NCBI RefSeq assembly: GCF_003862495.1
Contig: NZ_RRCH01000038.1
Span: 1-42,949, forward strand
Length of the DNA stretch: 42,949 bases
Direction: 5' to 3'
Source of the DNA: Halocatena pleomorpha
GTDB lineage: Archaea > Halobacteriota > Halobacteria > Halobacteriales > Haloarculaceae
Within the stretch, counting starts at the first letter, position 1. Every line of letters starts with the position of its first letter. The notes under the pieces are model-generated. The model made no database searches and had not been told where the DNA came from. It was given only the letters and a program-made list of their open reading frames with translations. A program made the translations under genes and the position numbers. Shown one piece after another: positions 1 through 42,949 of this stretch.

Positions 1-531
1 TGCGCACTGGTGTACATCACGCCCGCGATCAACGCCGTCGTCCCGTTTGATCTCGCGACGTTCAACCTGTTGTCCGCGTGCATCGTCGTCGGGATCATGA
101 TCATCCCAATGGTGTCTTCGATCAGCGAGGACGCGATGAGTGCGGTGCCCGACTCGCTCCGGCAAGCAGGCTACGGTCTCGGTGCGACGAAGTTCGATGT
201 CTCGACGAGCGTTGTCGTTCCGTCGGCTGTTTCTGGCATCGTCTCAGCGTTCATTCTCGCGCTGTCACGGGCAATCGGTGAGACGATGGCTGTCGCGATT
301 GCCTCCGGGAGTCGGTCCGTGCTCCGAAATCCGTTGGATCCGTCGGCGTATCTCGGTCCGAACTCACCGATCACGGCCCAGATGATCAACCTCGCGCTCG
401 GTGACATCTCCGCTCGCGGACCGGCGTACCACGCCATGTTCGCGCTCGGACTGACGCTGTTCGTCGTCACACTGCTCATGAATCTCATCAGCGATCGGAT
501 CGCCCAACGGTACAGGGAGGTGTATCAGTGA
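1..531 (+). CDS. pstC: Phosphate ABC transporter permease PstC (C-terminal part)
   Basis: This is the C-terminal 176 residues of the inner permease subunit of the high-affinity phosphate importer; the gene runs off the left edge, so its start is not visible. The conserved EAA-type cytoplasmic loop is present ([15 protein letters not shown]), followed by the family-typical segment LSRAIGETMAVAIASG and two further hydrophobic segments. The stop codon overlaps the start region of the next gene, which carries the same EAA signature, so translation is probably coupled. PstC pairs with PstA in the membrane and is energised by PstB. A solute-binding PstS is expected upstream, outside the window. The family assignment is firm; specificity for phosphate rests on the linked PstA and PstB. 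Confidence 0.93.
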   Translation, partial: CALVYITPAINAVVPFDLATFNLLSACIVVGIMIIPMVSSISEDAMSAVPDSLRQAGYGLGATKFDVSTSVVVPSAVSGIVSAFILALSRAIGETMAVAIASGSRSVLRNPLDPSAYLGPNSPITAQMINLALGDISARGPAYHAMFALGLTLFVVTLLMNLISDRIAQRYREVYQ

Positions 532-2276
532 TGGCAACCGACACTAACACCAACACCAACACCGAGACCGCGTCCGGCTTCGGAGAGGTGAGTCGAATCC
601 GTGGTGTGGTGTTCAGATACGTGTTGTTGGTCGCCACGCTTTCCGGACTCGTATCTCTGGGGATGCTTCTCACCAACGTGGCGGTCGACGCGATCCGTCC
701 GTTCAGCGCTGATCCTGGCTGGTATGCCACGTACCTCGTAGCGTTTCTGTGCCCAAGCGTGCTTGTTGGGCTGTTTCTCTACTCCAACAACCGTGACGCG
801 TTAGCTGTCGGAGTCGAAGGGCTGTTCGTTCCGATCGCTGGGTTGTTCGGTGCCGGAACCCTGCTTTTGTTATTCGAAGCGATCGCGTTTTACGTCTGGT
901 TCGCATGGATCGCCGCGATCGCAGTGCCGGCTCTCGTGTACGCCGGCTGTCGAGCGTTGGATCTGTCTACTCGGACGCGAACGATCGCGGTGCTTGTCAT
1001 CGGCTGGATCGCGCTGCTCGGCGTTCCTGTCTCTCGGTTCGTTGCTGTGCCCGACACCCTCCCGCTGACGATCGAGTCGATCCCGTCTCACGTCTTGACC
1101 CTGTTAGTGCTCGGGATCCCGGAATACATCCAGTTCCACGTGCTGACCATCCCGAATCGGTATCTCACGTATCTGTTCACGCTCGCACTTCCGGCTGCCC
1201 TCTACATGGGTCATCGCGTGCGCCATAAAGAGAGCTGGCGTTTCGGACTGCTCACCAGCGCTCTCGTCATAATCGCCGCGCTGTCGGTCGTCTTTCAGAT
1301 AGTCCTCCCCCCCGGAACGGTGCTCATTCTCGTGCTCGCGGCCGCCGTTCCGACCGCCTACTACGTGGTGATGACGATCAGACACCGGCCCGATGTCCGC
1401 ATCGGATTGCTCTTTCCGGCGGTCATCGTCGTCGGTGCGCTCCTCGGTCGCGCGCTCGTCTGGCTGCTTGGAATGGACGGTCCGACGGCGTGGATCGACA
1501 TGGCGTTTCTCACGAGCACCCCCTCAGGGATGCCCAAAACGACGGGAATCAACCCCGCACTCGTCGGATCGTTGTTGTTGATGGTCGTCGTGATCGCGTC
1601 GTCGTTCCCGCTGGGCGTCGGTGCGGCGGTGTATCTGGAAGAGTATGCGCCCGACACCTGGTACACGCGGTTCATCCAGCTCAACATCTCGAACCTTGCT
1701 GGCGTTCCGTCGGTCGTGTACGGCCTGCTCGGACTCGGACTGTTCATTAACCTCGGTGGCTTTAGCGGACAGACGGTGTCGATCGCTGGGACGACCGTCA
1801 CGCTGTCTGGGCTGCCAGCGGGGTCCTTGCTCGCAGGTGGTCTTGCGATTTCCTTGCTCATCCTTCCCATCGTCATTATCTCCTCTCAGGAGGCGATCCG
1901 ATCGGTGCCCGACTCGCTCAGACAGGCCTCATTCGGAATGGGCGCGACACAGTGGCAGACAATCAAAAACGTAGTGTTGCCGCGCTCGATCCCCGGTATT
2001 CTGACCGGGACGATCCTCGCGATCGGCCGCGCAGTCGGTGAGACTGCACCGCTGATCATGGTGCTGGCGGCGGACTTCAAGGTGACTCCGCCGACAAGCC
2101 TCTTCGATAAGACGAGCGCGCTACCGCTACAGGTGTACAACTGGGCGTTTCTGCCCGACGAGGCGTTCCGTCACGGCGTGCTCGCGGCGGGCGTCGTGAC
2201 CATGATCGTGGTATTGCTGTCAATCAACTCGATCGCGATCGTCGTTCGTAACAAGTACGAAACTGAACAACAATGA
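531..2276 (+). CDS. pstA: Phosphate ABC transporter permease PstA, long archaeal form
   Basis: Second permease of the phosphate importer, 581 residues, roughly twice the size of typical bacterial PstA. The first half (to about residue 320) holds a Thr/Asn repeat near the N-terminus and many extra hydrophobic segments. The second half is the true ABC permease core, with a conserved periplasmic-side segment ([17 protein letters not shown]), the EAA loop ([18 protein letters not shown]) and the [12 protein letters not shown] segment. A GTG at 528 directly precedes the ATG at 531; I chose the ATG. It overlaps pstC upstream and pstB downstream (ATGA), so the three genes form one operon. The extra N-terminal membrane region is of unknown function; related haloarchaeal PstA proteins are also long, from memory. 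Confidence 0.93.
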
Positions 2277-3211
2277 CCGACGAGACCGTAACAACTGACG
2301 AATCGGTATCGACTGAGAGCGAAATCACGCCCGAAATCGATCCAGATCCGGCGTCGGCATCGGATTTAGAGTCCGATCAGCCGTCGGCCGCTACGACATC
2401 CACCGATCGTAACGGAACGACCGAGTCTGCTGGATTCAACACAACGGAGTCGTCTGTCGGGGAGGCGATCATCGAAGCGCGCGACATCAACGTCTGGTAT
2501 GACGACGTGCAAGCGCTCACCGACATCACCATGGACATTCCCGAACAGGGGGTGACGGCGATGATCGGTCCGTCTGGATGTGGGAAGTCGACGTTCCTGC
2601 GGTGTATTAACCGGATGAACGATCTCATCGACGCTGCGCGAGTCGACGGAGATCTCAGCCTTGCCGGAAAGAACGTGTACGATTCCGATGTCGATCCGGT
2701 TGCGCTGCGACGCCGGGTCGGGATGGTGTTCCAGAAACCCAACCCGTTCCCAAAGAGCATCTACGACAACGTCGCCTACGGACTGAAGATTCAGGATGTC
2801 GACGGCGATCACGACGAGATCGTCGAGAACGCGCTCCGGAAGGCGGCGTTGTGGGACGAAGTATCCGGGCGATTGGATGAGAGTGGACTCGAACTTTCCG
2901 GCGGTCAACAACAGCGGCTCTGCATCGCGCGGGCGATCGCGCCCGATCCGGAGGTGCTTCTCATGGACGAACCGGCGAGCGCGCTTGATCCCGTCGCAAC
3001 GTCCCAGATCGAGGATCTCATCGACTCGTTAGCCGAAGAGTACACCGTCGTCATCGTCACCCACAACATGCAACAGGCCGCGCGAATCTCCGATAAGACG
3101 GCCGTGTTTCTCACGGGTGGCGAACTCGTGGAATTCGACGACACGCAGAAGATCTTCGAAAACCCGGACAACCAGCGCGTTGAGGACTACATCACCGGCA
3201 AGTTCGGGTGA
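2273..3211 (+). CDS. pstB: Phosphate ABC transporter ATP-binding protein PstB
   Basis: Cytoplasmic ATPase that powers phosphate uptake, 312 residues. The Walker A motif is GPSGCGKS (residues 99-106), followed by the PstB-characteristic [12 protein letters not shown]. The ABC signature is LSGGQQQR and the Walker B is [12 protein letters not shown], with a downstream switch His in [10 protein letters not shown]. The first 65 residues are a Thr/Ser/Asp/Glu-rich low-complexity tail absent from bacterial PstB, a common kind of haloarchaeal extension. The start overlaps the pstA stop by four bases. No phoU follows: the next gene is on the other strand. If PhoU exists it is encoded elsewhere or upstream of this window. 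Confidence 0.96.
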
Positions 3212-3225
3212 TCGGTCGGTCAGGT

Positions 3226-3546
3226 TCAGGGCGCACCCGCGAGGACGAACGTGCTTTCGGTGTCGCCGTTTTGAATCTGTCGCGTCGTATCAGGTGAGAG
3301 ACGAAGCGCGTCCCCCGATTCTAGCGCGATTTCCTCACCGTCGGCCACGATGGTCGCGTTGCCGTCGAGAAGTAGATACACTTCTTCCTCGCCCTGTTCG
3401 CCGTGATCGTGTTCCTTTCCGGTCCAGCCCGGCTCACACTCGACGACAGTCAGACCGAGCTGTTCACAGCCCAACGGCTCCCTGAGAAAGTGCATCGCGT
3501 CGCCAACCGGCTCCACGTCGTGATAGTTGACTTTGTCTACAGACAT
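3226..3546 (-). CDS. Small single-domain cupin protein
   Basis: A 106-residue single-domain cupin. Cupin motif 1 is visible as GKEHDHGEQGEEEVYLLLDG, giving the His-x-His and Glu metal ligands. The second half (ESGDALRLSPDTTRQIQN) resembles motif 2, but the usual motif-2 histidine appears replaced (TTRQ), so metal binding may be incomplete. I start at the internal Met (MSVDKVNY) rather than the upstream in-frame ATG at 3555, because cupins of this type start close to the first strand. It converges on pstB with a 14 bp gap. The substrate is unknown: such small cupins include isomerases, dioxygenase-like proteins and sensor proteins. Confidence 0.8.
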   Translation of the reverse strand: MSVDKVNYHDVEPVGDAMHFLREPLGCEQLGLTVVECEPGWTGKEHDHGEQGEEEVYLLLDGNATIVADGEEIALESGDALRLSPDTTRQIQNGDTESTFVLAGAP

Positions 3547-3845
3547 GTAGAGCAATTACGTCCACACAGCCAAAAACACTCCTGATGAACCCGCTTCGAC
3601 GACCAATCTCTCCAGAGTCAACAATAGTCCTCTATACTGCTCTTAGCGAGAGTTACATGGCGCGCACGCCAATGGTCAGTTGGCGCGTGCCACCAGCCGA
3701 TTCGACCACCGAAGATCCGTGTTCAGTCACCTCCGGATTGTCGTGTTACCACGCTCTGTGGTTCATTCGGTACACTCCCCTGTATGACGTGTCTACACGA
3801 ACGTGGATCCACGCTTGGGATCGGAGACTGGTCACCACGCGCCAG
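3547..3845. other. Intergenic region with two short hairpins
   Basis: Nearly 300 bases between the start of the cupin gene and the end of purO. The only long frame here belongs to a plus-strand frame that runs antisense into purO and has no recognisable protein. Two adjacent short perfect inverted repeats stand out: TGGCG-CGCA-CGCCA at 3658-3671 and TGGC-GCGT-GCCA at 3681-3692. The region should carry the cupin promoter on the minus strand, but I see no strong TATA box. Confidence 0.4.
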
Positions 3846-4415
3846 TTAGTCGTTTACGACAGCTGTTTCGATAGCCCCATCGACGGTGACGCCGGCGGCA
3901 CAGACGGGATGCTCGAATTCGTGGGAGTACACGCCGCGGGCTGCTTCCGTGGCTGTTTCGGCGTCGAACGCGAATGGCTCAGGGCTGTCTCGTTCGTACG
4001 TTGCGACGATCGTTGGAGTGTCAACCTCCTGTACGAGGAGTGCGTCAGCCCGGACTGTCCCGACGTACGCTGCTTTTGCTCCGACGACGCCAGCGATACG
4101 TGGCGTGTTGTAGTCATCTTTCTCGTAATCAAGCGCCAGCAGCGCCGCAGCCAACCCATCGCGGGCTGGATACCCCCGCTCTAGCTTCTCAGCAATCGGA
4201 TCGACGTGCGAACCATTCCCGAGAACAACCCTGTTTCCGACCTGCTGCAGACAGTTGTACGCGATGTAGGGGTTGTCCGTCTCCGGTGCCGACGCTGTGG
4301 GACCGACGGTCAGCGTTCCGTCCCGATCGGTTATCTTCCGATGGGGGAACGAACGAGAGGAGACACGGTACGCACCGATACCGGGCGCGACGACGATGAA
4401 GCGTCCGACGTACAT
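3846..4415 (-). CDS. purO: IMP cyclohydrolase, archaeal PurO type
   Basis: Archaeal-type IMP cyclohydrolase (189 residues), which closes the purine ring: FAICAR to IMP, the last step of de novo inosinate synthesis in the cytoplasm. The N-terminus [12 protein letters not shown] and the segments [31 protein letters not shown] and [14 protein letters not shown] match what is expected of PurO. I start at 4415 because an upstream in-frame ATG would add 44 residues unlike the family, and because a TATA-like ctatat lies at about 4441-4448, the right distance for a leaderless start. PurO is unrelated to bacterial PurH cyclohydrolase. It stands alone here, divergent from tRNA-Gln. Confidence 0.92.
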
Positions 4416-4440
4416 GCTCGCCCGTCGCTTGCTAACGGGC

Positions 4441-4448
4441 ATATAGCT
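4441..4448 (-). promoter_or_regulatory. TATA box of purO
   Basis: Read on the minus strand this is agctatat, about 26-30 bp upstream of the chosen purO ATG. That spacing fits a leaderless archaeal transcript and supports the start at 4415. Confidence 0.5.
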
Positions 4449-4525
4449 GGCGATACCCCGCCGGTAACTCGATTCGCCTTCGCAACACTCATTAGGATGT
4501 ATCGAATACCACTGCATGACGAGAC

Positions 4526-4598
4526 AGTCCCATGGGGTAGTGGCCAATCCTTCCGCCTTCTGGGGGCCGAGACCCAGGTTCGAATCCTGGTGGGACTA
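4526..4598 (+). tRNA. tRNA-Gln (anticodon CUG)
   Basis: A 73-nt cloverleaf. The 7-bp acceptor stem AGTCCCA/TGGGACT pairs perfectly, with discriminator A. The T arm is CCAGG-TTCGAAT-CCTGG. The anticodon loop TTCTGGG gives CTG with U33. The D arm contains the conserved AGTGG. The anticodon stem CCGCC/GGCCG has one apparent C-C mismatch (28:42). No intron and no encoded CCA. A short T-run (cttttcc) follows at about 4604-4610 and may terminate transcription. Confidence 0.92.
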
Positions 4599-4707
4599 TC
4601 CATCTTTTCCATTCGATCAGTTTGATACTGTCAATAGATAGACTGGTAGCCCTGCCACAAATCCGTGCTACCGCACAGTTGAAAACCCCAGATGACATGG
4701 TGAGAGT

Positions 4708-6216
4708 ATGTCCACACCGGATCTCGCGGATCGTGTTGCCGAGTTGCTGTCGGTGGATCACGACGAGTTCATAGCTCGTGTTGAACGGGAAACCGAGTGG
4801 TTGAAAGGAGAGATACGGGATGGGACCTTCGACAACCCACAGGGAATTGTCGGTCTCGAATACGAGTTTTACGGTGTCGATGACGAGACCGACGCGTTGA
4901 AACGAGTTCCGCGTCGGCTACTCGACTACATCGGATTCGAAAAGGAACTCGGATTGCATAATGCGGAGATGCAAACCACGCCACAGCCGCTGTCGACGTA
5001 CGGACTGGCCGCTCAGGAGGCGGAAGTGCAAGCTCGACTCGACGCGGCGTTGCGCGAGACGAAATCGTCTGGGATCCGCCTTGTAAGCGATGGGATGTGG
5101 ACGATCCCCCCAGTCGGAGAGAGCGCTACGGGGTATCTCACGGGAAGCGTCGTCGACAACGACATTCGCATTGCGACGAACATGAGCGGTTCCGAACGTT
5201 ACCACGCGATGGCGAATGTGGAATTCGGTGCGGAGTTGTCCTTGGACGCTCCCCACGTCACGGTGTCGGCCGACACCGTGATGTCTGAGAGTCTCATCAC
5301 TTCGGTGCAACCCCACTACCAGGTCTCTCACGCGCCCGATCTTCCGACGTACTTTCAGTACGCGCTCCGGATCGCCGGGCCGTTGCTCGCGCTCGGTGTG
5401 AACTCGCCGTTTTTCCCGCCGGAACTGTACGACGACGATGTCGATATCCAAACCATCCTCGACGACGGCTGGATGGAAAACCGGATTCCGGTTTTCGAGT
5501 CGATTCTCAATCCCCCACAACAGCCCAAAGTCTGCTTTCCCGAGGACATCGATTCCGTCGAGACGGCGATCGACCGGATCGTGGACGACCGTACCGTCGT
5601 TCCGATGCTGTTCGACGGATCGGATCGCTTTGGCGATCAGTTCGCCCACTTCCGACACAAACACGGTACGTACTGGCGGTGGGTTCGCCCCGTCTTCGAC
5701 GGTCCGACGAAATCACACGCCAACGCCCGCATCGAGTTCCGTCCGCTTCCCGGACAGCCGACGGTTCGAGACGTGATCTGTCTTCAGGCGATGTACGCAG
5801 GCCTCCTCGAAAGCCTCGCAAAGCGTGAACACCCCGTGAAACAGCTCTCGTGGGATGCGAGCGAAGAGAACTTCTATACAGCCGCTCAGGACGGACTCTC
5901 GGGATCGTTCCAGTGGCTCACTGCCGATGGTGTCGAGACAACCGATAAAGCGATCATCTACGAGGAACTGTTCGACTACGCCCGGGATGGGCTGTCGTTG
6001 CGAGGACTGACGCGCCGAGAGATTGATCGATACATCGCGCCACTGGAAGAACGGTATCAAAAGGGCGTCACGCCCGCTCGGTGGAAACACGACCGGGTCA
6101 GAAACGCAGTCGATTCGGGAACGCCGTTCGTCGAGGCCGTTTGGGAGATGCAGACCGAGTACATCGAACGACAGGAGCAGACGCTCATCGAGGGCCGCTT
6201 TGTGGATTGGCTGTAG
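4708..6216 (+). CDS. GCS2-like (glutamate-cysteine ligase family 2) carboxylate-amine ligase homologue
   Basis: A 502-residue protein that looks like a member of the glutamate-cysteine ligase/YbdK (GCS2) fold. The N-terminal acidic strand motif GLEYEFYGVDDE (about residues 49-60), the following ELGLHNAEMQTTPQP segment (80-95), and a later basic/acidic strand (NARIEFRPLPGQPTVRD, around 335-350) match the ATP/Mg-binding strands of that fold. It is longer than typical YbdK-like proteins (about 370 residues). The substrate is unknown. Haloarchaea make gamma-glutamylcysteine, so a role in that or in another gamma-glutamyl linkage is possible, but the sequence resembles a separate subfamily. It is monocistronic, downstream of tRNA-Gln. 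Confidence 0.65.
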   Translation: MSTPDLADRVAELLSVDHDEFIARVERETEWLKGEIRDGTFDNPQGIVGLEYEFYGVDDETDALKRVPRRLLDYIGFEKELGLHNAEMQTTPQPLSTYGLAAQEAEVQARLDAALRETKSSGIRLVSDGMWTIPPVGESATGYLTGSVVDNDIRIATNMSGSERYHAMANVEFGAELSLDAPHVTVSADTVMSESLITSVQPHYQVSHAPDLPTYFQYALRIAGPLLALGVNSPFFPPELYDDDVDIQTILDDGWMENRIPVFESILNPPQQPKVCFPEDIDSVETAIDRIVDDRTVVPMLFDGSDRFGDQFAHFRHKHGTYWRWVRPVFDGPTKSHANARIEFRPLPGQPTVRDVICLQAMYAGLLESLAKREHPVKQLSWDASEENFYTAAQDGLSGSFQWLTADGVETTDKAIIYEELFDYARDGLSLRGLTRREIDRYIAPLEERYQKGVTPARWKHDRVRNAVDSGTPFVEAVWEMQTEYIERQEQTLIEGRFVDWL

Positions 6217-6341
6217 CGCGCGTACGCTGCTCACTCCTTGAGCGATCTACTCACTACATGAGAAATTCACTCAATCCCTAGCTATTTCTGTACCACAGTA
6301 CATGAATCGGTAACGGTTGCAGGACGTTTTCGACCAGCGAG

Positions 6342-6348
6342 ATAATAA
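6342..6348 (+). promoter_or_regulatory. TATA box upstream of the unknown gene at 6373
   Basis: The AT-rich motif ataataa lies about 25-31 bp upstream of ATG 6373. This is the normal distance for a leaderless haloarchaeal transcript, and it favours that ATG over the TTG at 6367. Confidence 0.5.
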
Positions 6349-6372
6349 GATTCTGACGAATACCGGTTGACA

Positions 6373-6975
6373 ATGACACCGCCTCCCGGTCCGACTGATG
6401 GACAGACCGACGAACGAATCAGTACACTCGATGATGACCGATCACACGTCCTCATTGAAAGCGGCTGTCTCCGTGAATTCGCCGCTCATATCCTCAATCG
6501 GTCGGAAGACGCGGTATCGAACGCTGAGATCGACGTTCGTCAAACGGCGTTCGAACCCTTAGAAACCGCTGAAATCGTCCAACAACTCCCCAACTACGAC
6601 CAACTTGCCGCAGTCGTTGAGGCACGCAACGGCTGCCGGCTGACCGTCCCTCGGTGTACGTTGACTGCCGTCGTCGATGTCGCTGAACGAACGTGGGAAC
6701 TCCTCGCGTTCGAGATCGCGTATCCCCAAACGAGCACCGTGTACTCGATTCTTGGCCGCAGGATCGATCGAGCGGTTGACTCCGTGGCAACCATTATCGA
6801 TCCGACACCGAACGCGACACGAGCCGACACGGCGGTTCTTTACGATATCACGACCGATCAACTCGATCCGATTCCGATTTCCCTTGAAGCTCCCCTTCTC
6901 CCGTCCGATCGGTGTTCTGAACAACACACTACCGACGTGGGCTATCACGTCGCTATCGACTGGTTCCTTTCATAA
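6373..6975 (+). CDS. Haloarchaeal protein of unknown function
   Basis: A 200-residue soluble acidic protein that I do not recognise. It has a disordered Pro/Asp-rich start, then an alpha/beta-looking body with conserved-looking cysteines (ESGCLREFA, RNGCRLTVPRCTLTAV). There are no membrane segments and no obvious catalytic motif. Codon use and acidity match its neighbours, so it is probably a real gene; a TATA box sits at the leaderless distance. It lies 133 bp upstream of a same-strand winged-helix regulator and may be its partner or target. Function cannot be inferred. Confidence 0.65.
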   Translation: MTPPPGPTDGQTDERISTLDDDRSHVLIESGCLREFAAHILNRSEDAVSNAEIDVRQTAFEPLETAEIVQQLPNYDQLAAVVEARNGCRLTVPRCTLTAVVDVAERTWELLAFEIAYPQTSTVYSILGRRIDRAVDSVATIIDPTPNATRADTAVLYDITTDQLDPIPISLEAPLLPSDRCSEQHTTDVGYHVAIDWFLS

Positions 6976-7002
6976 TCAAGCAGTCACACTGGGGAGCAAA
7001 TG

Positions 7003-7017
7003 TTACTAGAATAGTAA
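7003..7017. promoter_or_regulatory. Inverted repeat TTACTA-GAA-TAGTAA
   Basis: A perfect 6-bp-arm inverted repeat with a 3-base spacer, in the AT-rich stretch between the unknown gene and the winged-helix regulator. It could be an operator for the downstream regulator (autoregulation). It lies about 90 bp upstream of that gene's ATG, so it would sit upstream of the TATA box at about 7072-7080. Confidence 0.35.
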
Positions 7018-7108
7018 TTATATGGTCCTATAGATCATTTATCAATTTGTCGATTGGATGTGGTTATGTATCAATAAATTTTTTGTTGCTTGCTCAAAGA
7101 TCCTTCGT

Positions 7109-7921
7109 ATGCCATCCACCTCAGACATTGCCGAAATACTACGAAAAAGATATGACTGGCTTCCGCACTTAAGCGAATCTACTCTCACGAAGCCGGAGTT
7201 GTGTAATCGAATAGATGTTTCTCGCTCGACCGTCGATAGGGGCATGTCTGGGTTGGAATCGGCTAACATCGTCGACCGAACTACTGATGGCTATCGTCTG
7301 ACAGCGTTCGGTGAACTCTTGTCTCAGCTCCGGAAATCGTACCTGCGTTCGCTGGAGACGATCCATCGCGCCCAAGCGATGCAGACACCCTTGCCGATCG
7401 ACCAGTACGGTGAGAAGATCCTCTTCGACGGCGGCAATGTCGTTCTTCCGGAGCCGCACCTCCCGGAGAAACCCACACGACGGATCCTTTCGTTGATCAC
7501 TGACTCCTGTGCAGTGTACGGGTTCACCCCAGTTATTCACGATCAGTACATCTCTACCAGCTACGAACAGGTGATGATGCACGATTTGGAGTTCGAGTTT
7601 CTCATCACGTCCCAGATCTTTGATGGACTCGTTTCATTGTATTCTGAATGGCTCATCAACGCGTTCCAGCGGGACGCGTTCGTGATCTATGAATGCCAAC
7701 AGCTCCCTCCCTTCGGGCTCGCCATTTTCGAACGGAAATCGGACGGCTCCCACACGGTCGTATTGGCCCTGTACGCCGACAACGGGCTGAGTGGGATCAT
7801 CGAAAACGACACCAGACGAGCCGTTGGGTGGGCAAAGCAACTGTATCGTGATTATCGGGCGGCAGCCACCCACATCGACACCGATCACGTCAGGAAAACG
7901 CTCGACAGTGAGCAACCGTGA
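7109..7921 (+). CDS. Winged-helix transcriptional regulator, haloarchaeal type
   Basis: A 270-residue protein with an N-terminal helix-turn-helix (about residues 5-65: TKPELCNRIDVSRSTVDRGM, then a wing ending GYRLTAFGELL). The rest is a long C-terminal sensor-like alpha/beta domain containing DNGLSGIIENDTRRAVGWAK near its end. This layout matches the common haloarchaeal regulators with a FilR1/DUF1724-like C-terminal domain. A frame extends upstream to 7058, but I start at Met 7109 because a TATA-like aataaatt at 7072-7080 lies about 30 bp before it. The ligand and target genes are unknown; the adjacent inverted repeat at 7003-7017 suggests autoregulation. Confidence 0.8.
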   Translation: MPSTSDIAEILRKRYDWLPHLSESTLTKPELCNRIDVSRSTVDRGMSGLESANIVDRTTDGYRLTAFGELLSQLRKSYLRSLETIHRAQAMQTPLPIDQYGEKILFDGGNVVLPEPHLPEKPTRRILSLITDSCAVYGFTPVIHDQYISTSYEQVMMHDLEFEFLITSQIFDGLVSLYSEWLINAFQRDAFVIYECQQLPPFGLAIFERKSDGSHTVVLALYADNGLSGIIENDTRRAVGWAKQLYRDYRAAATHIDTDHVRKTLDSEQP

Positions 7922-7951
7922 CACCCCGGCGCGTCCGTGGATAACGAAAAA

Positions 7952-7958
7952 GATTAAC
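7952..7958 (+). promoter_or_regulatory. TATA-like element of tRNA-Ser
   Basis: gattaac, with an A-rich stretch just before it, about 26-32 bp upstream of the first base of tRNA-Ser. This is the expected position of an archaeal tRNA promoter. Confidence 0.45.
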
Positions 7959-7983
7959 GGGCGGTCAAACTACAGTCACACGG

Positions 7984-8064
7984 GCCGGGATGGCCGAGTG
8001 GTAAGGCGCACGCCTGGAAAGCGTGTTCCCTCTGGGATCCAGGGTTCAAATCCCTGTCCCGGCG
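7984..8064 (+). tRNA. tRNA-Ser (anticodon GGA)
   Basis: An 81-nt class II tRNA. The acceptor stem GCCGGGA/TCCCGGC is perfect, with discriminator G as expected for serine. The anticodon loop CTGGAAA gives GGA. The long variable arm forms the hairpin TCCC-TCT-GGGA. The T loop is TTCAAAT. The D arm carries GAGTGGTAAGGC. No intron and no encoded CCA. Confidence 0.96.
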
Positions 8065-8267
8065 CTTTCATTCGTCTCGTTTTCTCGCGTTGTGATCCGC
8101 CATCGATGGGTTACTCGCATATAAATCTGCTAGCGCAGCGGACTCTCTGTTGGTGTGATTGCTGTTCGTACGACACACTTGAGCGTTGTGTGCTCGCTGT
8201 TTCCTGTGGTTTGAACGGAGACGCCCCTGTGCCGTGTGTTACCCTATTGCTTCCTGAACCACATACA

Positions 8268-8275
8268 TTTATATA
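8268..8275 (+). promoter_or_regulatory. TATA box of the thermosome gene
   Basis: A strong consensus TATA element, tttatata, 27-34 bp upstream of ATG 8302. It implies a nearly leaderless transcript. Strong TATA boxes are typical of haloarchaeal chaperonin genes, whose heat response acts through TFB/TBP at the core promoter (family knowledge). Confidence 0.7.
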
Positions 8276-8301
8276 GAATCGCAAACAACGACTGACTGAT
8301 C

Positions 8302-9972
8302 ATGAGTCAGCAAATGGGTCAGCCGATGGTTATCCTCGGTGACGATGCTCAACGGGTCAAGGACCGCGATGCACAGTCACACAACATCGCTGCCGCGCGA
8401 GCGGTGTCTGAAGCCGTTCGATCGACACTCGGACCGAAAGGAATGGACAAGATGCTCGTCTCCTCGATGGGTGATGTGACCGTCACGAACGACGGCGTCA
8501 CGATCCTTCAGGAGATGGACATCGACAATCCGACGGCGGAGATGATCATCGAGGTGGCCGAAACCCAAGAGGACGAGGCGGGCGACGGCACGACAACGGC
8601 GGTAGCGATCGCTGGTGAACTGTTGAAAAAGGCCGAGGATCTGATCGAACAGGACATCCATCCGACGGCTGTGATCCGCGGGTTCAACATGGCGAGCGAA
8701 CAGGCTCGGGCGGAGATCGACGAGATTTCCACGGGCGTCGACACCACTGACGAGGAGCTACTGCGAAAGGTAGCCGAGACGTCGATGACCGGCAAGGGTG
8801 CGGAACTCAATAAGGAACTACTCAGTCAGCTCATCGTCGACGCCGTCGGTGCCGTAACGGTCGAAAGCGACGACGGTGAGAACATCGTCGATCTCGATTA
8901 CGTGAACATCGAGACACAGACCGGCAGCTCCGCGGGCGCGTCCGAGTTGCTCGATGGGGCCGTTATCAGCAAGGATCCGGTTCATCCGGACATGCCGAGC
9001 GATGTCGAGGACGCGGATATCCTACTCATCGACGAGCCAGTTGAGGTCGACGAGGCCGATGTCGACACTCAACTCAGCGTCGACAGCCCCGACCAACTCC
9101 AGCAGTTCCTCGACAAGGAGGAAGCGCAGCTCAAAGAGAAGGTCGAGCAGATCGTCGATTCGGGCGCGAACGTCGTCTTCTGTCAGAAGGGCATCGACGA
9201 CATGGCCCAGCACTACCTTGCCAAAGAAGGTATCCTCGCGGCGCGCCGCGTGAAGAAGTCCGACATCGGCTTCCTCAAGGAACTCACGGGCGCGCGAATC
9301 GTGAGCAACCTCGATACCGCCAACGAAGCGGATCTCGGCTCGGCATCGATCCGTCGTGACGATGATGACGAGCTGTTCTACGTTGAGGGCGACAACGAAG
9401 CGTCACACGGCGTGACGCTGTTGCTCCGCGGCTCGACCGAGCACGTCGCTGACGAACTCGAACGCGGACTCACCGACGCGCTGGATGTCGTCTCACAGAC
9501 CGTCGCTGACGGGCGGGTGCTCGCCGGCGGCGGCGCGATCGAAGTCGAACTCGCAAGCCGACTCCGTGACTACGCTGACAGCGTCAGTGGGCGCGAACAG
9601 CTCGCTGTCGAGGCGTTCGCGGATTCGATCGAACTCATCCCACGAGTGCTCGCTGAGAACGCCGGTATCGATCCCATCGACACGCTGGTCGATCTCCGCT
9701 CGGCTCACGAGGATGGCGACGCTAACGCCGGGCTGAACGTCTTCGGTGGCGACATCGAGGACACGTTCGAGGGTGGCGTTGTCGAACCGGCCCACGCCAA
9801 AGAACAGGCCCTAGCGAGCGCTTCCGAGGCCGCTAACCTCGTGCTCAAGATCGACGACATCATCTCCGCTGGTGATCTCTCCACCGAGGGCGAAGAGGAC
9901 GGCGGTCCCGGTGGTGCCCCCGGCGGCATGGGCGGCATGGGCGGCATGGGTGGCATGGGCGGCGCGATGTAA
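8302..9972 (+). CDS. Thermosome (group II chaperonin) subunit
   Basis: A 556-residue subunit of the archaeal thermosome, a double-ring ATP-dependent protein-folding chamber in the cytoplasm. Group II signatures are clear: [15 protein letters not shown] (about residues 41-55), [12 protein letters not shown], and the catalytic GDGTTTAV loop. The apical domain lies in the middle ([12 protein letters not shown] onward), and the equatorial ATP-site segment [11 protein letters not shown] follows. The C-terminus is a GGM-repeat tail (about residues 540-556), which projects into the cavity in chaperonins. Haloarchaea usually carry two or three paralogues (cct/ths), and I cannot tell which this is. 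A strong TATA box precedes it. Confidence 0.97.
9925..9966 (+). repeat. GGCATGGGC tandem repeat encoding the thermosome GGM tail
   Basis: Four nearly identical 9-base units in the 3' end of the thermosome gene, encoding Gly-Gly-Met repeats. This is a family-wide property of group II chaperonins. The near-identity of units at DNA level makes the copy number prone to slippage. Confidence 0.7.
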
Positions 9973-9997
9973 CACCGCACCCTCACTGTCTGCTCTC

Positions 9998-10825
9998 TCA
10001 CTGTCGATATCGTTCCGTCGTTTCGTTTTCCGTGGCACGCGCTGCTTCATCTATCCACGCCGGCCGCTTCGGTGGAGTGGTGTCTCTGTGGAACCGAACG
10101 GTCGTAACGATCTTGGCAGTCGTGGTCTCGTTTCGCTGTCGCCGTTCGTATTCGTACCCGCGGATGAATCCGTGCTCATCGATCACTGCGGACAGATTAC
10201 TTTCCTGTATTGTCATATAGGCACTGGAGAATCCCGATTGCTCATCATTCTGTCGTGTTCCTTGAAGCAGATACCGATCCGGAGATCCGTCGTCCAATAT
10301 CGGCTCGACCGACACGTTCGACGCCTTCTGCAGCAGCGATTTAATGCCCATTGTCAGCCGTCTGTTGGATCGCTCTTGGGGCAAACTCTCCCGTGTCCCG
10401 TTGTAGTGACGGTACGTATTCGTCCCGTTCTGCGTGCTGTTCGAGTAAAACCCCGTTTCGTTCGTCCACATCTCGCGTGTCCCATTAGATGGAGTGTGCT
10501 TCGAGACGGTGGAGACAGCCATTCGATCCGAAGCGATGCGAATGGTGGTGTTCGACCGTCCGACTGTCCGATTGTTCACCACGATCCGATACGTCGAGTT
10601 GATCGCGACCGATCGGTTCGCAAGCGCCTCCCGATGGGCGTCGATCAACGTTTGCACGCTGCTGATCCCGCTTTCCGTCACACCCGGCGGCAGCCCTTCA
10701 CCCTCGTCGGTCGGCACCTGGGCGGGCGTGACGGTCACGGGATCCGAGTCCGATCCGATCGCTGGAAGCCCGCTACAACCCGCCAGAACGACCGTGACAA
10801 GCACGACCGGTACGAGTGTTCTCAT
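9998..10825 (-). CDS. Secreted lipoprotein rich in N-glycosylation sequons
   Basis: A 275-residue exported lipoprotein. The signal is a short basic start, a hydrophobic core, then the lipobox LAGC with Cys17. The mature part (residues 18-275) has no further membrane segment and holds 13 N-x-S/T sequons by my count, so it is probably heavily N-glycosylated on the cell surface. It resembles a haloarchaeal lipoprotein family of unknown function with a lipoprotein-carrier-like beta body (segments such as EMWTNETGFYSNS); this likeness is from memory. I start at 10825 rather than 10834 because a minus-strand TATA-like element at about 10845-10850 places the transcription start there. Confidence 0.72.
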   Translation of the reverse strand: MRTLVPVVLVTVVLAGCSGLPAIGSDSDPVTVTPAQVPTDEGEGLPPGVTESGISSVQTLIDAHREALANRSVAINSTYRIVVNNRTVGRSNTTIRIASDRMAVSTVSKHTPSNGTREMWTNETGFYSNSTQNGTNTYRHYNGTRESLPQERSNRRLTMGIKSLLQKASNVSVEPILDDGSPDRYLLQGTRQNDEQSGFSSAYMTIQESNLSAVIDEHGFIRGYEYERRQRNETTTAKIVTTVRFHRDTTPPKRPAWIDEAARATENETTERYRQ

Positions 10826-10844
10826 ACTTCTCATTCATACAATG

Positions 10845-10864
10845 TTATAATAAGTCTTATGTGA
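10845..10864 (-). promoter_or_regulatory. TATA box and flanking TTATGTGA motif of the lipoprotein gene
   Basis: On the minus strand, ttataa (10845-10850) lies about 22-25 bp before the chosen ATG. The adjacent octamer TTATGTGA (plus strand, 10857-10864) also occurs at 31003-31010 in the promoter of the MATE gene. A BRE-proximal regulatory site is possible but unproven. Confidence 0.4.
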
Positions 10865-10924
10865 CATCAGTCGCGCTTCTTTCGATTCAGATGGGTTTAG
10901 TATGCCCGCGCAAAACTTGCCGTC

Positions 10925-11920
10925 ATGGAGACGCTACTCTTGGACCACGAGGCTGTCGAGGCGAACGCTCCGATGGCGGACGTGACCAGCGCGGTATCGG
11001 ACGCATTCGCCGCCTACGAGCGGGGCAACGCCCAGATGCCAGCGAAGTCCTACATCGAGTTGGACCGGTACAACGGTGATTTTCGATCGATGCCCGCGTA
11101 TCTGGACGCCGGAGAGTGGGACGCAGCCGGTATCAAATGGGTGAACGTCCATCCTGAAAACGCCCAGAAGTACGACCTGCCGACCGTGTTAGGGACGATG
11201 ATCTACTCTGATCCGACAAACGCGTTTCCGTTAGCGATCATGGACGGCACGGCGCTGACGCGACTCCGGACAGGTGCAGCGGCCGCGGTCGCCACCGACC
11301 ACCTCGCTGTCGAGGACGCCACCAGTCTCGGTATCGTCGGCGCAGGGGTGCAATCGTACACCCAGTTGGAGGCCATCGCCGCGGTGCGGCCGATCAAGGA
11401 AGTCGTGATCAGCGATCTCGATGAGGAGCGCGTCGAGCGCTTCATCGACCGATACAGCGATGAGTTCGAGGTGACAGCCGGCTCTGTGGCCGACGCTGCT
11501 GCCTGTGACGTGCTCTCGACAGTTACCCCTGTCACTGAGCCGATCATCGATCGATCGATGGTGAGCGACCACACCCACATTAACGCGATCGGCGCGGACG
11601 CGCCCGGGAAACACGAACTCGGGGATCAACTGCTCGCGGAGTCGACACTCGTCATCGACGACTTCGAACAGACGACCCACTCCGGCGAGATCAACGTTCC
11701 TTGGAGTGCAGGCGTGTTGACTGACGACGATATTCACGCGGCGCTCGGTGAGATCGTCGTTGGCGACGCCACCGGGCGGACAGCAGACACTGGTTTCACC
11801 GTCTTCGACAGCACAGGGTTGGCCATTCAGGATGTCGCCGCCGCGCACGTGGTTTATGGGCGCGCACAGGCGGAGGAGAACGGGACGCCCGTCTCTCTCG
11901 TTGACACGACGGTTCGGTGA
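10925..11920 (+). CDS. Alanine dehydrogenase / ornithine cyclodeaminase family protein
   Basis: A 331-residue NAD-dependent enzyme of the mu-crystallin/ornithine cyclodeaminase superfamily. The N-terminal substrate domain carries the conserved lysines (K41 in MPAKSYIEL, K71 in AGIKWVNVHPEN) and the arginine-rich TALTRLRTGAAAA segment. The Rossmann motif is LGIVGAGVQSY (about 135-145). NAIGADAPGKHEL is also family-typical. Archaeal members include true alanine dehydrogenases (pyruvate + ammonia to alanine) as well as ornithine cyclodeaminases and imine reductases. The sequence looks closest to the archaeal alanine dehydrogenase group, but the substrate should be treated as unproven. A TATA-like tttagtat lies at about 10896-10903. 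It stands alone. Confidence 0.85.
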   Translation: METLLLDHEAVEANAPMADVTSAVSDAFAAYERGNAQMPAKSYIELDRYNGDFRSMPAYLDAGEWDAAGIKWVNVHPENAQKYDLPTVLGTMIYSDPTNAFPLAIMDGTALTRLRTGAAAAVATDHLAVEDATSLGIVGAGVQSYTQLEAIAAVRPIKEVVISDLDEERVERFIDRYSDEFEVTAGSVADAAACDVLSTVTPVTEPIIDRSMVSDHTHINAIGADAPGKHELGDQLLAESTLVIDDFEQTTHSGEINVPWSAGVLTDDDIHAALGEIVVGDATGRTADTGFTVFDSTGLAIQDVAAAHVVYGRAQAEENGTPVSLVDTTVR

Positions 11921-11935
11921 GATCTCGCTTACGGG

Positions 11936-12139
11936 TCATTCGCGGCGTCGGCTGGTTGCGCGGTTCGTGAGCCGGCCGACAACCCAGATGAGGATCAAAA
12001 ACGGTGACAAGGGAATGAGTAACACGACCAGTCCGAGAAAGATCACCCAGCCGATCACGTCCATCTCTCGATCCGGACGGCCGAAATACTCCGGCGTCAC
12101 GGTAGGGGCGCCTGTTTCGCTTTCTTCGTCGGTGCTCAT
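11936..12139 (-). CDS. Small single-pass membrane protein
   Basis: A 67-residue protein: an acidic hydrophilic N-terminus of about 27 residues (MSTDEESETGAP...), a hydrophobic segment from about 28 to 54 (VIGWVIFLGLVVLL, then a Pro-containing break), and a short Arg-rich tail. This implies one or two membrane passes with a cytoplasmic basic tail. A TATA-like element (agataaaa on the plus strand, 12161-12168) lies at the right distance for a leaderless start. Similar short proteins occur across haloarchaea without a known role. Confidence 0.65.
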   Translation of the reverse strand: MSTDEESETGAPTVTPEYFGRPDREMDVIGWVIFLGLVVLLIPLSPFLILIWVVGRLTNRATSRRRE

Positions 12140-12227
12140 AGTTGTAACTAGTACGCCAACAGATAAAACGTTCCCTCAAACGCGGTACGCGGACTGGGTG
12201 GCTTCGACCCAGTGACCGTGAACGCTC

Positions 12228-15068
12228 TCAGTCCAAGTGGACGGCTGGGCGGAACGGCACCGCGTCGTCAGCCTGCTCCTGTTCGTCGTCTTCGGCGTCG
12301 GCTTCGTTTTTGACGACGATTTCGGCGTCGAATTCCTGAGCGAAGAACTCCTCTGCCTGCTCATACACTGTCTGCTCTTCGATCTCCGTCATCGTCGAGA
12401 GCGTTTCGTCGTCGCGGCCACGGACGTCCTCGACGAGATCTCCCACGAGCTGGTTCACCTCGTCACCGCGCTCGCGGAGTTCGGGCTGTTCCATCACTTC
12501 GCTCATCACGGCCCCGACATCGGGACCGGTTTCGGTGACCTGCTCAAACACGTCGCGTTTCCAGTCGGCAGCCGTGTAGACGGCGATCCGATCCGGATCC
12601 GTGCCAGTGACATCGACAATGTCGTTGATGTCCTCGGTGAGCTGTTCGACCAGCGATTCCTCGATCTCGACGGTTTGGTCGATGAACGCCGGATCGACGC
12701 TCGGCCATCCAGTCGCCGGCTCGCCAATCAACTGTTCGTGGAGTTCGTTCGTCAGGAACGGGACGAACGGCGCGAGCAGCTCCAATCGGGTTCGAAGCAC
12801 TTCCTGAAGCGTCCAGCGCGCACCAGCGCGGTCTCGGTCGGTTCGGCGTCGATACCACCGAAGGTGTTCCTCGAAGCCGTAGAAGGCGGCCTGACTGGCC
12901 TTCCGGGTTTCGAACGCTTCGAGCGCGTCAGTGGTCGCCTCAATCGTCGCTTGCAACTTGACGAGCAGCCAGCGGTCGATCGGTTCGAGGGACGGCTGCT
13001 CGTCGGGCACGTCTCGCTCAATGAGTTCAGTCGCCCGGCTGTAGAACCGTTCGAGTTGATCACGGGTGTCTTCGACCCGATCGGCGCGCCAGTCGAAATC
13101 CTGCCACGGCTCGGCGCTGTTGAGCAGGAAAAACCGCACCGTGTCCGCGCCGTACTCCTCGATCGCCTCGCTTGGGAGCACGACGTGGCCTTTCGAGGAC
13201 GACATTTTCTTGCCTTCGAGCAGCCCCATTCCCATGCTGGTGATTCCTTGGGGCCACTGTGGCTCTTCGAACAGCTCCGCGTGGTGATAGAGGTAAAACG
13301 TCAGATGATTCGAGATGAGATCGTTCCCCGAACAACGGAAGTCGACCGGATACCAGTACTCCCACTCCTCGTGGAGTTCAAGCGCCGTTTCGTCGGGTTC
13401 CTCGACGGCGTCTGCTCCATAAAAGAGTGTGTCGAAGAACGCGGGGGTGAGCTGCTCAACCGGGATATCCTGAAGCCGGTGAGCGATGGTGTAATACGAC
13501 ATGTAGATCGTCGAGTCCGACAGCGGCTCGATGATGAAGTCCTCATCCATCGGCAGCGGCGTCCCCAGCCCGTAGTTGCGGATACACGGCCACTCTTCGA
13601 GCCAGTCGATCGTGTGGGTGTACTGTTCCCTCGTCGTTTCGGGAATCGCCGTCATCGATTCGACCGCCTCGTGGGCCTTCTCTGTCCAGTCGGTGTCGTT
13701 GTACCGAAGGAACCACGTTTCCTGTTCCGCGACGATTACCTTCCCCCCTGCCCGGGAAATGACCGTCTCCGCGAAGTCGTACATCGCATCGAACGCCCCC
13801 CGTTGTTGGTACTCCTGTTTGATCTCATCACGCACGTCGCTGATGATCTCTCCGGCGTATTCGCCGTACATCTCTTTCAGCCGACCGCCGTGGAACTCGT
13901 TGTTGTACAGTTCCTGCCGGACGGTTTCGAGTTCCGGATCGGTCGTTGACTCGACTTCAGCGAATTCGACAGCGTCGCGCGCAGGGATTTCGCCGTACCC
14001 CTCGACATTCGCGATGGGACGCGCATCGATTGCCTGCACCGTTTGCGGGTCGATGCCGTGTTCACGAAGGCGTTCCGCATCCGCTTTCGCCGCTTGAAGA
14101 GCGATCCAATCGTCGGGGCTGTGGGCAGGTACGCTCATCACTACGCCCGTCGCGTTGTCTGGGTCTACGAATCCAGCGGGCAACACGGGCACCGACTCCT
14201 CAGTGACCGGATTCGTGACCTGCTCGCCCACGAGGCTGTCCCCCGTGAACGAATCGAGAATCTCGACATCGCGGGCTTGGTGGTCGAGCTTCTCAGCCCC
14301 GTCGGCCGAGACGATCCACTCCTCGTCGTCGACCGCTGCCCGGACGTACTCGGCGTCAGGATCGATATAGGTGTTGGTCACGCCGTGGATCGTTTCGGGA
14401 CGCAGCGTCGCCATCGGAACGGTTGTTCCATCCCACTCGAATTTTACGAGCGTGTACTCCTGAAATTCCGCCTCTTCACCCTCTAAGATGTCGTGAGTCG
14501 TGACGGCGTTTTCCTGTTCGAGATCGTATTTGACGGGATGCAGTCCCTTTTCTAACAGTTCCCGATCGTTCAGCCGTTCGTACTGCCACGTGATGAATCG
14601 CTTGTAGCGTTCGTCGTTGGTGGTGAACTCACGACGCCAATCGACGGACAACCCCAGCGCCTTCATGTTCGTTTTGTAGTGCTCTTCGATGAAATATCGA
14701 GCAAATCCCATCGGCGTTTCCAGCTCCGAGAGGGTGTCACTGGGAACGTTGTAGGTGTTTTGGAGCACGTCGAGTTGCTCCTCTTCGCCTTTTTTCAGCC
14801 GCTCGACGGCACCGATGATCGGCGTTCCGGTGACGTGCCACCCGATCGGGAACAGCACGGCGTCGCCTTGCAACCGCCGGTAACGGGCGTACACATCAGG
14901 AACGGTGTACGTTCGGGCGTGACCGATGTGCATCCCCCCACTGGGATACGGATACGGCACCGTGATGAACGTCGATTCGTCATCGGTAGGATCCGCTTGG
15001 TAACGTTCCGTCTCGGTCCATCGGTCGTGCCACCTCGATTCGATACTGTTGGGATCGTAGTCGGTCAT
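12228..15068 (-). CDS. leuS: Leucyl-tRNA synthetase
   Basis: Class I aminoacyl-tRNA synthetase that charges tRNA-Leu, 946 residues. The HIGH motif is MHIGHARTY (HIGH at about 47-50), the KMSKS-type loop is KKMSSSKGHVV (about 620), and the CP1 editing domain lies between. The zinc-less archaeal C-terminal part ends in an acidic low-complexity stretch rich in Glu, Gln and Asp. An upstream in-frame ATG would add 13 residues, but I start at MTDYDPNSIESRW (15068), where the conserved N-terminus begins and a TATA-like cttttag-type element is about 25 bp upstream. The long plus-strand frame opposite it is a shadow. Confidence 0.97.
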   Translation of the reverse strand: MTDYDPNSIESRWHDRWTETERYQADPTDDESTFITVPYPYPSGGMHIGHARTYTVPDVYARYRRLQGDAVLFPIGWHVTGTPIIGAVERLKKGEEEQLDVLQNTYNVPSDTLSELETPMGFARYFIEEHYKTNMKALGLSVDWRREFTTNDERYKRFITWQYERLNDRELLEKGLHPVKYDLEQENAVTTHDILEGEEAEFQEYTLVKFEWDGTTVPMATLRPETIHGVTNTYIDPDAEYVRAAVDDEEWIVSADGAEKLDHQARDVEILDSFTGDSLVGEQVTNPVTEESVPVLPAGFVDPDNATGVVMSVPAHSPDDWIALQAAKADAERLREHGIDPQTVQAIDARPIANVEGYGEIPARDAVEFAEVESTTDPELETVRQELYNNEFHGGRLKEMYGEYAGEIISDVRDEIKQEYQQRGAFDAMYDFAETVISRAGGKVIVAEQETWFLRYNDTDWTEKAHEAVESMTAIPETTREQYTHTIDWLEEWPCIRNYGLGTPLPMDEDFIIEPLSDSTIYMSYYTIAHRLQDIPVEQLTPAFFDTLFYGADAVEEPDETALELHEEWEYWYPVDFRCSGNDLISNHLTFYLYHHAELFEEPQWPQGITSMGMGLLEGKKMSSSKGHVVLPSEAIEEYGADTVRFFLLNSAEPWQDFDWRADRVEDTRDQLERFYSRATELIERDVPDEQPSLEPIDRWLLVKLQATIEATTDALEAFETRKASQAAFYGFEEHLRWYRRRTDRDRAGARWTLQEVLRTRLELLAPFVPFLTNELHEQLIGEPATGWPSVDPAFIDQTVEIEESLVEQLTEDINDIVDVTGTDPDRIAVYTAADWKRDVFEQVTETGPDVGAVMSEVMEQPELRERGDEVNQLVGDLVEDVRGRDDETLSTMTEIEEQTVYEQAEEFFAQEFDAEIVVKNEADAEDDEQEQADDAVPFRPAVHLD

Positions 15069-15146
15069 GAGGCTACGAATGGGAGGGCTGCCTAAAGAAG
15101 TATACATCTCGTCCCGTCGGTTTCCTGGTCAGTCGCTGCGGAGTCG

Positions 15147-15557
15147 TTATTCAATCGAGATGGATTTTCCGTCGTCGCCGTGTGATTCCTTCGACAGCGT
15201 GATTGTGAGCACCCCGTTTTGGTAGCTCGCGTCCGTTTCGTCTTCGACGACCGCTTCCGGCAGTCGGACGGAACGGCTGACGGATTCCCGACTGCGCTCG
15301 CGCCGGACGAATTCTCCATCGCTCGATTCGGTTTCCACGTCCCGTTCGGCGCTGATTTGCAGCGTCGATCGTGAGAGCCGCACCTCGATGTCGTCTTTCT
15401 CGTAGCCGGGGAGATCTGCCGTGATGTGGTAGGTGTCGCCCTCGTCGACCAGATCGAGTGGAATACCCTGTGTGAGGTTCGCGTCGAACGAGCGAAGCCC
15501 CTTGTCCATCTGTTCGAACATGCGTTCGATCTCTTCGAACGGGTTACGCGACGTCAT
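15147..15557 (-). CDS. Hsp20/alpha-crystallin small heat shock protein
   Basis: A 136-residue small heat shock protein, an ATP-independent holdase. After an N-terminal amphipathic region (NPFEEIERMFEQMDKGLR), the alpha-crystallin domain runs from about residue 33 to 123, with the landmarks ADLPGYEKDDIEV and NGVLTITL. The C-terminal tail SISIE supplies the I-x-I motif used for oligomer contacts. I start at MTSRNPFEEI (15557): a minus-strand TATA-like tttatt lies at 15582-15587, and upstream in-frame sequence is basic and unlike the family. It is followed by leuS in tandem on the same strand. Confidence 0.94.
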   Translation of the reverse strand: MTSRNPFEEIERMFEQMDKGLRSFDANLTQGIPLDLVDEGDTYHITADLPGYEKDDIEVRLSRSTLQISAERDVETESSDGEFVRRERSRESVSRSVRLPEAVVEDETDASYQNGVLTITLSKESHGDDGKSISIE

Positions 15558-15581
15558 ATCACTAGATACGATCTCACATCG

Positions 15582-15587
15582 AATAAA
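15582..15587 (-). promoter_or_regulatory. TATA box of hsp20
   Basis: Minus-strand tttatt, 25-30 bp upstream of the ATG at 15557. It supports the shorter start and an essentially leaderless mRNA. Confidence 0.5.
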
Positions 15588-15631
15588 TCTAGCACACGAA
15601 CGGCTCCAATCCACGGCCACAGATCTCACTC

Positions 15632-16438
15632 TCACTCTAAGACGTGTTTGGTGTCGTACGAGCCGAGCCGTCGGACCCATCCCGACTGGACGACGCTTTC
15701 GACTTCCGCAAGTGCCTGCTGGGTGCGCTCCTCGTACAGTCCGGCGTTGATATCGAGGTGAAACAGATAGTCACCGAGTCGGTCGCCGCTCGGTCGTGAT
15801 TCGATCCGCGAGAGATTGATATCCCGGTCTGCGAACGGTTCGAGTAGTTCGAGTAGGAGTCCGGGGTGATCGGCGTCGGGATAGATGATCACCGATGTCT
15901 TCCCGCCCGCGATCGATCGCTCATCGGGTGGTGCGACCACGACGAACCGCGTGGCGTTCGAACTGCGATCCTGAATGTCTTCAGCGACCACGTCGAGTTG
16001 CTCGCCGCTGTTGTCGGGCCGGGCGATCGCCGCCACCGTTGGATCGTTCCGTGCTTGTTCGACCCCGCGCGCCGTGCTTGAAACAGGTTCCAGCACAGCG
16101 TCGGGGTAGTTCGATTCGAGATATGTCCGACACTGTGCGAGCGCTTGGGCGTGGCTGGCGACGACTTCGAACTCCGGTTCTTGGGCGAGCAGCGCGTGCC
16201 GGATCGGCGTGACAACCTCTGCGACGACCGTGACCTCGTACTCGGCCAGCGCGTCGATCGATTCCGTCACTGATCCCTCGATGCTGTTTTCGATCGGGAT
16301 CACGCCGCGCTCGATCTCCTCATTTGCGACGTGCTCGACGATGCCCGTCACCGATTCAGCGAATTCGATCTCTTCAGCGACCGCCCGCGCCGCGCGGTGA
16401 GAGTACGTCCCCGACGGTCCCAGTGTGATAGCTCTCAT
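15632..16438 (-). CDS. pheA: Prephenate dehydratase
   Basis: A 268-residue stand-alone prephenate dehydratase, converting prephenate to phenylpyruvate in phenylalanine synthesis. The catalytic part carries LGPSGTYSHRAA, PIENSIEGSV and the essential Thr-Arg-Phe segment SNATRFVVV. The C-terminal ACT regulatory domain (KTSVIIYPDADHPGLL to the end) contains the Phe-binding ESRPSG motif, so feedback inhibition by phenylalanine is expected. No chorismate mutase domain is fused. The start at 16438 removes a basic 11-residue upstream stretch and begins at MRAITLGPSG as in the family. It is not in an operon with other aromatic genes. Confidence 0.96.
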   Translation of the reverse strand: MRAITLGPSGTYSHRAARAVAEEIEFAESVTGIVEHVANEEIERGVIPIENSIEGSVTESIDALAEYEVTVVAEVVTPIRHALLAQEPEFEVVASHAQALAQCRTYLESNYPDAVLEPVSSTARGVEQARNDPTVAAIARPDNSGEQLDVVAEDIQDRSSNATRFVVVAPPDERSIAGGKTSVIIYPDADHPGLLLELLEPFADRDINLSRIESRPSGDRLGDYLFHLDINAGLYEERTQQALAEVESVVQSGWVRRLGSYDTKHVLE

Positions 16439-16530
16439 TACACGGCGTTTCCCCGGTCGCGTGAAAAACACGTCGGACTGTGCGGTGTGTTCGGATCGTT
16501 GGCGGACTGCCTGCTGACTTTCGCCGACAA

Positions 16531-16562
16531 ACTATTTAAGCATACACAGACTACTATGTAGT
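16531..16562 (+). promoter_or_regulatory. vapBC promoter with palindromic operator
   Basis: A TATA-like actattta (16531-16538) lies about 30 bp upstream of the antitoxin ATG. Between them sits a perfect inverted repeat, ACTAC-TAT-GTAGT (16550-16562), where a repressor would block transcription initiation. VapB or VapBC proteins typically autoregulate through such sites. Confidence 0.5.
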
Positions 16563-16566
16563 ACGA

Positions 16567-16803
16567 ATGGGGACGAAAACCATTTCGCTTGACGAGGAAG
16601 CTTATGAGCTCCTCAGCGGGCGCAAACAGGAGGGAGAAAGCTTCAGTGATGTGGTCAAACGTCTCTCCGGGGAGCGTTCTTGGAAAGAGGTCGCCGGAAT
16701 TTGGGCGAGTGATACTACCGATCTAGCGGCCGCTATCGAGGAGGGTCGGGAACGATCTCGGCGGCGTCGTGACCGGATTGATGAGAGACTGGACCGCGAA
16801 TGA
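16567..16803 (+). CDS. vapB: VapB-type antitoxin
   Basis: A 78-residue antitoxin of the archaeal VapB family (UPF0330-like). The N-terminal ribbon-helix-helix-like half (TKTISLDEEAYELLSGRK, then GESFSDVVKRL) should bind DNA. The C-terminal half is a charged helix (EEGRERSRRRRDRIDER) that would wrap the toxin. It overlaps the PIN toxin by four bases (ATGA), the classic toxin-antitoxin layout. Confidence 0.92.
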   Translation: MGTKTISLDEEAYELLSGRKQEGESFSDVVKRLSGERSWKEVAGIWASDTTDLAAAIEEGRERSRRRRDRIDERLDRE

Positions 16804-17192
16804 TCGAGGATACGTCGTTCATTATCGACGTTCTCGATGGAGATGAGGCTGCTCTCGACGTACTCGAGTTGATCGAGCGCGAACGCCGTCCCGAGAAGGT
16901 CGCCGCGATTACCGTCCTCGAACTCTATGAAGGTATTCAGCGCGTATCAAATCCCGACGCCGAACGTCAACGGGTGTTGTCGGTTCTCGACTCGAAACCG
17001 ATCGTGACAGCTGACCATGACATCATGAAACGTGCTGGTGAACTGAGTGGTCAACTGATCACTGACGGGCAACGAATCGACCGCGAAGACTGTGTCATCG
17101 CCGCAACAGCCCTTTCTGAGGATGAACCGCTCGTGACAGCCAATACGGCGCACTTCGATCGGGTTCCCGACCTCGACATCCGTAGTTACTGA
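16800..17192 (+). CDS. vapC: VapC-type PIN-domain ribonuclease toxin
   Basis: A 130-residue PIN-domain toxin. The acidic metal-binding residues are in place: D4 (IEDTSFIID), E41 (LELYEG), D97 (REDCVIAATA), with the C-terminal TANTAHFD (N115/D120) completing the site. VapC toxins are Mg-dependent RNases that usually cut tRNA or rRNA when the antitoxin is degraded. All catalytic residues look intact, so it should be active. The target is unknown. Confidence 0.93.
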   Translation: MIEDTSFIIDVLDGDEAALDVLELIERERRPEKVAAITVLELYEGIQRVSNPDAERQRVLSVLDSKPIVTADHDIMKRAGELSGQLITDGQRIDREDCVIAATALSEDEPLVTANTAHFDRVPDLDIRSY

Positions 17193-17223
17193 TCATCCCC
17201 TCCGATCGAGTCGGTTGCGTCGG

Positions 17224-18646
17224 TCACCGATTCAGCGTGTGGATCGCTTTGCCGGTCGCGTTCTCAGCGGCTTCCATGACGGCTTCCGAGAGAGTGGGGT
17301 GGGTGTGGATTGTCGCGCCCACGTCTTCGAGGGTTGCGCCCATCTCGATGGCAAGCCCCAACTCACCGATCAACTCGGAGGCTTCAGGAGCGACGACTTG
17401 GGCACCGAGGAGAAACCCACTAGGTTCGTCAGCGACGACGCGCACGAACCCGTCCGTCTCTTCGAGGGTGAGCGCGCGTCCGCTCGCGCGCATCGGCATC
17501 TGGCCGACGACCGGCTCGAATCCCTCTTCTTCGGCTTCGGCTTCGGTCAGCCCGACGGTTCCGATCTCGGGATCGGTGAACACCGCCGCCGGGACGGCTT
17601 GGTAGTCAAGCGCCGCTGGCTCGCCAGCGATCACTTCGGCCGCGACTTCTCCCTCTTTCATCCCCTTGTGGGCGAGCATCGGCTCCCCAGCCACGTCGCC
17701 AACAGCGTACACGTGATCAAGACTCGTCGCGCGCGGCTATCGGTCGGATGCATCCCGTGTCATCAGTGTCGAGATCGATCGCGTCGAGGTTCAGCGTGTC
17801 TGTGATAGGTTCACGACCGACGGCCACAAGCGCTTTTTCTGCGCTGTATTCGTCGATCTCTCCATCATCAGTCTCGGTGTGGACGGTGATTCCTCCGTCC
17901 GTCTCTTCGTAATCCTGTGCGGACTCACCGAACTGGAAATCAATGCCGAGCTGCTCGGCGCGCTTTTTCACGACGCTCGATACGTCGGATTCGTACGTCG
18001 GTAACACGTCATCGAGCATCTCGACAACCGTTACATCCGTTCCGAGTTTGGCGAACACGGTCGACAGCTCCATCCCGATGTAGCCCGCGCCGACCACGAG
18101 AAGGCTCTCCGGGATCGATTCCAGTGCAAGCGCGTGGCGCGACGTGAGGATCCGATCGCCATCGAACGTGAACCCGGGAATTTCGATGGGGCGGCTTCCG
18201 GTTGCGATGATGGCGTCTTCGAACTCGACCGATTCGCTGCCTTGGCCCTCCCCGTCGTGGATAACACGGACCGTGTTCTCGTCAGCGAATTCGGCCCGAC
18301 CCTCCAAGAGATTCACGCCGTTTGCCTTACAGAGCTTCTCGACGCCGCCCGTGAGCTGGTCAACAACATCGTCTTTCCACGCCACCATCTCACCGAGATC
18401 GACGCTGGGATCGGCGTGGATCCCCAACTCCTCGGCAGTGGCGGCTTCGTGTGCGGTGTCTGCACCAGTTACCAAGGCCTTCGATGGGATACAGCCGTGA
18501 TTGAGGCAGGTCCCACCGAGGGCGTTCGCTTCAGCAAGCGTCACATCGAGATCGAACTGTGCAGCCCGGATGGCTGCGGTGTAGCCGGCCGGACCGCCGC
18601 CGATGACCACGACGTCGGTTCCGGTTGCGATGTCTCCAACGACCAT
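17224..18646 (-). pseudogene. lpdA: Dihydrolipoamide dehydrogenase (E3), frameshifted
   Basis: E3 flavoprotein of the 2-oxoacid dehydrogenase complex, which re-oxidises dihydrolipoamide using NAD. The N-terminal part (17717-18646) has the FAD motif VVIGGGPAGY, the redox disulfide GGTCLNHGCIPSKA (Cys47, Cys52) and the NAD-site motif VGAGYIGME, and ends prematurely at 17717. The reading continues in another frame (from about 17733 to 17224) with HVYAVGDVAGEP, and the interface domain contains the catalytic THPTLSEAV. The frame change must lie within 17717-17739, which contains a CGCGCGCG run (17728-17735). Loss of one CG unit explains it exactly. It may be a true mutation, phase variation or an assembly error. 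It is the last gene of the operon, 4 bp after E2. Confidence 0.9.
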
Positions 18647-18650
18647 ATTC

Positions 18651-20096
18651 TTATAGTAATAACCGTGTTGGGTTGTTCAAATACTGCTTCACTGTGTTCG
18701 TGAACGCTCCGGCGACCGCCCCGTCGATGACGCGGTGATCGATCGACAGGGAGAGCGTCATTACTTTCCGTGGAACGATCTCGCCGTCTATCACGCGGGG
18801 TTTCTCTTTGATCTCACCCAGCCCGAGAATCGCGGATTCGGGATGGTTGATGATCGGCGTGGCGTACTCACCGCCGACGGCACCGAAGTTGGTGATCGTG
18901 AACGTCCCGCCTTGCATCTCCTCGCGGGTGATTTCACGGTCTCGGGCTTTCGTTACAAGCTCGTTCATCTCGGAGCTGAGTTGGAGCAGCCCTTTCCGGT
19001 CAACGTCGTCGATCACTGGCACCATCAGCCCCGCATCGGTTGCGACGGCAACCCCGACGTTGTAGTAGTGTTTGAGTACGATCTCCTCGGCAGATTCGTC
19101 CAGTGAGGCGTTGAGATACGGATGGTCTTGCAGCGCGGCAACGACGGCTTTCATCACGAACGGCATGTACGTGAGCGAGACGCCCCGCTCTTCTGCGTCC
19201 TGTTTGAGATCGTCGCGCGTTTCGACCAGTTCGGTCACGTCCACCTCATCGTGGTGAGTGACATGGGGCGCAGTGAACTTCGAACGCTCCATCTGCTGGC
19301 CGATCGTGCGTCGGATCCCTTGGTAGGGAACGCGTTTTTCCTGCCCTCCGGGCTGTAGCGCCCGAGCGTCAGCCGCCTGAGCAGCCTGCTGGCGCTCCGT
19401 GTACGCTTCGATCTGCTCGGCCGCAACGAACGGTTCGCCGTCGCGCTGTTCGTCAGTCGGCACGGCGTCGATGTCTACCCCCTCCTCGGCGGCGAGCTTC
19501 CGAGTTGCGGGTACGGCGAGCGTTCTCTCGCGGTCGGCGCGTTCGCTCGTCGAAGCGGCTGTCGTGGCTGTGACCGCTTCGCTTTCGTCAACTGGCTGAA
19601 CAGCCGATTCGACGCTGTCGCTGGTTTCCGCTTGGGTTTCCTCGGTGTGGGCGCGTACATCCGCTGCGGTGATGCGGCCACTCGGATCTGCCCCTTCGAC
19701 GGCACTGATATCCACCCCGCGCTCGCGTGCGAGACGGCGCGCGCTGGGAGCAGCGAAAACACGGTCCGTGCCTTCCGCATCGGTGTCAGTCACCGACTCC
19801 GGCTCGGCTTCGGTTTCTGGTTCGGTCTCGGCCGCTGTTCCATCTCCATCTCCATCGCCGTCGGTGTCGAAGACGATGAAGACATCACCGACGGGCACCA
19901 TCTCGCCTGCCTCGGCCCGTCGCTCGGCAACCGTCCCATCCACTGGTGAGGGAACGTCAACAACGGCTTTGTCCGTCTCGACTTCGGCCACCGGCTGGTC
20001 TTCTTCGACCGTGTCGCCGGGTTCGACGAGCCAGTTGACGATTTCACCTTCCGCGACACCTTCCCCGACATCCGGAAGTTCGAATTCGTGTGTCAT
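18651..20096 (-). CDS. pdhC: 2-oxoacid dehydrogenase E2 (dihydrolipoamide acyltransferase)
   Basis: A 481-residue core enzyme that transfers the acyl group from lipoate to CoA. The N-terminal lipoyl domain carries the lipoylated lysine K43 in ETDKAVVDVPS. An acidic linker follows with Asp/Gly and Glu repeats. There are then two peripheral-subunit-binding segments (APSARRLARERGVDISAV, with GADPSGRITAADV, and a second VPATRKLAAEEGVDIDAV). The C-terminal catalytic domain ends with the active-site SIDHRVIDGA. Which oxoacid is used (pyruvate or branched-chain) is not certain in haloarchaea; gene names follow convention. Lipoylation would depend on LipA at 29987-30919. It follows E1beta by 16 bp. 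Confidence 0.94.
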   Translation of the reverse strand: MTHEFELPDVGEGVAEGEIVNWLVEPGDTVEEDQPVAEVETDKAVVDVPSPVDGTVAERRAEAGEMVPVGDVFIVFDTDGDGDGDGTAAETEPETEAEPESVTDTDAEGTDRVFAAPSARRLARERGVDISAVEGADPSGRITAADVRAHTEETQAETSDSVESAVQPVDESEAVTATTAASTSERADRERTLAVPATRKLAAEEGVDIDAVPTDEQRDGEPFVAAEQIEAYTERQQAAQAADARALQPGGQEKRVPYQGIRRTIGQQMERSKFTAPHVTHHDEVDVTELVETRDDLKQDAEERGVSLTYMPFVMKAVVAALQDHPYLNASLDESAEEIVLKHYYNVGVAVATDAGLMVPVIDDVDRKGLLQLSSEMNELVTKARDREITREEMQGGTFTITNFGAVGGEYATPIINHPESAILGLGEIKEKPRVIDGEIVPRKVMTLSLSIDHRVIDGAVAGAFTNTVKQYLNNPTRLLL

Positions 20097-20112
20097 GGTT
20101 TGCTCTCCGTAC

Positions 20113-21114
20113 TCAGTAGTTCACGACATCTCGAATCCCATCAGCGATCCGTGTCGCTTCCGGGAGATAGTAATCTTCGAGCGCGTACAGCGGGAACGGC
20201 GTGTCGAACCCGGTGATGCGCTTGATCGGTGCCTCTTGATAGAGCAGTGCCTCCTCTTGGATGGTGGCAGTGATCTCGCCCGCAAGCCCACCGGTCTTGG
20301 GCGCTTCGTGAACAACGGCTCCCCGCCCTGTCTTCTTGAACGACTCCACGATGGTATCGGTGTCTAGCGGCGAGAGCGTCCGGAGATCGACGACTTCCAC
20401 GTCGATTTCGCCAGCGAGTTCCTCGGCGGCTTCGAGCGTCCGGTAGGCCATCGCGCCCCACGTGAACACCGATACGTCCGATCCCTCCCGACGGACCGCT
20501 GCCTCACCGAGTGGCGTGGTGTAGGTGTCGTCTGCCACCTCCTCGCGGAACGCCCGGTAGATGAGCTTCGGTTCGAGAAACACGACTGGATCCGGGTCGC
20601 GGATCGCTGACGCGAGCAGCCCTTTCGCGTCGGTCGGAGTGCTCGGTACAACGACTTTCAAGCCGGGCTCGTGGACGAAAAACGCCTCCTTGGATTCAGA
20701 GTGGTGTTCGGGCGCGCGGATCCCACCACCGTAGGGTGCGCGCACCACCATCGGACAGGAGAATCGTCCTCGTGATCGGGTGCGAAGACGCGCCGCGTGT
20801 GAGACGATCTGATCGAATGCGGGGTAGATGAACCCCATGAACTGGATTTCGGGGACCGGACGCAACCCGTACGCTGCCATCCCGATCGCGGTGCCGACGA
20901 TCCCCGATTCGGCCAGCGGCGTGTCGATAACGCGATCTCCCCCGAACTCCTCGTACAGTCCTTCAGTTGCGCGGAAGACGCCACCGTTTTTTCCGACATC
21001 TTCACCCATAACGATGACGTCTTCACTCCGCTCCATCTCGCCGTACAGCCCGTCTCGGACCGCCTGTACGAGCGTGAGATCTTCTGTAGCTGATTGTTGG
21101 TTTTGTGTACTCAT
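20113..21114 (-). CDS. pdhB: 2-oxoacid dehydrogenase E1 component, beta subunit
   Basis: A 333-residue beta chain of the thiamine-diphosphate-dependent E1 decarboxylase. The typical start TLVQAVRDGLYGEMERSEDV is followed by VMGEDVGKNGGVFRAT, then the conserved DTPLAESGIVGTAIGMA and EIQFMGFIYPAFDQ. The C-terminal transketolase domain has VEVVDLRTLSPLDTDT. The start overlaps the E1alpha stop by four bases. It forms an alpha2-beta2 tetramer with the product of the preceding gene. Confidence 0.95.
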   Translation of the reverse strand: MSTQNQQSATEDLTLVQAVRDGLYGEMERSEDVIVMGEDVGKNGGVFRATEGLYEEFGGDRVIDTPLAESGIVGTAIGMAAYGLRPVPEIQFMGFIYPAFDQIVSHAARLRTRSRGRFSCPMVVRAPYGGGIRAPEHHSESKEAFFVHEPGLKVVVPSTPTDAKGLLASAIRDPDPVVFLEPKLIYRAFREEVADDTYTTPLGEAAVRREGSDVSVFTWGAMAYRTLEAAEELAGEIDVEVVDLRTLSPLDTDTIVESFKKTGRGAVVHEAPKTGGLAGEITATIQEEALLYQEAPIKRITGFDTPFPLYALEDYYLPEATRIADGIRDVVNY

Positions 21115-22214
21115 TCCAGTAGCTCCTCATCGCCGTGTCTGTCACGAAGTCGTTCGAACGCCTCGCGCTGATCGGCCACCCGATCCGGTGTCTCAGAATG
21201 AACGTGCTCGAACATCTCCGAGGGATCGGGTCGGTCGGTGGATTCGGCTGCAGTGATCGCGTCATCAACCTCAGACTCGATCTCGGCCGTAATCGCGTCG
21301 ATGCGTTCCGCGTCGAGAAGTCCCTCGCTCCGGAGATACGCCTCGAACCGCGGGATCGGATCACGGCGCTTCCACTGTTCGACTTCGTCGTCGTCGCGGT
21401 AGACGCTCGGATCGTCCGCCGTCGTGTGCGCACCGAACCGGTACTGAACGGCTTCGATCAGCGTTGGCCGTCTGTCTTCCCCAGTTGGCTCTCGTGCTTT
21501 TTCAACGGCCGCCTCGGTCACCTGGTACACCGCGAGCGGATCCATCCCATCGACCTGAACGCCTTCAAACCCGTACGCGGTGGCTTTCTGTGCGATTGTC
21601 TGGGCCGCCGTCTGACGCTCCCGCGGGACAGAGATCGCCCACTGGTTATTGTTGCAGAAAAAGACGGACGGCGTGTCGAACACGCCTGCGAAGTTCAACC
21701 CCTCGTGGAAGTCACCTTCGCTCGTCGCACCGTCTCCGAAATAACACATGAACACGCGGTCTTCTCCCTTGAGTTTCGACGCCCACGCCATGCCCGTCGC
21801 GTGGGGAATCTGCGTTGCGATCGGAACGGTCGACGGGAAAACGGGCTGTCCGTCCATCTGGTTGCCCCGCTCGTCTCCCATCCAGTACCGAAGCGTCTCC
21901 GACAGCTCGACGCCAGAGCTATAGACACCCGCGTGTTCGCGGTAGGAGGGTATCAGCCAGTCGTCCTCCGCCAACGCGTGCACGCTCCCGACCTGTGCCC
22001 CTTCCTGTCCTGACATCGGTGGGAACGTGCCCATCCGTCCCTGTCGCTGGAGACTCACCGCTCGCTGGTCGAAGTGACGCCCGATCTTCATCTCTCGATA
22101 CATCTCGATGAGTTCGTCCTCCTCAAGTTCCGGTACCGTGGCCCCATCGCGGACACGTCCCTCTTCGTCGAGCACTTGGACGCGCTTGTCGGGGTCGCGT
22201 TGTAGCGTACTCAT
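21111..22214 (-). CDS. pdhA: 2-oxoacid dehydrogenase E1 component, alpha subunit
   Basis: A 367-residue alpha chain of E1, which binds thiamine diphosphate and decarboxylates the oxoacid. The TPP-binding motif runs from GDGATSEGDFHEGLNFA to FFCNNNQWAIS (GDG...NN). The phosphorylation-loop region YRFGAHTTADDPSVYR is the archaeal/bacterial branched-chain-like form. This is the first gene of the pdhA-pdhB-pdhC-lpdA operon. The promoter should lie in the 190 bp upstream, shared with the divergent polymerase-like gene; the best TATA candidate is weak. Confidence 0.95.
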   Translation of the reverse strand: MSTLQRDPDKRVQVLDEEGRVRDGATVPELEEDELIEMYREMKIGRHFDQRAVSLQRQGRMGTFPPMSGQEGAQVGSVHALAEDDWLIPSYREHAGVYSSGVELSETLRYWMGDERGNQMDGQPVFPSTVPIATQIPHATGMAWASKLKGEDRVFMCYFGDGATSEGDFHEGLNFAGVFDTPSVFFCNNNQWAISVPRERQTAAQTIAQKATAYGFEGVQVDGMDPLAVYQVTEAAVEKAREPTGEDRRPTLIEAVQYRFGAHTTADDPSVYRDDDEVEQWKRRDPIPRFEAYLRSEGLLDAERIDAITAEIESEVDDAITAAESTDRPDPSEMFEHVHSETPDRVADQREAFERLRDRHGDEELLE

Positions 22215-22404
22215 ACTTCCCTCTGCAGCATATACGAAACTTTCTCGCTGTCCGTATAGTGTTTTCGTAAATATCTTTCTCTCGTTGCTAATCTTGCCAT
22301 ACAGACACAGCGTGAGGCATTTCCGATCATTGTCTCGATGAGAGACGTTATCAAGTTGATTCTAAGACAAAATAATTATCTACGCTGAAAGTCACTGAGC
22401 AGTC

Positions 22405-24006
22405 ATGAGTTATACAGTAGTGCGAAACTCACTACTCTCTTTTCTCTCCGAACCGCCCGGTACTGCTTCCAAACGCGGTGTACTTCTCTCTGCGCTTTCG
22501 CTTACGGCTCTTCTCGTGGTTGTCGTTCCTGTCGTAACGCTCACAACTGGTTTCCCACTCCTCGCAGTGGTAGCCATCGCTGGCGTTGTTTATGCTAGTG
22601 GGATAGTTCTCACGGATAACCTCCTTGAAGGAATGTGTAGCGGGATCATCGTCCTCTGTACGTTTCAGGCCGAGATTCCGATCGCTGGGATCAGCCGCGG
22701 TGGTCGACTCGGGGCGTACACTGTTGAGATCATGCTGGCTGACGTCGCGGCAGTGCCGCTTGTCGTTTTGTTGGCGATGTGGTCCTCAACCCGGTTCAGA
22801 CTGCCAACCGACCGTCATGGGCGGATCGCCGTGTATGCTCTTGCCGGACTTGTCGTTTGGTCGGTAATTGCTGCTGTCGTAGGGGATGGCCCATCGACGA
22901 TGATGGGACTTTTCTTCTCGGTAGCGCAACTTCGACATCTGCTGTTGTTCGGCACCGCAATGGTTATTGGACGGTACGTTGGACTCCGAACTATCGCGTA
23001 TTCGCTGCTTATCGCGGTGAGCGGACACACGTTGTTTGCGATCGCTGAGGTGTTCAATCGAGGCTCGTTCGGTCTCAGCTATCTCGGAGAGGCAAGCGGT
23101 TACGGCTTTGAGATCTTCCATATCGGACCCATGGCGGTCACGGCCTCGACATACGCTGGTGGGTTCACCGGCATTTCACGGATTTTGATCACGCTGTTGT
23201 TTCTCGTGATGCCGGTCGCGATAGAGCGCGTTATCCGAGGATCGAACTGGCAACAGATGCTTTCTCTCGGATTTATCACTGGCGGTGTCTTTCTCCTTCG
23301 TGTCAACGCAAGTGATTCTGGATGGGCTGCGTTTTTGCTTACTGTCCTGTTGTTGTTCGGTTCGATAGTGTACATTCATCTTCGCACCAATGAGACACGG
23401 AGCGGACCGTACGACTACGCGCGCGGTTACGCTACTACTGTCGGTGCAGGTCTGCTGAGCTGTCTTCTGTTTCTCTCGAGAACATCGAGTGAGAAAGCCC
23501 CAGAGCCGAAACCAACCCCGGAACCAAAGGGCGACTCCGGGATGTTGTCTCAGGTCGATTCTGAAATGGTCGTGTCGGTTGTTGACGCTGTTCCGTTGAT
23601 AAACACGGGAAATCTCTCGATCCGTGTCCAACAGTACATTGCGGCCCTTGAGATCGGCATCACCAACCCCCTGTTCGGGATCGGTGGGATGAACTTTTCA
23701 CTCGTTGCGCAGAATTACGGCGTTCCTCGCGCGATCTCGATGCACAACGTGTATCTATCCTTTCTGGTCGGAACCGGGATACCGGGAGTGATCCTGTTCG
23801 TCACCAGCCTTCTGGCAGTGCTCTTTGTGGCGGTCAAAAACGCCATGACAGTCGATGACGAGGATCGACTGCTCTGGGCGATGATCGCCTGTGGGATGCT
23901 TGGCTTTCACGCCATCAACTTCTGGATCGCTGCGGGCGAAATCGGGAAAGTCGCGTACATGACGTTCTGGATGCTCGCTGGCGCGGTCGTCGGATCCCGG
24001 ACGTAG
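22405..24006 (+). CDS. Polytopic membrane protein, O-antigen ligase/polymerase-like
   Basis: A 533-residue integral membrane protein with about 11-12 hydrophobic segments. A large hydrophilic loop in the second half (about residues 365-430) contains a Pro/Lys-rich linker (SEKAPEPKPTPEPKGD). The segment GITNPLFGIGGMNFSLVAQ followed by ISMHNVYLSFLVGTGIPG is characteristic of the Wzy/WaaL O-antigen polymerase-ligase fold (the G-x-G and MHNVYL pattern). The likely role is polymerisation of lipid-linked glycans or their transfer to an acceptor at the outer membrane face. A TATA-like ataatta at about 22370-22376 sits 30 bp before the ATG. It is the first gene of the polysaccharide cluster. Confidence 0.78.
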   Translation: MSYTVVRNSLLSFLSEPPGTASKRGVLLSALSLTALLVVVVPVVTLTTGFPLLAVVAIAGVVYASGIVLTDNLLEGMCSGIIVLCTFQAEIPIAGISRGGRLGAYTVEIMLADVAAVPLVVLLAMWSSTRFRLPTDRHGRIAVYALAGLVVWSVIAAVVGDGPSTMMGLFFSVAQLRHLLLFGTAMVIGRYVGLRTIAYSLLIAVSGHTLFAIAEVFNRGSFGLSYLGEASGYGFEIFHIGPMAVTASTYAGGFTGISRILITLLFLVMPVAIERVIRGSNWQQMLSLGFITGGVFLLRVNASDSGWAAFLLTVLLLFGSIVYIHLRTNETRSGPYDYARGYATTVGAGLLSCLLFLSRTSSEKAPEPKPTPEPKGDSGMLSQVDSEMVVSVVDAVPLINTGNLSIRVQQYIAALEIGITNPLFGIGGMNFSLVAQNYGVPRAISMHNVYLSFLVGTGIPGVILFVTSLLAVLFVAVKNAMTVDDEDRLLWAMIACGMLGFHAINFWIAAGEIGKVAYMTFWMLAGAVVGSRT

Positions 24007-24089
24007 CCGGCCTGCAGAAACGGCTGCTTCGATCCCCAACGAAGTGTGGTCACGTGCTGTATTTGTATCTGGATGTCTGAATCCATCGT

Positions 24090-25199
24090 ATGGCCGACAT
24101 CGGAATCTATGCCCCTCGCCTCCGAACGGGAACCGATAGCGCTCCTCAGCAATGCCTCTCACATTTAATAGAACAATTCATACCTCGTGACAAGATCACA
24201 GTTACTGTCATTGGTCATGAGGATCCTGTATCCAGGCCAAAACCACTCGGTGACGTCCAGTGGTTATCTGTTCCCCGAACGCCGTGGCAGTGTGAGCGCG
24301 CGATTGATAACGCCGATTTTGATAGCGTTCTTTGGTATCGATTGACCGATAGAGTACAACCGGGATTTCTCTCGACGCCGTCTGTTCTCTGGTATCACGG
24401 CGACGAGCACTGGGAAATTCCTCACGTCGATGGCCGGGCGAAAAGTTACGCTCTGCGTGTCCTTGAAGGGTGGCGGATGATGCAGTTCGACCATGTCGTC
24501 TGTGTCTCAGACGATCTTCGACGGCGGGTTGCGGATCGGTATCCGTGGACCCCATCGACGAGTACCGTCCCAAATGGAATCGATCACGACGTGTTCACCC
24601 CCGTTGAAACGACACCACATCTCAACGGTCTTGACAGTGATACTCCGTACGTTTTCCATGTCAGCTCTTTTGATCCAAAGAAAAATCCACAGGGGGTGTT
24701 ACGATCATTCGCGCGTTTAGAGCAGGACGTACAACTCGTCGTTTGTGGCCCGGGTTGGGAATCAAACACACAGGTTCGAGAGGAGATCGATCGTCTGGGG
24801 ATTGAGTCAGAGATCCTATTTACCGGCTGGATCGAACAGCAGACGCTCGTCCAGTTGCTTTCCAATGCCGTGGCAACTGTCTTTCCATCCCTTCATGAAA
24901 CGTTCGGACTGCCAGTTCTTGAGTCGATGGCTTGTGGGACTCCTGTTGTTGCATCAGATCGGTACGCGATCCCTGAAATCGCGGGCGATGGTGCGATCCT
25001 CGTTGATCCCGAAGCTCCAGAGGAGATCGCTGCTGCTCTCGATCGGCTGATCACTGACGCAACGCGCCGTGCTGAATTAGCACGTCAAGGGCGCAAACGG
25101 GCGACCACCTTCTCGTGGCAGCACACTGCGGATCAGATGGTTAATGTCTTCGAACAAGTTATTACCACGTCCGCCACTCACGACTCCATTCTCGGCTAA
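24090..25199 (+). CDS. GT-B glycosyltransferase (family 4-like)
   Basis: A 369-residue cytoplasmic glycosyltransferase of the GT-B fold. The second Rossmann domain carries VFHVSSFDPKKNPQGVLRSF, and the retaining-enzyme E-x7-E motif is in HETFGLPVLESMACGTPVVA, with ASDRYAIPEIAGDGAILVDP after it. The first domain contains VPNGIDHDVF as expected at the hinge. The sugar donor and acceptor are unknown. It lies 84 bp after the polymerase-like gene on the same strand, probably co-transcribed, and converges on the TagF-like gene. Confidence 0.9.
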   Translation: MADIGIYAPRLRTGTDSAPQQCLSHLIEQFIPRDKITVTVIGHEDPVSRPKPLGDVQWLSVPRTPWQCERAIDNADFDSVLWYRLTDRVQPGFLSTPSVLWYHGDEHWEIPHVDGRAKSYALRVLEGWRMMQFDHVVCVSDDLRRRVADRYPWTPSTSTVPNGIDHDVFTPVETTPHLNGLDSDTPYVFHVSSFDPKKNPQGVLRSFARLEQDVQLVVCGPGWESNTQVREEIDRLGIESEILFTGWIEQQTLVQLLSNAVATVFPSLHETFGLPVLESMACGTPVVASDRYAIPEIAGDGAILVDPEAPEEIAAALDRLITDATRRAELARQGRKRATTFSWQHTADQMVNVFEQVITTSATHDSILG

Positions 25200-25250
25200 C
25201 GATTGCTTCTCTCGCCGCTCTCACCAGTAACTCGATCGATAACAGGCCGT

Positions 25251-26447
25251 TCACTCCCGAGTGGGATCGAACTGATCACAGACGGCTTCACACCGATTCG
25301 TTCCTAGCGGCTGGAGAAACTCCTCTCGAACCGCATCTCGCTCGTTAGCGAACTCGTCAGTTTCGACTACTGATTCGATGCTGGCTAGCAATTCCTCGAA
25401 CTCGGTCGCAACCGGGCCGGGCGTCACCGCGTCGTAGTTCAGATTGAACCCTCGTGTCTCACCGTACCGCTTTCGATCGAACGGATAGAAGATGACGGGT
25501 CTATCAAGCAACAAGTAATCGAAGTATAACGATGAGTAATCTGTGATCAACGCATCAACCGATGGCAACAGCGGATACACGTCTAGTGGAGAGGGCATTG
25601 AGATGATTCGCGAGTATTCTGCTCGATCGACGTCTATCTGGTCCCGTGGGTGGGGTTTGACGATGAGGTACGCGTCGATCTCGGTGAGTTTCGCGTCGAG
25701 TTCCGACAGATCGAGATGCTCCCCGACGTGCTCGCCCGTTTCCTCGTGGAACGTGGGAGCATACAGGAACACGTTGCTCTCCTTATGACGTTCAGCCGCC
25801 ATTTCGTAGATGTCCGCTTTGGCTTCGATTCGTTCGTCCGGAAACGTCCCGTCGAGAAGATCGTTTCTCGGATACCCTGTGACGACGACCCGCGATGGAT
25901 CCATGTTCCGACCGGACGCAAACGGTTCGACCATCGCTTCACTCGTGACGGTCAACCGGTCGAATTGCTTGAAGAGGGCGTATTTGCCCCGCTCAATTGG
26001 TCCAACAATGGGGTGATCGATCTGTCGATGAGCATCCCATTCGACCTGCTTCAGCATGATTCCGTGCCACAACCCAACAATTGTTGTGCCACCAGCACAC
26101 CACACGTTCACATCCCGTGTACCGTGACTCACGTATGCGACGCTCGCTCGGAGGCTCGCGTACGTTCCACGGAACGAGTCGGCATGGTACGCCTCGTGTC
26201 CTTGTGATTGTAGTGTCTCGACCACTGACTCGTTTCTCGACAGCCACACCGCCCGAACGTTCGGGCGTTCTTCGACTGTGTGAAGATACAGATACTTCGA
26301 ATTGTCAACGAACGCCGACCCCTCTTTGGCACCAAACACCCACAGTGTTTCGTCTTTTGGCCAAACGAACGAAAGTACGTACAGTAACCCGAACCAAAGG
26401 TACGTCAGACCAGCACTCACCCGAGACACTACTCCGGTAGAATCCAT
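25251..26447 (-). CDS. CDP-glycerol glycerophosphotransferase (TagB/TagF)-like transferase
   Basis: A 398-residue protein with an N-terminal hydrophobic stretch (about residues 12-30), then the Tag-family core. Landmarks are [52 protein letters not shown] and [21 protein letters not shown] (DYSS). In bacteria these enzymes add polyol phosphate from CDP-glycerol or CDP-ribitol to wall teichoic acid. Here the acceptor is unknown but probably a surface glycan. It is 12 bp downstream of the nucleotidyltransferase, so the two are an operon: one activates a phospho-alcohol, the other transfers it (inference). Confidence 0.86.
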
Positions 26448-26459
26448 ATCGTTTCCCCG

Positions 26460-27212
26460 TTACTCGACTGTGAGCCGTCCGCAGATATTCTTTGCTTTTG
26501 ATAGGTCTTCTTCGGTGTCGATCTCGATCCATGGGCCATCCGTTTCCACGAATCCAACGCTTACATCGTTGAACAGGAGATCGAATGCCCCTTCGTACCA
26601 CCCGTTGACTTTGTCCTGCTCGATGAAGTCTCCGATGTGCTTGAACAGCACGCTCGCGTCTTCGGCGGTGAACTTCGAGAGACCGATGTACTCGGCGTCT
26701 CCCTCGTCGAGATCCTTGCCAATGGTTTCGATGTTATCACCGTCGAACGCTACCACCATCTCCTCGCCCGTTTGTTCGGTTTCCGGATCAACAAGGAGAG
26801 CGCTCCCGTCGTGTTGCTGTAATTTCGAAAGGCTCTTTGTCGGAAATAAGGTATCGGAATTTATCAGCGTAAATCCATTTTGGGCGTCGTCCCGCGCCAA
26901 CCACAACGAATAGATGTTGTTGGTTGAGTCGAACCGCTCGCTGTGAACGAATTCGATCTCCAGTGATTCTCGGGATCGACAGTGGTCTCTAATCTGCTCG
27001 CTTTCGAACCCCGTCACGACGACGACTCGCTCGTATCCGTTCGCTTCGAGTGCTTGGAGGATGTGTTCGAGGATCGCCTGCCCACCGACGTCCAGTAGCG
27101 TCTTGGGTGTATTGTCGGTTAGTGGTTGGAGTCGTCGCCCCTGACCGGCAGCGAGAATGATCGCCTGTGTACTCGGATCCCCACCGAGACCATCTGCACG
27201 ATGGCTATTCAT
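26460..27212 (-). CDS. Sugar/phospho-alcohol nucleotidyltransferase, LicC-like
   Basis: A 250-residue nucleotidyltransferase of the GT-A-like NTP_transferase family. The signature is ILAAGQGRRLQPLTDNTPKTLL (Gly-rich loop about residues 20-28, Lys37), then an INSDTLFP metal-binding segment. The C-terminal part (EYIGLSKFTAEDA, INGWYEGAF-type segment and DGPWIEIDTEEDLSKA) resembles LicC phosphocholine cytidylyltransferases and IspD/glycerol-3-phosphate relatives more than RmlA. It therefore probably makes a CDP- or NDP-activated alcohol for the downstream TagF-like transferase. A TATA-like ttaatat lies about 27 bp upstream on the minus strand (27236-27244). Confidence 0.82.
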   Translation of the reverse strand: MNSHRADGLGGDPSTQAIILAAGQGRRLQPLTDNTPKTLLDVGGQAILEHILQALEANGYERVVVVTGFESEQIRDHCRSRESLEIEFVHSERFDSTNNIYSLWLARDDAQNGFTLINSDTLFPTKSLSKLQQHDGSALLVDPETEQTGEEMVVAFDGDNIETIGKDLDEGDAEYIGLSKFTAEDASVLFKHIGDFIEQDKVNGWYEGAFDLLFNDVSVGFVETDGPWIEIDTEEDLSKAKNICGRLTVE

Positions 27213-27439
27213 GGATGGATTTGTATCAACGGTACATATTAACGCTTGGATTCTATTACAGGAAGATTCTATATATTCAGAATTAACGTATCACTGGGAA
27301 TTTAGGTGACAATCAAAAACGCCCTCTCTGTCGTCTTTCGTTCCGTGATAGCGCTCAAGATGCTATATTTTAAGGCTTGCTCACACACCAACAATGGAAT
27401 AACGAAACGGTATTGTACTTCAATCATCAGCATTACCAC

Positions 27440-28390
27440 GTGTCTCCCTCACCAACTCGCTGGTTCCGAAAACGGATCCGATACGGCTATGAAGAGTGGC
27501 AAAAGAACGGACTTGCGGGTGCTCGAGAGGGGGCAGTGACTACGTGGAGGGCGGCGTTCCACGAACTGAATGAACAGTACATTCGTCGAATCGGGAACCC
27601 TGGTCACTCAATTTACGAACGCGAGTGGGATGTTCTCGTCGTGTTAGACGCGTGCCGAGTCGATCTCCTCCGGGAGGTTGCCGACGAATACGACTTTCTC
27701 GGTGAGATAGAGACGTTCTATTCGATCGCAAGCAAATCGTCCACGTGGATGGAGCGCAATTTCAAGGGCGAATACACGGAGAAGACGGCCAGTACCGCCT
27801 ACGTGACTGGTAATCCGTTTTCGAGGATGTTTTCAGGATCGGAATTCGCGTATTTCGATGAGGTCTGGCGGTATGCATGGGATGATGAGCTCCATACGAT
27901 CCCAGCACGGCCGTTAACCGATTCGGCGATCGACGTCTGGCGCAACGAATCCGTAGACCAAATGATCGTCCACTACATGCAACCTCACGTCCCGTTCGTG
28001 ACCGAACCGGAGCTAGGATCATACAAGGGTCCTGAGGACTTCGGTGATGGGTTCAATGATCTCTGGGATCAAGCCGGATACACGCTCTCAGCGGATCGTG
28101 TGTGGAACGCCTATCGGGACAACCTCCAATACGTGCTTGATGACGTCGAGTTGCTCCTAGAGAACCTCGATGCAAACCGAGTCGTGATCTCTGCTGATCA
28201 CGCCAACGCCTTCGGTGAGTTTGGATTTTGGGGTCATCCATCTTACATGCTGCTTCCCTCTATTAGGCAAGTGCCATGGAGCGTAACGACTGGGGTGGAC
28301 AATGGCGAATACGAGCCGACGATCGATCGCGTCGAAGAGATTGACGACGACGCGGTGACCGACCGACTTCGGGATCTGGGATACGTATAA
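27440..28390 (+). CDS. Alkaline-phosphatase-superfamily (sulfatase-like) protein
   Basis: A protein of about 316 residues of the AlkP/sulfatase superfamily, which cleaves or transfers phosphate or sulfate esters. The metal-binding start is VLVVLDACRVDLLRE (Asp about 70). A candidate nucleophile sits in ASKSSTWMERNF. HYMQPHVPF and VISADHANAFGEFGFWGHP supply the later His/Asp ligands. No clear signal peptide or membrane anchor is visible. The start is uncertain: there is no in-frame ATG, and a TATA-like tatatttta at 27364-27372 rules out the TTG at 27377, so I use GTG 27440 (TTG 27413 is an alternative). In this cluster it may modify or transfer phosphate groups of the surface polymer. Confidence 0.75.
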   Translation: MSPSPTRWFRKRIRYGYEEWQKNGLAGAREGAVTTWRAAFHELNEQYIRRIGNPGHSIYEREWDVLVVLDACRVDLLREVADEYDFLGEIETFYSIASKSSTWMERNFKGEYTEKTASTAYVTGNPFSRMFSGSEFAYFDEVWRYAWDDELHTIPARPLTDSAIDVWRNESVDQMIVHYMQPHVPFVTEPELGSYKGPEDFGDGFNDLWDQAGYTLSADRVWNAYRDNLQYVLDDVELLLENLDANRVVISADHANAFGEFGFWGHPSYMLLPSIRQVPWSVTTGVDNGEYEPTIDRVEEIDDDAVTDRLRDLGYV

Positions 28391-28471
28391 GTCACACACG
28401 ACCCAGTTGTTGCACCGTCAAGATCGAAACGAAAAAGATAATCAACAGGTCTCACTCACGTTCACGTACAG

Positions 28472-29983
28472 ATGCCGTCTCGCTCTGATTCTGGCCTTTA
28501 TTCCTCGCTTCGATCGGTGACGCGTGGTGCATCAGTGTTCGCGGTCGGGTCTGGGCTCAGCAAGGCGCTCGGATTCGTGTTTCAGCTGTTGTTGACCCGA
28601 GGATTGGGTGCTGAACTGTACGGTATCTACACGTATGGGTTCACGATCGCCATGTTCATTGTCAATTTCGCCGATCTCGGGACGAGCAAGGCGATTTTGA
28701 AGTTCGTCCCTCTGTATGAGGACGATCCCCGCAAGCAGAATCGACTGCTTGGTCTCGCGTCTCTGACCTCTCTTGGGGGAAGCGTCCTGTTAGGTGGAGG
28801 GGTGTACGTCTCTGCTCCCACGATAACTGAGCTGACGCTGAACAATCCGCTGCTCACCGACGTTTTGCGGCTCTTTGCTGTCTTCATCGTGTTCTATACA
28901 CTCATTAGAATCGTCAGCAGCGTGTTCCAGAGTGTTGAACGCCAAGCGTACAAGATGCTTTTAGAGAATGTCACTACACAGACGATCCGGATTCTCTTCG
29001 CCGGCATCGCGCTTGTCGTCGGGGCGTCCGTCGTCGGCGTTACGGCTGCCATCATCGTCGGGACCGTCCTGACATTCGGGATTGCAGCCGTGGTGTTTCT
29101 CTCTCGTACCTCATTCCATCCGACGCTTGGCGGCTCACGCGGAGACATTCGGGAGTTTTACGATGTCTCACTTCCACTGACGTTTTCGGATGTCGGACGG
29201 TTACTGTACCGACGGATCGACGTGTTGATGGTCGGATTTTTGCTTTCTGCGGGCAGTCGTGTTGGCGTCTACAACATCGCAACCGTACTCGCAAGCCTGC
29301 TCCGACTCCCACTCACCGGTTTTAATCAGCTGTTTCCTCCAATCGCCTCGCGGCTGTATTCGAACGGAGAGATCGAGGAACTCCAATCAGTGTACACGAT
29401 GGTGACCAGATGGACGTTCACGGTCTCGTTGCTTCCTGCGGCCGCCACGATCGTCTACGCGGAGGAACTGCTCGGGGTATTCGGGAACGCGTTCACTGCT
29501 GGTGTCACCGTGCTTCTATTGTTCGTCCTCGGTGAGCTGATGAACGCCCTCGCCGGTCCGAGCAATTACATGCTGATAATGACTGACCACCAGTACGTAT
29601 CGATGGTCAACGAGTGGGCGCTCGGCGTGTTCAACGTCGTTCTCAACTACCTGTTCATCAGCCGGTTCGGTCTCGTCGGTGCTGCGCTTGCGACGGTGAG
29701 TGTCCTGTCGGTGATCAACCTTGTCCGTGTCGTGGAGGTGTGGTATCTCGAAGGATTGATGCCGTATTCGCTGAAATTCTTCAAGCCGATTCTTGCCGGC
29801 CTCGGTGCCGGCGCTGTGATGTATGGCCTGAAAACGTTCCTTTCTGGATATCCCCTGCTCGTCATCGGTGGGGTTGTCGGCGGAATCGTCTTCGCGCTTG
29901 GATTGTTCGCACTCGGAATCGAACAAGAGGATAAGGAGTTTTTCGTCGAATCGATCCCTGCACTCGAATCCGTGTTGCCCTGA
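28472..29983 (+). CDS. Wzx-like polysaccharide flippase (MOP superfamily)
   Basis: A 503-residue membrane protein with about 12-14 hydrophobic segments. The N-terminus GASVFAVGSGLSKALGFVFQ, then LTRGLGAELYGIYTYGF, is characteristic of RfbX/Wzx/MVF-type exporters. It should flip a lipid-linked glycan across the membrane for polymerisation or ligation. The start is well defined (MPSRSDSGLYSS). A TATA-like agataat lies about 30 bp upstream at 28434-28442. It ends 3 bp from the convergent end of lipA. Confidence 0.9.
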   Translation: MPSRSDSGLYSSLRSVTRGASVFAVGSGLSKALGFVFQLLLTRGLGAELYGIYTYGFTIAMFIVNFADLGTSKAILKFVPLYEDDPRKQNRLLGLASLTSLGGSVLLGGGVYVSAPTITELTLNNPLLTDVLRLFAVFIVFYTLIRIVSSVFQSVERQAYKMLLENVTTQTIRILFAGIALVVGASVVGVTAAIIVGTVLTFGIAAVVFLSRTSFHPTLGGSRGDIREFYDVSLPLTFSDVGRLLYRRIDVLMVGFLLSAGSRVGVYNIATVLASLLRLPLTGFNQLFPPIASRLYSNGEIEELQSVYTMVTRWTFTVSLLPAAATIVYAEELLGVFGNAFTAGVTVLLLFVLGELMNALAGPSNYMLIMTDHQYVSMVNEWALGVFNVVLNYLFISRFGLVGAALATVSVLSVINLVRVVEVWYLEGLMPYSLKFFKPILAGLGAGAVMYGLKTFLSGYPLLVIGGVVGGIVFALGLFALGIEQEDKEFFVESIPALESVLP

Positions 29984-29986
29984 GCG

Positions 29987-30919
29987 TTACTCCGCGTCGA
30001 CGCCAGCAGTCCGTCTGGCCGCTTCAACGGATTTCCCTTCGCGGAGAACGGCTTCAACGAACAGCTCACCAGCACGATAGGACGACCGCACAAGCGGGCC
30101 GCTCGCACAGTAGAGAAATCCGAACTCCTCGTGTGCTATCTGTTGCCATGTCGAAAACTTGTCTGGATGAACATGCTCGCTCACTTCGAGGTGGCTTCGA
30201 GACGGTTGGAGATACTGACCGAACGTCACGATATCGACACCGATCTCGCGGAGATCGCCCATCGTCTGGTAGATCTCGTGGTCGTACTCTCCGATACCGA
30301 GCATGAGCGATGTCTTGGTATGGATATCGGATGTCTCACTCACCTGTTCAAGCACAGACAACGACTGTTCATAGCCAGCCCGCCGATCCCGAACCGGCCA
30401 CTGGAGCCGTTCGACCGTCTCGATGTTGTGGGCGATCACATCCGGCTCGGCGTCGATGATCTTCTCGACGCAGTCGGATTCTCCGCGGAAGTCGGGAACG
30501 AGTACTTCGACCACCGTCTCGGGGTGGTGAGTTTTGATCTCCTCGATCGTTCGAGCGAAATGTCCAGCTCCCTGATCAGGGAGATCATCCCGGTCGACGG
30601 AGGTGAGAACGACGTACTCCAATCCGATCTCCGCGATCGCGCTGGCGACGTTCGCCGGCTCATCTGGATCGAGCGGCTCCATTCCTCCGGTCTTCACGTC
30701 ACAGAAGTTACATCCCCGTGAGCACCGATCACCCATGAGCATGATCGTCGCGGTCCCTGGTCCCTCGCGGCCGCTCCAACACTCACCCAGATTCGGACAG
30801 TTTGCCTCCTCACACACCGTGTGGAGATCGTGATCTCGGAGCACCTGTTTGATCTCAGTGAAGCGCCGACCCGACGGCGGACGCATCTTCAACCAATCGG
30901 GCTTGCGCGCGCGACTCAT
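29987..30919 (-). CDS. lipA: Lipoyl synthase
   Basis: A 310-residue radical-SAM enzyme that inserts two sulfurs into octanoylated E2 lysines to make lipoate. The auxiliary cluster CEEANCPNLGEC (Cys36, Cys41, Cys47) and the radical-SAM cluster CSRGCNFC (Cys66, Cys70, Cys73) are both intact. The closing serine motif is in RSSYRAGE. It supplies the cofactor for E2 at 18651-20096, encoded on the same strand. A minus-strand TATA-like ttttaat at about 30942-30950 gives a leaderless start. No lipoate ligase or octanoyltransferase gene is adjacent. Confidence 0.97.
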   Translation of the reverse strand: MSRARKPDWLKMRPPSGRRFTEIKQVLRDHDLHTVCEEANCPNLGECWSGREGPGTATIMLMGDRCSRGCNFCDVKTGGMEPLDPDEPANVASAIAEIGLEYVVLTSVDRDDLPDQGAGHFARTIEEIKTHHPETVVEVLVPDFRGESDCVEKIIDAEPDVIAHNIETVERLQWPVRDRRAGYEQSLSVLEQVSETSDIHTKTSLMLGIGEYDHEIYQTMGDLREIGVDIVTFGQYLQPSRSHLEVSEHVHPDKFSTWQQIAHEEFGFLYCASGPLVRSSYRAGELFVEAVLREGKSVEAARRTAGVDAE

Positions 30920-30941
30920 AACCGAAGGGACGACCGTCCGT

Positions 30942-30950
30942 GATTAAAAT
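30942..30950 (-). promoter_or_regulatory. TATA box of lipA
   Basis: Minus-strand attttaat about 25-30 bp upstream of the lipA ATG at 30919. It is divergent from the MATE gene promoter in the same 100 bp intergenic region. Confidence 0.5.
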
Positions 30951-30980
30951 CTGTGGTTCACAATTTTCATAACAATTAGA

Positions 30981-31010
30981 TTACATAAATATTATCAATG
31001 TATTATGTGA
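30981..31010 (+). promoter_or_regulatory. AT-rich inverted repeat over the MATE gene promoter
   Basis: Left arm TTACATAA (30981-30988) and right arm TTATGTGA (31003-31010) match at 7 of 8 positions with a 14-base spacer containing the TATA-like ataaatatta. A repressor bound here would occlude TBP. The same right-arm octamer also occurs at 10857-10864. Confidence 0.4.
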
Positions 31011-31020
31011 ATACTGGTTA

Positions 31021-32496
31021 ATGTTCAACATCAATAACGAAGATATAACACAAGGATCGTTGGCACGGGGGTTGTTGGTGTTATCAGGCCCGTTGTTGGT
31101 CCAGAATATAGTGCAAGTAATCCAGCAAGTGGTCGATCTGTTTTGGGTCGGGCGGTTGAGTAGCGACGCGGTCGCGGCGATCGGCTTTACGATGCCGCTC
31201 ATCTCGGTCGTTTCTTCCGTGGTGTTGGTCATGCCGTTCGTCGGAACACAGGTGTTGGTTTCACAACGCGTCGGTAGCGAACACTGGTCCGGTGCTCGCC
31301 GGGGATTGTTCACAGGGCTAGTCGTTTCGGTCGGTACTGGACTCGTCCTCGGCGTGGTTGCATTCGTCGGGGCGCGTCCATTCTTCGAACTGCTCATGAG
31401 TGTCCGTCCTGGCTCTGTGTCATCCCAGGTCGTCGATCTCGCAGTGGCGTATTTCGGTGTCTTCGCCGCCGGTGTGTGGATCGCGGGCGTCTCCGATACG
31501 ACAGAAGCCGCGTTCATCGGATGGGGTGATTCTCGGGCAGCGCTGTACATGAACGTCATCGCCCTCTCGGTGAACATGATCCTCGATCCGATCTTGATCT
31601 TCGGCTTTTACGATAATCCGTTGTTCGTGGGGCTCGGATTGACGGGGCTCCAGTCGGCAGCAGCGTCGATGACGCAGTTCAGTGGCGTCGGCATCGCTGG
31701 CGCTGCGCTGTCGACGCTCGTCGGATACGGTGTCGGCGGGGCAACCGGACTGGCGTTGATCGCACGCGGTCGCAACGACGGTATGCTTTCGCGGGCCGCC
31801 GTTGGGATCGACATGGGCACAGTTCGTGAACTTGTGGACATCGGTGTCCCGGCCGGTGGTCAGTCCATCTTGAAACAAGGTGTAGAGCTGGCATTGATTC
31901 TGGTCGTTTTCCGTGCGGCTGGAAGTGCCGGTCTTGCAGCCTACATCGTCGGTTACCGGGTTGCGAGCATCGCCGTCATTCCATCGAGAAGCCTCCAACA
32001 GGCCGCCCAGAGCATCATCGGGCAGAATCTCGGCGCGGGAGCGACTGACCGCGCGCGTCGAACCACGTGGATCGGCGTCGGGATTGCCGGCGGCACACTC
32101 GCTTTCATCGGACTCGCACAGTTGGCCATCCCAGAAACGATCGCCACCCTGTTCGTCCCCTCGCTGTCGTCGACCGCGACGCATCTCGCCGTCGAGTATC
32201 TCGCCATTCTCGCGTACGGCTACCCGGCGATCGGTGCTGTGTATCTCTTTCAAGCCGGGTTCAACGGCGCACGCCGTACCCAAACGAGTTTCGCGGCGAG
32301 CCTCCTCCAGTATTGGGGTGTGCGGCTTCCGATCGCAGTCGTCGGTGGGATCGTCCTCTCGTTGCAAGCATCGGGGGTGTTCTGGGCCGTCACGATCTCG
32401 AACATCGTCGCCGCTCTCGGGCTGGCTGGCTACTACCGCTACGCAACCGCAGAAGGGATGCTCGACCGAGCGGCCTACGCCGCAGCCGCTGACTAA
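31021..32496 (+). CDS. MATE-family multidrug/sodium antiporter
   Basis: A 491-residue NorM-like MATE transporter with about 12 hydrophobic segments. The start INNEDITQGSLARGLLVLSGPLLVQNIVQ and the segments VVDLFWVGRLSSDAVAAIGF and MPFVGTQVLVSQRVG are typical. The second repeat starts at RELVDIGVPAGGQSILKQG with GYRVASIAVIPSRSLQQAAQ. It exports cationic drugs or metabolites coupled to Na+ or H+ (family knowledge; substrate unknown). AT-rich upstream sequence with an imperfect operator-like repeat suggests controlled expression. It is divergent from lipA. Confidence 0.92.
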   Translation: MFNINNEDITQGSLARGLLVLSGPLLVQNIVQVIQQVVDLFWVGRLSSDAVAAIGFTMPLISVVSSVVLVMPFVGTQVLVSQRVGSEHWSGARRGLFTGLVVSVGTGLVLGVVAFVGARPFFELLMSVRPGSVSSQVVDLAVAYFGVFAAGVWIAGVSDTTEAAFIGWGDSRAALYMNVIALSVNMILDPILIFGFYDNPLFVGLGLTGLQSAAASMTQFSGVGIAGAALSTLVGYGVGGATGLALIARGRNDGMLSRAAVGIDMGTVRELVDIGVPAGGQSILKQGVELALILVVFRAAGSAGLAAYIVGYRVASIAVIPSRSLQQAAQSIIGQNLGAGATDRARRTTWIGVGIAGGTLAFIGLAQLAIPETIATLFVPSLSSTATHLAVEYLAILAYGYPAIGAVYLFQAGFNGARRTQTSFAASLLQYWGVRLPIAVVGGIVLSLQASGVFWAVTISNIVAALGLAGYYRYATAEGMLDRAAYAAAAD

Positions 32497-32626
32497 CCGC
32501 GCGGACGCTCTCACGGCGTTTCTACTCACCGTGGGTAGCCACAATGCTTATTCGTCGACGGCACAACCATCGAATGGCTCACAGGAAACGCAGCCGAATA
32601 TCCTCTCCGTAGAACAGAGAACGCCT

Positions 32627-33379
32627 GTGTCAAACGGTTCGTTCACCGAAACTGATCGATCGCGACCGATCGAAGCGGACGCTTTCGTTAGCATGTACGA
32701 AGAGATCTTGGCGTCGAACGGTCTCCGGATCCAGTGGTCGTTCGATGTCCGTGGCGAAACGATCGCAGTGTTGTATTCGGCTGATAACTCCAATCACAAG
32801 CAGCGGAGGACGGCGTTTGTCGACGCATTTATCGAGTTAACACGACGGACTGGTGGGTCCGGTTGGGATCTCCACTTCGTCGTGGCACTGTCTGAGGGGG
32901 CGTCCTACGAGTGGACCCTGACTGACGATCACGCCCGCGAGTATCTCCACGGAGAACTGTCTCGTGAGGAGTTGCTCGAAACGATCGACGAAACAGTCGA
33001 ACGGGACGATAACAGGGGAGCCGGAGAGCCAGATGACGATCGGGATACCGATACCGATACTGATACTGATACTGATACCGATTCAGGGGCGGTCGCGGCC
33101 GATTTTTCGGTTCGGGTTCGCTATGAACGGGAATGGAGTGGTGTCGTCGGTAGTGGTGAGCGATCCCGGTCCGTAGATGGAACCGGGTCGGAAACGATCG
33201 CTATCGAGGACGACCATCCGGTCATGATCATCGCGACCGTACAGAAACTTGACGACAGCCCTGAGACACTCACGGTTCAAATTTTGGCGGATGGCGAGGT
33301 TCGAAAGGGCACCGCAACCGACGCGAAGTACGGCGTTGCGTCGGTTAGCTACACTCCGCAGTCGGCCCGATTGGAGTGA
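32627..33379 (+). CDS. Two-part unknown protein with Asp-Thr repeat linker
   Basis: A protein of about 250 residues. The frame is open far upstream only because it shadows the MATE gene; I start at GTG 32627 (VSNGSFTETDRSRP), an in-frame start after the end of MATE. The N-terminal half (to about residue 125) is an alpha/beta segment with SMYEEILASNGLRIQWSFD and GGSGWDLHFVVAL. An Asp/Thr linker of six GATACY units follows. The C-terminal half (residues 160-250) looks like a beta-sandwich (VRVRYEREWSG, TVQILADGEVRKGTATD, YGVASVSYTP), similar to MmpS-like haloarchaeal domains (weak). It has no signal peptide, so it is probably cytoplasmic. It sits 60 bp before the helicase gene. I do not recognise a function. 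Confidence 0.6.
   Translation: MSNGSFTETDRSRPIEADAFVSMYEEILASNGLRIQWSFDVRGETIAVLYSADNSNHKQRRTAFVDAFIELTRRTGGSGWDLHFVVALSEGASYEWTLTDDHAREYLHGELSREELLETIDETVERDDNRGAGEPDDDRDTDTDTDTDTDTDSGAVAADFSVRVRYEREWSGVVGSGERSRSVDGTGSETIAIEDDHPVMIIATVQKLDDSPETLTVQILADGEVRKGTATDAKYGVASVSYTPQSARLE
33044..33079 (+). repeat. (GATACY)6 hexanucleotide repeat
   Basis: Six tandem units, alternating GATACC and GATACT, encoding Asp-Thr pairs. The near-identical units at the DNA level allow in-frame length variation of the linker. Confidence 0.85.
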
Positions 33380-33439
33380 AGACTCCCCCCGCCAGACAGA
33401 GAAAGAAATCCATTTGGTCCGTCGGATCCGTCCTTCGCT

Positions 33440-35773
33440 GTGAACGTCGCAGAGCGGATCCCGGAGTTCGCCGGTGCCTTCCCCTTCGATTCGTTCAATC
33501 GGATGCAAACAGAGGCGCTGCCGGCGATTTTAGAACGCGAGGAGAACGTCGTCGTCAGTGCCCCGACGGCGTCGGGAAAGACCGCGTTAGCCGAACTCGC
33601 CATCTGCAAGACGCTCAAAGCGGCTGGCACGGCGTTGTTTCTCGCTCCGCTTCGTGCGCTCACGAACGAGAAAGAACGCGAATGGGAACGGTTTGAGGAA
33701 CTCGGCTACTCGGTGTACGTCGTCACGGGCGAGCGTGATTTTAATTCTCGAAAAGCAGAACGCGCGGACATCCTCGTGATGACGCCGGAAAAGGCCGATT
33801 CCGCAACCCGGAAACACGATTCATCCAGATACCAGTTCATCCGGAACGTCGACTGTTGTGTTATTGACGAGGTGCATCTGCTTGATTCGGATCGGCGGGG
33901 CAGCGTCCTTGAGGTGACAGTTGCGCGCCTTCGCCGGCTCTGTGACCCGCGTATCGTCGCCCTCTCGGCCACGATGCCGAACGTCGACGACGTGGCTGGC
34001 TGGCTCGACGCCGTTCCGGAAACAACGTTCCAGTTTGGAGAGGACTACCGGCCGATCCCCCTCTCTGCGGAGGTTCGGACGTACACTCACGGCGACAATC
34101 CGTTTGCTGACAAGTACCGCCGGCTGTACCGCGCGCTCGATCTGGCCGAGCCACACATCCGTGACGGTGGGCAGGCGCTCATGTTCGTCGCCTCCCGGCA
34201 GGACACGCGCCAAGCCGCGGAGAAAGCCCGAGACGAACTGGCATCCCGAGATGTTCCGATCGGCGCACGCGGCGAATACGACTTTCACACTGAAACCCAA
34301 ACGCTCACGAACGATACTCTTCGAAAGTCCGTGCTTGACGGCGTCGCGTTTCACCACGCCGGGCTGTCCCGAGAGGACAAAACTCACGTCGAGCAGTGGT
34401 TTCGTCGGGGTGATATACAGCTGTTGTTCTCGACTTCGACGCTCGCGTGGGGCGTGAATCTCCCCGCCCGTTGTGTCGTCATTCGGGACACGAAGCTTCA
34501 CGATCCACTCGAAGGGGAAGTCGACATGAGTCCGCTCGACGTGCTCCAAATGCTCGGACGAGCGGGCAGACCGGGCTACGACGACGCCGGCTACGCCTAC
34601 GTGGTTTGCGATCGAGCGGACGCTGAGAGCTATCGCACGCTGTTACAGGACGGAACGCCGATCGAATCCAGACTCGCGGACGATCTCGCTACCCATCTCA
34701 ACGCCGAGATCGCGCTCGGCACGATCGGTGATCTCAACGACGTGATGGAGTGGCTCGAAACCACGTTTTACTTCGTGCGCGCTCGACGCGCATCGACGTA
34801 CGATTCAGGGGAGCAACTCCGGGACACCGCACGCGAGACACTCTCTTCGCTCGTCACCGATGGGTTCGTGAAGACCGACGAACGCCACATCGAACCCACG
34901 CCGCTGGGGCAGCTCACCTCCCGCTACTACCTCCGGCTCGACACCGCCGCCCGGTTCGACACGCTCTGTAAGCGCGACGCGGTGACTGAAGCCGACGTGT
35001 TGGAGACGGTTGCCGGCGCGACAGAATTCGACAGCGTCAGTGCTCGGCAGAGCGAGCGAGAGGCCATCTCTGCCGTCGTATCGGGGCGTACGTCGCTTTC
35101 GGAACCCAGCCACCGTAAGGTGTTGGCGATCCTTAAATCGAGTACGACTGGCTCGACGCCGTCAGAACTGCAGAGCGACGCGTGGGTGATCCGGCACAAC
35201 GCGCTCCGGCTATTGGGAGCACTCCGGACGTTTCTCGATCGATTTGCTGATCCGCCCGCGGCGAACGTGGCGCGTCGTGTCGAGGCACGCGTCGAGAACG
35301 CAATCAGCACCGAAGCCGTCGGGTTGACCGCGATCGACGGCGTCGGATCCGGCCGAGCCAAAACCCTCGCGAGGGCAGGGTTGTCGACACCAGCAGATGT
35401 CATTGAAACGGGTGTCGACGGACTCATCGACGCCGGACTCTCAAAAGGAGTTGCGAAACGAGTCCTCGATAGCGCCCGTGAGCTTCCTGCTGTCGCCATC
35501 AAGTGGGGTGCGTTTCCCGACGCTATTCCGGCCGGAGAGAACGACGTTCGTGAGGTCACCGTCACGACAACCGCCGGAACCGCCCGAGCGACCGTCGCGG
35601 TCACCGTCAACGGCGTGTCGATGATGGATACGAGCACGTATCTCGGGGAAACCACCGTTCCTGTCGGGGTGTTCGGTGGCGACGCGGACGAACTGGAGTA
35701 CACCATCACCGTGGCGTTTCCCGAGTTGCCCCTCGTTCCGATCACGGAATCGAAAACCGTGCGTGTCGTGTGA
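33440..35773 (+). CDS. Ski2/Hel308-like superfamily 2 helicase with Brr2-like C-terminus
   Basis: A 777-residue superfamily-2 helicase starting at GTG 33440. RecA domain 1 has motif I APTASGKT (41-48), APLRALTNEKE, DEVH (143-146) and LSATMPN (175-181). RecA domain 2 has ALMFVASRQDT, STSTLAWGVNLPA and QMLGRAGRPG (370-379). A winged helix and a ratchet region follow, then a helix-hairpin-helix (LTAIDGVGSGRAKTLARAGL, about 635-655). The last 90 residues are beta-rich (EVTVTTTAGTARATVAVTVN...), like the Sec63 immunoglobulin domain of Brr2/ASCC3, which canonical Hel308 lacks. Probable DNA or RNA remodelling enzyme for repair or RNA processing. It is near, but on the opposite strand from, the next gene. 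Confidence 0.88.
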   Translation: MNVAERIPEFAGAFPFDSFNRMQTEALPAILEREENVVVSAPTASGKTALAELAICKTLKAAGTALFLAPLRALTNEKEREWERFEELGYSVYVVTGERDFNSRKAERADILVMTPEKADSATRKHDSSRYQFIRNVDCCVIDEVHLLDSDRRGSVLEVTVARLRRLCDPRIVALSATMPNVDDVAGWLDAVPETTFQFGEDYRPIPLSAEVRTYTHGDNPFADKYRRLYRALDLAEPHIRDGGQALMFVASRQDTRQAAEKARDELASRDVPIGARGEYDFHTETQTLTNDTLRKSVLDGVAFHHAGLSREDKTHVEQWFRRGDIQLLFSTSTLAWGVNLPARCVVIRDTKLHDPLEGEVDMSPLDVLQMLGRAGRPGYDDAGYAYVVCDRADAESYRTLLQDGTPIESRLADDLATHLNAEIALGTIGDLNDVMEWLETTFYFVRARRASTYDSGEQLRDTARETLSSLVTDGFVKTDERHIEPTPLGQLTSRYYLRLDTAARFDTLCKRDAVTEADVLETVAGATEFDSVSARQSEREAISAVVSGRTSLSEPSHRKVLAILKSSTTGSTPSELQSDAWVIRHNALRLLGALRTFLDRFADPPAANVARRVEARVENAISTEAVGLTAIDGVGSGRAKTLARAGLSTPADVIETGVDGLIDAGLSKGVAKRVLDSARELPAVAIKWGAFPDAIPAGENDVREVTVTTTAGTARATVAVTVNGVSMMDTSTYLGETTVPVGVFGGDADELEYTITVAFPELPLVPITESKTVRVV

Positions 35774-35796
35774 GCGCGCTCGTCGTGGTTGAGCGA

Positions 35797-37374
35797 CTAC
35801 ACCGTTTGAACCCAGTTTCCAGCACCGTCGGCTCGAAACGCGGTCCACGGCGTCGTGTTCGTGTTCCACACCGTGGCACCCATCGCGCTGGCGTATCCGC
35901 CGTGCCCGTTCCATTCGCCCGTCGATCGCGGGTCTCCGGCGTTCGTCCCTTGTCGGTTGAGTAGCGTTCGCGTTCCCTTATCTTTGAGAGTGCCGAACGT
36001 CACTCCCCGAACGGAATCGAGCACCGTTTCGACCGCGTTGTCCACGATCAGCTGCCACGGTTTGGTGCCCTGACAAACGATGTTCGACAGCGTGGTGTGC
36101 GACCCCGAGATCCGAGCCGCGACGGTCGTTCCGTCCCTGCTTGGCTGGGCGAGCGAGACGCCCGTGAGACGACAGTTGCTGCCAGAACAGTCGATCGCTG
36201 GTACGTTCGACGCGCTTGCGAACCCAGAAACGGTTAGCCCGGTCACTGATACACCCGTTCCGTTCAGCCGAACCGCCTCCCGTTTCGCGTTGAAAACGCC
36301 GACGTTCGTGTACTGCGATCGGGTTCCGTCGGTAGCGATGCCAACCGCCGACGCTTTGATCGTCGTGTTGCTGACAACGTTTCCGGTCACGTCGCCTTCT
36401 CGGATCGCAGGTCCCTCCTCTGCGTCCGTGACGTACACGTTCGTGACGGTATTGTTGGCCCCAGCGAGTTCGAGACCGGGTGAGCAGTTGACGATCGAAA
36501 CGCCTGACACCTGACTGTAGCTCGGTCTGAGATAGATCCCGCCGCTCTTCCCGGTAACGATGTGTAAATTCGAGAGCTTTAGCCTCGTTCCCCCACCGAG
36601 ATACACGTTCCACCCGAAATTATTCTCGATCCAACTGTTGCGGAGTCGCGTTCCCGAAGTGGAGGCTTCGAGACGGAGTCCGTCGCCCCACGAATACCGG
36701 ACGATGAGGTTCTCATACAGCGTATCGATGATCTTCCCGGTTCCGTGGATGAGGTGCCCTTTCGAGCGTTTGTCTTTGTCGGGGAACTGTCCCAACACAC
36801 TCATGTCGCTGACGCCACCGAAGTTACCCGACGAATCGCTCTGAAACGTGATGAGCGATCCATCGGTGGCGTCGTCGGTCAACGTGGTAGTCCGAACGCC
36901 GGCACCCCTGAGATACATCGCCGTCTGCTCATAATCAGCAGCCGGAGGCGTTGCCAACGCCGAAGCGGCGTAGTTTCCCGGCTGGAAATACACCGTCCCG
37001 CCGTCCGGTACCACGTCGGCTTCGAGCGTCCACGGATCGTCCGGTGTTCCACTCCCGCCAGTTGCGGACTGAGCGGCGAATCGATCCCTGCTCTCGGCGT
37101 GTTCGTCTATCCGGTGCCATTTATCCTCTCGCCAGATGTACAGCGTCCCTTGCTGTGGTCCCCGATCGACGAGATACTCATGGCCGGCCTGCTCGCCGCT
37201 CTCTGGACGTGCCTCCTGCGGTCCGACCCATCGAGGAGCGTCCCGTAGCGGTTCTGCTGATTGAGCGGGTTGAGTCTCCTCTGAAAACATCGAACAGCCA
37301 GCGAGCGATCCCGCACCGAGGGCCGCCGTTCCACGTAACACCGTTCGCCTATCGTATCTTTGTCCTTTTGTCAT
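35797..37374 (-). CDS. Tat-exported lipoprotein with right-handed beta-helix
   Basis: A 525-residue exported lipoprotein. The Tat signal is YDRRTVLRGTAALGAGS (RR at 9-10), ending in the lipobox LAGC with Cys27. After an acidic linker, the domain from about 120 to 480 has repeated short beta strands and turns (WIENNFGWNVYLGGGTRLKL, NNTVTNVYVTDA, GNVVSNTTIKA, NCRLTGVSLA), typical of pectate-lyase-like parallel beta-helices. TGGSGTPDDPWTL and GTVYFQPGNY are common at the start of this fold. It is probably a surface protein that binds or cuts polysaccharide, or a phage-tail-spike-like adhesin; no catalytic residues are assignable. The start at 37374 is the first Met before the twin arginines. It converges on the helicase gene (24 bp). 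Confidence 0.8.
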   Translation of the reverse strand: MTKGQRYDRRTVLRGTAALGAGSLAGCSMFSEETQPAQSAEPLRDAPRWVGPQEARPESGEQAGHEYLVDRGPQQGTLYIWREDKWHRIDEHAESRDRFAAQSATGGSGTPDDPWTLEADVVPDGGTVYFQPGNYAASALATPPAADYEQTAMYLRGAGVRTTTLTDDATDGSLITFQSDSSGNFGGVSDMSVLGQFPDKDKRSKGHLIHGTGKIIDTLYENLIVRYSWGDGLRLEASTSGTRLRNSWIENNFGWNVYLGGGTRLKLSNLHIVTGKSGGIYLRPSYSQVSGVSIVNCSPGLELAGANNTVTNVYVTDAEEGPAIREGDVTGNVVSNTTIKASAVGIATDGTRSQYTNVGVFNAKREAVRLNGTGVSVTGLTVSGFASASNVPAIDCSGSNCRLTGVSLAQPSRDGTTVAARISGSHTTLSNIVCQGTKPWQLIVDNAVETVLDSVRGVTFGTLKDKGTRTLLNRQGTNAGDPRSTGEWNGHGGYASAMGATVWNTNTTPWTAFRADGAGNWVQTV

Positions 37375-37457
37375 GACAAAATACTCGTCGTTGGTGACAA
37401 GGGTTTTGTGGCCCGACATCTCGGGTGTGCGTTCGTGATTTGTGAATACTGTGAAGG

Positions 37458-37465
37458 TTTATATA
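37458..37465 (+). promoter_or_regulatory. TATA box of the NucS-N-like gene
   Basis: A consensus tttatata 24-31 bp upstream of ATG 37489. It fixes the start and implies a leaderless mRNA for this and possibly the following endA-trpS genes. Confidence 0.65.
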
Positions 37466-37488
37466 CAAAACCGAAGCCACCTTCGCCA

Positions 37489-37998
37489 ATGACCGAGTGG
37501 ATTCGGGTGTACGCTGGCGACTGTACGGCAGAGTATCAGGGACCGGTAGCCCGGACGGCTCGCGGACACGTCGTGGTGTTGGTGAAACCCGACGGTACGG
37601 TGCTCGTCCACGATCGCAGTGGCTACTCCCCGGCGGTGTGGCTGACCCGCGCCGCGTCGCTCGCCATCGATCACGACGAGCACCCGCGGATTACTGCTGT
37701 CGACGGCGAGCAACGTCTCACTGTTCGGTTTCACCACCTTGCGGGCTGTAGCGAGTATCCTGTGAGCGTCGCCGGTGTCCCCGTCGGGCCATCGGATACG
37801 GCAGACGGGACGGGTCCATACGTTCGAAGTCGTGGTCCGGTCGTAGACATCGCGAGTGGTGATCAGTACGCGCTCAAGAGGGAGTCCACTGTGATCGATC
37901 AGTCGTGTGCGTGTGGGTTGCCGTTGATTCGGATCGGTCGGGCAGAGACAGGTGATCAGCTGCGGTGTCTCGATCCCGGCTGTGGACAGTCAAACTGA
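37489..37998 (+). CDS. NucS N-terminal-domain-like protein with C4 zinc ribbon
   Basis: A 169-residue protein. The first 115 residues resemble the N-terminal DNA-binding domain of NucS (DUF91): YAGDCTAEYQGPVARTARG, VVLVKPDGTVLVHDRSGYSPAVWLT. The C-terminus has four cysteines in a zinc-ribbon pattern (CACGLPLIRIG...LRCLDPGCG), like the C4 zinc finger of topoisomerases. The NucS nuclease domain itself is absent. It is probably a nucleic-acid-binding protein. It precedes endA by 51 bp on the same strand, so a link to RNA/DNA processing is plausible; this is inference. From memory, a similar neighbour occurs in some haloarchaea. Confidence 0.68.
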   Translation: MTEWIRVYAGDCTAEYQGPVARTARGHVVVLVKPDGTVLVHDRSGYSPAVWLTRAASLAIDHDEHPRITAVDGEQRLTVRFHHLAGCSEYPVSVAGVPVGPSDTADGTGPYVRSRGPVVDIASGDQYALKRESTVIDQSCACGLPLIRIGRAETGDQLRCLDPGCGQSN

Positions 37999-38049
37999 CC
38001 CCCGCCAGCCAACCACAGTCGCTTTGTCCGTCGCTCCGCGAATAGGCGT

Positions 38050-39078
38050 ATGCACGGTTCGATGGAGGGCGATACGGTACACGTTCCGTCCCCCGCCCGC
38101 GAGCGGTTTTACGATAATCGGGGCTACGGCCATCCGCGCGGCGACGCACTCGCGCTCTCACCCGTCGAGGCGGCTCATCTCCTCTTTCGCGGCGATCTGG
38201 AAGCGGTCGATGGGATGGGTTTTCGATCCTTTCTTGCCACGACTGACACGCTCGTTCGGTTTCTGGTGTACAAGGATCTCAGGGAACGGGGGTTCTATTT
38301 GTCGCCAGCGCGTGATGGATGGGTCGGATCGGACGCAACCGACAACATCGATTTTGTCGTTTATCCGCGAGGAAACGGGCCGTGGGACGGCGTCACCGAG
38401 TACCGCGTTCGAGTGGTCGGTGAGCGTGCGGCGGTTTCGGCATCCTCACTCACAGAGACGCTTGCAGTCGTCGATGAAGAGAGCGAAATCACCTACTTCT
38501 CGGTCGACACCCCCGATGTGACCGGCTCGACCGACCACAGTCTTCCCGAAAACGTTCCCGGAATGTTGCTCGCTGATCGTGTCGTGTTGTGGGATGCCCC
38601 GTCTGTGCTCTACGAACGCGCGTTTTACGGCCAACCGCTGAGTGCACGCGATGCGTCTTCCACTGGGTCGATGTCGATCCAATGTTCGCTCGTTGAGGCG
38701 GCTCATCTCGCCGAGCGCGGTATCATTCGGGTCGATGCTGGGATAGAGGGCATCATTGAGCGGGGTCGCGTCGTCGAGGGCGATCGGTTCGATCGCCGGC
38801 GGGCCGTCTACAGCACGCTTCGGGATCAGGGTGTGGTTCCCAAAACCGGATACAAGTTCGGTGCCGACTTCCGAACGTACGCACGCATCGAACACGTCGA
38901 TGAGCTTGATCACTCCGAACAGCTTATCAGAGTGGTCTCTCAGGATCACACCTTTTCGCCGCGTGATCTCGCACTCGATGGCCGGTTGGCCCATGGGGTC
39001 CGCAAACGAATGGTTTTTGCGCTGACCGACGCGACAGGTGCAATAGACTGGCGGTCGATCAGTCGACTCACACCATGA
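38050..39078 (+). CDS. endA: tRNA-splicing endonuclease, fused two-unit form
   Basis: A 342-residue tRNA-intron endonuclease that cuts bulge-helix-bulge motifs in pre-tRNAs and pre-rRNA. It has two tandem repeats: the first (about residues 15-170) is the degenerate structural unit, and the second carries the catalytic triad Tyr277 (FRTYAR), His288 (ELDHSEQ) and Lys319 (GVRKRMVFAL). The spacing (11 and 31 residues) matches the archaeal family. LFRGDLEAVDG and LAERGIIRVDAG mark the repeat starts. The stop overlaps trpS by four bases. Confidence 0.95.
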   Translation: MHGSMEGDTVHVPSPARERFYDNRGYGHPRGDALALSPVEAAHLLFRGDLEAVDGMGFRSFLATTDTLVRFLVYKDLRERGFYLSPARDGWVGSDATDNIDFVVYPRGNGPWDGVTEYRVRVVGERAAVSASSLTETLAVVDEESEITYFSVDTPDVTGSTDHSLPENVPGMLLADRVVLWDAPSVLYERAFYGQPLSARDASSTGSMSIQCSLVEAAHLAERGIIRVDAGIEGIIERGRVVEGDRFDRRRAVYSTLRDQGVVPKTGYKFGADFRTYARIEHVDELDHSEQLIRVVSQDHTFSPRDLALDGRLAHGVRKRMVFALTDATGAIDWRSISRLTP

Positions 39079-40610
39079 GCGAGCACGATCACGATTCCGA
39101 ACGGGACACCGACGAACGAACGGCCGAGACGGACTCCGGAACGGCAGGAGCTGACGATCTCACACTCGATCCGTGGGGTTCGGCAACCGTCGAGGACTAC
39201 CAGAAGCTCTTTTCGGAGTTCGGTATCGAATCGTTCGAGTCGGTGCTGCCCAACGTTCCGAACCCCCATTATCTAATGCGACGGGGCGTCATCTTCGGCC
39301 ACCGGGAGTATGATCGGGTGCTCGATGGGCTAGAGACGGGAGAGGCGGCCGTCCTCTCGGGGTTCATGCCAACCGGTGAGCCACACATTGGGCACAAACT
39401 CGTCTTCGATGAGATCATCTGGCACCAGCGGCAGGGGGCCGACGCCTATGGATTGATCGCGGATCTCGAAGCCCATTCCGCTCGGGGACTCGACTGGGAT
39501 GAGATCGACGAACACGCCCGCGATTACCTACTGTCACTGCTCGCGCTCGGGTTCGATCCCGACGAGGGGACGCTGTACCGCCAATCGGAAAACCGTGCTG
39601 TGCAGGATCTCGCCTTTGAATTGGGGATCGAAACGAACGCCTCGGAGCTACAGGCAATTTATGGCTTTGATGGGGAGACCGACATCTCTCACATGCAGAG
39701 CGTCGTCACCCAGATGGCGGACATCCTCTACCCCCAACTCGACGAACCGAAACCGACCGTGATCCCTGTGGGTCCTGATCAGGATCCACACGTACGGCTC
39801 GCGCGCGATCTCGCGGCACGAATGCGATCGTTCAAAGTCACCGAAGCGTACGCGAGCTTCGAGGCAGATTCCGAGGAGCGTGCACTCATCGAAGCGGCCT
39901 ACGAGGCGCTCGGCGGTGCGGACGCAGAAGAACCGATCCGGTGTGTGGCGGCTGCCGACTGGATTGCCGACCACCGTGACGCGCCCGATCTCGAAGAAAG
40001 TCTTCGGGCAGCGGGGAAGGAACCGATTCGGCCCCGCGTTCGATTTCTCGATCGGAACGCCAGTGACGAGGCGTTCACGGCGCTCATCAACGCGATCGAC
40101 GGCGAAAAGCGCGTGTATGAAGGTCACATCGACGCGTTCGAGTACTCCCGCGAGGCGGCCACAGCGTTGGCGCGCGAGATCGAGATCGAGCACGACGGCT
40201 ACGGCTTTTATCCGCCCTCCTCGATCTACCACCGCTTTATGACCGGCCTGACCGGCGGCAAGATGTCCTCGTCTGTTCCTGCGAGCCACATCAGCCTGCT
40301 TGATGATCCCGACGACGGATACGATAAGGTCAACGCAGCAACCACCGCAGGACGGGAAACCGCCGAACTCCAGCGGAAACTCGGCGGCGAGGCCGATGAG
40401 TGCCCCGTCTATGAGCTGTACGCCTACCTGCTCGCCGGGGACGACGACGACTTAGCTAAAACGGTGTACGATGAGTGCGTCAACGGCGAGCGCCTCTGTG
40501 GCGACTGTAAAGAACAAGCCGCACAGCTGATGAAGGCGTTTCTCGAAGATCACCAAGAGAAACGCGAGGAAGCCGAGGAGCTACTCGAATCACTGGACGT
40601 AGCGGTGTGA
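39075..40610 (+). CDS. trpS: Tryptophanyl-tRNA synthetase
   Basis: A 511-residue class I synthetase that charges tRNA-Trp. After an acidic N-terminal tail (about 30 residues), the HIGH motif is GEPHIGHKLVFDE (HIGH at 104-107) and the KMSKS-type loop is GGKMSSSVPASH (about 396-400). Other archaeal/eukaryal landmarks are GPDQDPHVRLARDLAARM, with a C-terminal acidic, Gln/Glu-rich helix (EDHQEKREEAEELLESL). It overlaps endA by four bases. In most haloarchaea the intron of pre-tRNA-Trp is cut by EndA, so the pairing is functionally coherent. Confidence 0.97.
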   Translation: MSEHDHDSERDTDERTAETDSGTAGADDLTLDPWGSATVEDYQKLFSEFGIESFESVLPNVPNPHYLMRRGVIFGHREYDRVLDGLETGEAAVLSGFMPTGEPHIGHKLVFDEIIWHQRQGADAYGLIADLEAHSARGLDWDEIDEHARDYLLSLLALGFDPDEGTLYRQSENRAVQDLAFELGIETNASELQAIYGFDGETDISHMQSVVTQMADILYPQLDEPKPTVIPVGPDQDPHVRLARDLAARMRSFKVTEAYASFEADSEERALIEAAYEALGGADAEEPIRCVAAADWIADHRDAPDLEESLRAAGKEPIRPRVRFLDRNASDEAFTALINAIDGEKRVYEGHIDAFEYSREAATALAREIEIEHDGYGFYPPSSIYHRFMTGLTGGKMSSSVPASHISLLDDPDDGYDKVNAATTAGRETAELQRKLGGEADECPVYELYAYLLAGDDDDLAKTVYDECVNGERLCGDCKEQAAQLMKAFLEDHQEKREEAEELLESLDVAV

Positions 40611-40641
40611 GGTTCACCTGACCGGGCGAGTAGGGGAATTT

Positions 40642-40661
40642 AACATAATAGTTATTATGTT
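40642..40661 (+). promoter_or_regulatory. Perfect AT-rich palindrome upstream of membrane-protein gene
   Basis: Perfect 9-base arms AACATAATA and TATTATGTT separated by GT. The right half carries a TATA-like ttattat (40652-40658) about 25-29 bp before ATG 40681, so a protein bound to the palindrome would block TBP. It shares TATTATGT with the site at 31001-31008. Archaeal terminators are T-runs, so a terminator role for trpS is less likely. Confidence 0.45.
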
Positions 40662-40680
40662 GGAAATTTAATATATGGTA

Positions 40681-41046
40681 ATGGAAACGAATCTTTATCG
40701 TCCGTTTACCGTCGGTATGTATCCTGTTGTCGGCGTTCTCGCGTTCTTGTTGATCTTCGATCCAGTGCTGATGGTCGGCGTATCGGTCCAAACAGCCATC
40801 GGGACGACGATGACAGTAGGTATGGGGTGGTGTGGCGTCATTGCGCTCGCATACGGTGCGCCGTGGACCGCGGCTGGATTTTCCGTGATGACAGTCACGT
40901 TTGGGTACCAAACCCTCTCCGGATGGGCTATCCAGAGCCAGTTTGCTGCTTATGCACTCGTCAGCGGCGCAGCCCTGCTGTGGTTCATTGGTTCTATCCG
41001 AGATACCCCATCAGCCCCGGGTATAGTGCCTGCCGGCTGGGAGTGA
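40681..41046 (+). CDS. Small multi-pass membrane protein
   Basis: A 121-residue protein with about four hydrophobic segments (PVVGVLAFLLIFDPVLMVG, TMTVGMGWCGVIALAYGA, WTAAGFSVMTVTFGY, AAYALVSGAALLWFIGS) and short polar ends. ATG 40675 is also in frame, but I start at 40681 (METNLY) because the TATA-like ttattat fits it as a leaderless start. It is unrecognised. A strong palindrome overlies its promoter, suggesting repression. Confidence 0.65.
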   Translation: METNLYRPFTVGMYPVVGVLAFLLIFDPVLMVGVSVQTAIGTTMTVGMGWCGVIALAYGAPWTAAGFSVMTVTFGYQTLSGWAIQSQFAAYALVSGAALLWFIGSIRDTPSAPGIVPAGWE

Positions 41047-41102
41047 TTGAGTGACGTTCTGCCGGACCTGAAATCGTGTTTCCAGTGATGAGTGTCTCGT
41101 GA

Positions 41103-41204
41103 CAATGGAGAAACCAGCTCAGCCACTCGGAAATAGTCGATACGTTCGGAGTGGAACGTCGGACTGTCGACTATCATCTTTGTGGGGCAACACAACAAGA
41201 TTAA
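41103..41204 (+). pseudogene. Possible remnant of a helix-turn-helix protein
   Basis: A 33-codon open stretch without a start codon that begins just after an in-frame TGA. It reads WRNQLSHSEIVDTFGVERR then TVDYHL, a convincing helix-turn-helix signature like those of transposases and haloarchaeal HTH proteins. No further domain or frame continuation is visible on either side. It is most likely a decayed gene fragment; a chance match is possible. Confidence 0.3.
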
Positions 41205-41235
41205 ACGTTCGTCGGTGAGATAGTCGTATACACGT

Positions 41236-41322
41236 ATGAGCACTGCAACAGAGATTGTCGTTGGTACCCTAGGTGGCTCCGCTGTGGCCGCGCTCGCAAT
41301 CATTGCGGTCGTTGCCGTGTGA
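41236..41322 (+). CDS. Small 28-residue membrane peptide
   Basis: A 28-residue ORF: a short polar start (MSTATEIVVGTLGG) then a hydrophobic Ala/Val/Ile stretch to the C-terminus (VAALAIIAVVAV), giving one possible membrane segment. A TATA-like gattaaac at 41198-41205 is about 31 bp upstream. Its TGA (41320-41322) lies 5 bp before ATG 41328 of the next gene and overlaps an in-frame GTG at 41319, suggesting translational coupling. Real or a leader peptide is undecided. Confidence 0.5.
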   Translation: MSTATEIVVGTLGGSAVAALAIIAVVAV

Positions 41323-41327
41323 GTGGG

Positions 41328-42107
41328 ATGTTCACTCCGCGTGATCTCTCCGAATCGCTCGCGGCCGTCCGGGATGAGCACGCGCCGGAGGCGATCGTCG
41401 TCGACGCCTCTGATTTCCAGACGCTGCCCTCCGCACAGGCAGAGGACCTCGGCCTGCTCGTCAACGCACTCGATCCGGTCACTCATCCTGACGACTGGCT
41501 ACCTTCGGACTGTCCCGAGCAACTCCGTGCGTACGTCGGCTCTGACTTCACGATCGGTCTTCCCGGCGATGGCGGCGTGACGTGGACAACACAGACCACG
41601 CCGCCCACGGTGTTCGTCAAAGACCGGACGGCGGGATCGCCCGACTCGTTCGTGGAGTTTCTCATTGCGGAGGCGCTGGTGCAAGCGGGGTTGGGTGTTC
41701 CCGAACAGTTCATCGGCTTTTTCCGCTCAGAGTATTCCACGTTGGACGCCGCGACGCCGCTTTCACCGGCCGACACCTACCAGCTGGCGACCGCTCTGTA
41801 CGCGGCCTACCTCGGACTCCACACCCGACCGATCTTTGAGTCGTGGGCGGAGACCGTCCCGGAACTGCACGCCGCGTGGCGCGATGCTGGCGAGCGACTC
41901 ACCCCTCGGCTGTCCGGATTGACATCGGAAGTCGCAACGGGCGAAACGAGTTTCGCTGCGGCCGCAGAGCTCGCTTGCAACGCGTTGAAACACGGATGTG
42001 ATCTCCCGACGCCGTTTGAGGCGCTCGATACGGCGGCCTATCGGGAGAGCGGTCCCGAATACGCCATCGTGTGGGCCAGAAAGACGTTCGAGGAGCTTCC
42101 GGACTGA
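41328..42107 (+). CDS. Haloarchaeal protein of unknown function
   Basis: A 259-residue soluble protein with alternating helical segments (DLGLLVNALDPV, SFVEFLIAEALVQAGL, ALYAAYLGLHTRPIFESW, AAELACNALKHGC). The conserved-looking DDWLP, FFRSEYSTLDAATPLSPADTYQLA and EYAIVWARKTFEELP give it a distinct family character; I believe it is a haloarchaeal-specific family but do not name a DUF with confidence. No catalytic motif is seen. GTG 41319 is an alternative start overlapping the small ORF stop. It is followed 96 bp later by the RecA-like pseudo-ATPase gene. Confidence 0.75.
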   Translation: MFTPRDLSESLAAVRDEHAPEAIVVDASDFQTLPSAQAEDLGLLVNALDPVTHPDDWLPSDCPEQLRAYVGSDFTIGLPGDGGVTWTTQTTPPTVFVKDRTAGSPDSFVEFLIAEALVQAGLGVPEQFIGFFRSEYSTLDAATPLSPADTYQLATALYAAYLGLHTRPIFESWAETVPELHAAWRDAGERLTPRLSGLTSEVATGETSFAAAAELACNALKHGCDLPTPFEALDTAAYRESGPEYAIVWARKTFEELPD

Positions 42108-42203
42108 TCCACATCAATTCACCATCGTTTCTCCTTCGTTCCTCGTTGGTGAGTGCTGCACGCTTCCTGAAAAGTTAATAGTGCCCCGGATGGGTACGAT
42201 ATT

Positions 42204-42782
42204 ATGGATTATCGCCTCGCCATCGAGAACGCACCCGAAACCATTTCAGCCGGAACGTGTCTCATGCTTCTCCACACCAGCACCGGGGAGACCGACCGAC
42301 TCGACACCGATTTCTTCAAAACCGACACGGATCACCTGTTCATCCTTTCAACGCGAACCACAGCGCGCGAGGTTAAACAGAAACTCGATCATTACGATGT
42401 TGACGCGTCGAAAGCCGTCATCCTCGATACGCTGTCGATCGAACGGGGGTACTCCCGCCGGTCGAGTAGTAACGTTCGGTACGTTCCCTCTCCAGAGGAT
42501 CTCGACGGCATGATCGACGCCATTCGAACGTTTCTCGAAACCCATGATGGGAAACTGCGCATCAGCATCGACTCCGTCACCGAGATGGCCTACTACGCCG
42601 ACGAGGAGCGCACCCGCGATGCAGTCGAGCAGATCGTCGATCTCATCGACGCACATGACGCTGTCGGTCTGTTCCACGTCGCCCGCTCGGTCCACTCCCA
42701 AGACGTACTTGATGGATACCGCGAGCTGTTCGATGGTATCATCGATCTCCACGGCGACGGCACCGTGAGCTGCGAGTTCTAG
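42204..42782 (+). CDS. RecA/RAD55-like protein with degenerate P-loop
   Basis: A 192-residue protein with the outline of a haloarchaeal RAD55/KaiC-like RecA fold. The Walker A position reads LLHTSTGETDR (residues 23-32), where the usual GKT is GET (E29 replaces Lys). The Walker B-like strand ending in Asp is LRISIDSVTEMAYYAD. A C-terminal strand pair (DAVGLFHVARSVH and FDGIIDLHGDG) fits the fold. It is therefore probably a non-hydrolysing sensor or regulatory homologue. It is downstream of another haloarchaeal unknown on the same strand. The family is recognised by pattern only. Confidence 0.72.
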   Translation: MDYRLAIENAPETISAGTCLMLLHTSTGETDRLDTDFFKTDTDHLFILSTRTTAREVKQKLDHYDVDASKAVILDTLSIERGYSRRSSSNVRYVPSPEDLDGMIDAIRTFLETHDGKLRISIDSVTEMAYYADEERTRDAVEQIVDLIDAHDAVGLFHVARSVHSQDVLDGYRELFDGIIDLHGDGTVSCEF

Positions 42783-42786
42783 AATC

Positions 42787-42811
42787 CCCACTTTTTTGCA
42801 CCCACTTTTTT
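42787..42811 (+). terminator. Double T-run terminator
   Basis: Two tandem copies of CCCACTTTTTT separated by GCA, starting 4 bp after the stop of the RecA-like gene. T-runs end transcription in archaea, so this is a likely double terminator. Confidence 0.6.
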
Positions 42812-42827
42812 CCGCTCGGGTGTGCTA

Positions 42828-42910
42828 CAAAAGGCGCTACGCGCCTTTTGGCATGACGAAACGGCTACGCCGTTTCGAACCACGCTTCGCGCACCGCTCG
42901 CCTAGCGAGC
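42828..42910. repeat. Cluster of three short perfect hairpins
   Basis: Three perfect inverted repeats in a row, each with a 3-base loop: 10-bp arms CAAAAGGCGC/GCGCCTTTTG around TAC (42828-42850), 9-bp arms CGAAACGGC/GCCGTTTCG around TAC (42857-42877), and 6-bp arms GCTCGC/GCGAGC around CTA (42896-42910). Hairpin-rich sequence continues to the window end. An open frame from ATG 42853 reads to the edge with a basic, low-information sequence. It looks like a REP/MITE-like or extragenic palindromic element rather than coding DNA. Confidence 0.6.
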
Positions 42911-42949
42911 CGGTCGCTCACTTCGTTCGCGCTGCGACTCGCTGGTTCC

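Follow-up and report, generated by a model that had tools for sequence, protein, structure and literature searches.

The systems closest to the locus described here are the Tag/Tar systems with which bacteria make teichoic acids, where the transferase is partnered by a TagD-like cytidylyltransferase. TagF-like capsule polymerases (Bcs3, Cps3D) and the transition transferase Cps7A also place polyol phosphate on a glycan; the same source gives the roles of the catalytic histidines and assigns the WHG motif to TagF and TagF-like glycerol-phosphate polymerases and QHG to hexose-phosphate transferases (PMC11666461). A TagF-type gene in an archaeon is not new, as tagF and tagD were annotated by bioinformatics in Methanobrevibacter ruminantium M1 (PMC7772410), a case that differs from ours in that the host is a methanogen and tagF is listed with tagD; the likeness to ours is one of annotation. 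On a plasmid of Halorussus aquaticus (NZ_CP100401.1, 147885–149921), an NTP transferase and a PF04464 protein are likewise adjacent amid glycosyltransferases, and the pair is already annotated under the CDP-glycerol glycerophosphotransferase family. That locus differs in having an ABC ATPase and polysaccharide lyases, with no AlkP, Wzx, or Wzy named alongside. Searching the open-licence PMC literature by title and abstract returned no paper that deals with haloarchaeal TagF-like genes or haloarchaeal glycans containing glycerol phosphate. Glycerol-phosphate cytidylyltransferase activity is described in Archaeoglobus fulgidus lysates, where the enzyme is as yet unidentified (PMC8262930).

We analyzed a stretch of 42,949 nucleotides from Halocatena pleomorpha (contig NZ_RRCH01000038.1), referred to here as the window. 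Between pdhA and lipA lies a cassette of six genes (22215–29986, genes on both strands) with low GC, 53.7% vs. 59.2% and 59.6% in the flanks. It encodes a Wzy-like protein, a GT4, a TagF-like protein (PF04464), a LicC-like nucleotidyltransferase, an AlkP-fold protein, and a Wzx-like protein. Judging from the sequences, we consider it likely that the cassette encodes a small surface glycan pathway of the Wzx/Wzy type, one step of which is CDP-alcohol-dependent phosphodiester transfer. An earlier sequence-only reading had proposed a teichoic-acid-like surface polymer system at this position; the genes it named are where it had placed them, and its overall observation is upheld.

The cassette was compared across seven genomes of the genus, with the locus of one (G391) left out. 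Three of the seven (G000, G360, and G392) carry it between pdhA and lipA, while G183 and G393 have an empty site with a gap of ~ 0.2 kb between the two genes. In G277, lipA is there, with no pdhA within the 17.7 kb examined on that side. In five of the genomes compared, the cassette is either there or gone as one unit; it is an exchangeable small gene cassette, patchy in distribution. The only gene swapped in two same-genus relatives (L052 and L174) is the GT4, whose place is taken by a different GT4: the L052 protein matches at only 34% over 103 aa and the L174 protein at 27% over 183 aa, while the other five genes are at 70–91%.

The polymerase-like, GT-B, and Wzx-like genes reported on both sides of the central genes were all found. 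The Wzy/O-antigen-ligase-like membrane protein (22405–24006, plus strand, 533 aa) has 10 hydrophobic segments and matches PF04932 Wzy_C with E = 3.8e-12 (46.7 bits vs. a cut-off of 31.7). It is followed by the GT4-type glycosyltransferase (24090–25199, plus strand, 369 aa; PF00534, E = 1e-37). At the other end is the Wzx-like flippase (28472–29983, plus strand, 503 aa; PF01943 Polysacc_synt, E = 2e-28), also with 10 hydrophobic segments.

The predicted TagF-like polyol-phosphate transferase (25251–26447, minus strand, 398 aa) matches PF04464 Glyphos_transf with E = 2e-62 (211.7 bits vs. a cut-off of 22.1). It has one catalytic domain and a borderline hydrophobic N-terminal stretch (KD19 1.71 at residue 10). 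Its closest solved relative by profile is Staphylococcus epidermidis TagF (3l7i, E = 1.2e-50), with which it shares the PF04464 domain and the WHG and TDYSS motifs; it differs in being archaeal and of one domain, at 398 vs. 729 aa. Both catalytic histidines are kept, with H128 aligning to TagF H444 and H266 to H584. Across 24 TagF-like proteins, W127, H128, G129, K264, H266, Y304, S305, and S306 are invariant. The WHG motif is neither strict nor proof, since the sequence reads WHGIM in the cassette protein and WHGTP in TagF, and the first histidine is missing from Cps7A, which is itself a glycerol-phosphate transferase (PMC11666461). The same transferase domain is found in the capsule polymerases Bcs3 (E = 1.5e-34) and Cps3D (E = 2.6e-29), which are multi-domain proteins of 1149–1173 aa, whereas the cassette protein stands alone.

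The LicC-like nucleotidyltransferase (26460–27212, minus strand, 250 aa; NTP_transf_3/NTP_transferase), which we presume to be a CTP:phospho-alcohol cytidylyltransferase, is encoded next to the TagF-like gene in the same orientation, with a gap of 12 bp, so that the two may well form the operon suggested for them. For both genes, dN/dS is ~ 0.07–0.17. Unlike in Tag/Tar systems, the partner of the transferase is LicC-like instead of TagD-like, and the pair sits beside Wzx and Wzy; in this genome (96.59% complete), TIGR01518 gave no TagD over the cut-off (27.5 bits vs. 165.4).

To place this pair in a wider context, 391 genomes of the class were evaluated, 85 of which are PF04464-positive. We took matches with E <= 1e-28 as strong, leaving 55 genomes; the other 30 have only weaker matches, which probably represent other GT-B proteins, and were excluded. 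Of the strong matches, the second one of G304 and the two G129 fragments are outside the set of loci compared. The pairing of LicC-like and TagF-like genes holds across haloarchaea beyond chance. Of 56 other loci, 44 have a LicC-like gene no more than 3 kb from the best TagF-like ORF, 42 of them on the same strand, and no LicC-like gene is found within that distance in the remaining 12. All 47 genomes with a match to the LicC-like profile (A2) at E <= 1e-30 fall among the 55 with strong TagF-like matches, and 32 of 32 do so once the 15 profile-building genomes are removed (hypergeometric P = 3e-39, uncorrected for kinship). Eight of the 55 have no close LicC relative. Even where the two genes are apart, the pair is kept, either on different contigs (G024, G147) or at distances of 27 kb (G106) and 15 kb (G099). 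The evidence therefore points against the refuting case named in the sequence-only reading, in which the nucleotidyltransferase would have nothing to do with the TagF-like enzyme, and the pairing appears dedicated.

Two locus types stand out: the glycan cassette described above (type A) and a unit of TagF-like, GDPD, and LicC-HAD genes (type B), observed in 22 of 56 loci. Type B loci contain no relative of the cassette's Wzx or Wzy, and they point towards glycerophosphate. Counting against the pathway proposed here, some LicC-TagF pairs (L036, L038, and L048) have SDR, acyl-CoA dehydrogenase, or aminotransferase genes as neighbors, with no relative of the cassette's GT4, Wzx, or Wzy among neighbors that are only partly annotated. 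A single-sequence scan of genome contigs confirmed no relative, while the best 80 of 590 relatives from an alignment scan were mostly from bacteria, together with Halovivax asiaticus and three euryarchaeal MAGs. A minority of those 80 loci (for example, L089 and L130) have a LicC-like gene near the TagF-like one, so the pairing is found in bacteria too. In a tree, one node unites the TagF-like proteins of type A (16) and type B (23) with five other haloarchaeal proteins and one from a euryarchaeal MAG, but at a support of only 0.16; type B proteins and three others form one clade (support 0.99). Because 13 further haloarchaeal TagF-like proteins were placed elsewhere, these proteins likely have more than one origin.

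The AlkP-superfamily gene (27377–28390, plus strand) is divergent from the pair, as had been described. Its true start is uncertain because a stop lies in the aligned N-terminal part of the same-genus G360 copy. The predicted enzyme's match to Pfam Sulfatase is under the curated cut-off (17.1 vs. 25 bits), but in its structure model (pLDDT 84.7) it adopts an alkaline-phosphatase fold, with EptA (Z 15.3, rmsd 3.1, 200 aligned) and a sulfatase (Z 15.0, rmsd 4.6, 209 aligned) tied as best matches. D91, D274, H275, and H287, which we take to be metal ligands, are invariant, and position 121, presumably the nucleophile, is Ser or Thr in 15 of 15 sequences. Compared to L174, the gene has a dN of 0.107 and a dS of 1.07. 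An in-frame stop was seen in the N-terminal part of the slice compared for the L052 copy.

Phosphoglycerol transferases of the LtaS/OpgB type are membrane-anchored with an extracellular catalytic domain. No hydrophobic segment above KD 1.6 was found in the AlkP-like protein (maximum 0.97), which makes extracellular LtaS-type phosphoglycerol chemistry unlikely. The family is also generic, occurring in 340 of 391 class genomes (profile A3, E <= 1e-40). When the protein was used alone as the query, its best relatives outside the genus (57–60% identity; G324, G209, G253, G238) adjoin TagF-like genes, and the next, at 54–55%, are from G240 and G040, both without a PF04464 match. We therefore discarded AlkP as a dedicated partner of the TagF/LicC pair, and the AlkP-type phosphoglycerol chemistry that the sequence-only reading had included in the system is not supported.

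Taken as a pathway, the cassette probably activates an alcohol-phosphate and then links it to a sugar chain of the cell surface, by analogy with bacteria making teichoic acids. The LicC-like enzyme would convert a phosphorylated alcohol and CTP to a CDP-alcohol, from which the TagF-like transferase, probably membrane-associated, would move the alcohol-phosphate to a hydroxyl on a lipid-linked oligosaccharide that the GT4 helps to build. Going by their families, the Wzx-like protein would flip this unit and the Wzy-like protein would then polymerize or ligate it outside, while in the cytoplasm the AlkP-fold enzyme might perhaps trim or transfer a group, either phosphate or sulfate. The expected product is a polysaccharide with polyol phosphate either attached to it or inserted in its chain, and it need not be a poly(glycerol phosphate) chain.

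Glycerol phosphate is the likeliest alcohol phosphate, with inositol phosphate and amino-alcohol phosphate as further candidates. The probable form is sn-glycerol-1-phosphate, since this is the archaeal lipid precursor. A more specific proposal, which we hold tentatively, is that the LicC-like protein is an archaeal CTP:sn-glycerol-1-phosphate cytidylyltransferase, whose CDP-sn-1-glycerol would feed glycerol-phosphate surface glycans in both locus types, with stereochemistry opposite to that of bacterial teichoic acids made from CDP-glycerol. We think it rather unlikely that the two enzymes instead activate and pass on the phosphate of an alcohol other than glycerol (CDP-choline/ethanolamine-like or CDP-inositol), giving a glycan with phosphocholine-like or phosphoinositol groups, a reading that overlaps with the main one and is not exclusive of it. 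The sequence profile does rank LicC, a phosphocholine enzyme, first among PDB entries (1jyk, E = 3.1e-30), ahead of PntC-AEPT for aminoethylphosphonate (6pd1, 3.1e-21) and the archaeal inositol-1-phosphate cytidylyltransferase IPCT (2xme, 2.1e-18). These alignments are near full-length, though the three differ from the cassette enzyme in structure-based identity (24–26%) and in that its partner is TagF-like. All of 15 LicC-like proteins have unchanged TNNxYSLWLA and WYE motifs, and NNxYSLxLx is common to LicC and the cassette protein. The WHG motif of the transferase and the GDPD of type B loci, however, argue for glycerol. PntC gave the top fold score against the predicted LicC-like structure (pLDDT 89.5; Z 30.4, rmsd 2.0, 234 aligned), which raised a phosphonate (CMP-AEP) route; this is unlikely, since PEP mutase gave a single match in the genome, at 97.6 bits against a cut-off of 319.55, although absence from a draft assembly (completeness 96.59) is no proof. 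In the same comparison LicC (Z 28.1, rmsd 2.0, 226 aligned) was tied with the UGPase 5j49 (Z 28.1, rmsd 2.2, 233 aligned), so the fold comparison does not set LicC apart from sugar-1-phosphate enzymes. Together with the best NCBIfam matches, Arch_glmU and AglF, both far under cut-off, that tie is what an ordinary sugar-nucleotide pathway has in its favor, in which an archaeal GlmU/AglF-type enzyme acting on a sugar-1-phosphate and a diverged GT-B transferase would make a normal glycan. We regard this as very unlikely given the profile ranking, the invariant catalytic histidines and WHG, and the strict co-occurrence in 47 of 47 genomes, which is unexpected for a general sugar nucleotidyltransferase.

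The teichoic-acid-like system proposed earlier stands in part. A LicC-type enzyme dedicated to a TagF-like protein with intact catalytic residues does sit in a glycan cassette, but "polymer" over-reads a one-domain transferase beside its own Wzx and Wzy. TagF being the closest solved relative, and type B loci being without relatives of the cassette's Wzx or Wzy, are in keeping with the full version, a poly(polyol phosphate) that the TagF-like enzyme would polymerize, along with phosphoglycerol chemistry of the AlkP type. We nevertheless find that version improbable: at 398 aa, the protein is about as long as the models for TarF (388) and TarB (362), while TarL has 583 aa, TagF 729, and other solved polymerases 1149–1173, and the AlkP-like protein is generic and without a hydrophobic segment. 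The single domain is more in keeping with a decorating transferase that works alongside Wzx/Wzy than with a TagF polymerase.

What archaeal surface glycans are mostly known for is their sulfate and uronic acids. If true, a phosphodiester module that is defined genetically and patchy in distribution would add to them a polyanion chemistry that is thought of as bacterial, and it would test whether archaea build a polyanion from glycerol-1-phosphate. Its LicC-like partner would be a candidate family in haloarchaea for the glycerol-phosphate cytidylyltransferase activity of the kind described in A. fulgidus lysates (PMC8262930).

The window is one entire contig of a draft genome, and the six genes lying in it between pdhA (21111-22214) and lipA (29987-30919) form a cassette, whose core (22215-29986) encodes Wzy-like, GT4, TagF-like, LicC-like, AlkP-fold and Wzx-like proteins. 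The LicC-like, TagF-like and AlkP genes and neighbours described in the sequence-only reading were found where it had placed them. The TagF-like and LicC-like genes share a strand, with a gap of 12 bp, and the AlkP ORF is divergent from the LicC-like gene, 164 bp away if its TTG start is correct. Elsewhere in the window, the dihydrolipoyl dehydrogenase gene (17224-18646, minus strand) is split into two ORFs of 309 and 162 aa, which together match one intact 474-aa protein at a same-genus locus (L052), a frameshift or an assembly error.

The insertion site was compared in six of seven genus genomes (all but G391). In two genomes (G183 and G393) the pdhA-lipA gap is ~0.2 kb and the cassette is absent; two others (G360 and G392) carry five cassette genes in identical order plus a GT4, the interval being ~1.7 kb longer in G392. 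In G277, lipA was found and pdhA was not found within the 17.7 kb examined on that side. The five shared proteins are 70-91% identical to those of G360 and G392, and the GT4 differs (34% over 103 aa and 27% over 183 aa). GC content is 53.7% in the cassette vs 59.2% and 59.6% in the flanks, and dN is well below dS for the TagF-like, LicC-like, Wzx and Wzy genes. Given the empty and occupied sites, the GT4 swap, the low GC and the low dN, the cassette is a unit under selection and exchangeable.

Pairing of the two central genes was evaluated in 56 loci with a strong PF04464 match, drawn from 53 other genomes of the class and spanning at most 20 kb each, where ORFs with phmmer scores of at least 30 bits to the window protein were considered LicC-like. 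In 44 of the 56 loci the best TagF-like ORF had such an ORF no more than 3 kb away, in 42 of them on a common strand; an AlkP-like ORF was present in 10. Across 391 class genomes, PF04464 was observed in 55 (E ≤ 1e-28), and a profile of 15 relatives of the LicC-like protein in 47 (E ≤ 1e-30; 22 of 86 genera), all 47 falling within the 55. With the 15 genomes behind the profile removed, 32 of 32 co-occur, against a background of 40 positive genomes in 376 (P = 3e-39 by the hypergeometric distribution, uncorrected for kinship). The two genes are on separate contigs in G024 and G147, and 27 and 15 kb apart in G106 and G099. Eight strong TagF-like genomes had no close LicC relative at E ≤ 1e-30; in two of them (G209 and G253) a nucleotidyltransferase of diverged sequence (30 and 36 bits) lies no more than 1.8 kb away. 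The TagF-like and LicC-like proteins thus belong together as a dedicated pair.

A profile of 24 relatives of the TagF-like protein had S. epidermidis TagF as its top PDB match (E = 1.2e-50), followed by TarL, Bcs3 and Cps3D. H128 aligns to TagF H444 and H266 to H584, the positions at which the PDB sequences 3l7j and 3l7m have N and A. The roles of both histidines are taken from passages of PMC11666461, and an excerpt of PMC5974469 also terms them catalytic. The former passages assign the WHG motif to TagF and TagF-like glycerol-phosphate polymerases and QHG to hexose-phosphate transferases, and note that Tyr replaces the first His in the glycerol-phosphate transferase Cps7A. WHG, K264-x-H266 and Y304-S305-S306 are invariant among the 24 proteins. 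The window's protein has a single domain, preceded by a stretch of borderline hydrophobicity (residues 10-28, KD19 1.71).

For the LicC-like protein, the profile search of PDB sequences ranked LicC at the top (E = 3.1e-30), with PntC-AEPT second and inositol-1-phosphate cytidylyltransferases after it. Fold comparison placed PntC first (Z 30.4, rmsd 2.0, 234 aligned), with LicC (28.1; 2.0; 226) tied with UDP-glucose pyrophosphorylase (28.1; 2.2; 233), so the fold by itself does not decide the substrate. A phosphonate product, which the PntC matches might suggest, is unlikely, since a search of the organism's own genome gave no PEP mutase above the cut-off. The same genome gave no TagD above the cut-off, which makes the LicC-like enzyme the likely CDP-alcohol source. 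Glycerol-1-phosphate is the favoured alcohol phosphate because archaea make it, according to PMC8262930; for lysates of Archaeoglobus fulgidus, that paper also mentions an as-yet-unidentified glycerol-phosphate cytidylyltransferase activity.

Two architectures were observed. The window's type has a single-domain LicC-like protein of ~245 aa; in the other, the TagF-like protein is accompanied by a GDPD (PF03009; in L042, for instance, E = 5.9e-30) and the LicC-like domain carries a fused HAD-IIA phosphatase. Pfam detected this fusion in five loci (L035, L045, L051, L057 and L063), and the other 18 HAD-positive loci have LicC-like ORFs of 507-573 aa. GDPD and HAD occur together in 22 of 56 loci, and HAD without GDPD in one (L045). 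As a glycerophosphodiesterase adjoins the LicC-TagF pair, glycerophosphate chemistry is suggested for the second type and, by kinship, for the window's. The conserved three-gene unit is found in L035, L040-L042, L044, L050, L051, L056, L057, L059, L061-L067, L070, L072, L075, L078 and L080. In some of these loci the unit adjoins housekeeping genes, such as those for an Obg-like GTPase and succinyl-CoA ligase, and no gene related to the GT4, Wzx or Wzy of the window was found; its product may be a polymer of its own or a soluble glycerophospho compound.

The AlkP-fold model (pLDDT 84.7) matched EptA (Z 15.3, rmsd 3.1, 200 aligned) and, in a tie with it, a sulfatase (15.0; 4.6; 209). Among 15 relatives, D91, D274, H275 and H287 do not vary, and all 15 have Ser or Thr at position 121; from the AlkP superfamily, we take these to be metal ligands and nucleophile, respectively. 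No hydrophobic segment was found in the protein, and the family is present in 340 of 391 class genomes. It is an active-looking yet generic enzyme, presumably acting on phosphate or sulfate esters.

Related genes occur elsewhere. PF04464 proteins of haloarchaea already carry the annotation CDP-glycerol glycerophosphotransferase family, as on a Halorussus aquaticus plasmid; a glycan locus on that plasmid (NZ_CP100401.1, 140653-157777) has an NTP transferase, a TagF-like protein, an ABC ATPase and two polysaccharide lyases. Two loci (L060 and L086) each contain three PF04464 matches alongside GT4-like and Wzx-like genes, an arrangement that recalls multi-step bacterial teichoic or capsule clusters. 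In Methanobrevibacter ruminantium, tagF and tagD were assigned by bioinformatics (a passage of PMC7772410). Some bacteria also have LicC-TagF neighbours; in bacterial MAGs of Zixiibacteriota (L089) and Sedimentisphaerales (L130), the LicC-like gene is directly upstream of the TagF-like gene, as in the window. Among open-licence PMC papers, screened by title and abstract, none was found on a LicC-TagF system in haloarchaea.

The analysis shows the families, active-site residues, dedicated pairing and cassette behaviour, and we infer every reaction, the acceptor and the alcohol of the pathway proposed. The LicC-like enzyme would convert CTP and a phospho-alcohol to a CDP-alcohol. On the inner face of the membrane, the TagF-like enzyme would then pass the alcohol phosphate from this donor to a lipid-linked glycan; the Wzx-like protein would flip the glycan, and the Wzy-like protein would polymerise or ligate it. 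What appears to be new here is a bacterial-type CDP-alcohol phosphotransfer, with a dedicated LicC-type partner, within an archaeal Wzx/Wzy cassette.
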